Shown here one piece after another: positions 1-45,625 of a DNA stretch of 45,625 bases. The DNA is from Chlorobiaceae bacterium (GTDB taxonomy: Bacteria; Bacteroidota; Chlorobiia; Chlorobiales; Chlorobiaceae). The position numbers and the translations under genes were made by a program. Where the stretch lies: NCBI GenBank assembly GCA_013334925.1, contig JAAXWP010000007.1, forward strand, positions 17,704 to 63,328. Reading direction: 5' to 3'. The notes under the pieces were generated by a model. The model did no database searches and had not been told where the DNA came from. It was given only the letters and a program-made list of their open reading frames with translations. Every line of letters begins with the position of its first letter. Within the stretch, counting starts at the first letter, position 1.

Positions 1-78
1 CCATCAAAGAACACTCTGGCTTTACAGAAGCGTAACGTGGACCTCCCTTTCCAGACACTTGCAAACATGCGACTGCGA

Positions 79-1338
79 TCAGAAAGCAAATCCGGCCTGG
101 ACCAGGAATGTATCCTGAGTGCTGTTCGAGGTCGACGTGATCCTCTCCTTGGTATGAGCCGTGTAGGTGGCCGTGATATACGCATTGGCTCTCAGATGGG
201 CCGTTGCGCCAAAGGCAATCGTCGGATCATTGCGGGTTTCGTCACCTGAACGGATATTCCGGTAATCGACGGTAGCTTTCAGCCAGGGGTACACAAAGTA
301 GCCGGCTTCGACACGATAGTTGTCGTAGTCGTCTGCGGAAGAGGGGCTGTTCGTGACGCTGTAGGCTGCACCTGCGTAGAAACTGCCCAGGCTGCCGCTT
401 GCGTCAATGCCATAGAAATCACCTGCTCCCAAAAAGTTGCCCGTGGTGAATGTCGTCTCTCTGGCGCTCACATATTCAGCACCGATGGCGAAATGGTTGT
501 CGAGTCCAACGTATTCGTTACCGTAGGTGCCATTTGCACCGCTCAGCAGCCCGGCTCCGCCAAACTTGTATTTCGCTCTGACATAGCGGATGTCATCGAG
601 CTTGTTGGTTCCAGCACTGGTGCCTGCCTCTGCAAGGCCGCCCGTGATCTTGAATCCTCCATTATTACCCCTGATATAGGAAAACTCAACACCGGTGCCC
701 GGGGTGGGAAATACCGGCGTGTAGGTACCGATAGCGTTTCCGAAGGTCCAGTCGGTAAAACCGTTGCCGAAGCTCAGGTTGACGCCTGGAGCGAACGACC
801 AGGTGACGTGACCCGACAGGGCCGTATTGGTATTACTATTACTGGAGACGTTCGTCAGGTTATACTGACCGAAAGCCGAGAGGTTGTCACCCATCGTACC
901 GCCAAAAAACAGGGAAGCCGCACCAAGACCGCCGGTGCCATAGTTGAGATTCGACTTGGTCACGAGGTTTCCTGCAGGGTTGGTTGACTCTTCCGTATAG
1001 GTCACCAACGGCCCTCTGACCCAGATCGCGAGAGGAACGTTTCCGGGAATGTCGCCTGGCCACGGAGATTGGGGGAATGTCTTCTTCCATCCTTCGGTAC
1101 CGAGCTTCATCTGCTCCTGCTTGGACTTGTCTTCATCTTCACCTCCGGGCCAACGGTATCCATTGTTCCTGAACGCTTCACCGAATGCGTTCCTTGCCGG
1201 GAATCCCGAGTGACAGGTATAACAGGATGTTCCGTACTTTCTGGCAAACGCCGGTATGGCTGAGGCATCCTGGCTTGATAAAAGCATTGGCACCGCACAC
1301 AATGATGCAAGCGATGCAGCTAAAAGCTTTCTTCTCAT
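79..1338 (-). CDS. Cyc2-like outer-membrane monohaem cytochrome-porin fusion
   Basis: This 419-residue protein has a signal peptide (about residues 1-27, ending in ASA), followed at once by one haem-c site, CYTCH at residues 39-43, preceded by the short motif FARK. The rest is a Gly/Asn/aromatic-rich series of alternating strands ending in a terminal Phe, as expected of an outer-membrane beta-barrel. One haem at the N-terminus of a barrel of this length is the architecture of Cyc2, the porin-cytochrome that takes electrons from Fe(II) in iron oxidisers, including some photoferrotrophic Chlorobi. The fold inference is good, but the electron donor is unknown, and related monohaem barrels occur in bacteria not known to oxidise iron. 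The ATG is preceded by an AGGAG-type ribosome binding site. The gene stands alone, reading away from a long non-coding region with repeated palindromes that may control it. Confidence 0.75.
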   Translation of the reverse strand: MRRKLLAASLASLCAVPMLLSSQDASAIPAFARKYGTSCYTCHSGFPARNAFGEAFRNNGYRWPGGEDEDKSKQEQMKLGTEGWKKTFPQSPWPGDIPGNVPLAIWVRGPLVTYTEESTNPAGNLVTKSNLNYGTGGLGAASLFFGGTMGDNLSAFGQYNLTNVSSNSNTNTALSGHVTWSFAPGVNLSFGNGFTDWTFGNAIGTYTPVFPTPGTGVEFSYIRGNNGGFKITGGLAEAGTSAGTNKLDDIRYVRAKYKFGGAGLLSGANGTYGNEYVGLDNHFAIGAEYVSARETTFTTGNFLGAGDFYGIDASGSLGSFYAGAAYSVTNSPSSADDYDNYRVEAGYFVYPWLKATVDYRNIRSGDETRNDPTIAFGATAHLRANAYITATYTAHTKERITSTSNSTQDTFLVQAGFAF

Positions 1339-1431
1339 AAAACACTCCTGTGATGGATTGTTGACGGATATAGACTATGGGACGGGAACAAAAAGCTCGT
1401 TAATCTCCTGGCCCTGCATCTTTAACAGGGC

Positions 1432-1460
1432 ATAACAATTGTTAATTATTCTATCAAATA
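1432..1460 (+). repeat. TAACAATTG element, copy 1
   Basis: It contains the 12-bp perfect palindrome TAACAATTGTTA at 1433-1444, followed by ATTATTCT and an AAA run. It is the copy nearest the cytochrome-porin gene, about 95 bp upstream of that ATG. It shares its left palindrome and the ATTCT part of the right flank with the other copies. An operator role is inferred. Confidence 0.6.
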
Positions 1461-1510
1461 ATTGAGCGCACTTAAAGTGCTATCCACTTACGCGCAAATG
1501 CTTAAGTACA

Positions 1511-1538
1511 GTAACAATTGTTACTTTTGTGCACAAAA
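1511..1538 (+). repeat. TAACAATTG element, copy 2 (double palindrome)
   Basis: Two perfect 14-bp palindromes lie side by side: GTAACAATTGTTAC (1511-1524) and TTTTGTGCACAAAA (1525-1538). The right palindrome explains the GCACAAAA tail seen in copy 3. This is the most symmetric copy. Two abutting dyads suggest paired dimer binding sites, which is an inference. Confidence 0.65.
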
Positions 1539-1540
1539 AC

Positions 1541-1569
1541 ATAACAATTGTTGATTATTCTGCACAAAA
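1541..1569 (+). repeat. TAACAATTG element, copy 3
   Basis: TAACAATTGTTG at 1542-1553 is followed by ATTATTCTGCACAAAA. It begins exactly 30 bp after copy 2, close to three helical turns, so both copies would face the same side of the DNA. Confidence 0.6.
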
Positions 1570-1998
1570 AAAGCGCCGGAACCATCAACACAGCATACCT
1601 TTGGTGGTCAGCCTCTGGAAGCACTGGATGTATATGTGTATAGAGATAAACAGGTATCAAGACAAGAAGAGCTCAACCATTCCTGTATCACATCATGATT
1701 CCGGGCGGGTGGGATAGTACCCGGACAACCAGGACTTGACAGATTGCTGTTCCTGCGGTGAAATCGGGAAACTCGATTCGTCTCCTTCAGTGACAGCAGG
1801 TCTTGCGGATTGAGCGTGAATGAAAGGCCATTACATCATCATCGGATCCCGTACCGTACGCACCATGAACCAGAGACTTTTGCCTGATGTGCGTTCGGTG
1901 TTTCGGATTTCTTTAACAGTGGATCAGGGAAGGAGTACCGCTTCATGCCAAATTACCACTGTACTTATGGCCTTCTTGACTAATTGTATGAATAAAAG

Positions 1999-2026
1999 TT
2001 AACAATTGCAAACATTCTGCATAAAA
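1999..2026 (+). repeat. TAACAATTG element, copy 4 (degenerate)
   Basis: TTAACAATTGCAA is followed by ACATTCTGCATAAAA. The left dyad is imperfect, but the right half (TTCTGCAnAAAA) matches copy 3 well with one gap. It lies about 430 bp from copy 3, just beyond the 3' end of the Sel1 gene, where a site for that gene's own promoter would not be expected. Confidence 0.5.
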
Positions 2027-2074
2027 GTTCCTTAAAAAAAACTTTTCCCGAAACCGGTCAGGCAGAAAATGCAG

Positions 2075-2455
2075 TCACTTCAGCAATGGCTGCTGTGATT
2101 TAAGCTTGCGCCAGCTCTTGCAGCCGCATTTACATGCGCTGTCGCATGCTTTCTTGTACCAGTAGAGTGCCTGCTCCCTGTCCACAGGTACCCCTCTTCC
2201 CTTTTCATACATCTCGCCGAGATTGAATTCACCATCTCCGTTACCCTGTTCAGCGGCTTTTCGGAACCACCTGACAGCTTCCGCATCACTCTGCTCGGTG
2301 TTAAGCCCCAATTGGTAATATGTTCCAAGTTTATTCTGCGCTTTTGGGTCACCTGCTTCCGCTTTCGCTTTCGTTGCCAGAAACGAGGCCTGATCCCCTC
2401 TGGCCGGTACGCTTGTGACAAGAAGGAGAAACAAAGCAACAACTGTTTTTTTCAT
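2075..2455 (-). CDS. Small secreted Sel1-repeat protein with Cys-rich tail
   Basis: This 126-residue protein starts with a signal peptide (to about residue 20). It carries two Sel1-like repeats in the middle, recognisable from AVRWFRKAAEQGN and ALYWYKKAC with the intervening GEMYEKGRGV. Sel1 repeats are alpha/alpha solenoids that mediate protein contacts. The end holds a cluster of four Cys (CDSACKCGCKSW), unusual for the family and possibly metal-binding or disulfide-bonded. It lies downstream of the copper-receptor gene on the same strand but beyond a strong terminator, so it is probably transcribed separately, from the gap at 2456-2541. A link to metal handling is suggested only by position and by the Cys cluster. 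Confidence 0.7.
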   Translation of the reverse strand: MKKTVVALFLLLVTSVPARGDQASFLATKAKAEAGDPKAQNKLGTYYQLGLNTEQSDAEAVRWFRKAAEQGNGDGEFNLGEMYEKGRGVPVDREQALYWYKKACDSACKCGCKSWRKLKSQQPLLK

Positions 2456-2541
2456 CGGAACATCCTCAGGATTGACAATCAGATTGTGTGAGAAAGAAGG
2501 GAACTTTCAGAGGGGATGCCGAAACATAGGTATCGAAAGAC

Positions 2542-2583
2542 AAAAAAAAAACAGGACAAGGCCATTTTTCAGCCTCGTCCTGT
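2542..2583 (-). terminator. Intrinsic terminator of the TonB receptor gene
   Basis: ACAGGAC at 2551-2557 pairs with GTCCTGT at 2577-2583, extended after one mismatch by AGGC (2559-2562) with GCCT (2572-2575). On the minus strand it is followed by a run of nine T (A run at 2542-2550). It lies just after the receptor stop codon. A T run on the plus side makes it potentially bidirectional. Confidence 0.85.
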
Positions 2584-2603
2584 TTTTTCGTTATCCTGCA
2601 AGA

Positions 2604-4748
2604 TCAGAAACTCTGGGTGATCCCGATATTGAACGAACGCCCCTGGCCGGCAAGTGCCTCGAATGCTGTCGTCTTCTTGCTGTCAAGAAAATCGTCATAA
2701 TTGATACCGCCGAGCGGGAGATAGTAGAATCCATCAAACAGGTTCGTAATCCCCACATCCACCCTCAGGTTCTTGTACTGATAGCTTGAGCCGATATTGA
2801 CCAGGAGGTAACCTGGTGTTTCCGGTTCGAACCGAAGCGGGTCAACTTCACTTTTCCTGGTGACGAACTGCATTTCGACGGTATTGGTCCAGCCAGAGAG
2901 CTTCTGTTCCAGAGCAACCCTTGCATTCAGCGGCATCATGTGATACAGCCCGTCCCCGTTCGAGAGATCGATTCCATGAACGTAGCCAAGCGTACCGTAA
3001 ATTCGTCCATCTCCCAATCCCTTGCTTTGCCAGAGCCCCAGCGATCCCGATATATCTATACCGTAAAGCTCGGCATTGTGGTTGGTGAACTGAAGGATGT
3101 TTCGAACTTCATTACCGGGTGCACTGAAGGCTCTGCTCCCTATTTTTTCCACGTCGATATAATCGTGAACATGCGTGAAATAAGGCGTTATCTTCAGCTG
3201 CCAGTTGTTTCGATCTTTGTCCCGCCACTCTCCTGAAACACTGAAGGTATGCGCAATTTCAGGCTTCAGTTCCAGGTTGCCGACATAGCCGTTACCATCG
3301 CCAGACCAGCCGACCATTCCACTCGTCATCCAGGTGGTCGACCATGCGTACCGCTCATAAAGATTGGGTGAGCGAGTTTTTCGCGAGTATCCGAATTCGT
3401 AACTCGATGCATCATCTGCCTGGTACTTCACCAGTGCGGAGACATCCCAGTTGCTGTCGCTCTTTGCATGATCCTGGGCATTGAAGGCGTTTGCCACGGT
3501 CGCATACATGGCAGCACTTGAATAGCCCTGCACATTTCCGGTATCCATCCGGACCTGCTCATTGCGCACTCCGAGAATCGTGGTCACGTTTTCTGCCGGG
3601 TTCCCTTCCCACTCTGTAAAAAACGCATAACGGTCACGATAGCCGTGATTGATGTTCACGAAGGTGTTTGGCCACATGCTGGTACCGATGACCGGGGGCC
3701 AGCGATCGTTCAGGCTGAAACGATGGAACTCGTTACCTAATCTGAGGATGTTGCTGTCGTTGATGTTGATGTCCGTTTTGATGGTGTAACCAAGCGACAC
3801 TCCCCTGGTTATCATCGGCATGTAAGGCATGGATACCGGCGGACGAAGCGCAACAGGTAATTTGTCATCACCTGAATCCATCTTGTGCCAGGTGTTCTGC
3901 CAGTATCCGGTGACATCGACTTTTCCCCAGTCGAAATTTCCCTGATATGCAAGATTCGTGAAGGTCGAATTGTTCTTGACCATGTCCATCCACTGGTTGA
4001 CGAATCCCTGACCCGGAATGAACTGGTTTCCGGCCTTGAGCGTCACCTGATGGTTGTCGGACCTGGCCGAGAGCGTCAATCCGAGGTTTCTCGACTCGTA
4101 ATAGGTGGAGGTTATCTTGTTGCCATGGCCATCCCTGGAATCATCTGCGTGATCGATCGAACCCGTAATGCCGAGACTCAGGTGCCTGCTGGCAACGGTA
4201 CCTCCAAAAGAGGCGCCTGTCGCATGATTGTTGCTCCTGTAATACGTTGAAACGACCCCTTCGCTCCGGATGCCTTTGTCTTCTACTGCGAAAAGCGGAG
4301 GTTGGGACTCGACCTGGATCATCCCTCCGATACTGTCACCGCCCTTGCTGACCTGTGTCACTCCTGCATTGACATAGATATTGCCTACGCTCGAACTCGG
4401 GATGTAGGAAAGCGGTGGATTCATATGATTTGCACACGCCGAGCAGACAATCATGTTGTCGACATAGATCAGCAACCGGTCATCAGCGAGACCATTGATG
4501 ACGGGAAGGCTCGACACTCCCCCTCCTGTCTGAAGACTCACTCCTGCTTCATCGGTCAGCAGAGATGCCGTATCGCTCGATTTGAGCTTTTTGGCGGATG
4601 TTGGCGTTATTTTTTTCTCGGTCTGCCCCTGAACGATAATCTCTTTTCCCTGAAAATCTGCCGTAAATGCCGTAGCCGGTGCGGCAGCGATGGCGATAAG
4701 CAGTGAAAGGGTCGAGATATCTCTATACAATCTTTTTGAACCGCGCAT
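2604..4748 (-). CDS. TonB-dependent receptor, OprC/NosA-like (copper)
   Basis: This 714-residue outer-membrane receptor has a signal peptide (about 1-30), a plug domain (about 35-150) and a 22-strand-type barrel ending in the terminal Phe signature QSF. In the plug, residues 102-112 read CSACANHMNPP. This matches the region of the OprC/NosA copper receptors in which Cys, Met and His residues bind copper; Met-rich MPYMPM further on would suit the same ligand. I therefore infer energised copper uptake or copper delivery across the outer membrane. No TonB/ExbB/ExbD genes are in the window. Upstream and co-oriented, 154 bp away, is a small Cys-rich membrane protein of a type often found beside TonB receptors. 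A terminator follows the stop. The substrate is inferred from the motif only. Confidence 0.8.
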   Translation of the reverse strand: MRGSKRLYRDISTLSLLIAIAAAPATAFTADFQGKEIIVQGQTEKKITPTSAKKLKSSDTASLLTDEAGVSLQTGGGVSSLPVINGLADDRLLIYVDNMIVCSACANHMNPPLSYIPSSSVGNIYVNAGVTQVSKGGDSIGGMIQVESQPPLFAVEDKGIRSEGVVSTYYRSNNHATGASFGGTVASRHLSLGITGSIDHADDSRDGHGNKITSTYYESRNLGLTLSARSDNHQVTLKAGNQFIPGQGFVNQWMDMVKNNSTFTNLAYQGNFDWGKVDVTGYWQNTWHKMDSGDDKLPVALRPPVSMPYMPMITRGVSLGYTIKTDININDSNILRLGNEFHRFSLNDRWPPVIGTSMWPNTFVNINHGYRDRYAFFTEWEGNPAENVTTILGVRNEQVRMDTGNVQGYSSAAMYATVANAFNAQDHAKSDSNWDVSALVKYQADDASSYEFGYSRKTRSPNLYERYAWSTTWMTSGMVGWSGDGNGYVGNLELKPEIAHTFSVSGEWRDKDRNNWQLKITPYFTHVHDYIDVEKIGSRAFSAPGNEVRNILQFTNHNAELYGIDISGSLGLWQSKGLGDGRIYGTLGYVHGIDLSNGDGLYHMMPLNARVALEQKLSGWTNTVEMQFVTRKSEVDPLRFEPETPGYLLVNIGSSYQYKNLRVDVGITNLFDGFYYLPLGGINYDDFLDSKKTTAFEALAGQGRSFNIGITQSF

Positions 4749-4902
4749 AATACTTGAGAAGTAATAGTTGATAAGAATGGTTTAACCCGCGTCCGGAAGT
4801 CATTGCCATCGCCGGGCAACAACAACGCCAGGCGCTGCGATACAACGAACGCGAAGAAAACAAAACGATTCCTGATGGGACCTCATGAAGGAAAACAGAA
4901 GG

Positions 4903-5310
4903 TCAACCTGCGGTATATGCTGAATGAAGTTCCGGAGGTTGCTCAATGCGGGGATACATGCCTTCGGTCAGCGCCGTTGCGCGAAAAGCAAATACGGCCA
5001 CAAATCTCATACCGGGCAATGGCAGACTGTGGCAACATGGTTCAAGTCCGGGCATTGGATCCGGAAACGATGACTGCGGTTTGCCCGAAGCAGTTTTGTC
5101 GACTGGTTCCTGTCGCTTCTCATCGACAGAAGCGAGCTTCTTGTTGAGAAAGCAACGTCCGCAACACCCTTTTACCTTCTTTTCGCAAGCCATCGCCGCA
5201 ATTGCCTTCCGGTTCATGGCAAAAAGCCCGTAGTACACCGCCACGCAGTTTATCTGCGCGAATATTCCTGCAAGCAGCAGAAAGAGGATGCAGTGTTTCA
5301 CTGTAACCAT
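4903..5310 (-). CDS. Small Cys-rich membrane-associated protein beside the copper receptor
   Basis: This 135-residue protein has one hydrophobic N-terminal segment (about 8-30). The following part, ending CEKKVKGCCGRCFLNKKL (Cys at 42, 49, 50, 53), is a pattern I know from uncharacterised Bacteroidetes/Chlorobi proteins encoded next to TonB receptors and metal transporters. A second pair, CCH, sits near residue 92, and a Pro-rich IEQPPE motif near the end is also typical. No enzyme domain is visible. The spacing of Cys and His suggests metal binding or disulfide chemistry outside the membrane. It precedes the copper receptor on the same strand and is likely co-transcribed with it, so an accessory role in copper handling is a reasonable but untested inference. 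Confidence 0.65.
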   Translation of the reverse strand: MVTVKHCILFLLLAGIFAQINCVAVYYGLFAMNRKAIAAMACEKKVKGCCGRCFLNKKLASVDEKRQEPVDKTASGKPQSSFPDPMPGLEPCCHSLPLPGMRFVAVFAFRATALTEGMYPRIEQPPELHSAYTAG

Positions 5311-5477
5311 GGACTCTCAGGGATAAGCTGGAAAACGGCAGCACGATCTTTTCGTCAGGAATCGACAGGCAGATGTGCGCGAGGAGTTCAGGGTAATCCG
5401 GGCGAAGTCTTATATAGCCATATTACTGTATAGTTAATATATAAGATTTCAGGGAATCTCCTACGACCTGGATCATC

Positions 5478-7229
5478 CTACACCCCATGGTGAGCGCCAA
5501 GAGCATCCTGCAACCCCGAACGTCTTTCTGTACGTCGTTGCACTGCTTTCGAAAAGACCGGTTCGTTTCCGAGAATCTCGATCGACACCCTGGCTCTCGT
5601 AATACCGGTATAAACAAGTTCCCTGGTAAGCACAGGAGAATCGGTTGGAGGCAGAAGCATCAGGACATGATCGAATTCAGAGCCCTGGCTTTTATGTACA
5701 GTCATGGCAAATGCCGTTTCATGTTCAGGCAACAGCTCGGAAGGAAGAGTTCTGATCGATCCATCTGGCATGGGGAAAAAGGCTCTGAGGATATTTTCCG
5801 GCGAACCATCGGGCAGAATGATGCCAATATCTCCATTGAATAATTTATGCATATAGTCATTTTCTGTCACCAGCACGGGCCGCCCTCTCCAGTTATCTCC
5901 TGTCGGTTCGATAAGCCCGGCCGCAGCAAGCAGGGATTCAACTGTGCGATTAAGCCCGGTCACACCCCACGGCCCTTCACGCAAAGCACAGAGGACACGG
6001 AACCGATCGAACCTGGAGAGCGCCTCTGCAGGAGTGCCGGCTTCGAGATATGCCCGGTAACCATCGATTATTGAAGTGGCAAGTGCCGGCCGGAGCTCCG
6101 ATTTTTCCGGTATTTGCCGCCAGCGGATCGCGGGCCGGGCCTCATCGTTCAGCAGTTGCATGGTTTCTGTCGGATTTCCGGAATTGACCGCATTACTGAG
6201 CTCTGCGATACCGGACCCCTCTCTGAAACGGAAATTCCTTTCGAGTATCGTCACGCTGCCCTCGTTCAGGGCGCCCGGGGTTTCGCCGGCCTTACAGATA
6301 TCTCCGAGCACTGCGCCCGCTTCGACCGAAGAGAGCTGGTGCCGATCTCCAAGAAGAATAAGCCGCGAGTTGCCCGGCAGGGCAGTCAGGAGAGCGGACA
6401 TCAGTGAAAGATCGATCATGGATGCTTCATCGACGATAACCGTATCGTACGGTAACGGATTTCCGGCATGATGCCGAAATGCCGAAGCACCGGGTAGCGA
6501 CCCGAGCAGACGATGAATTGTCGTGACCTCCGCCGGAATAGCCTTTTTTATGGATTCGTCACAACGCAATGAATCGCGCATCGAGGCGATGGATGCTTTC
6601 AGTCTGGCCGCAGCTTTACCAGTCGGTGCCGCCATGGCTATCCGTTGTGCGAGACCGTCAGGCTGTTCGAGCAGGAGTGCCAGTATGCGTACAACGGTCG
6701 AGGTCTTGCCTGTCCCCGGACCACCCGAAATGACCGATAAATGCCGAAGCACTCCGGCTTCAGCCGCCCTTCGCTGACGGTCTTCCCCGCGCTCCCCGTC
6801 TGATGGAAAAAGTCGTTCAAGACCTTCCGAAAGTGTATCGGGATCGATATTCTCCGCGAACAGTGCGCATCCTGAAACGATACCGGCAGCAACGAGTTGC
6901 TCGTATCTCCAGTAACGGTAAAGGTAGAGACGGCCTGCAGCATCGAGAACAAGCGGTCGTCGTTCTCCCGGACGGCCAACCGAAGGCAGGTTGCCAAGCA
7001 TCCGATACAGTTCGGCTGTTTCAGGAAGGGAGACATCGAGCTCCTCCCCGTCAGTCAGTTTTACCGAAGCGATATCGTCGATCCCTATGCATACATCGCC
7101 CTGGCCGACCGCCTGGCTGAGTAGAGAAACCACCAGACGAAGTATGGATGCATCATTTCCCGTAGCACCTCTGCAGAGAAACGCAGCCGCCTGGCGGTCG
7201 ATGGGCCGTTCCCTGAATTCCATGTTCAT
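5478..7229 (-). CDS. recD: Exodeoxyribonuclease V alpha chain, RecD
   Basis: This is the 583-residue 5'-3' helicase subunit of RecBCD, which processes double-strand breaks for recombination. Visible superfamily 1 motifs are Walker A GGPGTGKT (about 169-176), Walker B VIVDEASMID (about 264-273), GDRHQL (about 294), and near the end TVHKSQGSEFD and VYTGITRAR. Length is close to E. coli RecD. It is the last gene of recC-recB-recD, and its ATG overlaps the recB stop as ATGA, indicating translational coupling. A second ATG two codons later is an equally possible start. No convincing terminator was seen after it; the downstream stretch is AT-rich. Confidence 0.93.
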   Translation of the reverse strand: MNMEFRERPIDRQAAAFLCRGATGNDASILRLVVSLLSQAVGQGDVCIGIDDIASVKLTDGEELDVSLPETAELYRMLGNLPSVGRPGERRPLVLDAAGRLYLYRYWRYEQLVAAGIVSGCALFAENIDPDTLSEGLERLFPSDGERGEDRQRRAAEAGVLRHLSVISGGPGTGKTSTVVRILALLLEQPDGLAQRIAMAAPTGKAAARLKASIASMRDSLRCDESIKKAIPAEVTTIHRLLGSLPGASAFRHHAGNPLPYDTVIVDEASMIDLSLMSALLTALPGNSRLILLGDRHQLSSVEAGAVLGDICKAGETPGALNEGSVTILERNFRFREGSGIAELSNAVNSGNPTETMQLLNDEARPAIRWRQIPEKSELRPALATSIIDGYRAYLEAGTPAEALSRFDRFRVLCALREGPWGVTGLNRTVESLLAAAGLIEPTGDNWRGRPVLVTENDYMHKLFNGDIGIILPDGSPENILRAFFPMPDGSIRTLPSELLPEHETAFAMTVHKSQGSEFDHVLMLLPPTDSPVLTRELVYTGITRARVSIEILGNEPVFSKAVQRRTERRSGLQDALGAHHGV

Positions 7230-10200
7230 GACGCATCCCCTTTATGATCTGACAGCAACCCCGCAAGTTCGCGGACAAGTGACTCGGACGGCAGGTCCCG
7301 GAAAATCCCCGTAGATTCCCCATTTTCAGAACGTACACCGCGAAGATAGATGTAGATCACTCCACCGAAATGTTCTGCGTACCGGTATTTCGGCTTGCGC
7401 ATCGAGAGATATCGGTCGAGAGCCACCGTGTAGAGCAGATACTGCAGTCGATAGCGATGTTCGGCCATCGATGCCTGAAGAGCGGAATAATGATAATCAT
7501 CGGAAACATTGCCGAGATGATTGGATTTCCAGTCGACCAGCCAGAATCTTCCATCCGCCTCGAAAACCATGTCCATGAATCCCATGAGCACACCTTTGAC
7601 TGGTTGGAACTCCAGGGATTCTGCCAGCTGAATCAGGTCATCTCCCGGTTGAAGCGCTCCATGGCGTGCGAGTACCATCCCCAGCTCAGGCGCGGTGATA
7701 CGCTTCAGGGGAAGGTGGAACTCGAGTTCGGTCAACCATCCCGAAGCCTTCAGATCCTTGAGTGAGAAGGTTCCTGAAGGGGACGAAAACCGGATCGAGA
7801 TCACCTCATGCACCATCTGTTCGAGACTGGACGTCCAGCTCTCGTCGAACCCGTGACGAGCCAGCTCCTGTTCGACAATTTGATGTACAACGGACTCGGT
7901 TGCTGAATGGAATGGCAGATTTTCGAACAGGGCATGCATAAGAATACCTGCCCTTGCGCCACGAGGAAACGAGAAAATGCTGCGATCGTCGACCGGTAAG
8001 GATTGTTCAGGTGCAACCGACACCAGTGCCTCGTGTTCGTCACGGTCGGGCAACTCCATGGAGGCTTTATGCAGACGGCTGAATGCCGTGAAACTGGCAA
8101 CCCGCCAGTCATGCTCGATCTGTTTTTCGAAACGGCGTACGGTAAATTCCGGCAGTTCTTCCTGAACCGGCAAGATGATATTTGTTTCCGCCGGAATGGC
8201 AGCGTCGCTGATTTTTCTGAATCCGATTGCCCCGGACGATCGATCTGCAAGCATTTGCAACTCCTTACACATCGCATCGGCAGATTTCGCCTCCAGATCG
8301 GTAACGGCGTCGGCAAGCATCGAAGGCGAACATTTCGAGTCTGCCGAAACATGCACGAGATACGATGCCGGTGAAAGCATCGGAGATCCATTATTTCCCA
8401 TTCTCCCGTCCACGACTCTTCCCGTGAAGAGCACACAGCGATGCCTGGCTCTTGTGAGGGCAACATAGAGCAGGCGCAGATTCTCGGCCAGAGACTCACG
8501 GTCTGAGATGGCCCGGTGCTCCGCCATCTGCGGAGATCCGAAATCTTTTACCAGTCGCCCCTTGTCATCATGAAACTGGACGACATCCTTTGCGGAGGTA
8601 ATGCCTCCGAAAAGAAACGGACAGAACACCACCGGATATTCCAGTCCTTTGCTTACGTGCACGGTGACTATTCTGACGGCTGGTTCATCGCTTTCAAGGC
8701 GGATCTGGTACTCCTCTCCCGGCTCTTTGGCTGCAACCCTTTCGCTGAACCAGGCTACAAGACTTTCGATGCCGAGACTCCGTTCATGGGTGATGCGATG
8801 AAGCAGCTCGAAACAGTGCAGTACATTCGTCAGCGCGCGTTCGCCCTGGTTCCCTGGTGCTGAAAGCAATCGCTCACGGACCGATTCATTGCTCATCAGC
8901 GCACTCGCCATGACCATGATTCCCTGCTCCTGCCAGATTCGACGATACTCCCTGAACTGCTGCAGACGGGCGATCCAGGCATCTTCGTCCGAATTGAGCC
9001 GGTCGATGTCGTTTCCCGACAAACCGATAATACGTGTTGCGAGAGCTGATCGGACCAGCGGTTGACGTGCCGGTTCGGCCAACGCCGAAATCAGAATACG
9101 GATCTCTTCGGCCTCCATTGAAGCGAACACCGTTTCGTCACTGCGCATGACCGATGCGATGCCTCGTGCCGAAAGCGCTGCCTGAGCCGCCCTGGCCTGA
9201 CGATGGGTGCGAACGATTACGGCTATATCCCCAGCATTGACCGCACGATCACCAATCAGTAAACGCTCCGATTCTGCTCCTCCGGGAAGCATGGCCTGAA
9301 TTTGTCGGGCACAGGTCCCGGCTGCATATCGCATGGCCTCTCCGCTGTTCAGGCTGCCATCCTGCCCGTTCGATTCAAGAAAACAGATTTCAAGCGGCGC
9401 AGGAGCTTCCGAAGCGGGTTCCTCTCCATTTACGCACCTGCCGGGAACGAGTGGCCGGTATTCGATGTCGTCAAAAACGAATGGTTTCCGGGAATCTTCA
9501 AAAAAGAGATTGAAAGCCTCGAGCAGCAATGGGTCCGATCGCCAGTTCGATACCAGGGTGAAGCGACGATCTTCCCGAACATCACGTGAAGCCTGCAGAT
9601 ACGCGAAAATATCGGCGCCGCGGAAGCTGTAGATCGCCTGCTTCGGATCACCGATCAGGAAGAGCGGCAACATGGTTCCAGCATAGATTTTCCTGAAGAT
9701 CTCGTACTGCACCGGATCGGTATCCTGAAATTCGTCGATCAGGGCCGCGCGATAGCGGTTTCTCAATGCCGAGACGAGCGATTCGGCGCGATCCCCGGAA
9801 CAGAGCGCATGGTAAAGGTCTTCGAGGAGATCATCGAAGAAACGCAGATTTCCCTCTTTCTTGCGCTCCGGAAGTCGCTGCCTGAAAAAGGCGAGCAGCT
9901 CAGCCTTCAAAGCGGTCAACCTCAGATCGACCAGTCTCTGAAGGTTTTCACAGAGGTCGAAAAATTCATGTGATGGGGGGCTGGATTTAGCTTTCGTGCC
10001 TTCGCGTATACCGTGGCTGGTGAAGCGCTCGAAACCCGGGAACAGACCGTACGGGTTCGCCTCCTGTATGAACCTGTCCATATGGTCGATCAGCCTGTCC
10101 AGCACATCCTGCCGATACGCCCCCTCAGCACGGGAGAGGCTCTTGTTCTCCAGAAGCAGACCAGCAATCTCCTGTCGCTTGTCCGTCCAGATCCTGGCCA

Positions 10201-10870
10201 CCTGCTCGAAAGCTGTGCGGCACCGTGACTTGATCGAGGCAATCTCCTCTTCCGTAAAGGAGGGTAACACTGTTGACAGCGGTGTTATATGCAACGAAAC
10301 GAGCAGTTTCATGAGCGAATCGGCAGACCATCCCCTCCCGATCGCATACTCAAGCAATGGGCTCTCCTCGGTGAAGAAATGGAGACGCCAGAAATCATCG
10401 GCGACTTCGCGTATAAGAGGCGACTGATCGGTCATCAGTTCAGTGTCATACAGCGATCCGCTTTCGAAGGCGTTGCCCTGCAATGCACGCAGGCAGAAGG
10501 CATGAATCGTGAAGATCGAGGCGGTATCGAAAGCGGCGAGCGCTGCTTCGAAGGTCCGGAGCGCATGCCTGAGGGAATCGGTTGAGTTCACGCGATCGCG
10601 AAGGGTCGAAAGAAACAGATCCTGCGTATCGCTGCCCTGTAACGTATCGAGCGCTTCCCTTATCCGTCTTCGGATCTTTTCCCGCAACTCCCGGGTTGCC
10701 GCTTCGGTATAGGTGACCACAAGTATCTGTTCCGGAGTCAGTTCGGATTCCAGCAGCAGACGCAGGTAGAGAGAGGTAATTGCATAGGTCTTTCCTGTTC
10801 CTGCACTTGCCTCTATGAGATTCATACCGGTCAGGGCGACGCTGGCGTGATCGAGTACGGTTGCGTTCAT
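7226..10870 (-). CDS. recB: Exodeoxyribonuclease V beta chain, RecB
   Basis: This 1214-residue protein has the N-terminal UvrD-like helicase with Walker A ASAGTGKTY (about 21-29), IDEFQDTDP and GDPKQAIYSFRGAD. The C-terminal RecB nuclease domain shows GFMDMVF and LVDWKSN, with the catalytic Asp and Lys, followed by QYLLYTVAL. The helicase moves 3'-5' and the nuclease domain cuts both strands until Chi recognition. Full length compared with E. coli RecB (about 1180). It overlaps recC and recD by four bases each, so the three are one operon and one complex. All key residues I looked for are intact. Confidence 0.95.
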   Translation of the reverse strand: MNATVLDHASVALTGMNLIEASAGTGKTYAITSLYLRLLLESELTPEQILVVTYTEAATRELREKIRRRIREALDTLQGSDTQDLFLSTLRDRVNSTDSLRHALRTFEAALAAFDTASIFTIHAFCLRALQGNAFESGSLYDTELMTDQSPLIREVADDFWRLHFFTEESPLLEYAIGRGWSADSLMKLLVSLHITPLSTVLPSFTEEEIASIKSRCRTAFEQVARIWTDKRQEIAGLLLENKSLSRAEGAYRQDVLDRLIDHMDRFIQEANPYGLFPGFERFTSHGIREGTKAKSSPPSHEFFDLCENLQRLVDLRLTALKAELLAFFRQRLPERKKEGNLRFFDDLLEDLYHALCSGDRAESLVSALRNRYRAALIDEFQDTDPVQYEIFRKIYAGTMLPLFLIGDPKQAIYSFRGADIFAYLQASRDVREDRRFTLVSNWRSDPLLLEAFNLFFEDSRKPFVFDDIEYRPLVPGRCVNGEEPASEAPAPLEICFLESNGQDGSLNSGEAMRYAAGTCARQIQAMLPGGAESERLLIGDRAVNAGDIAVIVRTHRQARAAQAALSARGIASVMRSDETVFASMEAEEIRILISALAEPARQPLVRSALATRIIGLSGNDIDRLNSDEDAWIARLQQFREYRRIWQEQGIMVMASALMSNESVRERLLSAPGNQGERALTNVLHCFELLHRITHERSLGIESLVAWFSERVAAKEPGEEYQIRLESDEPAVRIVTVHVSKGLEYPVVFCPFLFGGITSAKDVVQFHDDKGRLVKDFGSPQMAEHRAISDRESLAENLRLLYVALTRARHRCVLFTGRVVDGRMGNNGSPMLSPASYLVHVSADSKCSPSMLADAVTDLEAKSADAMCKELQMLADRSSGAIGFRKISDAAIPAETNIILPVQEELPEFTVRRFEKQIEHDWRVASFTAFSRLHKASMELPDRDEHEALVSVAPEQSLPVDDRSIFSFPRGARAGILMHALFENLPFHSATESVVHQIVEQELARHGFDESWTSSLEQMVHEVISIRFSSPSGTFSLKDLKASGWLTELEFHLPLKRITAPELGMVLARHGALQPGDDLIQLAESLEFQPVKGVLMGFMDMVFEADGRFWLVDWKSNHLGNVSDDYHYSALQASMAEHRYRLQYLLYTVALDRYLSMRKPKYRYAEHFGGVIYIYLRGVRSENGESTGIFRDLPSESLVRELAGLLSDHKGDAS

Positions 10871-13800
10871 GCTTTACCCTCCTTGCCAATCATCGGGCAG
10901 ATGATGGTGTCGGAAATTCTTCCGAAATCTGCTCCGAATGGAGGTTCCGTGCCGAAACAGAGTCGGAACGAAGCATCGGCATCCTCTCCCGGATACTCTT
11001 CATAACTGGTCACCCATGCCCTGACGGCTGCATCGAGACGCCGATCGTCCGATTGCCCGTACTTTGACGCCCAGGCAGTCGAAGATCTTGGGAAAAAAGG
11101 CAATGGTGACGACAAACCGGCCCAGTAGTGATCGAGCAACGTTGCAAGATGGCTCAGGGCATCATCGACCGGATCGTAGCGAACCGATCTGTTTCGCATG
11201 ATCAGCACACTCTCCCGTGGACCTTCACCGGATCGGACGGCATTCATGGCCAGATGGGCTATCCAGGTCCTGATTCGCTCAGCCTCCCGCATGGTGGCAC
11301 ATCGGTAAAAGAGTTGCCCGTAATCTGTGAGACAATCCAGTGAACCGGTCAGATGGTATCCGCCGATGACGAGGTCGAACCTCAACGGTTCTTCCTGACA
11401 TCTGGCCGATGCATGGGAAAGTACCTCTTTCGAAAAGGTGTGTGTCTCTTCGAGCAGCAGATCAAAAACCTGCTGACCGTGACGGGCAGGCGGCAGAATC
11501 CCCCGGCTGCGAAAATGGTCCAGAAGATCGCCGGGGTTTCCACCATCCAGGATCTTTTCGAGCAACTCCTGCCGCATGAGGTAGGCATCGAGACCGGAAA
11601 CATCGAACACCTCGCGATCTTCAAGAGGCAAGGTCGCCTTGCCGGGCTTCATACCCAGGCGCTCTTCGAGGAAGAAGGCTGAGGGATTGGTGAAAAACCG
11701 GCAAAGTGCTTCCACAGTGACCGATTTCATCTCGTCTGAGGGAGGCGTGAGTGGGGGATCGAGAAATGGCCTGGAAACCGAATGTTGCTCCCTGCGGCTG
11801 GTGAGCGCCCTGAAATTTTCCCTGGAGTAACTGAACAGATGAGATTTGTCAGCTTTTCTGGTGAAATAGGCCTGATGAAATCCCTGGAGGCGATGTCGTT
11901 GCAGGAGATGGTTCAGCACCTCGCTGCCGTCCGCCATCCTGAAGACCCTCAGTACGGCATCTGTCAGCTCGCTGACCAGCACCGAAGGGGGAATTTCACT
12001 GCCATCCCGGATACTCTGCCCAACATAGCTGATGTAGAGCACCTCCCGTGCCGAAAGTATCGACTCGAGAAAGAGATAACGGTCGTCAGCCCGTACCGAT
12101 CTGTCTCCGGGGCGAGGTGAGCGTGCCATGAGGTCAAATCCGGGCTGATGCTGCTGACGGGGAAAAACACCATCGTTCATGCCGATCATGGCCACAACCC
12201 TGAAGGGGATGCTGCGCATCGGCAGCATTTCGCAGAAGGTGATGCCTCCGGTCATGAACCCCAGCCCCTGTGAGGCCTGCTCCAGCGAAGACTTCAGCCA
12301 TGAAACCATTACCTGGGGTGAAACATCGGTTTCATAACGGGCATTGACGGCGATATCCGTGAGTTTATCGATCGTTTCGTGCACCTTCGTCAATTCACGC
12401 TCCGACCTCTCATCATGAGCAAAAAACCGGTTCAGCACGTCTGTAAGAAACTCCCGCCACAGAACGAGCTCCCGCGACCGATCCATGGTGAGCAGAAAAG
12501 CATCGATCGCATCGATGAAATCGGCCAGCTTCCCCAGGGTTTCGGCAGCGTCTCCCTCGACGCCGTTCACCGGAAGAGCGCCATCGAACAACTGACCTTC
12601 GTCCGGCATGGCATAACCGAGCAGGAGGCGGTCGAGACCCGCTCTCCATGAGTTTTCCCGATACGCAGGCACCCCTTCTGCCTGCCTCGATCGTTCGTCA
12701 ACACCCCATCTGATCCGTGTTTTTTCGATCCAGTCCCGGACAGTGTCGAGCTCTTCATCGCTGAAACCGAACCTCCGGCTTACCGGTGGTGTGGAGAGAA
12801 GGTCGTACAAAGCGGGTGCAGTCACCCGGCTGCCATAGAGTGCGAGCAGTTTCACGAGCGCTGATGAGATCTCTCCTTCATTCAGCAGCTTCCGGTCAGT
12901 AATCGTATACGGCAGTACAGCCCCGGATGAAGCTGATGAGCCGAAAACCGTGGTGATATAGGGGGCGTAAGTTTCGATTTCCGGTGTCATCACAACGATA
13001 TCCCGGGGAGTGAGACCGGTACACTGGTCGAAAAGATCGAGCAGATGGTCGTAAAGTACCTCGACCTCACGCAGTGGGCTATGACAGGAGTGGATCTGTA
13101 TGGAACGATCCTCAGGATCGAATGTCCTGAACACGCCGTCCTCCCCCGCACCTGTCAGGTTCAGCATATCGGATTGCAGTGCGTGCAGATGCGTGGCGTC
13201 GCCCGGATCGATGTAGAAATCGTCACCTGATTCAGGCTCTTCAGGCAGACCAAGGATCAGTTCTGAAAAATCGCGACCATTCCTTCCGAGGGATGCCAGT
13301 AACGGATTGCCTTCCGTGTAGAGCGCGCGCTCAGCATCCGGAAGAGATGCCAGCTTGCGGCGGGATGCAATGTCCCCCCAGTACTCACTCGTCGGACTCA
13401 GCAGAAAAATGTTGACTTCGCTGCTCCTGGAGAGTGCCGAAAGAATTTCGAGGTGAAACGGGGGCAGGTATGAAATGCCAAATAGCGAGACTCTCGTATT
13501 GAAATCACCTGCCGGATTCTGGCTCCGAACTGTTTTCTCGAGCAGCATCTGTTTCAGTTTACCACGATGCGTCCCTGTTGCTTCCTCAACGACCGCCCGC
13601 CACAGTTCAGGTTGCCAATCGTCGGCCTCATCGTTGCCACCCGCTTCCCATGCTTTGAGCAGATCAGCCCGGAAGAGCGTATACTGGTCGAACGTATCGG
13701 CTATCTTTCCGGCAAGCTGAAAAAGTTTAAGCCCTTCCGGATCATCTGTCAGGTAGGATCTGAGCTGAATGAACGAGTTGCTGGCATCGAGTCCCCGAAG

Positions 13801-14097
13801 CAGACGCATGATCCTCCAACGCATGGTCTCTTTCGAAAACGCTCCTGAGTCGGCCTTCTCGAGACCGTACTTCTCGAAAACCCCGGCGACAAATTTTTCA
13901 GGAAAAGGAAAATGACCGTTCGCCCATACCCCGAGCCTCAAGGCCAGCTGCATGGAGATCCATCGTTGCATCCCTCTGCTCTGCACCAGTATAACCTCTG
14001 GTTCGAATGGCGATTCCAGCGGTTGCTGCCCGAGCAATCCGGCAAAAATGCGGATCAGCTCTTCCATCCTGTTACTGGTATAAATCCGGAGGGACAT
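10867..14097 (-). CDS. recC: Exodeoxyribonuclease V gamma chain, RecC
   Basis: This 1076-residue protein is slightly shorter than E. coli RecC (1122). It begins with the family's typical SNRMEELI and VQSRGMQRWI segments, and later shows MIGMNDGVFPRQ and the YISYVGQSIRDG region. RecC is an inactivated helicase-like scaffold that splits the duplex and recognises Chi. It is the first gene of the operon, with a GGAGG-like ribosome binding site just before the ATG. The promoter must lie within 14098-14268, shared with the divergent STAS-like gene. Confidence 0.93.
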   Translation of the reverse strand: MSLRIYTSNRMEELIRIFAGLLGQQPLESPFEPEVILVQSRGMQRWISMQLALRLGVWANGHFPFPEKFVAGVFEKYGLEKADSGAFSKETMRWRIMRLLRGLDASNSFIQLRSYLTDDPEGLKLFQLAGKIADTFDQYTLFRADLLKAWEAGGNDEADDWQPELWRAVVEEATGTHRGKLKQMLLEKTVRSQNPAGDFNTRVSLFGISYLPPFHLEILSALSRSSEVNIFLLSPTSEYWGDIASRRKLASLPDAERALYTEGNPLLASLGRNGRDFSELILGLPEEPESGDDFYIDPGDATHLHALQSDMLNLTGAGEDGVFRTFDPEDRSIQIHSCHSPLREVEVLYDHLLDLFDQCTGLTPRDIVVMTPEIETYAPYITTVFGSSASSGAVLPYTITDRKLLNEGEISSALVKLLALYGSRVTAPALYDLLSTPPVSRRFGFSDEELDTVRDWIEKTRIRWGVDERSRQAEGVPAYRENSWRAGLDRLLLGYAMPDEGQLFDGALPVNGVEGDAAETLGKLADFIDAIDAFLLTMDRSRELVLWREFLTDVLNRFFAHDERSERELTKVHETIDKLTDIAVNARYETDVSPQVMVSWLKSSLEQASQGLGFMTGGITFCEMLPMRSIPFRVVAMIGMNDGVFPRQQHQPGFDLMARSPRPGDRSVRADDRYLFLESILSAREVLYISYVGQSIRDGSEIPPSVLVSELTDAVLRVFRMADGSEVLNHLLQRHRLQGFHQAYFTRKADKSHLFSYSRENFRALTSRREQHSVSRPFLDPPLTPPSDEMKSVTVEALCRFFTNPSAFFLEERLGMKPGKATLPLEDREVFDVSGLDAYLMRQELLEKILDGGNPGDLLDHFRSRGILPPARHGQQVFDLLLEETHTFSKEVLSHASARCQEEPLRFDLVIGGYHLTGSLDCLTDYGQLFYRCATMREAERIRTWIAHLAMNAVRSGEGPRESVLIMRNRSVRYDPVDDALSHLATLLDHYWAGLSSPLPFFPRSSTAWASKYGQSDDRRLDAAVRAWVTSYEEYPGEDADASFRLCFGTEPPFGADFGRISDTIICPMIGKEGKA

Positions 14098-14268
14098 GAA
14101 GCGTCATTTCAATTCATGGGGAGCGGTAATATTGCCGCAACATGTTTCTATTTAAGAAAATCAGGGTGCCCGAACAAAATCGGCACCACGATTTTCAAAC
14201 CAAAAAATCAAAATGTTTTCATCAGCCTTGTTCGTACATTATTGCCATTGTCAACCGTCTGATGAACC

Positions 14269-14649
14269 ATGTTCACCATGGCAGTAACCCCAGGCTATCC
14301 TGTTCTCGCCTTTTCAGGCGAAGTGGATGACCTGCAGCTTCATGAGGCGCTTCGTTCGGTGACGGAACGACCGGAGTTCATCCGTAAAAACGATCTCTGG
14401 ATCTTCGAAGATTGCATCAGCAATTTCTCTCTGACGGTGTTTCCCGAACTGATCAGGATCATTCGCAACAGGCACCAGGGTGCACAGGGCAGAACCGGAA
14501 CCGCTTTGGTGACCCGCTCAGGGTTTCATAACGCGCTTGCCGAGCTTTTTATCGAAGAAGCAAGACAGTTGCCACACCTCATCCGGTCATTTTTCGATCT
14601 CGATGCGGCATCAGCCTGGCTTGAAGTACAGGAACCTTCAGCGACCTGA
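14269..14649 (+). CDS. SpoIIAA/STAS-like small cytosolic protein
   Basis: This 126-residue soluble protein is built like SpoIIAA-like STAS-fold proteins: a starting strand (PVLAFSGEVD), a middle strand near LWIFEDC, a helix, then TALVTRSGF and a last helix ending in the DLDAASAWLE pattern common to that group. Such proteins bind lipid or protein partners, and the function of this group is not known. It is transcribed divergently from recC and is followed 71 bp later by a very small winged-helix gene on the same strand that may share its transcript. ATG codons at 14269 and 14278 are both possible starts. Confidence 0.6.
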   Translation: MFTMAVTPGYPVLAFSGEVDDLQLHEALRSVTERPEFIRKNDLWIFEDCISNFSLTVFPELIRIIRNRHQGAQGRTGTALVTRSGFHNALAELFIEEARQLPHLIRSFFDLDAASAWLEVQEPSAT

Positions 14650-14720
14650 TCTGGTTCACACCATTCGTATCTGTGTTCGAAGCTTGAATCAACCCCTAAC
14701 ATTTAAAAGGACTGTAACCA

Positions 14721-14900
14721 ATGGATGCAAAAAATATCGTACTGGAAACTCTCAAAAATGCCGGTGAACCCCTGAGCGCAGGTCAGATCGCAGAAAAAAG
14801 CGGACTGGATCGCAAAGAGGTGGACAAAGCCATGAAATCACTCAAGGAGGAGGAGCAGATCGTCTCTCCGAAACGCTGCTACTGGTCTCCGAAGGCCTGA
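14721..14900 (+). CDS. 59-residue winged-helix DNA-binding protein
   Basis: This short gene reads [20 protein letters not shown] and ends CYWSPKA. The pattern (helix, turn, [21 protein letters not shown] recognition helix, then a short wing with basic residues) is that of a minimal winged helix-turn-helix of the MarR/Rrf2 type, with no effector domain. An AAAAGGA ribosome binding site lies about 10 bases upstream, and a perfect intrinsic terminator follows 28 bases after the stop; both support a real gene. It may be co-transcribed with the STAS-like gene. Its targets are unknown. It could also act as a nucleoid-associated factor or partner subunit. Confidence 0.8.
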
Positions 14901-14927
14901 ACTGCAGCACGCAGAATCCGCTTATGA

Positions 14928-14966
14928 ACGCAGGGTATCGTAAATTTTCATACCCTGCGTTTTTTG
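14928..14966 (+). terminator. Intrinsic terminator after the winged-helix gene
   Basis: ACGCAGGGTAT (14928-14938) pairs perfectly with ATACCCTGCGT (14950-14960), an 11-bp stem with an 11-base loop followed by TTTTTT. Confidence 0.92.
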
Positions 14967-15070
14967 TTTCCCGAACTGGGCCGGCACAGATTGCATCATG
15001 CAATAACCCCTGATTATTCGTAGATTTAGTTTTGTGATCCCACGGCTTCAAAACCTTGAAAACACCAGTC

Positions 15071-15658
15071 ATGATCTACTCGGAAACGCTACTGCAGCCT
15101 CTGTCGCAGAACGAACTCACCCATCTCGAAACCTTTCTCGCTTCCGACTTCACCCCTGAGGACTGCATGTCGTCACTTGAAATGATCGACGGCTACATGA
15201 CCGCTCTTGTAATTGGACCAGAAGAGGTTTCATCGGAAAAATGGATCGCCTACCTTCTGAATCCGGAAAAACAGCGAACGGATGTATTTGCTTCGGCAGA
15301 AGAGGCCGAAGAGATCACCTCGCTCCTTCAGCGACATATCGGAGCTATCGCCAACCAGCTTAAAACCGATCCGGAAGGCTTTCTTCCACTGTACGAGATG
15401 TTCGGCTATGCTGAAGAAGAAGAACGGGAACTCGCCATCGAAGAGTGGGCGCTCGGCTTCATTCTCGGCATGGAACTCTGTCATGAGGCCTGGCAGCCGA
15501 TGTTTGCCGATGAAGAACATGCCATGCTTGCAGGTCCGGTGTTTGTTCTCGGAAAAATCACCGACGACTACAATACCATGACCCAGCAGGAAAAGGACGA
15601 AATGGCCGACATGCTCGATGAATCGATCATCGGCATGTACCGGTTTTTTCAGGCATAA
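15071..15658 (+). CDS. YgfB/YecA (UPF0149) family protein
   Basis: This 195-residue acidic protein has the UPF0149 signature EMIDGYMTALVIGP near the N-terminus and the EEWALGFILGMEL helix later on. It lacks the C-terminal SEC-C zinc motif found in many YecA proteins. Family members are helical proteins of uncertain role, and in Pseudomonas a YgfB protein modulates gene expression. The upstream in-frame TTG at 15056 would add five residues; I prefer the ATG at 15071. The gene is isolated, with a terminator before it and no partner downstream. Confidence 0.8.
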   Translation: MIYSETLLQPLSQNELTHLETFLASDFTPEDCMSSLEMIDGYMTALVIGPEEVSSEKWIAYLLNPEKQRTDVFASAEEAEEITSLLQRHIGAIANQLKTDPEGFLPLYEMFGYAEEEERELAIEEWALGFILGMELCHEAWQPMFADEEHAMLAGPVFVLGKITDDYNTMTQQEKDEMADMLDESIIGMYRFFQA

Positions 15659-15674
15659 GCGGGTAATGGCTCAA

Positions 15675-15860
15675 TCAATAGAACCCGGACACTGCAGCCG
15701 GCGAGACGACTCTGCTGTTTCGACGGTAAATGAGGCCCGCCACAAGTGAAAACGGAATGATGACTGTTGCTGCCACTACAAGTGAAATCCACGACGGATT
15801 TGGCGAATGGCTGATATGATTGATCAGGCGCAGCATATTTGAACATTTGAGGTTTGCCAT
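15675..15860 (-). CDS. Possible small single-span membrane protein
   Basis: This 61-residue frame has one clear hydrophobic segment (about residues 24-44) followed by YRRNSR, which fits a one-pass protein with a positive inside end. There is no strong ribosome binding site, and I do not recognise the sequence. It is convergent with the YgfB gene, 16 bp apart. It may be chance. Nothing else is seen between 15861 and the terminator at 15989. Confidence 0.3.
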   Translation of the reverse strand: MANLKCSNMLRLINHISHSPNPSWISLVVAATVIIPFSLVAGLIYRRNSRVVSPAAVSGFY

Positions 15861-15988
15861 AGGAACTGCCCGGAACTGCCGTGAAATCCACTTTGCAATT
15901 TAAATAGAATCCAGGGCCCCCGTCAAGTACTCAGGACTTAAAAAGAATGCGGGAGTATCAGAACACCAGGGTCAGAAAAAAGCTCTAC

Positions 15989-16025
15989 AAAAAATCTCAG
16001 GCCGGGAGCGCGATCCCGGCCTGAG
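15989..16025 (-). terminator. Intrinsic terminator of the secreted Arg/Tyr/Asp-rich protein gene
   Basis: A perfect 12-bp stem, CTCAGGCCGGGA (15996-16007) with TCCCGGCCTGAG (16014-16025), has a six-base loop and is followed on the minus strand by a T run (A run 15989-15994). Confidence 0.92.
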
Positions 16026-16045
16026 GTTGATATTTCGATAGAAAC

Positions 16046-16501
16046 TTACCTTCTGTACTGGTCATCCGGACGTCCTGGACCTCGGTGGTCATCGCGATGA
16101 TCATAACGATCATAACGATCATAACGATCACGATGCCTGCGGTATTCAACATCGCGATACCGTCGCATCTCTTCGATCCGGTAACGACGGATTTTGTGAG
16201 GCATGTCATGACCGCGTACAACAACCCAGGGGCCTCTGTAGTCACGTGAACGATACCAGACACCGCCATGGTTCACGTAGTACACTTTCCCGTAATATAC
16301 TACATCATAAGGAGTTCCGACCGCCATGGAAAATCCTGGCGTTGCCATTTCGACAAAGGTCGGGCGCCGGTCGAAAACAAAAGCCGGAGGACGCGAGTTG
16401 ATACCAACATTCACGTTAACCTCTGCATTGGCATCCATAGCGGGAGTTCCCAGCAACATACATGCTGCGCCAGCTATCATCAGAATCTGTTTTTTCATCA
16501 T
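16046..16501 (-). CDS. Secreted Arg/Tyr/Asp-rich protein
   Basis: This 151-residue protein has a signal peptide (about 1-27, ending NANA-like before EVNVNVG). The middle contains YYVNHGGVWYRSRDYRGPW, a Tyr/Trp-rich motif seen in many small periplasmic proteins of unknown role. The tail is very rich in Arg, Asp, Tyr and His (RYDRYDRYDHRDDHRG), encoded in part by a three-copy 9-bp tandem repeat. This gives a mixed-charge, probably disordered end. Ribosome binding site AGGAG precedes two adjacent ATG codons. A strong terminator follows. Function unknown; a periplasmic or surface location is inferred from the signal peptide. Confidence 0.75.
   Translation of the reverse strand: MMKKQILMIAGAACMLLGTPAMDANAEVNVNVGINSRPPAFVFDRRPTFVEMATPGFSMAVGTPYDVVYYGKVYYVNHGGVWYRSRDYRGPWVVVRGHDMPHKIRRYRIEEMRRYRDVEYRRHRDRYDRYDRYDHRDDHRGPGRPDDQYRR
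16099..16125. repeat. Three tandem copies of a 9-bp unit inside a coding region
   Basis: GATCATAAC is repeated exactly three times and encodes successive Arg-Tyr-Asp triplets on the minus strand. In-frame units of this kind can change copy number without breaking the gene. Confidence 0.85.
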
Positions 16502-16641
16502 GATCTCCTGTTAATGTTCAGTGATGTTTTCAGTTTCGAGCAGTTCGCCGGCATCCAGCGCTAAATACCGATCTTAACTGCTTCTGAACATTGAGACGAT
16601 CAATTGCCACAAATTCCTGCGCAACAAAAAAATTTATTTTA

Positions 16642-18696
16642 TCACCGTACGCTATCCAGGACCTCTTCTACCTTGGCCTTGAATGTCTTGACTGAAAAAG
16701 GCTTCTGAATAAACCCCGCCCCCTCATGAATTGCTTCGTGCGTAGCGACGATTTCCGCCGTGTAACCTGACATGAACAGCGTTTTGAGCCCAGGAACCTC
16801 CCGCTGCAGTTTCATGGACAGTTCTGCCCCGTTCATCCCTGGCATGATCACATCGGTCACCAGAAGATCAATTTCATTTCGATGCTGCTCAAAAATGCCA
16901 AGCGCATCTTCAGCAGAGGATGCCGCAATGACGTTATACGAGCTTTTTTCAAGAATGAGACGAGCGATTTTCAGGATTTCCGGCTCATCTTCCACGAGGA
17001 GAATGGTCGTGGTTGCCTTTCGATTCTGCAAGGCATGAGATGAAACCTGTGATTTATTCTCTGAGAGGGTTGAAAGAGGAAAAAATACATTGAATACTGT
17101 TCCCTTTCCAGGTTCACTTGTACATTCGACGGCGCCCTGATTCTGCCTGACGATACCATAAACCGTTGCAAGTCCAAGTCCGCTCCCCTTTCCAGCCTCT
17201 TTGGTGGTGAAAAAGGGTTCAAAAATATGCGGCAGAACACTCCTGTCCATCCCCGAGCCGTTATCAGTCACCGACATCATGGCGTAGCGTCCAGGATTAA
17301 GACAAGGATGACCAGACTGAACATCTGTATCGGAAACATCAACAGAAAAGGTACTTATGGTGATATTGCCGATTCCATTGATGGCATCACGGGCATTAAC
17401 ACAAAAATTCATCAGGATCTGGTCGAGTTGAGAACTGTCGATAGTAATTTCAAGATCATTCGGCCAGGGCTTCCATGACAGGGTTATGTGTGAACCGATA
17501 ACCCGTTGCAGCATATCGAGCAGTGATTCCACCTTCGTATTGAGATTCATCGGGCCAGGCTGGACTGGCTGCCTGCGGGCAAAGGCGAGCAGCTGACGAG
17601 TGAGATCCATGGCTCTTGACGCCGTTTGCCGGATCACTTCGAACTCACGCTCGTGAGTCCGAGAAACATTGCCATCTAACATGGCGAGCTCAGTCTGCCC
17701 AAGAATCACTGACAGGATGTTGTTGAAATCATGCGCAATACCGCCGGCGAGCTGACCGATCAGCTCCATTTTCTGAGACTGGATCAGTTTCTCCTGAATC
17801 GCTCGTTCTGATTGCTCTGCCTGTTTACGAGCTATGGTTTCCCACGCCAGATCGGCGAATGATTCCAACCATGCAACATCCTTCTCGTTATAGTCGAATG
17901 GTTTATTGCCAACACCCATGACAGCGACGACTTTGTCGGCCCTGCAAATCGGCACCACCAGCTCACGCAACAGCTCTGTATGTCCCTCCGGCAGGAATTT
18001 CTGATTCTGCCAGCTCGCAAAATCATTGTGTATCAGGGTTCTTCGTTCTCTGATGGCATCTGCCCAAACACCGCTCTCACGGAGCATCTGAGGATTGCTA
18101 TCGACCTCCATGCTACAATTTGACCTGGTACGAGCTGACCAGGTTCGATGAACAAATAACGATTCGTCAGTATTGAACAGATGAAAAAAGCCTATGGCGC
18201 TTTCGGTAAAGCGTTCGGCAAAATCGACAACTTCATGTAATAAGGTATCGAATGGCAATGTCTCGGCAGTCTTTACGATCTGATAACTGAACTCACGCAT
18301 CGCTTCTGCGCGACGGGTTTCGGTTATGTCAGTACCCGTACCAATGAGATAGGGCTTTCCGTCAATGATAATCCGTCTGCCCCTCATATCGAGCCAGATA
18401 TATTCAGGACCTCCGTGCAGCAGAATCCTTGCTGGTGTTCGCTCTTCAGTACAGCTAACAAACATTTTCCCAATCAGCTCGACGACTTTGGGTATGTCAT
18501 CCGGATGGGCATGGCTCACAGCATCGCTGCCAAGCATCTGCTCCTCATGTTTTCCTGCAATAACATCACGCATGAATGCATTCCAGGCAACAAAGCGAGC
18601 ATTCTCGTCGATGACATAAAAAGCTCCGGGTATCGCTTCGAGTAGCTCCCTGTTGAACTCAGGGGGCAAAGATGCCAGCTTGTTCTTTGGTGACAT
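16642..18696 (-). CDS. Hybrid sensor histidine kinase (PAS-GAF-HisKA-HATPase-REC)
   Basis: This is a 684-residue cytosolic hybrid kinase. A PAS domain with PAC motif lies at about 15-130 (FYVIDENARFVAWN, GTDITETRRAE). A GAF domain spans about 140-290, followed by a short coiled linker, the dimerisation box GGIAHDFNN with phospho-accepting His322, then the ATPase domain (NFCVNARDAI, DNGSG, GKGSGLGLATVYG). A C-terminal receiver domain has the phospho-acceptor region DLLVTDVIMPGMNG and the conserved Lys in FIQKPFS. No transmembrane segment is seen, so the signal is probably intracellular. No separate response regulator or phosphotransfer gene is nearby. An upstream TTG (18741) would add 15 residues; I prefer the ATG at 18696, which starts MSPKN. 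Confidence 0.9.
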   Translation of the reverse strand: MSPKNKLASLPPEFNRELLEAIPGAFYVIDENARFVAWNAFMRDVIAGKHEEQMLGSDAVSHAHPDDIPKVVELIGKMFVSCTEERTPARILLHGGPEYIWLDMRGRRIIIDGKPYLIGTGTDITETRRAEAMREFSYQIVKTAETLPFDTLLHEVVDFAERFTESAIGFFHLFNTDESLFVHRTWSARTRSNCSMEVDSNPQMLRESGVWADAIRERRTLIHNDFASWQNQKFLPEGHTELLRELVVPICRADKVVAVMGVGNKPFDYNEKDVAWLESFADLAWETIARKQAEQSERAIQEKLIQSQKMELIGQLAGGIAHDFNNILSVILGQTELAMLDGNVSRTHEREFEVIRQTASRAMDLTRQLLAFARRQPVQPGPMNLNTKVESLLDMLQRVIGSHITLSWKPWPNDLEITIDSSQLDQILMNFCVNARDAINGIGNITISTFSVDVSDTDVQSGHPCLNPGRYAMMSVTDNGSGMDRSVLPHIFEPFFTTKEAGKGSGLGLATVYGIVRQNQGAVECTSEPGKGTVFNVFFPLSTLSENKSQVSSHALQNRKATTTILLVEDEPEILKIARLILEKSSYNVIAASSAEDALGIFEQHRNEIDLLVTDVIMPGMNGAELSMKLQREVPGLKTLFMSGYTAEIVATHEAIHEGAGFIQKPFSVKTFKAKVEEVLDSVR

Positions 18697-19071
18697 ATAG
18701 AGGGATAAAAAGAGATTCGGATTCCAGGAGCGTAAAAACAATCATCTATCGATATTGTAAACTCATATACCTTTTACATATAAAAAAAGAGATGGCATTT
18801 ATGTGAAGTCAGAATATTACTATTCACACGATAACTGCATATTATAAATATTTGTTTTCATCGAAACAATTTTGACAATATTCTATCTTTTCTGTTAACC
18901 TGCGCAACCATCAGCAATAAATTCATCTATTCCCGACTATGGAAATGAAAAGACAATCAACCTTATTCTCCCGAATAATTTGCGGAAAGCCTTCTTTTTT
19001 CGCTATCGTTTGCCTAAATAACTGAGTTGATACACCATTGTCAGCAACCTCAGAACATCGACACACGATAG
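18697..19071. other. AT-rich intergenic region between divergent genes
   Basis: This holds the promoters of the sensor kinase (minus) and the 100-residue hypothetical (plus). It is clearly AT-rich, especially 18760-18900, with short A and T runs. No gene, repeat or hairpin that I can support. Confidence 0.5.
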
Positions 19072-19374
19072 ATGAATATTTCACAAGATGCTTTCCGTGA
19101 AGCAGCAATCGATAAATTCCGCCCGGTCGTTGAACAGATCGTCGAACACTGGGCCATCGGCAAGCCACCGAACCCGTCACCTGCAGCAACGTCTGACAAA
19201 CCGAGCGGCTATTTCAGGTTGACCAACTACCTGATGGAATATCTCATTACCCATGGGACCTTCCCGTCAGGGATACATGCCATGCCGGAAGGACGTGATC
19301 GGCTGGGCAACCTGGAACCATCGTTTCCGGTTGACTTCGATGAGATTCTCAAGGGATTCGCGATGCCTGACTGA
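19072..19374 (+). CDS. Hypothetical protein, 100 residues
   Basis: This is a soluble protein with no signal peptide or membrane segment. The N-terminal half is helical (DAFREAAIDKFRPVVEQIVEHWAIG) and the centre has YFRLTNYLMEYLITHGTFP. I do not recognise the family. Codon use resembles its neighbours, and the frame runs cleanly from an ATG to a stop eight bases before the convergent DUF2461 gene, which supports it being real. No clear ribosome binding site. No function can be offered. Confidence 0.6.
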   Translation: MNISQDAFREAAIDKFRPVVEQIVEHWAIGKPPNPSPAATSDKPSGYFRLTNYLMEYLITHGTFPSGIHAMPEGRDRLGNLEPSFPVDFDEILKGFAMPD

Positions 19375-19382
19375 ATTGAATG

Positions 19383-20057
19383 TCAGGCACCCCCGATCGC
19401 ACGGTTCAGAAATCTGACCATCGGCATGACAGCTCGGCAGGTTTCTGCGAGAGTTTCAGGAAATTCCGGTGCGGTCACTTCCCCGTCGCTGAAAAACTTC
19501 TGTGTGTAATACCCCTTGTACCTCAGGAATTCAAGGGCCGGATTTGTGCTGTCGTACCCTTTTGGAGGACGCTTTGTCGATCCTGAAGGAAGCACTCCGG
19601 CCGGAAAATTGTCTGAAAAGTCTGGTTCAGTGACGATTGATACCCACTCCGGAAAACCGGTATCGATCGCGATTCTGGTTTTTTCCAGAATCTTCGCTTC
19701 CGGCATGTAGAGCCCTCCACCAGCAAATGACGCCCCTGGCTCAAGATGCAGGTAATACCCTGCAAGCGGGCCTTTTCTGCCTCCCGCACTCACATATGCG
19801 AAAAACCCTGTCTTGTACGGAGTCTTGTCCTTTGAGAACCGGGTATCCCGGTATATGCGCATGATGCATGATTTCGGATCCGGAAGGATTGCGGCTATCT
19901 CAGCATCGAACGATGCAATCGAGGCGACCATGCGGGCAACGGTATCGAAATAATCCCCATATGCGGATTCGTAGAGTGGCTTGTGAGCCTGAAACCATTC
20001 CCTGTTGTTGTTCTCCTTCAGGGAACGGAGGAAATCAAGCGTATTTTCAGTAATCAT
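19383..20057 (-). CDS. DUF2461 (TIGR02453) family protein
   Basis: This 224-residue soluble protein matches the DUF2461 pattern: LDFLRSLKENNNREWFQAHK at the start, IYRDTRFSKDKTPYKTGF in the middle, then GYYLHLEPGASFAGGGLYMPE. The family is widespread and conserved, but its biochemical role is not established. Its conserved Asn-Asn-Arg-Glu-Trp and Arg-Asp-Thr-Arg-Phe motifs are intact. It converges with the small hypothetical gene to its left and has no partner on its own strand closer than the bciA unit about 170 bp upstream. Confidence 0.88.
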   Translation of the reverse strand: MITENTLDFLRSLKENNNREWFQAHKPLYESAYGDYFDTVARMVASIASFDAEIAAILPDPKSCIMRIYRDTRFSKDKTPYKTGFFAYVSAGGRKGPLAGYYLHLEPGASFAGGGLYMPEAKILEKTRIAIDTGFPEWVSIVTEPDFSDNFPAGVLPSGSTKRPPKGYDSTNPALEFLRYKGYYTQKFFSDGEVTAPEFPETLAETCRAVMPMVRFLNRAIGGA

Positions 20058-20223
20058 GTCAGGGGGCGTTTAACGCATTTGACAGGAATGTGCTTTGTCA
20101 TGCAGGACCCACTTGCTGAACATAAGTATTTTGAAAAACAGTTACTTTGACTTTGTTCTGTAAAGTACTTTTCGATCAACAAAGAAAAGACAGGAACAGG
20201 AACCGGTTCGACGCGAGCTGAGA

Positions 20224-20517
20224 TCAGCGTATGAATTTTTTCCCGGTTACAAGAAGGAGCACTGCCCCCGCGACGGTAAGCACTTTCAGGATCAATTCGG
20301 GTATGATGACCGGGCTGATGGGATTGAACGCAATGGCGAAAGCCGCGTATACAACAGCAAGAAATGTCTGGGGACCGAAAGGTTCGAAATTCCGGTATGC
20401 CCCCCATGCAAACGTACCGAACACCATAACATTCAGAAAACCCGTAAACTGCCCGGGCATGGGGAACAACGAAGCTGCCATCAGCGCAGCCGTAACGTAG
20501 ACAATCTGTATTGGCAT
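20224..20517 (-). CDS. Small four-span membrane protein co-transcribed with bciA
   Basis: This 97-residue hydrophobic protein has about four membrane spans (near residues 3-18, 24-42, 50-65 and 70-90) and ends with a basic GKKFIR. The FEPFGPQ loop and FNPISPVIIP motif resemble small DUF6804-type membrane proteins, a tentative match. A very strong ribosome binding site (AGGGGAGGG) lies just before the ATG. The start is 14 bases after the bciA stop on the same strand, so it is very likely translated from the bciA transcript. A role in chlorophyll biosynthesis cannot be claimed from position alone. Confidence 0.7.
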   Translation of the reverse strand: MPIQIVYVTAALMAASLFPMPGQFTGFLNVMVFGTFAWGAYRNFEPFGPQTFLAVVYAAFAIAFNPISPVIIPELILKVLTVAGAVLLLVTGKKFIR

Positions 20518-20531
20518 CTTCCCTCCCCTTG

Positions 20532-21572
20532 TCAGAACATTGAATGAGCCCCAAGTTCCTGTCCGGCAAGTCCTTCGTTGATCACTCGCCTGTAAAAATC
20601 CCTGAGGGTATCGGTACCGTAGGAAGGCGTTGCATCAGCGTCGTACCTGCCCGTGGCCGGATTAAGCACGAGCATCGACTCGGAACAGTAGTACTTTCCG
20701 ATACGGGCAAACTCGGCCTTGTCCTCCAGCTTTGGAAATATTTTTGAAAGCAGCGTCAGTACCGGTATGATCACATCGAACATCCGAATCGGCATGTTTT
20801 TGAATTTCGGCTCCTTTCCCAGCAGCTCGAAGATCATCTCGCCCTGCTGGCGGGCGGTGATCGCTTTGCCGGGGCCGCCGATCGGAAGGATCCTGTTCTG
20901 TTTCGACGGGTCTTCGATGCAATCGGCCATAAACCTTGCAAGATCGGCCTCGCTGATCGGCTTGCAGGCGGTCAGCTCCCCATTTCCGAACATCACGTAG
21001 GGTTTGCCATTCTTTATTGCCTCGACCTGACCGGCAATCGACTTGAAAAATGCTGTCGGACGTACTATCGACCACGTCAGGCCTGACTCCATAAGCTCCT
21101 TTTCAAGTTTGAGTTTCGCACGCTGGAACTCAAGCAGCGGTTTCTGAACACAGATCGCCGAGAGCAGCACGAACTGCTTTGCACCAGCCTCGTTTCCGGC
21201 ATCGAGCACGTTTTTCGAGGCCTGGTAATCGATATTCCACGAATCTTTCACCCCGCCGTTTCTTGAAGTCAGGCAGGAAACCACCACATCGAATCGTTCT
21301 CCCCTGAAACCGTTTTTCTTAAGAGATGCCAGATCGCAAACGTCGCCAAACCGGACTTCGGATCCCATCAGCTCCCTCCTGGTCTGTTCGGTAGTCGTGG
21401 AGGCATTCACGCCTGAACGTTCACGAGCGAAGCTGACGACTTCATATCCTCGCGATACCAGCTCACGAACGACAAATTTGCCGATGTACCCGGTAGCGCC
21501 TGCTACGAATATCCGTTTTTGCTGCCTGACTGTATCGCTTGCTTCAGGATGGTGAGAGGAGACCGTATTCAA
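20532..21572 (-). CDS. bciA: Divinyl (proto)chlorophyllide a 8-vinyl reductase, BciA type
   Basis: This enzyme reduces the 8-vinyl group of chlorophyllide precursors to ethyl with NADPH, a step in making bacteriochlorophylls. The N-terminal Rossmann motif GATGYIGKFVV is followed by VVSCLTSRNGGVKDSWNIDY and VLLSAICVQKPLLEFQRAK. These match plant DVR and green sulfur bacterial BciA closely, separating it from other atypical SDR proteins. The frame has no ATG before the Rossmann fold. Candidate starts are TTG at 21572 (chosen, 346 residues, starting MNTVSS) and TTG at 21614 (360 residues); neither has a strong ribosome binding site. It is followed within 14 bases by a small membrane protein gene. 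Its presence is strong evidence for a chlorophototroph. Confidence 0.9.
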   Translation of the reverse strand: MNTVSSHHPEASDTVRQQKRIFVAGATGYIGKFVVRELVSRGYEVVSFARERSGVNASTTTEQTRRELMGSEVRFGDVCDLASLKKNGFRGERFDVVVSCLTSRNGGVKDSWNIDYQASKNVLDAGNEAGAKQFVLLSAICVQKPLLEFQRAKLKLEKELMESGLTWSIVRPTAFFKSIAGQVEAIKNGKPYVMFGNGELTACKPISEADLARFMADCIEDPSKQNRILPIGGPGKAITARQQGEMIFELLGKEPKFKNMPIRMFDVIIPVLTLLSKIFPKLEDKAEFARIGKYYCSESMLVLNPATGRYDADATPSYGTDTLRDFYRRVINEGLAGQELGAHSMF

Positions 21573-21772
21573 TGGCCAAAAATTTTGTTGATCGAGGATG
21601 CAATGCCCTGGCAATGATAGCCAAAGAACGATAATACAGCTTAAATCAAGATTTTGAAACCTTTACCGATCGAGATCACAAGGTTCGTTTCCATTTTGTT
21701 ACAGACAGGTGATTTGATCGATGTTTTGTATTTTAAAGTACTTTACTCCCAAACAATAAAAGAGAAATCAAT

Positions 21773-21815
21773 CAGGCCAAAAGCGCCTGGCCATGAGCTG
21801 TATCTGGCAGCTCAT
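21773..21815 (-). terminator. Probable terminator after msrA (two adjacent hairpins)
   Basis: Just after the msrA stop, ATGAGCTG (21793-21800) pairs with CAGCTCAT (21808-21815). Next on the minus strand comes a second small stem, CAGGC (21773-21777) with GCCTG (21785-21789). T-rich sequence follows within about 20 bases, but no uninterrupted T run touches the stem. Confidence 0.5.
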
Positions 21816-21822
21816 CCGAAAC

Positions 21823-22455
21823 TCAGGGCAGATACATCTCCGGATATTTTTTCCGGAGCTGTTCGAGCTTCGGCAGATCGTTGATGACGATATAGGGGTC
21901 TTGACTGTGGCGGGCAAGATAGTCCTGGTGATACGCCTCTGCCGGATAGAACTTGCGCAGCGGCACGACATTGGTGACGATGGGCGAACGGTAAACCCGG
22001 GCGGAGTCAAGGCGCCTGATGAACTGACGCGCCTCTGCATTCTGCTCCGGAGTCATGAAAAAGATCGCAGAGCGGTACTGAACGCCAACATCCGGCCCCT
22101 GCCGGTCAAGTTGCGTAGGATCATGGGCGACACGGAAAAAAATGTCGAGCAGCTGCCTATACGATACCACCCCTGGATTGAACACGATACGTACCGATTC
22201 CGCATGACCGGTCGTTCCGGTGCTCACGTCCGTATAATTTGCTGTCGATGCCTCTCCCCCGGCATAACCCGAGGCCACATCCAGAACACCTCGCACATGC
22301 CTGAACACGGCGTCAACACCCCAGAAACACCCGCCGGCAAAGACGGCAACCTCCTTTTCATGTTGTGAGGTCAGCGGCTTCTGTGTTGACAGGCCGGTCT
22401 GTGTCGGGACAAAAACCGCCAGCAGGCACAGGACGATGATCAGATAACGTTTCAT
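21823..22455 (-). CDS. msrA: Exported peptide methionine sulfoxide reductase, MsrA
   Basis: This enzyme reduces methionine-S-sulfoxide in proteins. The active-site motif GGCFWG is at residues 41-46 (Cys43), followed by GYAGG, HAESVRI and HDPTQLDRQGPDVGVQYRS, all diagnostic of MsrA. An N-terminal hydrophobic signal (residues 1-20) places it outside the cytoplasm. No resolving Cys is visible in the C-terminal part, so it must be recycled directly by a thiol partner. The DipZ-like thioredoxin protein encoded 16 bases upstream is the obvious candidate. The start at 22455 is set by a perfect GGGAGGAG site (22461-22468); longer frames upstream run into dipZ. Confidence 0.92.
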   Translation of the reverse strand: MKRYLIIVLCLLAVFVPTQTGLSTQKPLTSQHEKEVAVFAGGCFWGVDAVFRHVRGVLDVASGYAGGEASTANYTDVSTGTTGHAESVRIVFNPGVVSYRQLLDIFFRVAHDPTQLDRQGPDVGVQYRSAIFFMTPEQNAEARQFIRRLDSARVYRSPIVTNVVPLRKFYPAEAYHQDYLARHSQDPYIVINDLPKLEQLRKKYPEMYLP

Positions 22456-22460
22456 TGAGA

Positions 22461-22468
22461 CTCCTCCC
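22461..22468 (-). promoter_or_regulatory. Ribosome binding site fixing the msrA start
   Basis: GGGAGGAG on the minus strand, five bases before the ATG at 22455. It rules out the longer reading that begins inside dipZ. Confidence 0.85.
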
Positions 22469-22471
22469 TTT

Positions 22472-24178
22472 TCAACCAAAGGTAAATGCAAAAGCTTCCG
22501 CGCCGCCGTCAAGGAACTCTATCCGGAACAGACGTTCCGGACGGCCGTCGCGTTGCCTGACAAGCTGATACAGACGCTGTTCACGGATCAATCCATATCC
22601 CTGTGCATCGGTATCTGATCCATGATCCTTGCCGGGAGCCTGTCCATCAAGCGTAACCCGGAACCTGAGCGGTCGATTCGAACGTGACGCGAGTACCAGA
22701 TGAAGATCACGACCCTGAAAACGATAGACGATCGATCCACCGGGCTTCAACGAAACCGCATATTCTCCCGTTACAAGCCAGAAGCCATCCAGTGCCCACT
22801 GGTCGGTAGCGAGCGCTGACGGAGCCGAGTATTGTGCACCTTTATCTTTGGCGACCGGTACGCGCGACATAAAATTTTCCATACGCTCATACCCAATGTA
22901 GGTTTCGGGAGAGGTCCCTTCGAACGAAGGTGCCGCAAGAGCTCCTTTTCCGGATACATGGACAAGCGTGTCACCCCCGACCTGTCGGCCATTATGCGCT
23001 TCTCTGAGCAGCTCCCGGATCATCTGTTCGGTCTCCGCGTAATTGCCTTCTCCGAAATGACGTTCGCGCAGCTGGCCTCGTGCGTCGAACAGATAATGAG
23101 CCGGCCAGACGCTGTTGTCGAACCTGTTCCAGATGACATATCCGTTGTCCATCGCAACCGGGTAGTTCACCCCCAGATCGGCGACAGCCTTTTCGACATT
23201 CGAGCGCTCTTTCTCGAACGCGAATTCAGGGGCATGCACACCAATAATGACCAGTCCTTCGTTCCGGTATTTCCGGTCCCAGGCCTCGAGATAGGGCAAT
23301 GTCCGAAGACAGTTGATACAGGAGTAGGTCCAGAAGTCGACAAGCACCACCTTTCCCCGCAGATCCGCGCTGCGCAGTGCTGGTGAATTAAGCCAGAGCG
23401 TCGCGCCATCCAGGGATGGCAGGGTAAATGCACCTTCGTTCCCGGCGCCCGGATGCTTCTCGGTCGGTGAAAATTGCCGGATCAGCCGCTGTTCGGTGAC
23501 GGCGGTGTCAAGCGCCGGAATTCTCGTCAGGAATCGGGTATCGAGTCCGAATGCTATGAAGATCACCCCGGCAATGACCAGCATACCCAGTGCGCGGCGA
23601 ATCCAGACCTCAGCGCCAAGCCCCCGCTTCATCAGATTGAGGATCCTTCCTCCAGCGACAAGCGCTCCAGCCAGTGATGTGGCCGAGCCGGCAGCGAACA
23701 TCAGCAGGAGCAGGACACTGCGCAGGTTCAGGCCGTTGAGCGCGGCGCCGGTAAGCACCAGACCGAGAATGGGACCACCGCACGGAGCCCACAGGAAGCC
23801 GACAGCAATTCCGGCCAGGACTGAATTTCGAATCGTACGTTCGCCTCCGGCACGCTGTTGCAATCGTCCTCCCAATTGAACGAACGGGCGCATGATCCGC
23901 TCCGACACGGCAGGAGAAAGCAGGGCCAGACCGAGCAGCAACAGCAGCAGCAGGGCCAGATATCGGCCATACTGATTGATTCGCACCAGCCATGATCCTC
24001 CAACGGCCGCAAGGCTCGCCAGCACAGTGAAGGTCACCGCCATTCCGGCAAGAACCGGCAGCCCGCTCTGCCTGAAAGGTCGATCGGACCTTGCGAAAAC
24101 AAATGGAAGAACCGGGAGTACACAGGGACTGAAGATCGAGAGCAGTCCGCCAAGATAGGCAAGGAAAAAAAGAAGCAT
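22472..24178 (-). CDS. DipZ-like CcdA-thioredoxin fusion
   Basis: This 568-residue membrane protein carries electrons across the inner membrane. Residues 1-215 form a CcdA/DsbD-type module of about six spans with the two conserved Cys in SPCVLP (Cys19) and WAPCGGP (Cys133). A periplasmic TlpA-like thioredoxin domain follows, with active site CINC (Cys287, Cys290) after VLVDFWTYS. The last 150 residues, including GYERMENF and the strand-rich end, match the C-terminal domain of mycobacterial DipZ. Electrons from cytosolic thioredoxin would reach the external domain and from it MsrA, encoded immediately downstream. An AGGAGG site six bases before ATG 24178 shows this, not the ATG at 24196, is the start. 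Confidence 0.9.
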   Translation of the reverse strand: MLLFFLAYLGGLLSIFSPCVLPVLPFVFARSDRPFRQSGLPVLAGMAVTFTVLASLAAVGGSWLVRINQYGRYLALLLLLLLGLALLSPAVSERIMRPFVQLGGRLQQRAGGERTIRNSVLAGIAVGFLWAPCGGPILGLVLTGAALNGLNLRSVLLLLMFAAGSATSLAGALVAGGRILNLMKRGLGAEVWIRRALGMLVIAGVIFIAFGLDTRFLTRIPALDTAVTEQRLIRQFSPTEKHPGAGNEGAFTLPSLDGATLWLNSPALRSADLRGKVVLVDFWTYSCINCLRTLPYLEAWDRKYRNEGLVIIGVHAPEFAFEKERSNVEKAVADLGVNYPVAMDNGYVIWNRFDNSVWPAHYLFDARGQLRERHFGEGNYAETEQMIRELLREAHNGRQVGGDTLVHVSGKGALAAPSFEGTSPETYIGYERMENFMSRVPVAKDKGAQYSAPSALATDQWALDGFWLVTGEYAVSLKPGGSIVYRFQGRDLHLVLASRSNRPLRFRVTLDGQAPGKDHGSDTDAQGYGLIREQRLYQLVRQRDGRPERLFRIEFLDGGAEAFAFTFG

Positions 24179-24184
24179 GTCGCG

Positions 24185-24190
24185 CCTCCT
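24185..24190 (-). promoter_or_regulatory. Ribosome binding site fixing the dipZ start
   Basis: AGGAGG on the minus strand, six bases before the ATG at 24178. It lies inside the longer reading that starts at 24196, which would make the Shine-Dalgarno sequence encode Arg-Arg. Confidence 0.85.
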
Positions 24191-24386
24191 GTTCATGGTT
24201 CGCGCCCCTCAGGGAGGATCCGTGAGGCTGTAGCCTTCCGAAATCACGTTATCGGCAACGTTCCGGGCACCATACGGAACCGTGCACAGCGGGAATGGAA
24301 TCCTGCAGCCGGTTCACATCGGGCCTGATTTCCTGAAAACCCGGCGAGCGGCTATTGGTTCCTTTTCCATCGGAAAGATAGCCTGA

Positions 24387-24417
24387 GCAGCGGGGTCCCT
24401 GATCAGGAACCCGCTGC
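24387..24417. other. GC-rich hairpin between nitroreductase and dipZ genes
   Basis: GCAGCGG...CCGCTGC encloses a near-perfect inner dyad centred on TGATCA. It lies about 48 bp past the nitroreductase stop. No T run follows on either strand, so it is either a factor-independent terminator of poor quality or a regulatory dyad. Confidence 0.45.
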
Positions 24418-24464
24418 CGGCAAAGAAAAGCGTACGAACAGATATGACAGCGATGCTGACGTGG

Positions 24465-25295
24465 TTACATCGGACGGTGAATGGTGGCCGGAGTATGCTG
24501 AACCGTACGTGCATACTTGACTGCCGGCACGCCGAAAGTCATGGCATAGCCGAACTGATGATCTTCGGGTATCCCGAGCGTTTCCTTCAGTTCAGGAAGC
24601 ATTTCGTCGATCGCCCATTTCACGATACCATTCCAGACGGTACCAACACCATTGGTCTGGGCAAGCAGTTCGAAATATGACATTGCGATGAGGCAGTCCT
24701 CTTTCGGGGTGGCCACGTTTTTCGGCGCCGTGGCGATCAGCAGATGCGGGGCGTTCCTGAAGATCAGATCCGCTTTCTGACGCTCCCATACCTTGACGAA
24801 CAGTGCAAAATAGGAGCGGCTCTTGGGAATCTTGTTTTCCTTCAGCTGTTGCACCAGCCCTTCCATCATCTGGTCACGAAACTGCACCAGTTTTTCACGA
24901 TCGTCGATCACCGTGAATCGTACCTGACGGGCGTTGACTCCGGTCGGTGCATGCCAGGCAACTTCAAGAAGATGCTGGATCAGCTCAGGATCGATATTCT
25001 CCTCACGATACCGTCGAACCGAGCGGCGCCCCTTGATGAGGGTCTCCATTGCTGCTGGCTCGGGAAGTTTGCCTTCGACCGGCAGGCTGTCTGCAGCTTT
25101 ATATCCAAGAATCGAAATCACGCCGGGAGGGCAGACTGCGAGGCAATGCTCGCAACGAATGCAATTCCCCTCTTTTTCCGGTGGAATTGCCGGATATCCA
25201 TCACTTCCTACCCCTATGATACGTGCAGGACAGTCAAACACACACTCGCCACACCGGATGCACCCCGGTTTGTTCACCTCGAATTGTAACATCAT
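24465..25295 (-). CDS. Ferredoxin-nitroreductase fusion protein
   Basis: This 276-residue protein joins two modules. Residues 8-60 hold two [4Fe-4S] motifs (Cys 12, 15, 18, 22 and 45, 48, 51, 55, the classic CxxCxxCxxxCP). From about residue 82 a nitroreductase-fold FMN domain begins with RRSVRRYREENI, followed by WHAPTGVNARQ and later NGVGTVWNG. Such fusions let reduced ferredoxin pass electrons to flavin and then to an unknown substrate, and they are common in anaerobes. In green sulfur bacteria reduced ferredoxin is abundant from the photosystem. The physiological acceptor is not known. Two adjacent ATGs are possible starts. Confidence 0.88.
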   Translation of the reverse strand: MMLQFEVNKPGCIRCGECVFDCPARIIGVGSDGYPAIPPEKEGNCIRCEHCLAVCPPGVISILGYKAADSLPVEGKLPEPAAMETLIKGRRSVRRYREENIDPELIQHLLEVAWHAPTGVNARQVRFTVIDDREKLVQFRDQMMEGLVQQLKENKIPKSRSYFALFVKVWERQKADLIFRNAPHLLIATAPKNVATPKEDCLIAMSYFELLAQTNGVGTVWNGIVKWAIDEMLPELKETLGIPEDHQFGYAMTFGVPAVKYARTVQHTPATIHRPM

Positions 25296-25438
25296 TTCAT
25301 CTTTTCAGTTTATAATCTCAACTGCCGTGCAGTTTTTTTGGGGAGAAAATAGTCAAAATGGAGAAAGCGCCATGACATCATGACGCTTTCCTGAAAAAAA
25401 ATCTTGCTAACCGGTGCTGATCTGCCGGTACCGGAACG

Positions 25439-25804
25439 TCAGGGACAGGTAAATGTCACTGCAACGCTACAGGAGTTGACCCCATCTTTCAGGTTTGGAA
25501 TTACCCGGTATTTTCCAGCAGGCAGCGAATAGCCGTTGGACTCCGCAACGGTATTGAAGTTCCTGACCAACTCGCCGGAATCCTTTTCGATCCAGAATCC
25601 AGCTGCACCATGAGGATCTACAGCGGTGATGCTGCCGGCTCCCGGCAAGGAGAAAAGATCACCATGGATCTCTGCATTGTGACCCGGATATCCGCGACTC
25701 TGTCTTCCGTTGCCGATAACTGTCGTTGCGGCAAACGAAACTGTTGACCAGAGCAACAAGGCTAAAATTGCTGGAAGTGCCAGCCTGAACCGCTTGTACT
25801 TCAT
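25439..25804 (-). CDS. Secreted hypothetical protein, 121 residues
   Basis: A clear signal peptide ends at about residue 25 (FAA). The mature part has no domain I recognise. Gly and Pro are frequent, SITAVDPHGAAGFWIEKDSG and SLPAGKYRVIPNL suggest a small beta-sandwich, and it ends CSVAVTFTCP with two Cys that could form a disulfide. It is the only gene on its strand between the nitroreductase gene and the intergenic region that follows. Function unknown; periplasmic or surface location inferred. Confidence 0.65.
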   Translation of the reverse strand: MKYKRFRLALPAILALLLWSTVSFAATTVIGNGRQSRGYPGHNAEIHGDLFSLPGAGSITAVDPHGAAGFWIEKDSGELVRNFNTVAESNGYSLPAGKYRVIPNLKDGVNSCSVAVTFTCP

Positions 25805-26187
25805 GGAACAACCCCCTGTTTATGCATTGAAGAAATTGATATCCCAAAGACATTGTCAACAGTTCAATATACAAACTTCCCCTGATGCAGCCATACAAAC
25901 TCACATGTAAACTCATTTGTAAAATAGAGATAACAATCACCTTACAGCCAGAGCCATGAATCGGCTCGGCGGCGTTGACAGGTTAGCATACCTGCCGGTA
26001 ACAGCACATCACCGAAGGCCTGCATCAGGGTAAAAAATGAAATTATTCGTTACTCTTCTGTTGAATGCCAGCATTTCAGGGACGCTCGAATTCACGCAAA
26101 TTGTCCGGCAAGACAGGCTCATCTCAAACCATGCGTTTCCGGTAACTTGCAAAAGGCATCGTTTCGATAACCCCGTGATTGAACGTG
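25805..26187. other. Intergenic region between divergent genes
   Basis: This 383-bp stretch holds the promoters of the secreted hypothetical (minus) and the GNAT gene (plus). The left part is AT-rich. An open frame at 26037 runs into the GNAT gene in another phase and is not supported. No repeat or RNA gene seen. Confidence 0.45.
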
Positions 26188-27048
26188 ATGATCAGAAACA
26201 ACGACTACACCATCAGAACCATGACTCGCTGCGAGATCGACCTTGCGGTGGAGTGGGCTGCGCAAGAGGGCTGGAATCCAGGACTGGCCGATTCGACATG
26301 CTTCCATAGAGCAGACCCGGAGGGGTTTCTGATTGGTCTTGCAGACAACGAACCTGTAGCGGTCATCTCGGTGGTCAGGTACGGCACATCCTTTGCATTT
26401 CTTGGTTTCTACATCGTTCATCCGGATCACCGGGGAAAAGGATATGGACTGGCCATCTGGAATGAAGGTTTGTCAGGGCTCGAAGGGCGTACCGTAGGAC
26501 TTGACGGGGTTGTGGCACAACAGGACAACTATCGTCGATCAGGATTCGAGCTCGCCTGGCGCAATATCAGATATATGGGCTATGGCGGCGGTGTCTGCCA
26601 GACCGATCGAGGCATTGTCCCGTTATCCGAAGTGCCTCTCGACGAGGTAGTTGCCTATGACCGGCCATTTTTCCCCGATGATCGCCGCGACTTCATCGAG
26701 TGCTGGATCAATGCGCCGGGACACCGATCACTCGGATTCGTTGACGGGAATGGCCTGTCCGGATATGGTGTGATTCGTCCTTGCAGGAAAGGCTACAAAA
26801 TCGGACCGTTATTTGCCGACTCTTCAGAAATCGCGGATCTGCTGTTTTGCGCTCTGAAGTCGGAGCTTCCCGATACCGAACAACTCTTCCTTGACATCCC
26901 GGAAGTCAATCCGGCAGCGGCAGCATTGTCACTGGTAAAGCGACATGAAATGAGCGTCGTGTTCGAAACCGCACGCATGTACAAAGGCACGCCACCCGAG
27001 CTGCCAACCGAAAGACTTTTCGGAATCACCACTTTCGAACTGGGCTGA
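26188..27048 (+). CDS. GNAT acetyltransferase with C-terminal Acetyltransf_18-like domain
   Basis: This 286-residue protein begins with a GNAT domain (about 5-130): the acetyl-CoA loop VHPDHRGKGYG at about 73-83 is clear, as is the preceding strand FAFLGFYIV. The second half (about 135-286), with GYGVIRPCRKGYKIGPLFAD, matches the Acetyltransf_18 (DUF1248) module that usually follows such GNAT domains. The substrate is unknown. I chose the ATG at 26188; an in-frame TTG at 26179 would add three residues. It stands alone on the plus strand. Confidence 0.85.
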   Translation: MIRNNDYTIRTMTRCEIDLAVEWAAQEGWNPGLADSTCFHRADPEGFLIGLADNEPVAVISVVRYGTSFAFLGFYIVHPDHRGKGYGLAIWNEGLSGLEGRTVGLDGVVAQQDNYRRSGFELAWRNIRYMGYGGGVCQTDRGIVPLSEVPLDEVVAYDRPFFPDDRRDFIECWINAPGHRSLGFVDGNGLSGYGVIRPCRKGYKIGPLFADSSEIADLLFCALKSELPDTEQLFLDIPEVNPAAAALSLVKRHEMSVVFETARMYKGTPPELPTERLFGITTFELG

Positions 27049-27093
27049 CAAGGCCATGCGGATTGTCGAAACGGTTCATCACATGCGCAATCA

Positions 27094-27693
27094 TCAGTGC
27101 TGTGGCTCCCTGTTCAGAGCCTCAAGATTGTTTCTTGCATCTTCATTGCCTCTTGCCGCCGACAGCTGCAACCATTTTCTGGCTTCAGTGGCATCTTTCG
27201 AAACACCGAGACCTTTGGCATACATCATACCGAGGCTATTCTGTGCTACAGGATTCCCCTTTTCCGCCGATTTACGGAACCAGGCTGCTGCTTCGGTAAA
27301 ACTCCGTTCAACCCCCATACCAAACTCATAGAGGCTCCCGAGAGCAAACTGGGCATCGGCGTCCCCCTGATCAGCAGCTCGCCTGTACCACTTCGCCGCT
27401 TCGCTGTAGTTCTGTTTAACTCCCTGTGCGGTCGCATATATTTCGGCAAGACAGAACTGGGCCCTTGCGTGTCCCTGTTCTGCAGCACGGGTGAACCAGG
27501 TTCTCGCATCATTCAGATTCCCCCTGGATTGCTGATCGACAGCTATGACATATTGTGACTGGGCATCTCCGGCATATGCCTTCCTGGAAAACTCATAAAG
27601 CGGAGACGGGTTACGAACTGCCGCATGACCTGAAATAGCGAAACCGGAAAGAATCAACACCATGACCGGTAGTTGTTTTTTCAATTGGATCAT
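27094..27693 (-). CDS. Exported Sel1-repeat protein downstream of hcp
   Basis: This 199-residue protein has a signal peptide (about 1-24) and four consecutive Sel1-like repeats of 36 residues covering about 40-190. They are recognisable by A..WFTRAAEQGHARAQ, AKWYRRAADQGDADAQ, AAWFRKSAEKGNPVAQ and ARKWLQLSAARGNEDAR. The solenoid is likely a periplasmic protein-binding scaffold. It follows hcp by 23 bases on the same strand and is almost surely co-transcribed. From memory of the field, some periplasmic Sel1-repeat proteins serve as immunity partners of type VI lipase effectors. Whether this one has any such role is an open inference. It differs from the other Sel1 protein at 2.1 kb in length and lacks its Cys cluster. 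Confidence 0.85.
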   Translation of the reverse strand: MIQLKKQLPVMVLILSGFAISGHAAVRNPSPLYEFSRKAYAGDAQSQYVIAVDQQSRGNLNDARTWFTRAAEQGHARAQFCLAEIYATAQGVKQNYSEAAKWYRRAADQGDADAQFALGSLYEFGMGVERSFTEAAAWFRKSAEKGNPVAQNSLGMMYAKGLGVSKDATEARKWLQLSAARGNEDARNNLEALNREPQH

Positions 27694-27716
27694 ATTTTAT
27701 TTCAAGTGGTTAAATA

Positions 27717-28205
27717 TTAAACAACAGGATATGTCCAGTCATCCGTGGCACTGAGTCCTCCCTGTTGCCAGGTCCAGTCAATCTTTCTGTAGGTGAACGT
27801 AAGCTCCTCACGCTCAGCCGGCAGAATCGAGTCGGGCAAAGTCTCCGGAGTCAGCACCAACCTTATACCTGAAATGGTCGCATTCAACAGACGGATGGTA
27901 TAGTAAGGCACATCCCTGCCCGCACGATCCTGTTGCCAGAACTGCAAGAGCACCTCATTCAGATTTTCATTCGTGACCAGGGCGTTCATCAGAAGCGGAC
28001 TCGAACAGTCGATCTCCTTGACCAGAGTCATCGGCTTGTGCATCCGGTTACCAGTAGGCAACCCGGTTGCTGCATCACGAGGCGATACGATTTCATGCGA
28101 ACCACTGTATACCCTGATTGAGTCCTTCCTGCCGGGAAGCGTCACCGGGCCCCTGATTTTGCCTTGTCTCTGACCGGTAACCGTGAGATATGCGCTGTGT
28201 GACAT
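27717..28205 (-). CDS. Hcp-family type VI secretion tube protein
   Basis: This 162-residue protein begins SAYLTVTGQRQGKIRG and goes on to the SHEIVSPRDAATGLPTGNRMH and PMTLVKEID segments and a VPYYTIRLLNATISGI strand, the pattern of Hcp. Hcp hexamers form the inner tube of type VI secretion systems or act as a carrier for effectors. No other type VI gene (tss, vgrG, clpV, PAAR) is seen within the window, so it is an orphan copy here. The AGGAGG ribosome binding site is strong. The Sel1-repeat gene follows 23 bases later. Nothing extends beyond the Hcp domain, so it is not an effector fusion. Confidence 0.85.
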   Translation of the reverse strand: MSHSAYLTVTGQRQGKIRGPVTLPGRKDSIRVYSGSHEIVSPRDAATGLPTGNRMHKPMTLVKEIDCSSPLLMNALVTNENLNEVLLQFWQQDRAGRDVPYYTIRLLNATISGIRLVLTPETLPDSILPAEREELTFTYRKIDWTWQQGGLSATDDWTYPVV

Positions 28206-28427
28206 GCCCGCCTCCTGATTGTCAATCGTGATGAAGAATGGATTCGCTCTGAATGCAATCAGGCACTCAGGGCAACTCGTCCGGTATTCTGAAAACAGGT
28301 TTTGGCCCTCTCAAAACTCATACTGCAGCCAGCAATCCGATGATGCTCAACAACCGCAAACACGCATCCTTCAAAGCGGGATAATCAGGATCTGGTATGC
28401 GCTGGTAATGACCAGCCTCTCCTCTGG

Positions 28428-29612
28428 TTATCGAGCCACGTCTTCCATGCACAACACTTTCACCTTTGCAGCCATGTCGATTGCCCGGCGCTTCACCTCG
28501 TCTACATCGCTTCCGACAGGCGCACTGACCAGGGCGACTGCCATGCGACGATAGGGCCGGGTAACGGGTTTACCGAAAATGCGGATATCGCTTCCTGGCA
28601 CGCCAAGTGCCTCCTCCAGACCGGTAAACTGCGGATTGAACCCGTTCCTGTCGGCAAGAATGACTGCGCTGGCGCCAGCACGACAGAGTTCAATGGCGGG
28701 TATCGGCAAACCGAGCACCGCCCGCGCATGCAGCTCGAACTCGGACAGGTTCTGCGTACCCGCCAGCGTCACCATTCCGGTATCATGAGGCCGGGGAGAC
28801 AGTTCCGAAAAGTAGAGACCATCGTCAGCAAGGAAAAACTCCACGCCCCAGATACCGGCTCCGCTCAATGCCCGGGTCACCTTTTCGGCAATATCCTGCG
28901 CCTGACGAAGCGCATCATCCCCGATCAGGCATGGCTGCCAGCTCTCCTGGTAATCTCCCCGCTCCTGTCGATGTCCTATGGGCGGACAGAAAAGAGTCGG
29001 ACCATTTTTCTGTGTGACGGTCAGGAGGGTAATCTCGGTATGGAAGGAAACGAACTCCTCAACGATCACTTCGGCAATATCGCCACGTTTTCCGCTCTGG
29101 GAATAGTTCCAGGCTTTTTCAATATCTTCCGTGCTCCTGACGACCGACTGCCCTTTGCCGGACGAGCTCATGAGGGGCTTGACCACACAGGGCACGCCGA
29201 GCTGGGCCACCGCAGCATCCAGCTCTTCGAGCGAAGCCGCATAACGATAGGCTGCCGTTCTCAAGCCAAGCTCTTTAGCCGCCAGATCCCTGATGGCCTT
29301 TCGATTCATGGTGAAATTCGCCGCTCTGGCAGAGGGAACCACCTGAATGCCCTGCCGTTCGTAATCATAAAACCGTTCGGTCCGGATGGCCTCGATCTCC
29401 GGAACGATGATGTCGGGACGATGCTTTGCCACAATCGCGTCGAGCGCCTGACCGTCAAGCATGTCCATAACCTCGCGGGCGTCGGCAACCTGCTGTGCAG
29501 GTGCGTCGTTGTAACTGTCCACGGCGACGACCCTCTGGCCAAGTCGTTTTGCGGCAATGACAAACTCTTTTCCCAGCTCCCCGCTGCCCAGCAGCATAAT
29601 GGTTTTCGACAT
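28428..29612 (-). CDS. purT: Formate-dependent phosphoribosylglycinamide formyltransferase, PurT
   Basis: PurT uses formate and ATP to formylate GAR in purine synthesis, a folate-free route. This is a complete 394-residue ATP-grasp protein. The N-terminal part has [11 protein letters not shown] and PEIEAIRTE, the centre has [14 protein letters not shown], and near the end come [26 protein letters not shown] and [12 protein letters not shown]. The ATG at 29612 (MSKTIML) fits the family length; the frame upstream from 29666 is probably not translated. It is flanked by unrelated genes. PurL, another purine enzyme, lies at 41.5 kb but is not in the same unit. Confidence 0.95.
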
Positions 29613-29736
29613 GACGATATGGTTCTTGTTACCTGAATGCAGTTCAGCGAATTTAAACCATAACATCGTCCAGAATCAACTCCAAACGACAAAAAGCATC
29701 GTTTTGCCGTTAACTCGTTAAATATGAAGAGCCGGA

Positions 29737-31425
29737 TTATCTGATCCCCGGCCCGAACCGCTCACCAAATGCATCGATCATGTTCTGAAAATTCATATGG
29801 AGAGTTCGTGGTTCCAGATTGCCGTGCTTTGCCAGAATCCTCCCGGACTTGTTGTCAATGAACAGATCGGAACCATCCGCTCCGATCATGCCGTATACCC
29901 ACCGTTCTGTCGAACCAACGACGAAGAGATGTTCTCTTGCCGGCGGCAGGGCCGATCCTGTCATGAACGTATCGATGATACCCTGCAGGTCGAGATGTGA
30001 ACGCATGATTCGGTCAATGCCATGAGACAGTCTCGGCCCGACCACGAGCAACGGCACCCGATAATTGATCTTATTGGCAGAGTCTGACCGGTTCCCATGA
30101 TCTGCGACAATGATAATGAGACTCTGAGGCCATGCACCTTCGGCAACAAGCCGGTCTAACAGTTCATTGAAGTATCGATCATAATAGGCAAGACTTGACC
30201 ATCCTGTCTTTGCACGCCAGGCTGTCGTATGACCATAGACAAGCTCCTGCATGATAAATGTTTTCGGATACCGCTTCGTCTCTGATAACAAGGTGGATAT
30301 TGCGGCGCGATCTTCGGTCGCCGACTCCATCCTGCCGGATTCGACCGACACCCAATCACCACGTAAATGCAAGTCACTTCGATGCATGATACCATCCCAA
30401 TCTTTCCTGACGGGAATGAATGGCTGGTAATCATAGGTGCTGACAAACAGGGTATGGAATCCGGACAGACGATAATCGCGGACAAGATTTGACGTTTCGT
30501 TCACAGCATCATAGAGCCCGGTATCGGTATAGGAGCGGTATGGCACCTGCTTCGAGGTCAGCATGGCGATAAGGCTGGTATAGGAATCAAGGTTGGTTGT
30601 GTAATAGTTGTTGAAATAGACCGAATTGCCGGCAATACGCCGATAAAACCGTGATTCCCTCCCCTGCAGAAAATCATGCTCGAAATCATCCGCAGTGATG
30701 CCTTCGAGCACGATCAGATACAGATGCGTTGCATTGACCTGACCAATCATCCTCGATTTTACCGGAATTTCCGATTGCCGACCAGTTCTGGGTGGCGCAG
30801 GTAAAAGACTCGGCACAGCTCGGCTTGCATTCGATGAGATCATGGACAACTCCTCCTTCAGACTGCCGATCACCGGATGTGGGGACCTCGGCACACTCAT
30901 CATGCCGACAGCAAGCAGGATGATCCATAAGACAACAGAGAAACGCGGCAGCCATGAGAATCTTACCGGTAGCGCTGGAATCAAGAGCGCGACAAGTACG
31001 GTGGTAATGGCAAATACAGCAGGAAACAACCGATTGAAACCGAGATATTCCCTGACAAGAATGAGCGCCGAGCTGCTGTTGCCATCAAGAATGTTGGCAG
31101 GGAATGAGAGATATTCGCGAAGCATCTGCGGATAGAGGGAAAGAAGCATCCCTGAGCCTGTAAGGACGATGCCAGCCAGTGTATCACAAACAGGTCGTTT
31201 ATCAGCCGGCAGCAAGAATGTGCATAACCTCAACAACCCGAAGACCAGGGAAAGGAGCAAAACATCGTGCGACCACGCAACCAGATGCGGAGGCAGCAGT
31301 AATGGATCACGGGAATTCAGCGAGTAACAGAGATGCAGAATCAGCTGCACGAATAGCAGCGCGGAAAAAATCCGCATGGTGCGGTCACGCACCACGTACA
31401 AGCGCACCAGTAAGGTATGTGGCAT
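29737..31425 (-). CDS. LtaS-like membrane sulfatase-superfamily protein
   Basis: This 562-residue protein has about five membrane spans in the first 200 residues and a large extracytoplasmic alkaline-phosphatase/sulfatase-fold domain. Metal-site motifs are VLEGITADDFE, the Thr-rich nucleophile region around NLDSYTSLIAML, and VADHGNRSD. This layout is that of lipoteichoic acid synthase and phosphoglycerol or phosphoethanolamine transferases. In a Gram-negative bacterium, transfer of a phospho-alcohol to a periplasmic glycan or lipid is the likelier role. The substrate cannot be read from sequence. The start at 31425 avoids overlap with the upstream cyclase-like gene, which is 38 bases away on the same strand, suggesting a two-gene unit. 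Confidence 0.75.
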   Translation of the reverse strand: MPHTLLVRLYVVRDRTMRIFSALLFVQLILHLCYSLNSRDPLLLPPHLVAWSHDVLLLSLVFGLLRLCTFLLPADKRPVCDTLAGIVLTGSGMLLSLYPQMLREYLSFPANILDGNSSSALILVREYLGFNRLFPAVFAITTVLVALLIPALPVRFSWLPRFSVVLWIILLAVGMMSVPRSPHPVIGSLKEELSMISSNASRAVPSLLPAPPRTGRQSEIPVKSRMIGQVNATHLYLIVLEGITADDFEHDFLQGRESRFYRRIAGNSVYFNNYYTTNLDSYTSLIAMLTSKQVPYRSYTDTGLYDAVNETSNLVRDYRLSGFHTLFVSTYDYQPFIPVRKDWDGIMHRSDLHLRGDWVSVESGRMESATEDRAAISTLLSETKRYPKTFIMQELVYGHTTAWRAKTGWSSLAYYDRYFNELLDRLVAEGAWPQSLIIIVADHGNRSDSANKINYRVPLLVVGPRLSHGIDRIMRSHLDLQGIIDTFMTGSALPPAREHLFVVGSTERWVYGMIGADGSDLFIDNKSGRILAKHGNLEPRTLHMNFQNMIDAFGERFGPGIR

Positions 31426-31463
31426 GACAGAGGGGGATATGTTGGGGGAAATCTGTCCTGCAA

Positions 31464-32264
31464 TCAGACGCTGCCCTTGTAGAATCCTTTCGCCCTGATC
31501 ATCGCAAACCACTCCCGGGCTTTTTCACGGGCAGCAGCTTTCGGCATCCAGTGGACAAAATTGGCAACATCCCGAAGCTCCGTCTTGCCGAGTCCGGGAA
31601 AATCGACCGGCCTTGGCACACCCAGTTTCCAGGTAGGCGGTTGCCTTACCTTTCCCTGCTCGGGATGATCGAACTCAATTGCCGGAAACACCTCCATAAG
31701 TGAGCGGTTACGCCACTCTTCTGCAGGAAAGGTGATGCAGGAAGCCATCTCTCCGGGCGGCTTCATCCGCGAGCATGCGGCTGCCATCAGCACCGGTCGT
31801 CCGAACACCGAACCGGTGAACTCCTTGGGCGTGCCGGCGAACCCTGCCACGACACGTCCACTGGCAATACCCATATCCGGACTGAACAGCAGTTCATCAT
31901 TATCCCCCAGCCAACGGGCTGTCCTGATGGCATCAAGAAAAGGATCTTCAGAGCCGAAGCGCTTCGAAAACAGCAGCACGATCGCGCTGTCCAGAAAGCG
32001 CTCGACAACGCAGATCCGCTCATGGTCAACCGCTTCGCGCATCCAGACCAGAAACATGTTCAGATAGATCAGTATTTCCGGAGGAGAGAGCTCAAGGGAA
32101 AGCCTCGAAAAATCGTGTACACCGACATAAAGCACGGTCGCATCGAATTCGACGCACTTCAAAGGAAAGCAACCGGCAGACTGATCGTCGATTTCGACAT
32201 CTACCGTCAGAGGCTGTGACAGCAGAAAATCGGTTATCGTATTGAAACTGTAGGGCGTTTTCAC
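31464..32264 (-). CDS. Degenerate class III adenylate/guanylate cyclase-like protein
   Basis: This protein of about 266 residues carries one class III cyclase-fold domain. ATVLYVGVHDFSRLS aligns with the usual TxLFADIxGFT, then DSAIVLLFSKRFG with the second metal-Asp strand, MGIASGRVVAGFAGT with the GIHxGxVxxGxxG strand, and FTGSVFGRPVLMAAACSRM with the segment after it. In the first motif the metal-binding Asp is replaced by Gly, so catalysis is doubtful. The protein may be a pseudoenzyme that binds nucleotide or a partner. The conserved tail (DVANFVHWMPKAAAREKAREWF) is not part of the cyclase fold. No ATG starts the frame; GTG at 32264 is chosen over TTG at 32318. It lies divergent to the chlorosome-type gene. 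Confidence 0.65.
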   Translation of the reverse strand: MKTPYSFNTITDFLLSQPLTVDVEIDDQSAGCFPLKCVEFDATVLYVGVHDFSRLSLELSPPEILIYLNMFLVWMREAVDHERICVVERFLDSAIVLLFSKRFGSEDPFLDAIRTARWLGDNDELLFSPDMGIASGRVVAGFAGTPKEFTGSVFGRPVLMAAACSRMKPPGEMASCITFPAEEWRNRSLMEVFPAIEFDHPEQGKVRQPPTWKLGVPRPVDFPGLGKTELRDVANFVHWMPKAAAREKAREWFAMIRAKGFYKGSV

Positions 32265-32419
32265 GGCTCCGGATCGGTTTTGGTTGCGGCCTGAACATAA
32301 AATAGCAACCCGGATCAATATCCGGAAGCACGCCGGACACGACGATACCTTCGATGAATTGTATTATATTGAGTGCATGTACAAGCTCACCATCAACAAT
32401 CATTCAAACCGATAGTACC

Positions 32420-32641
32420 ATGGCAAACAACGGCGTATTCTCCGACCTCTTCAATGCAGTCGGCACCCCGGTCCAGAACGTTGCCGACATCGTTGGCAGC
32501 GGATTCAACACGGCACTTTCCCTGGCAGAAAGCTGCGTTAATGTCTGTTCCTCACTCGTTACCAGCACGGCAAACACAGCCATCCAGCTCATCCAGGGCG
32601 TCTCTTCGGCACTCAATTCGATTGTCGCTCCGAAGCAGTAA
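32420..32641 (+). CDS. Chlorosome envelope-type protein, CsmB/CsmF-like
   Basis: This 73-residue protein starts MANNGVFSDLF and ends IVAPKQ. It consists almost wholly of an amphipathic, Ser/Thr/Ala/Val-rich helix without a signal peptide. Length, composition, the MxN start and the Ala-Pro-Lys end recall CsmB/CsmF, small proteins of the lipid monolayer around chlorosomes of green sulfur bacteria. I recall this family by pattern and cannot assign B or F. An in-frame ATG at 32354 would add 22 residues unlike the family. A hairpin terminator follows directly, so it is a single-gene transcript. Promoter space is shared with the cyclase-like gene. Confidence 0.6.
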   Translation: MANNGVFSDLFNAVGTPVQNVADIVGSGFNTALSLAESCVNVCSSLVTSTANTAIQLIQGVSSALNSIVAPKQ

Positions 32642-32655
32642 ACCCGGAAAAATCC

Positions 32656-32694
32656 GAACCCCCATGCAGCCATGCTGATCGCACGTGGGGGTTC
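32656..32694 (+). terminator. Hairpin terminator after the chlorosome-type gene
   Basis: GAACCCCCA (32656-32664) pairs with TGGGGGTTC (32686-32694), 14 bases after the stop codon. The following sequence is only modestly T-rich. Confidence 0.7.
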
Positions 32695-32769
32695 GATCAT
32701 TATTTCAGTTTCCTGTTCCACCCTTCAGCCAGTCTGCACACACAATCAGAATTCCATTCCGCTTCATCG

Positions 32770-33093
32770 TTATCTGCGCTTTTCAGCCTTTGCTCGCAGC
32801 ACCCCGATTGCGGTGATCCTGATCAGTTCCGAAAGCCACTCCCGGTCATCAAGACCGTCAACGATGACGAGATGATTCTTTGCCCTGGGATATGGGGGTG
32901 CTTCGATACTGTCATGAGCAAATTCCCTTCCTGCAGTTGTGGGCTTCACGAACAGGGTGTTGTCACATACCAATGCCACAACTGCACCATCTCAGTAAAT
33001 CGCATACTCCCCGAACATTTTTCGAAATCCGATTCTGCCGGCAGATTCCATCTGACCGCACACATACTCGACAAAGGAGAGGGTTGAGCTCAT
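32770..33093 (-). pseudogene. TfoX N-terminal-domain gene with an in-frame TGA
   Basis: Reading from the ATG at 33093 gives MSSTLSFVEYVCGQ, then GFRKMFGEYAIY, a TGA stop at 32992-32994 (codon 34), and then, in the same frame, DGAVVALVCDNTLFVKPT on to a normal stop at 32770. The two halves join into one 107-residue TfoX N-terminal domain, the family in which GEYxIYCDG is followed by ALVCDN. The stop thus sits exactly where Cys is usual, one base from TGC. This is a nonsense mutation, a sequencing error or, much less likely, recoding. Restarting at GTG 32979 could give a truncated product. Standalone TfoX N-domain proteins have unclear roles. A disrupted macro-domain gene starts 89 bp away in the opposite direction. 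Confidence 0.8.
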
Positions 33094-33182
33094 CGCCGAT
33101 CAATTTATATTGAACCTGTTCCATTGCATCCTGCAGCAACAAATAATAAACGATGATTCCCTGATTCAAGGCAACACGCTAC

Positions 33183-33717
33183 ATGAACAGAAACAACGAT
33201 TCGGCAGAATACGTTATCCTGACAATTACAACCGATATCACCACGTTGCAGGTTGACGCGATCGTCAATGCCGCGCGAATGCCTCACTACCTGGAGGAGG
33301 TGGCGTAGATGGGGCCATTCAACAGGCACAGGTCCAAAACAGCTTGAAGCATGCAGAACACGGAGCGGACACCGAACCGGTGAAGCCAAAATCATCGCAG
33401 GGTATCAACTGCCCGCCAGATATATCATTCATACCGTCAGTCCGGTGTGGCATGGTGGAATCCATAATGAACCTCAACTGCTCGCGTCCTGCTATCGGAA
33501 ATCCCTTCTACTCGCAGATGCATACCATTGCCGTTCGATCACGCTCCCCTCGATCAGCACCGGAGCCTTCGGATTTCCGATAGCACGGGCGGCTGAGATA
33601 GCAATATCCACGACCATCGATCAACTTGATTCTACCGCTGAGATCCGCAGGATGATCTTCTGCTGTTTTTCAGATCACGATCTCGAGATATATCAAAAAA
33701 ACCCTGCATCTCTTTAA
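33183..33717 (+). pseudogene. Macro-domain (ADP-ribose-binding) gene with two frameshifts
   Basis: The ATG at 33183 starts a frame reading [17 protein letters not shown], the typical start of a macro domain. The frame is lost at about 33271-33278 (GCGCG). The second phase then reads [17 protein letters not shown], the ADP-ribose-binding loop, and is lost in turn near 33324-33332, where one base seems missing. The third phase continues [41 protein letters not shown] and so on to the stop at 33717. All parts of a YmdB-like O-acetyl-ADP-ribose deacetylase are thus present in order. The intact late part shows recent inactivation or assembly error. Confidence 0.82.
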
Positions 33718-33741
33718 GTAATCGTCCTTTTGTCTGGCGCC

Positions 33742-34098
33742 TCACGACTCCATAGCGCTCTTTGACCTGGTGCGTCTGCGTGCTCTGACGCTGTCAGCCG
33801 GAACTTCGAACAATCTGATGCCGAGAGCCGCTTCAAGTTTGGCAATCGTTTTGATGGTAAGGTTGACGTTGCCCCGCAGAATACGACTTACCTGTTGTGG
33901 CCGGAAACCGATCGTCATGGCAAGCTCCTTCTGCATCATTTTCTTAACCTTGAGGGCCTCGAGCACTCGTTTGGCTATAGCACTTGATCGAAAAGTCCAG
34001 GATTCGGAGACCTGTTCCAGAAGTAAAGGCTGGATCTGAAATGCTGAATTATCTGACTTCGTCTTGCGCTGACGAAGCTTGTTATGGTTCGTATCCAT
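33742..34098 (-). CDS. XRE-family helix-turn-helix regulator
   Basis: This 118-residue protein has a helical N-terminus (about 20-50) and a lambda-repressor-type HTH at about 53-98: QKELAMTIGFRPQQVSRIL as helices two and three, then NLTIKTIAKLEAALGI. The tail is very basic (RARRRTRSKS). This form is common among chromosomal antitoxin-like and housekeeping XRE proteins of Bacteroidetes and Chlorobi. No toxin gene could be recognised on either side. The ATG at 34098 is preferred; a GTG at 34158 would add 20 residues. It converges with the broken macro-domain gene, 24 bp away. Confidence 0.8.
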   Translation of the reverse strand: MDTNHNKLRQRKTKSDNSAFQIQPLLLEQVSESWTFRSSAIAKRVLEALKVKKMMQKELAMTIGFRPQQVSRILRGNVNLTIKTIAKLEAALGIRLFEVPADSVRARRRTRSKSAMES

Positions 34099-35266
34099 GA
34101 TATCACCGTTCGGTTGGTTGGGGGAAAAAACGGAATTGACGATCGATATCGGCTCCACTCAAAGCGTAAGACTGAACAGTCTGTTCAAAAAAATATTGAT
34201 GGAGGAAACGGACTATCCTGTTCAGGAAAAAGAGATGATAGTCCTGAAAGCCATACCGGTTTCGTCTGCCGGCCTGCCGAAAAAGAGAGGTGATGCGAGA
34301 AGCCGAATACTCACCATATGCTGCACTTCCGCGCAGCTCCTGAAGAGGAGTGACCATAGCAACTATTGGGGGATATAGTTAGCCCGGACTTATAATAACC
34401 TGACAATCAATGCATTATAATAAAAACATTTTAAGATCATATAAAAGTTTATCCTTACTGAACACAACCGCTTTTCATCATATTATATCATATTTGCGCC
34501 GAATCTGCGCGATATTTTCCCACGCACGGATCTGAGCGATCACCATTCGTTCGACTGTCTGGCGCACCCATAAACTCGAACAGTAAAATCAAAACTCGGT
34601 AGAGGCTGTCTGAGCCTCATAATCGAGCGTCGATAATCTGGGCGGATACTCCTCACCACCGCACGCACGCATTGCTGCTTCCGAGAGTACACCGGAACAA
34701 AAAGCACCGGGTATTCATACACGACCTTACCAGAGACAAGAGCAGCTGTACTACCTGGTTTTCAGAATGTCATCATCCCACTGCTCAGCCGCATTGACAA
34801 CGATATCAAATCGATTTTCACCACTCAGAAATACAGACACGAAATCATTACAACCCATGCTAATAATTTAAAATCCACAATACCAGCAAGCATTAACCGT
34901 TTTACACAAATCCATAGATACGATCACTTAAAAAATAGATCATAATTTTTCGTCTGAATGACTGGAAGCATCAGCACATCTATTGAGTAACTTGTTTTTT
35001 TATTTTTCTATCGATTGATTATCATAATATTGAAATCATTCAACAATATTATTCGCACATATTTACACATACTTATAAATTCCTTAAAGCCTCTATTTCA
35101 CACATCAATGGTCAGCAGAATGCGAAATTATCAAAACACAACACACATAAACATTTTATCACGCAACGATTTTTATCTTTTTTTATTTTAATAAGTTACA
35201 TGACATCGAAATCTATAAGCGAAGCACCGGCAAACGCCCGTTTAAAGAGACCATAAACAAAATCAT
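34099..35266. other. AT-rich region without a convincing gene
   Basis: The stretch is markedly AT-rich from about 34380 on, with long A/T runs at 34860-35200. Open frames at 34079-34378 (plus), 34103-34357 (minus) and 34540-34722 (minus) lack recognisable features or ribosome binding sites. A 35-codon frame at 34751-34858 (minus) reads as if it could be the end of a former gene (SGENRFDIVVNAAEQWDDD), which I cannot identify. The composition suggests foreign origin or decay. No insertion sequence ends, direct repeats or tRNA were found. Confidence 0.55.
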
Positions 35267-36211
35267 ATGGAGACGTTACATAAAGTCATAATTGACACAA
35301 ATAAAGTTTTTTCATTAAAAGAAACCCTGTTTTCGGGTCAATCTTTTTTCTGGAAAAACCAAGAAAACACAAGCGGTTATTATCACTTTTTTAGTAATTC
35401 TTTTTTTATATTGTTATCACAGCTATCTACAAGCTCTATCTGCGTAAAATTCAGCAGATCACCTCTTATTAATGCCGATATCAGGAATCTTATTTCCCGC
35501 TTTTTTACTTTTGACATTGACATAAATCAGGTTTTTTCTGACCATTTCAAGAATAGATACCCTGCCGTATGGCAACTGATACAGCCGTATCTCGGCGTAC
35601 ATGTGATGCGACAGGATCCGTTCGAAACGATGGTGACATTCATGTGTGCACAGGGCATTGGAATGGGCCTGATACGACGTCAGGTATCGATGATCGCCGA
35701 ACGATACGGGCGCCAGATTGTCGTGGAAACGGAACGATGTATCTATAGCGGGCATACCTTCCCCACCCCGGATGCCCTTGCCGCAGCAACAGTCAGCGAG
35801 CTGGCAGTGTGCACCAATAACAACCGGGTCAGGGCTGCGAACATCATTGCCATGGCACAGTCATTTGTATCAGGAGAGCTGGCGATGATTTGCGCGGAAG
35901 CGGAATCCTGTTCACTTGATAAGGTGAGAACATCGCTTTGCCGGCATGGAGGAATCGGCATGAAAATCGCTGATTGCATCGCGCTTTTCGGTCTCGGCAG
36001 ATTCGATGCATTCCCTATCGATACACATGTAAAACAGTATCTGTGGGAGTGGTTTGGCATCGAGGCTGCGCGTAAAAGCCTCACACCTGGCAACTATCGA
36101 TACCTTCAGGAGACGGCATGTTCTATTCTTGGCCATTCATATGCGGGATATGCCGGGCATATCCTCTTTCATTGCTGGCGCAAGGAGATCAGGAAGATGA
36201 AACAGTTCTGA
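35267..36211 (+). CDS. OGG1-like 8-oxoguanine DNA glycosylase/AP lyase
   Basis: This 314-residue base-excision enzyme has the N-terminal domain motif FSGQSFFWKN (23-31). The helix-hairpin-helix GPD fold follows, with DPFETMVTFMCAQGIGM, catalytic Lys233 in GIGMKIADCIALFGL and Asp252 in AFPIDTHVKQYLW, both intact. These are the Lys and Asp that perform excision and lyase chemistry in OGG1. The first 290 bases are AT-rich, with many A/T-ending codons (stretches such as FFSNSFFILL), while the remainder has the local, more GC-rich codon use. The gene may thus be a mosaic or mark the edge of an acquired segment. No partner gene is close. Confidence 0.87.
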   Translation: METLHKVIIDTNKVFSLKETLFSGQSFFWKNQENTSGYYHFFSNSFFILLSQLSTSSICVKFSRSPLINADIRNLISRFFTFDIDINQVFSDHFKNRYPAVWQLIQPYLGVHVMRQDPFETMVTFMCAQGIGMGLIRRQVSMIAERYGRQIVVETERCIYSGHTFPTPDALAAATVSELAVCTNNNRVRAANIIAMAQSFVSGELAMICAEAESCSLDKVRTSLCRHGGIGMKIADCIALFGLGRFDAFPIDTHVKQYLWEWFGIEAARKSLTPGNYRYLQETACSILGHSYAGYAGHILFHCWRKEIRKMKQF

Positions 36212-36337
36212 GCACCGGGATCGATGAGACGGGGCGATGTGAGCTATCGGTATGAAAGAGCGACGCTGATGGCACCATCAAGCCACTCAGGATGTTAGGT
36301 TTTCCTGAAGTCAGAACTTTTCAGGAGCTTCGCATTC

Positions 36338-37231
36338 ATGAAGACCGTGCTTGTGGCCGGAGCCTCCGGCTATATAGGGAGATACACCACACTGGAGTTC
36401 CACCGCCGTGGTTATCGTGTAAGAGCGTTCGTCCGATCCCCAGATAAACTTGGCAAACCGGGTACCGGGTTTGCGCCTGCTATCGACAAGGCCGTGGATG
36501 AAGTGTTCACCGGAGATGCCACGAAACCTGAAACGCTTTATGGAGTGTGTGATGGTGTCGATATCGTATTCTCGTCGATAGGGCTGACACGCACGGAACC
36601 GAAACGCACCTGGGAAGCCGTCGACCACATAGGAAACCGGAACATCCTTGATTGCGCAATCCGGGCGAAGGTAAGAAAGTTTGTCTATGTTTCGGTGTTC
36701 AGGCCTGAAGATATGCCGGAAAGTTCCGTTGTGAACGCGCATGAAGCCTTCGTGCAGGAGTTGCGCCAATCAGGAATTGACTATGCTGTAGTACGTCCAA
36801 ACGCCTATTTTCCTGATATGGCCCAGTTCCTGAATATTGCCCGCAAAGGCGTGATATTCTGGCTTGGCGATGGGAGCAACAAAATCAACCCTGTCCATGG
36901 TGCCGATATGGCAAAGGTCTGTGTCGACGCTGCTGAAGGTCCCAAACGCGAAATCGATGTCGGCGGGCCTGACATGTTCACCTTCAGATCCCTGTTCGAG
37001 CTTGCATTCCGAACGGTAGGCAAACAGCCCCGGATCATTTTCCTGCCCCTCTGGTCAGGAGAGGCACTGCTTGGCCTGATCAGGATATTCAATCCCGGAT
37101 TGGCCGGCGCAGCTGCTTTTTTTGTTGAAGTGAACAAGATGGACAACGCAGCACCTGCATACGGCTCCCTTCGGCTCGAAAACTATTTTCAGGAGGTCAT
37201 CAGGCAAGAATCTGTCAACCCCAAACCATAA
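36338..37231 (+). CDS. Atypical SDR (NmrA-like) NAD(P)-binding protein, first paralogue
   Basis: This 297-residue protein has a Rossmann nucleotide-binding motif GASGYIGRYTT at residues 8-18 and no visible Tyr-x-x-x-Lys catalytic pair, as in the atypical NmrA/complex I NDUFA9-like SDR group. The middle shows VDIVFSSIGLTR and VRKFVYVSVF, and IDYAVVRPNAYFPDMAQFLN follows. A CAGGAG ribosome binding site precedes the ATG. The next gene, six bases on, encodes a clear paralogue with matching motifs throughout, so this is a tandem duplication in one operon. Function unknown; BciA at 20.5 kb belongs to the same broad superfamily but is distinct. Confidence 0.82.
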   Translation: MKTVLVAGASGYIGRYTTLEFHRRGYRVRAFVRSPDKLGKPGTGFAPAIDKAVDEVFTGDATKPETLYGVCDGVDIVFSSIGLTRTEPKRTWEAVDHIGNRNILDCAIRAKVRKFVYVSVFRPEDMPESSVVNAHEAFVQELRQSGIDYAVVRPNAYFPDMAQFLNIARKGVIFWLGDGSNKINPVHGADMAKVCVDAAEGPKREIDVGGPDMFTFRSLFELAFRTVGKQPRIIFLPLWSGEALLGLIRIFNPGLAGAAAFFVEVNKMDNAAPAYGSLRLENYFQEVIRQESVNPKP

Positions 37232-37237
37232 AACACC

Positions 37238-38119
37238 ATGAAAAAAGTACTTGTAGCCGGATCCACCGGATATATCGGCCGCTATGTTGTACAGGAGCTC
37301 AAAAACCGGGGCTACTGGGTGCGGGCGCTGGTACGCAGTACCGAAAAGATCAAGCAGCCGGGCGCACACCTCGAACCGGCCATAGCACCGCTGGCCGACG
37401 AGTTTTTTACAGGTGAGGCGACCAGACCGGAAACCCTTGCCGGAGTCTGTGACGGTATCGATATCGTATTCTCATCGATGGGCATGACCCGACCCGATTT
37501 CGTCCATTCGGCTTTCGATGTGGACTACAAGGCGAACCTGAACCTCCTGCGCCTGGCAATGAAAGCCGGTGTGAAGAAGTTCGTGTACATTTCGGTGTTC
37601 AATGCTCACCATATGATGGAGATCCAGAACATTCAGGCTCACGAGAAGTTCGTGGATGAACTTCGGGCATCGGGCATCGATTATGCCGTGATCCGGCCAA
37701 CAGGCTATTTCTCGGACATGGCACAGTTTCTGAATATGGCACGAAGCGGCATCATGCTCTCGCTCGGTGAAGGAGACAAGAGATCGAACCCGATTCATGG
37801 TGCCGACCTGGCTAAAGTATGCGTCGATGCAATCGAAGGCGATGACAAGGTGATCGAAGCCGGAGGGCCCGAGACCTTCACCTACCGGGAAGTGGCGGAA
37901 ATGGCTGCCGAAGTGGTCGGCAAACACCCCTTCGTCGCCTCAGTTCCCGTCTGGCTGGCCGACGGTATAGCGGCGGTATCTGGCTTCATCAACAGGGATA
38001 TCCAGGATGTTGCATTATTCGCATCGGCAGTCAGCAAGATGGACAGCGTGGCTCCGGCTCGCGGAACGCATCGTCTGAGAGACTATTTTGTCGAAATGCT
38101 GAACATGGACGGGCGCTGA
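37238..38119 (+). CDS. Atypical SDR (NmrA-like) NAD(P)-binding protein, second paralogue
   Basis: This 293-residue protein has GSTGYIGRYVV at residues 8-18, IDIVFSSMGMTRPD, KKFVYISVFNAH and IDYAVIRPTGYFSDMAQFLNMA, each aligned without gaps to the first paralogue. Roughly half the residues look identical by eye. The region after about 210 (TFTYREVAEMAAEVVGK) differs more and may set substrate choice. It starts six bases after its partner and is followed by a good terminator, so the two form a closed bicistronic unit. They may work as a heteromer or on related substrates; nothing local decides which. Confidence 0.82.
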   Translation: MKKVLVAGSTGYIGRYVVQELKNRGYWVRALVRSTEKIKQPGAHLEPAIAPLADEFFTGEATRPETLAGVCDGIDIVFSSMGMTRPDFVHSAFDVDYKANLNLLRLAMKAGVKKFVYISVFNAHHMMEIQNIQAHEKFVDELRASGIDYAVIRPTGYFSDMAQFLNMARSGIMLSLGEGDKRSNPIHGADLAKVCVDAIEGDDKVIEAGGPETFTYREVAEMAAEVVGKHPFVASVPVWLADGIAAVSGFINRDIQDVALFASAVSKMDSVAPARGTHRLRDYFVEMLNMDGR

Positions 38120-38211
38120 CAACCTGGCTCCGTTCAGACCACTGTGATGGTTGCAATCCGTCGACAGAAGATGTCGCTGATCCAAAGCAATTGAAAAAAA
38201 TGCAATCAGTT

Positions 38212-38241
38212 AGGGGCCTCCGGACGGGGGCCTCTTTTTTT
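38212..38241 (+). terminator. Intrinsic terminator after the SDR pair
   Basis: AGGGGCCTCC (38212-38221) pairs with GGGGGCCTCT (38226-38235), ten pairs including two G-T, around a four-base loop. It is followed by TTTTTT. It lies about 90 bp past the second SDR stop and before the secA promoter region. Confidence 0.85.
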
Positions 38242-38395
38242 CGGACAATCAGCTTTTTCCGATGCGGTAAATGTCATACTTTATGAATCACCCAGGGATA
38301 GGCCCGAATTGCTCTTTCTGCACCTCGGAACTATCAGTGAAAGCTTGCCTTACGGCTGTTTTTCACGTTAAGAACCATTGAGTACATCTGCATCC

Positions 38396-41300
38396 ATGCT
38401 GAAAATTTTCGAAAAGATTTTTGGATCCAAACACGATAAGGATATCAAAAAAATCCAGCCTCTTGTCGACCGGATCAACGAACTTTACGCCCCCCTGCAA
38501 TCACTTTCCGAAGAGGCTTTCCGTCAAAAAGGCTCTGAACTGAAAGAAAGGGTCAGAGGCCGCTTGCTGCCGATCGAGAAACAGATAAAAGAAGTGGTCG
38601 AGAAGCTGGACCGTCCCGATATCGGCTTCGAGGAGACCGAGCAGCTCAATGCGAAACTCGATCAGATCCGAAAGGATTACGAAACCGAAACCGCCAGTGT
38701 GCTGGACGAAGTGCTTCCGGAAACCTACGCGCTCGTCAAGGAGACCTGCCGCAGACTGAAAGGGCACACGTACATCGTGATGGGCCGGGAGATGGTCTGG
38801 GACATGGTCCCCTACGATGTTCAGCTTATCGGTGGCATCGTTCTTCACCAGGGCAAAATCGCCGAAATGGCAACCGGTGAAGGCAAAACCCTCGTATCAA
38901 CCCTGCCGGTATTCCTGAACGCCCTTACCGGACGCGGCGTGCACGTCGTGACCGTGAACGATTACCTGGCCCAGCGCGACAAGGAGTGGATGACGCCGGT
39001 ATTTGAGTACCACGGGCTCTCCGTGGGCGTGATCCTTACCGGCCTGCATTCCGAAGAGCGTCGCCGTCAGTACCATTGTGATATCACCTGGGGCACGAAC
39101 AACGAACTCGGCTTCGACTACCTTCGCGACAACATGGCGGGCACACCCGACGAAATGGTGCACCGCGACTTCTATTTCGGCATCGTCGACGAGGTTGACA
39201 GTGTGCTGATCGACGAGGCCAGAACCCCGCTGATCATCTCAGGCCCTGTGCCGAACGCCGACAACAGCAAGTTCCAAGAGATCAAACCCTGGATCGAACA
39301 GCTGGTGCGAGCACAGCAGAACCTGGTCGCATCGCTCCTGACCAGTGCCGAAAAAACGCTCAAGGACAAACCGAACGATTTCGATGCCGGTCTTGCCCTG
39401 TTCCGAGTCAAGCGTGGACAGCCGAAAAACAACCGCCTCACCAAAATGCTCTCCCAGGGCGGCGTCGGCAAGCTCATCCAGCAGGTAGAAAACGAGTACC
39501 TGAAGGATAACGCAAGCCGGATGCACGAGGTGGATGACGAGCTCTTCTACGCTGTGGACGAGAAGGCCAACACCATCGATCTGACCGACAAGGGCCGTGA
39601 ATTCCTCAGCCGTCTGAGCCACAAGGACCGTGACCTCTTCCTGCTGCCGGATGTCGGTTCGGAAGTGGCGGGCATCGAATCGGACCAGTCCCTTTCCACG
39701 AATGAGAAGATTCAGAAAAAAGACGAAGTATACCGCCTGTACGCCGACCGATCAGAGGCACTGCACAACATCAGCCAGTTGCTCAAGGCTTACTCCCTTT
39801 TTGCCAAGGATGACGAATATGTGGTCCAGAACGGACAGGTCATGATCGTCGACGAGTTCACCGGGCGCGTACTGCCTGGCCGCCGCTACAGCGACGGGCT
39901 GCACCAGGCTATCGAGGCCAAGGAGAACGTCAAGATCGAGGGCGAGACCCAGACGATGGCCACAATCACCATCCAGAACTTTTTCCGCCTTTACAAAAAG
40001 CTTGCCGGCATGACCGGAACGGCCGAAACCGAAGCTTCGGAATTCTTTGAAATCTACAAGCTCGATGTGGTGGTCATTCCTACCAACCGGCCGATCTCCC
40101 GTCGTGACCTCGATGACCTCGTCTACAAGACCCGCCGCGAGAAATACAACGCGATCGTGAACAAAGTGGTCGAGCTGAAGGAGAAGGGACAGCCGGTACT
40201 TGTCGGCACAGCAAGCGTCGAGGTCTCCGAGACCCTCTCGAGAATGCTGAGAGCCAAAAAGATCGAGCACAACGTGCTGAACGCCAAACAGCATGAGCGA
40301 GAGGCCGACATCGTGGCCATGGCAGGCCAGAAAGGGGCTATCACAATCGCCACAAATATGGCCGGTCGCGGTACCGATATCAAGCTGGGGCCCGGTATAC
40401 GCGAACTGGGCGGTCTCTATATCCTCGGCTCTGAACGTCACGAATCCCGCCGTATCGACCGCCAGCTCAGGGGGCGTGCCGGACGCCAGGGCGATCCGGG
40501 TGAATCGATCTTCTACGTATCGCTCGAAGACGAGCTGATGCGCCTGTTCGGCTCCGAACGCGTGATCGCCGTCATGGACAAGCTGGGCCACGAGGAGGGC
40601 GACGTCATCGAACATTCGATGATCACCAAATCGATCGAGCGCGCCCAGAAAAAGGTCGAGGAGCAGAACTTCGCCATCCGCAAACGCCTGCTGGAGTACG
40701 ACGATGTCATGAACCAGCAGCGCGAGGTAATCTACACCCGTCGACGCAAGGCTCTTGAAATGGACCGCCTCACCGGCGACATCATGGACCTCCTGCACGA
40801 CTACTGCGAGAACACGGCAAAGAAATACCATGCGGCCAATGACCCTGCCGGTCTCGAAGAGCAGGTGTTGCGCGAGCTTTCCATGGAGTTCAGACCCGAT
40901 CCGGCCCAGTTCGAGCGCGATCCTGAAGAGAAGACGGCCGAAGCACTCTTCAGCGCGGCAAGCGATTTCTACCGCCGCAAGGAGGCGGCCATGCCCGAAG
41001 AGATCATGCGCCAGATCGAAAAGTATGCGGTGCTCTCCGTGATCGACCAGAAATGGCGCGAGCACCTGCGCGAGATCGACTCCCTGCGCGAAGGTATCAA
41101 TCTCCGTGCCTATGGTCAGAAAGATCCTCTGCTCGAGTACAAGCAGGAGGCATACAAACTCTTCATCGAGCTCCTTCGCGAGATCGAACTTGAAACCCTG
41201 TCTCTGGCCTTCAAGCTTTTCCCGGTCACCGAAGAGGAGTCCAGGGAGATCGAAGCACGCCAGCGTCAGGCGACGGTCAAACAGGAGCGCCTGGTCGCCC

Positions 41301-41482
41301 AGCACGCAGAGGTGGAGAGTACCTACGATCTCATCGAGGGTGATGGTGACGGAACTGTTGCCGATCCCGAAACGACCGTCGCCCAGCAGCCGGTACGAGC
41401 CGAAGAGAAACCGGGCAGGAACGACCTCTGCCCGTGCGGAAGCGGCAAGAAGTACAAGAACTGCCATGGGGTGAATGAGTAA
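38396..41482 (+). CDS. secA: Preprotein translocase ATPase SecA
   Basis: SecA drives proteins through SecYEG. This 1028-residue form has [10 protein letters not shown] (Walker A), [60 protein letters not shown] and [14 protein letters not shown]. It ends with the zinc-binding tail [14 protein letters not shown]. It is longer than E. coli SecA (901), mainly through an inserted region between about residues 300 and 400 ([19 protein letters not shown]...), as in Bacteroidetes and Chlorobi. The ATG at 38396 ([10 protein letters not shown]) is the usual SecA start; a TTG at 38378 is rejected. PurL follows 33 bases later and may be co-transcribed. Confidence 0.97.
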
Positions 41483-41515
41483 ATTTTTTCATGATCTGAA
41501 TACCAATCGAGCACA

Positions 41516-43795
41516 ATGCACACCGAACCTGAAGTGAACCTGAAGCTGGCCCAGGAGCATGGCCTGAACGCCGAAGAGTACGACAAGATCGTCTCGGTAC
41601 TCGGCAGGACCCCAACATTCACCGAGCTGGGAATCTATTCTGTCATGTGGTCGGAGCACTGCAGCTACAAGAACTCGATCGCCGTGCTCAAGACCCTGCC
41701 GCGCGATGGCGAATCGCTCCTGACACAGGCTGGCGAAGAGAATGCCGGTCTTGTCGATATAGGCGACAATCTGGCTGTGGCCTTCAAGATCGAATCGCAC
41801 AACCACCCATCAGCTGTTGAGCCTTATCAGGGCGCTGCGACAGGTGTTGGCGGCATCCACCGCGACATTTTCACCATGGGTGCGCGACCGGTTGCCTCCC
41901 TGAACTCGCTCCGTTTCGGCTCCCCTCGCGATCCGAGAGTACGCTTCCTTGTCGACGGCGTCGTTCGCGGCATCGGCGATTACGGCAACTCGTTCGGAGT
42001 GCCGACTGTAGGCGGTGAGATCTACTTCGAGGAGTGCTATACCGGCAACCCCCTGGTCAACGCCATGTCGGTCGGTCTGGTCGAACACCGGATGACCGTG
42101 AGCGCGACCGCAAAAGGCAAAGGAAACCCGGTTCTGATCGTCGGTTCCTCTACCGGTCGAGACGGTATCCATGGTGCGACCTTCGCTTCTGAAGATCTGA
42201 GCGAGGCATCGGAAGACAAGCGTCCAAGCGTGCAGGTTGGCGACCCGTTCGCCGAAAAACTGCTGCTCGAAGCAACCCTGGAAGCCATTGCAACCGGTGC
42301 GGTTGTCGGTCTGCAGGACATGGGGGCGGCCGGGCTGACCAGCTCGACCTCGGAAATGAGCGCCCGCGGTATCGAAAAGACCGGCAGCGGAGGAATCGAG
42401 ATCGACCTCGATCTGGTTCCGGCGCGTGAAAAAGGGATGACCGCCTATGAACTGATGCTCTCGGAATCACAGGAACGTATGCTGATCGTAGCCGAGAAGG
42501 GTCGCGAACAGGAGATCATCGATGTGTACAAAAAATGGGATGTCAACGCGGTCGTGATCGGCCAGGTGACCGACGACAACCTGCTTCGCGTCAGCCAGCA
42601 TGGCAGTGTGGTCGCGGAGATCCCGGCAATTTCCCTCGTACTTGGCGGCGGTGCCCCGGTCTACATCCGTGAAGCCGTCGAAAAGAAACCCGAGACTCCG
42701 ACGGCACAGATCGCTTCCGACGACACCATCGATTTCAGGGCGGTCACCCTGCAGCTCCTCTCCCGTCCGAACATATCGAGCAAACAGTGGGTGTACCAGC
42801 AGTACGATTCGATGGTTCAGACCAACACGGTGACCCCGACAGGCCACACCGATTCAGCGGTAATCCGCATCAAGGGCACACGCAAGGGACTTGCCATGAA
42901 AACGGACTGCAACTCCCGTTACGTCTACCTGAATCCGAAAGCCGGCGGGTCGATAGCCGTTGCCGAGTGCGCACGCAACATTGCCTGCTCCGGCGCCAGG
43001 CCGCTCGCCGTGACCAACTGCCTCAACTTCGGCAACCCCTACAAACCTGAGGTCTATTTCCAGTTCAAATCGGCCGTCGAGGGTATGGGCGACGCCTGCC
43101 GCATGTTCAGTACGCCGGTAACCGGCGGAAACGTGAGCTTCTACAACGAGTCGACGTTTGGCGGTGAGCGCAAGGCCATCTACCCTACCCCGACCATCGG
43201 CATGATCGGCCTGCTTGATGATATCGACAATCTGGTAGGATCGACATTCCGTCAGCAGGGCGACGCCATCGTGCTGCTTGGCAACCCGGAACTGACCCTT
43301 GAGGGATCGGAATTCCTCGTTATGCAGTATGGAACGCCTGGCAGCGATGCGCCATCTATCGACCTGCAGCATGAAAAGAACCTGCAGGATCTGCTGGTAT
43401 CTCTGGCCGCCGCAAAGCTGGTCAACTCGGCGCACGATATCTCGGACGGCGGTTTTGCCGTAGCCATTGCCGAGAAATCGATCATGGATCGTGAAAATAT
43501 GTTCGGCTTCGATGTCGAACTTGAAGACAATGGCAGTGGCAGCACGAAGATCCAGAGACAGCTCTTCTCTGAAGCCCAGGGTCGGGTCATCGTCTCGGTT
43601 GCGCCATCGAATGTCGAGACCGTGATAGCGGAAGCTGGACGACTGAACGTACCGGTACGGGTGATCGGCAAGGTCAGGGAGAGCGGAGCCAGAATCGCCG
43701 TGAATGGCCACACAGTGGCCGAATTCACCAACGACGAGCTCCTGTATGCTTACGAGCACGCACTGGAGCGAGCACTGCACCTGGACGAAATGTAA
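41516..43795 (+). CDS. purL: Phosphoribosylformylglycinamidine synthase subunit PurL
   Basis: PurL converts FGAR to FGAM with ATP and ammonia delivered by PurQ, with PurS as bridge. This is the small-type 759-residue PurL, complete from [46 protein letters not shown] and [17 protein letters not shown] mark the first half, and the second AIRS-like half has [10 protein letters not shown] and [17 protein letters not shown]. PurQ and PurS are not in the window. It lies directly behind secA with a 33-base gap and is followed by two long hairpins. Confidence 0.97.
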
Positions 43796-43851
43796 GTTCC
43801 GACTGGTATGGGCATCGGCAAAAAGCTGATCGATGCTGTTTTCTCTTGCTC

Positions 43852-43906
43852 GGGCTTCAGCCCAATATCTTTTTCCGGAAACTGTGAAGATATTGGGCTG
43901 AAGCCC
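43852..43906. repeat. 20-bp perfect inverted repeat (REP-like)
   Basis: The left arm begins GGGCTTCAGCCC and ends ATATCTT (43852-43871). It pairs perfectly with 43887-43906 around a 15-base loop. Each arm starts with a nested palindrome (GGGCTNNAGCCC), which makes a cruciform-like or REP-like element. There is no T run, so it is not a simple terminator, although it could end purL transcripts. Confidence 0.75.
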
Positions 43907-43945
43907 TCAGTGTTTAAGGCAAATCGAACATGTTCTTCAATTGTC

Positions 43946-43984
43946 GAAACGCCTGGATTCCGGGATCTGAAATCCAGACGTTTC
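43946..43984. repeat. Second inverted repeat between purL and the NAD(P)HX repair gene
   Basis: GAAACGCCTGGATT (43946-43959) pairs with AATCCAGACGTTTC (43971-43984), 13 of 14 positions, with an 11-base loop. It is unrelated in sequence to the first hairpin 40 bp earlier and lies 39 bp before the next start codon. Confidence 0.7.
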
Positions 43985-44022
43985 TCCTGATTCCATTGTA
44001 GCGTTAATCACCGGAGGTATTC

Positions 44023-45606
44023 ATGCAGCCAGTCCTGACTGCCCGTGAAATGGCACAGGCCGATCGTGCGGCCATCGAAGAGTTGCGTACCGGAGAAACC
44101 CGGCTTATGGAACTTGCAGGCCGCGAAACCGTGCGGATCGTGGCTGAACAGTTCAACAGCGAGGGAAAACTGGATGGTCATGCATTTCTTGTTTTCTGCG
44201 GCAAAGGCAACAATGGCGGCGATGGATTTGTCGCAGCACGCCACCTGCTGAACCGTGGCGCATTCGTGGATGTGGTGCTTGTCTGGCCTGAAACCGAACT
44301 GACGGGGGTGAATCTCGAAGGCCTGAACATCCTGAAAGCCTACCGGAGATACAACGACGAAGGACTGCGGATATTCTCCGACCTGGAGGCTGCCTTGCCG
44401 ATCGTTATGGAGCGTTCGTATGATGCCATCCTTGATGCCCTGTTCGGCACCGGCTTCAGGCTCGATCCCGATAGCCCGACCATCAAAGGTCCGGGCGGTG
44501 ATGCCATTGCGCTGATCAACACGATCAATGAATCCACGAGTGCCGTAACCATCGCCATCGATATACCATCCGGACTTGACGCCACCACCGGTCAGAGCGC
44601 AGAACCCTGTGTGAAAGCCGATCAGACGGTCACCATGGCTTTTCTCAAAACCGGGTTCTTCCAGAATGACGGACCTGTGCTCTGCGGTGAAGTGCAACAG
44701 GCTGAAATTTCAATCCCCCGGTTCCTGGTCGAACCGTTCACCTGCATGCTGGTCGACGAAACCTTCGCTGCCGAAAGCTACCTGCTGCGTGATCCATCGA
44801 GCGCCAAACACCTGAACGGGAAGGTACTGATTGTGGGAGGTTCGGTTGAAGGCGGAGCTTCGATGCTCGGCGCGGCCATGCTTGCGGCACGGGCTGCGGT
44901 CAAAACTGGCGCCGGCTATGTCTGCGCGTCACTGCCTCCAGGCCATGCCGCGGCCATGCACAGCTTCGCTCCCGAAGTGGTGGTTATCGGACGCGATATG
45001 GAGAGCATTCTGGAAAAGGTTCGCTGGGCGGACGCCGTCGTGATCGGTTGCGGACTTGGCAGAAGTGCCTCGTCGCAGGATCTGGTGGAATCGCTGCTCA
45101 CCCATCCGGAGGTGCTGTCGAAAAAACTGATTCTCGATGCCGACGCCCTTTATGCTATCGCTGAACGGAACCTCTTCGACGATGGGCATGGGCTGATCGA
45201 TGCTGTCGTAACGCCGCATGCTGGCGAATGCAGTCGCCTTTCAGGTCTGACCGCCGATGAAATCAATGCAGCACCTATAGATGTCTCGCGCAAACTCGCA
45301 ACTGCCTGGAGCGTAAATATCCTGCTGAAAGGCCGGCCGACCTTCGTGGCCGCACCATCCGGCACGGTACTCATTTCGGATAGCGGAACCGAGGCACTTG
45401 CGTCTGCAGGCACGGGAGATGTGCTGGCCGGCATGATCGGAACCCTTGCCGCAAAAGGCCTCGATACGCTCGATGCAGCGGCGACAGCCGCATGGCTGCA
45501 TGGCCGGGCGGGAGACCTCGCCTGCGATGTTTCAAGCCTGGTGTCGTCGGTCGATGTGCTGCAGGCCATTCCGCAGGCCGTGATGGAGCTGTTCGAGGAG
45601 GAGTGA
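44023..45606 (+). CDS. Bifunctional NAD(P)HX epimerase/ADP-dependent NAD(P)HX dehydratase
   Basis: This 527-residue fusion repairs hydrated NADH and NADPH. The N-terminal YjeF epimerase domain (about 1-225) has AGRETVRIVAEQF, FCGKGNNGGDGFVAARHL and AIDIPSGLDATTGQ. The C-terminal ribokinase-like dehydratase (about 240-527) has GKVLIVGGS, AAVKTGAGYVCASLP, VVTPHAGECSRLSGL and ASAGTGDVLAGMIG. Length and order match E. coli NnrDE (YjeF). An accurately placed GGAGG precedes the ATG. It follows the two hairpins after purL and ends 19 bases from the window edge, complete. Confidence 0.95.
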   Translation: MQPVLTAREMAQADRAAIEELRTGETRLMELAGRETVRIVAEQFNSEGKLDGHAFLVFCGKGNNGGDGFVAARHLLNRGAFVDVVLVWPETELTGVNLEGLNILKAYRRYNDEGLRIFSDLEAALPIVMERSYDAILDALFGTGFRLDPDSPTIKGPGGDAIALINTINESTSAVTIAIDIPSGLDATTGQSAEPCVKADQTVTMAFLKTGFFQNDGPVLCGEVQQAEISIPRFLVEPFTCMLVDETFAAESYLLRDPSSAKHLNGKVLIVGGSVEGGASMLGAAMLAARAAVKTGAGYVCASLPPGHAAAMHSFAPEVVVIGRDMESILEKVRWADAVVIGCGLGRSASSQDLVESLLTHPEVLSKKLILDADALYAIAERNLFDDGHGLIDAVVTPHAGECSRLSGLTADEINAAPIDVSRKLATAWSVNILLKGRPTFVAAPSGTVLISDSGTEALASAGTGDVLAGMIGTLAAKGLDTLDAAATAAWLHGRAGDLACDVSSLVSSVDVLQAIPQAVMELFEEE

Positions 45607-45625
45607 AGAAATAGTGACGAGTGAC

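Follow-up and report, generated by a model that had tools for sequence, protein, structure and literature searches.

A 14-bp palindrome upstream of a Cyc2-like gene is most likely an operator of a regulon specific to the Chlorobiaceae

The DNA analysed here, referred to as the window, is a 45,625-nt stretch of the genome of a Chlorobiaceae bacterium, and a Cyc2-like cytochrome-porin gene lies on its minus strand at 79–1338. The encoded protein (419 aa, with a beta-barrel) has an N-terminal helix, from which a signal peptide was inferred, and a single CxxCH motif whose C39, C42 and H43 are invariant. Its AlphaFold model, of moderate confidence (mean pLDDT 57.9), contains approximately 16 strands, and a fold search with this model retrieved porins, the best being OmpU (E 7.4e-11); among the Pfam and NCBIfam models no match was found. 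As judged from the model, the protein would thus combine the features of a Cyc2 cytochrome-porin, namely a signal peptide, one N-terminal CxxCH and a porin-type barrel, and in these same respects the gene resembles the Cyc2 genes of photoferrotrophic Chlorobium. Its relatives were found in Chlorobiaceae or Chlorobiales MAGs, with one partial match in Acidobacteria, and cyc2 homologs occur in approximately 40% of freshwater Chlorobium mOTUs (PMC8125076).

Next to it on the minus strand is a Sel1-repeat protein gene (2075–2455), whose position upstream of the cyc2-like gene is conserved in three related loci (L018, L019 and L020); its product looks secreted, ends in a CxxxCxCxC motif and has weak similarity to MerG. 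Further along on the same strand are a TonB-dependent receptor gene (2604–4748), copper/haem-receptor-like with a TIGR01778 match (E 3.5e-32) far below the cut-off, and, upstream of it, a gene (4903–5310) whose Cys-rich 135-aa product belongs to no known family. The two are possibly a metal-uptake pair adjoining the cyc2-like gene.

Four copies of a palindromic element are spread over 580 bp ahead of the cyc2-like gene. Searching with TAACAATTGTTA at up to two mismatches found positions 1433, 1512, 1542 and 2000 and no other place in the window, and scanning with the 14-bp consensus defined below returned the same four places, which bears out the count of four given by the sequence-only reading. 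The first predicted operator, O1 (1432–1445; TTAACAATTGTTAT on the minus strand, one mismatch), starts 107 bp before the cyc2-like start codon. The perfect palindrome GTAACAATTGTTAC forms predicted operator O2 (1511–1524), 186 bp before the start codon, and is abutted by a second perfect palindrome, TTTTGTGCACAAAA, at 1525–1538. Predicted operator O3 (1541–1554; TCAACAATTGTTAT on the minus strand, two mismatches) is located 30 bp from O2, start to start, and 216 bp before the start codon; this pair of copies 30 bp apart and the double palindrome of copy 2 are both as had been described earlier. Predicted operator O4 (1999–2012; TTTGCAATTGTTAA on the minus strand, two mismatches) is found 674 bp before the start codon, directly past the Sel1-repeat gene. 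In the window alone the excess over chance is modest, with four TAACAATTGTTA places against 0.92 expected and four reached in 1 of 100 shuffles, and it is overwhelming across the family. Between O4 and the proximal operators, approximately 550 bp (1445–1998) hold no convincing gene, and a search of the intergenic region against Rfam found no RNA family at E ≤ 0.1; like spacing occurs in relatives, with sites near −550 to −750. This stretch could hold a distal promoter or a small RNA.

The conserved unit was found to be the 14-bp palindrome TTAACRATYGTTAA, with an extended consensus of TTAAC-N4-GTTAA, which was derived from near-matches to AACGATTGTT in the window's own genome together with the orthologous loci. 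Information across 110 unique contexts is limited to these 14 bp, of which the central AT is fixed and the outer TTA/TAA are strongly conserved, and the flanks carry nearly none; these contexts were chosen at ≤1 mismatch to TTAACRATYGTTAA, so that the core values are circular and the flat flanks are not. Of the element of about 28 bp with a tail that had been proposed initially, the repeated palindrome therefore stands, as a unit of 14 bp, and the tail falls outside it. The TTCTGCACAAAA-like tail matches well between copies 3 and 4 (TTTTRTGCAGAAT, minus strand), where it occupies 1557–1569 beside O3 (TTTTGTGCAGAAT) and 2014–2026 beside O4 (TTTTATGCAGAAT), loosely at copy 2 and hardly at copy 1. 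It is missing at the remaining sites of the genome and the flanks carry almost none of the information, and it was therefore rejected as a part of the operator. On the minus (coding) strand the hexamers TTGATA, TTGTGC, TTGTGC and TTATGC start 12–13 bp before O1, O2, O3 and O4, respectively, which is where a −35 element would be expected were the spacer and the −10 region occupied by the operator. The trinucleotide TTG has maxima at −12 and −10 in the 110 oriented contexts, which include orthologs and are thus not independent, and a promoter scan gave a weak signal (three found, 1.6 expected). By their placement the tail hexamers may represent a −35 region; the tail TTTTGTGCAGAAT beside O3 is possibly one, and the minus-strand TTGTGC of the palindrome at 1525–1538 could be such an element as well.

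To follow the sites in orthologous loci, up to 850 bp upstream of each of 19 Cyc2-like genes were scanned. Sites with ≤1 mismatch were present upstream in 15 of the 19 loci (28 sites, against 0.05 expected from shuffles), and at ≤2 mismatches a site was found in all 17 loci having at least 843 bp of upstream sequence, the remaining two having approximately 160 bp only. Three of the loci (L135, L152 and L158) had been fetched for an exact site, so the unbiased count is 12/16, with the window included. In the closely related L020, a site aligns with each of O1, O3 and O4, and the positions relative to the start codon are kept in register (−105, −201 and −675 in L020 versus −107, −216 and −674 in the window). 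The proposal that the array perhaps controls the cyc2-like gene thus gains support from comparative evidence, which points to this gene as a likely target. An operator with one mismatch (L048, G000:C31:11855) is located about 5.8 kb to the left, outside the window, between a c-type cytochrome gene and a cupredoxin-like gene, so that the cyc2-like gene may be part of a larger controlled electron-transfer cluster. No account of cyc2 cis-regulation in this group was found in the literature searched; PMC5498476 cites FixK control of the pio genes of Rhodopseudomonas palustris, which are unrelated to cyc2.

At the genome-wide level, TAACAATTGTT has 17 matches in the window's own genome, both strands counted, against two for the reversed pattern. 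At least one exact site is carried by 78 of the 86 Chlorobiaceae genomes, many of which are drafts; the sum is 180 sites against nine reversed-pattern controls. Exact sites are lacking in all 12 genomes that represent three further families of the order. At ≤1 mismatch there are 711 sites against 101 reversed controls in the 84 genomes carrying the candidate regulator gene described below, compared with 11 against 15 in seven outgroup genomes. As to position, 45 of the 46 exact sites examined are intergenic, and the last one lies inside an over-extended ORF start. The palindromes do occur in several copies per genome and are clustered in places, which would suit the small mobile repeat that the sequence-only reading had offered as an alternative. 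Nevertheless, only the 14 bp are conserved, with unrelated flanks and no conserved body with boundaries, the sites sit at gene starts, and they keep an equal distance from orthologous genes across species; a MITE-like origin was thus rejected as highly improbable. Given their over-representation in the genome and the family relative to the controls and their placement at the starts of orthologous genes across species, the palindrome is most likely the operator of a conserved regulon specific to the family Chlorobiaceae, as the operator-array reading had it.

Genes repeatedly found beside the sites encode DUF4395 proteins, divergently oriented cystathionine-type PLP enzymes, TlpA-like thioredoxins, FadL-type porins, Lcl_C-domain proteins, MOSC proteins, c-type cytochromes and Cyc2, and the DUF4395/cystathionine-type loci often have two sites approximately 125 bp apart. 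An AsrC/Dsr-like sulfite reductase gene lies beside a site in two genomes, and an arsenite oxidase small subunit gene (TIGR02694, above cut-off) in one. The neighbour survey also found a sulfate-binding protein gene beside a site in one genome, and in a forward test of this gene, with 24 usable loci from genomes with the candidate regulator gene, 14 had a site between −226 and −246, against 0.005 expected. Based on the neighbouring genes and this test, sulfur assimilation and alternative electron donors appear to be placed under one predicted operator, and most likely an iron-oxidation-type gene shares its switch with genes for sulfate uptake and sulfur amino acids. Small Gly/Cys-rich lipoproteins ending in GVGGGGCGCN and paired with repeat-rich outer-membrane-type proteins were observed at L038 and L059 (G000:C5 and C74); at L038 this cassette, which is recurrent in the regulon, comes after a TlpA gene with an operator.

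The loose resemblance to BlaI/CopY sites (TACAnnTGTA) that had been remarked on, which consists in the ACA-N2-TGT core, is not borne out: compared by site alone, the outer TTA/TAA are conserved here and A, not T, precedes ACA, the consensus being TTAACRATYGTTAA and in extended form TTAAC-N4-GTTAA, which does not match a BlaI/CopY operator. FNR sites read TTGAT-N4-ATCAA, and a CRP/FNR-family regulator acting on TTAAC-N4-GTTAA would account for the five-base half-sites and the N4 spacer. However, the half-site differs, and a CRP HTH domain exceeds the cut-off in just two of the 61 Chlorobiaceae genomes scanned, although all 14 control genomes score and the sites are nearly universal. With the protein missing where the sites are present, such a regulator is refuted for most of the family and is scarcely credible as a general explanation. 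The literature searched, from which most subscription papers are absent, yielded no description of this operator or regulon.

The sequence-only reading had named no regulator family, and an XRE-like candidate is now at hand: a 108-aa HTH protein, with a site 84 bp before its gene in the window's own genome. Its resemblance to the XRE/Cro type is weak (HTH_3, 22.1 bits with a cut-off of 23, E 1.6e-4; Cro, 20.4 bits with a cut-off of 32.7), the helices of its structural model (pLDDT 73.8) fit an HTH core, and a fold search with the model found nothing at E ≤ 0.001, the weak matches including HigA, C.Esp1396I and P22 c2. Four cysteines, Cys5, Cys88, Cys90 and Cys91, are shared without exception by the 30 orthologs compared. 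Nothing relevant on COG2522-type HTH proteins, on Fe-S XRE regulators or on Chlorobi regulons was retrieved from the literature searched. The nearest known parallels are the operators of the P22 c2 and 434 repressors, likewise 14-bp palindromes with an A/T centre, which are bound by an HTH dimer as is proposed here, the P22 half-sites being TTAAG-N4-CTTAA. The 434 and P22 c2 sites require a compressed minor groove at these A/T centres (PMC3711457). In contrast, the half-site here is TTAAC, the regulon is chromosomal and made up of metabolic genes, and the candidate HTH protein carries a Cys near the N terminus and a CxCC near the C terminus and lacks a significant fold match. A site within approximately 330 bp upstream of the HTH gene exists in only 2 of 30 loci, and autoregulation was therefore dropped as a means of identifying it. 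In all neighbourhoods inspected (L065–L094) the HTH gene is divergent from a gene for a haem-binding (c-type, CxxCH) membrane protein, and the next gene is ResB-like in the window's genus and BshC-like in the other genus.

The HTH gene is present in 84 of 86 Chlorobiaceae genomes and absent from all 12 outgroup genomes, a pattern that any family-specific gene would show, so the losses are the informative cases. Both genomes without it (G060 and G085) retain the flanking BshC-like, haem-binding and trpG-like genes with nothing HTH-like between them, that is, clean deletions. Each has a single near-site, the lowest count, against three or more in each of the remaining genomes, and the two lowest counts would fall on both HTH-less genomes once in 3,655 random placements. 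Sites relate to controls as 2:7 in the genomes without the HTH gene versus 711:101 in those with it (Fisher p 1.6e-5), both figures ignoring phylogeny. In a BshC tree, G060 is joined with G084, which keeps the HTH gene, at a support of 1.0, and G085 falls outside with weak support; two independent losses are therefore probably the most parsimonious history. In the aligned DUF4395 promoters, the operator reads TTAACAATTGTGAA in G084 and G001 but TTAAAAAGTCTTAA in G060, where it has decayed beside a retained gene, whereas the sister G084 keeps both gene and operator. The sulfate-binding-protein gene, which has an identical weak site in G060 and G084, is neutral and does not discriminate. One genome with the HTH gene, G047, has no one-mismatch excess (3:4), its exact sites numbering three against one control.

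These observations bear on whether the same regulon might be read by another protein, for example of the Rrf2, ArsR or MarR type, the HTH gene having been lost coincidentally or as a member of the regulon. The co-loss, for which HTH gene and site counts were compared, amounts to two events, and the HTH gene is rarely autoregulated, both of which leave room for such a protein. On the other side, the two probably independent losses coincide with the two lowest site counts of 86 genomes, and in G060, unlike in its sister, an operator has decayed beside a kept target, so we regard another regulator as unlikely, though well short of negligible. As a separate observation, the weak site upstream of the sulfate-binding-protein gene and a control match are identical, at identical distances, in the G084 and G060 loci (L181 and L187) despite a BshC difference of approximately 9%, and the sulfate-assimilation cassette could have been transferred recently.

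Taken together, we favour, with a probability of roughly 0.6, the reading that the palindromes are operators of a Chlorobiaceae-specific regulon controlled by a dimer of the XRE-like HTH protein, which is relieved of repression when sulfide is scarce and then serves alternative donors and sulfur assimilation. The dimer would bind directly to the two TTAAC half-sites of TTAAC-N4-GTTAA, and its sites near −35/−10 would make repression, rather than activation, the expected outcome. At the cyc2-like gene, several dimers on the four sites over 580 bp would block the promoter region, and control would be made tighter by having several sites, two of which are separated by approximately three helical turns. 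The sensor would be the cysteines, responding to sulfide, persulfide or Fe-S state; with sulfide or reduced sulfur scarce, their state would change and the HTH protein would leave the DNA, whereupon Cyc2 and arsenite oxidase would be expressed along with the genes for taking up sulfate, for reducing sulfite and for trans-sulfuration. Published studies describe sulfate assimilation in photoferrotrophic Chlorobium and an inability of 'Ca. C. masyuteum' to oxidise sulfide (PMC8302410, PMC5498476), from which we infer that sulfide scarcity is the most natural signal. The same operator and HTH regulator might instead respond to oxygen, iron or a general redox signal, or act by activation. The invariant cysteine cluster could hold an Fe-S cluster, and sites in the window's own genome lie near cydA, NDH-2, sucC and genes of the 2-oxoglutarate-dehydrogenase and succinate-dehydrogenase types, which would be as compatible with a general redox signal as with sulfide. 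These respiratory-type sites, identified in this genome, carry 1–2 mismatches, however, and the most repeated and best-conserved targets are those for sulfur assimilation and electron donors; a different signal or mode of action is accordingly a serious contender that falls somewhat below even odds.

Under the sulfide-scarcity reading, the operator shared by cyc2 and sulfur-assimilation genes suggests how green sulfur bacteria may choose between sulfide and Fe(II)-type donors. The motif can be used for regulon prediction in other Chlorobiaceae genomes, and the 14-bp operator with its 108-aa regulator candidate makes the question of donor choice testable. More tentatively, and rather less probably than its opposite, the system could be a family-wide master switch, in which a new small HTH regulator senses sulfide (or persulfide or Fe-S state) through its Cys/CxCC residues and jointly controls Fe(II)/arsenite-type donors and sulfur assimilation. 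If true, this switch would decide between sulfide-based and sulfide-free photosynthesis.
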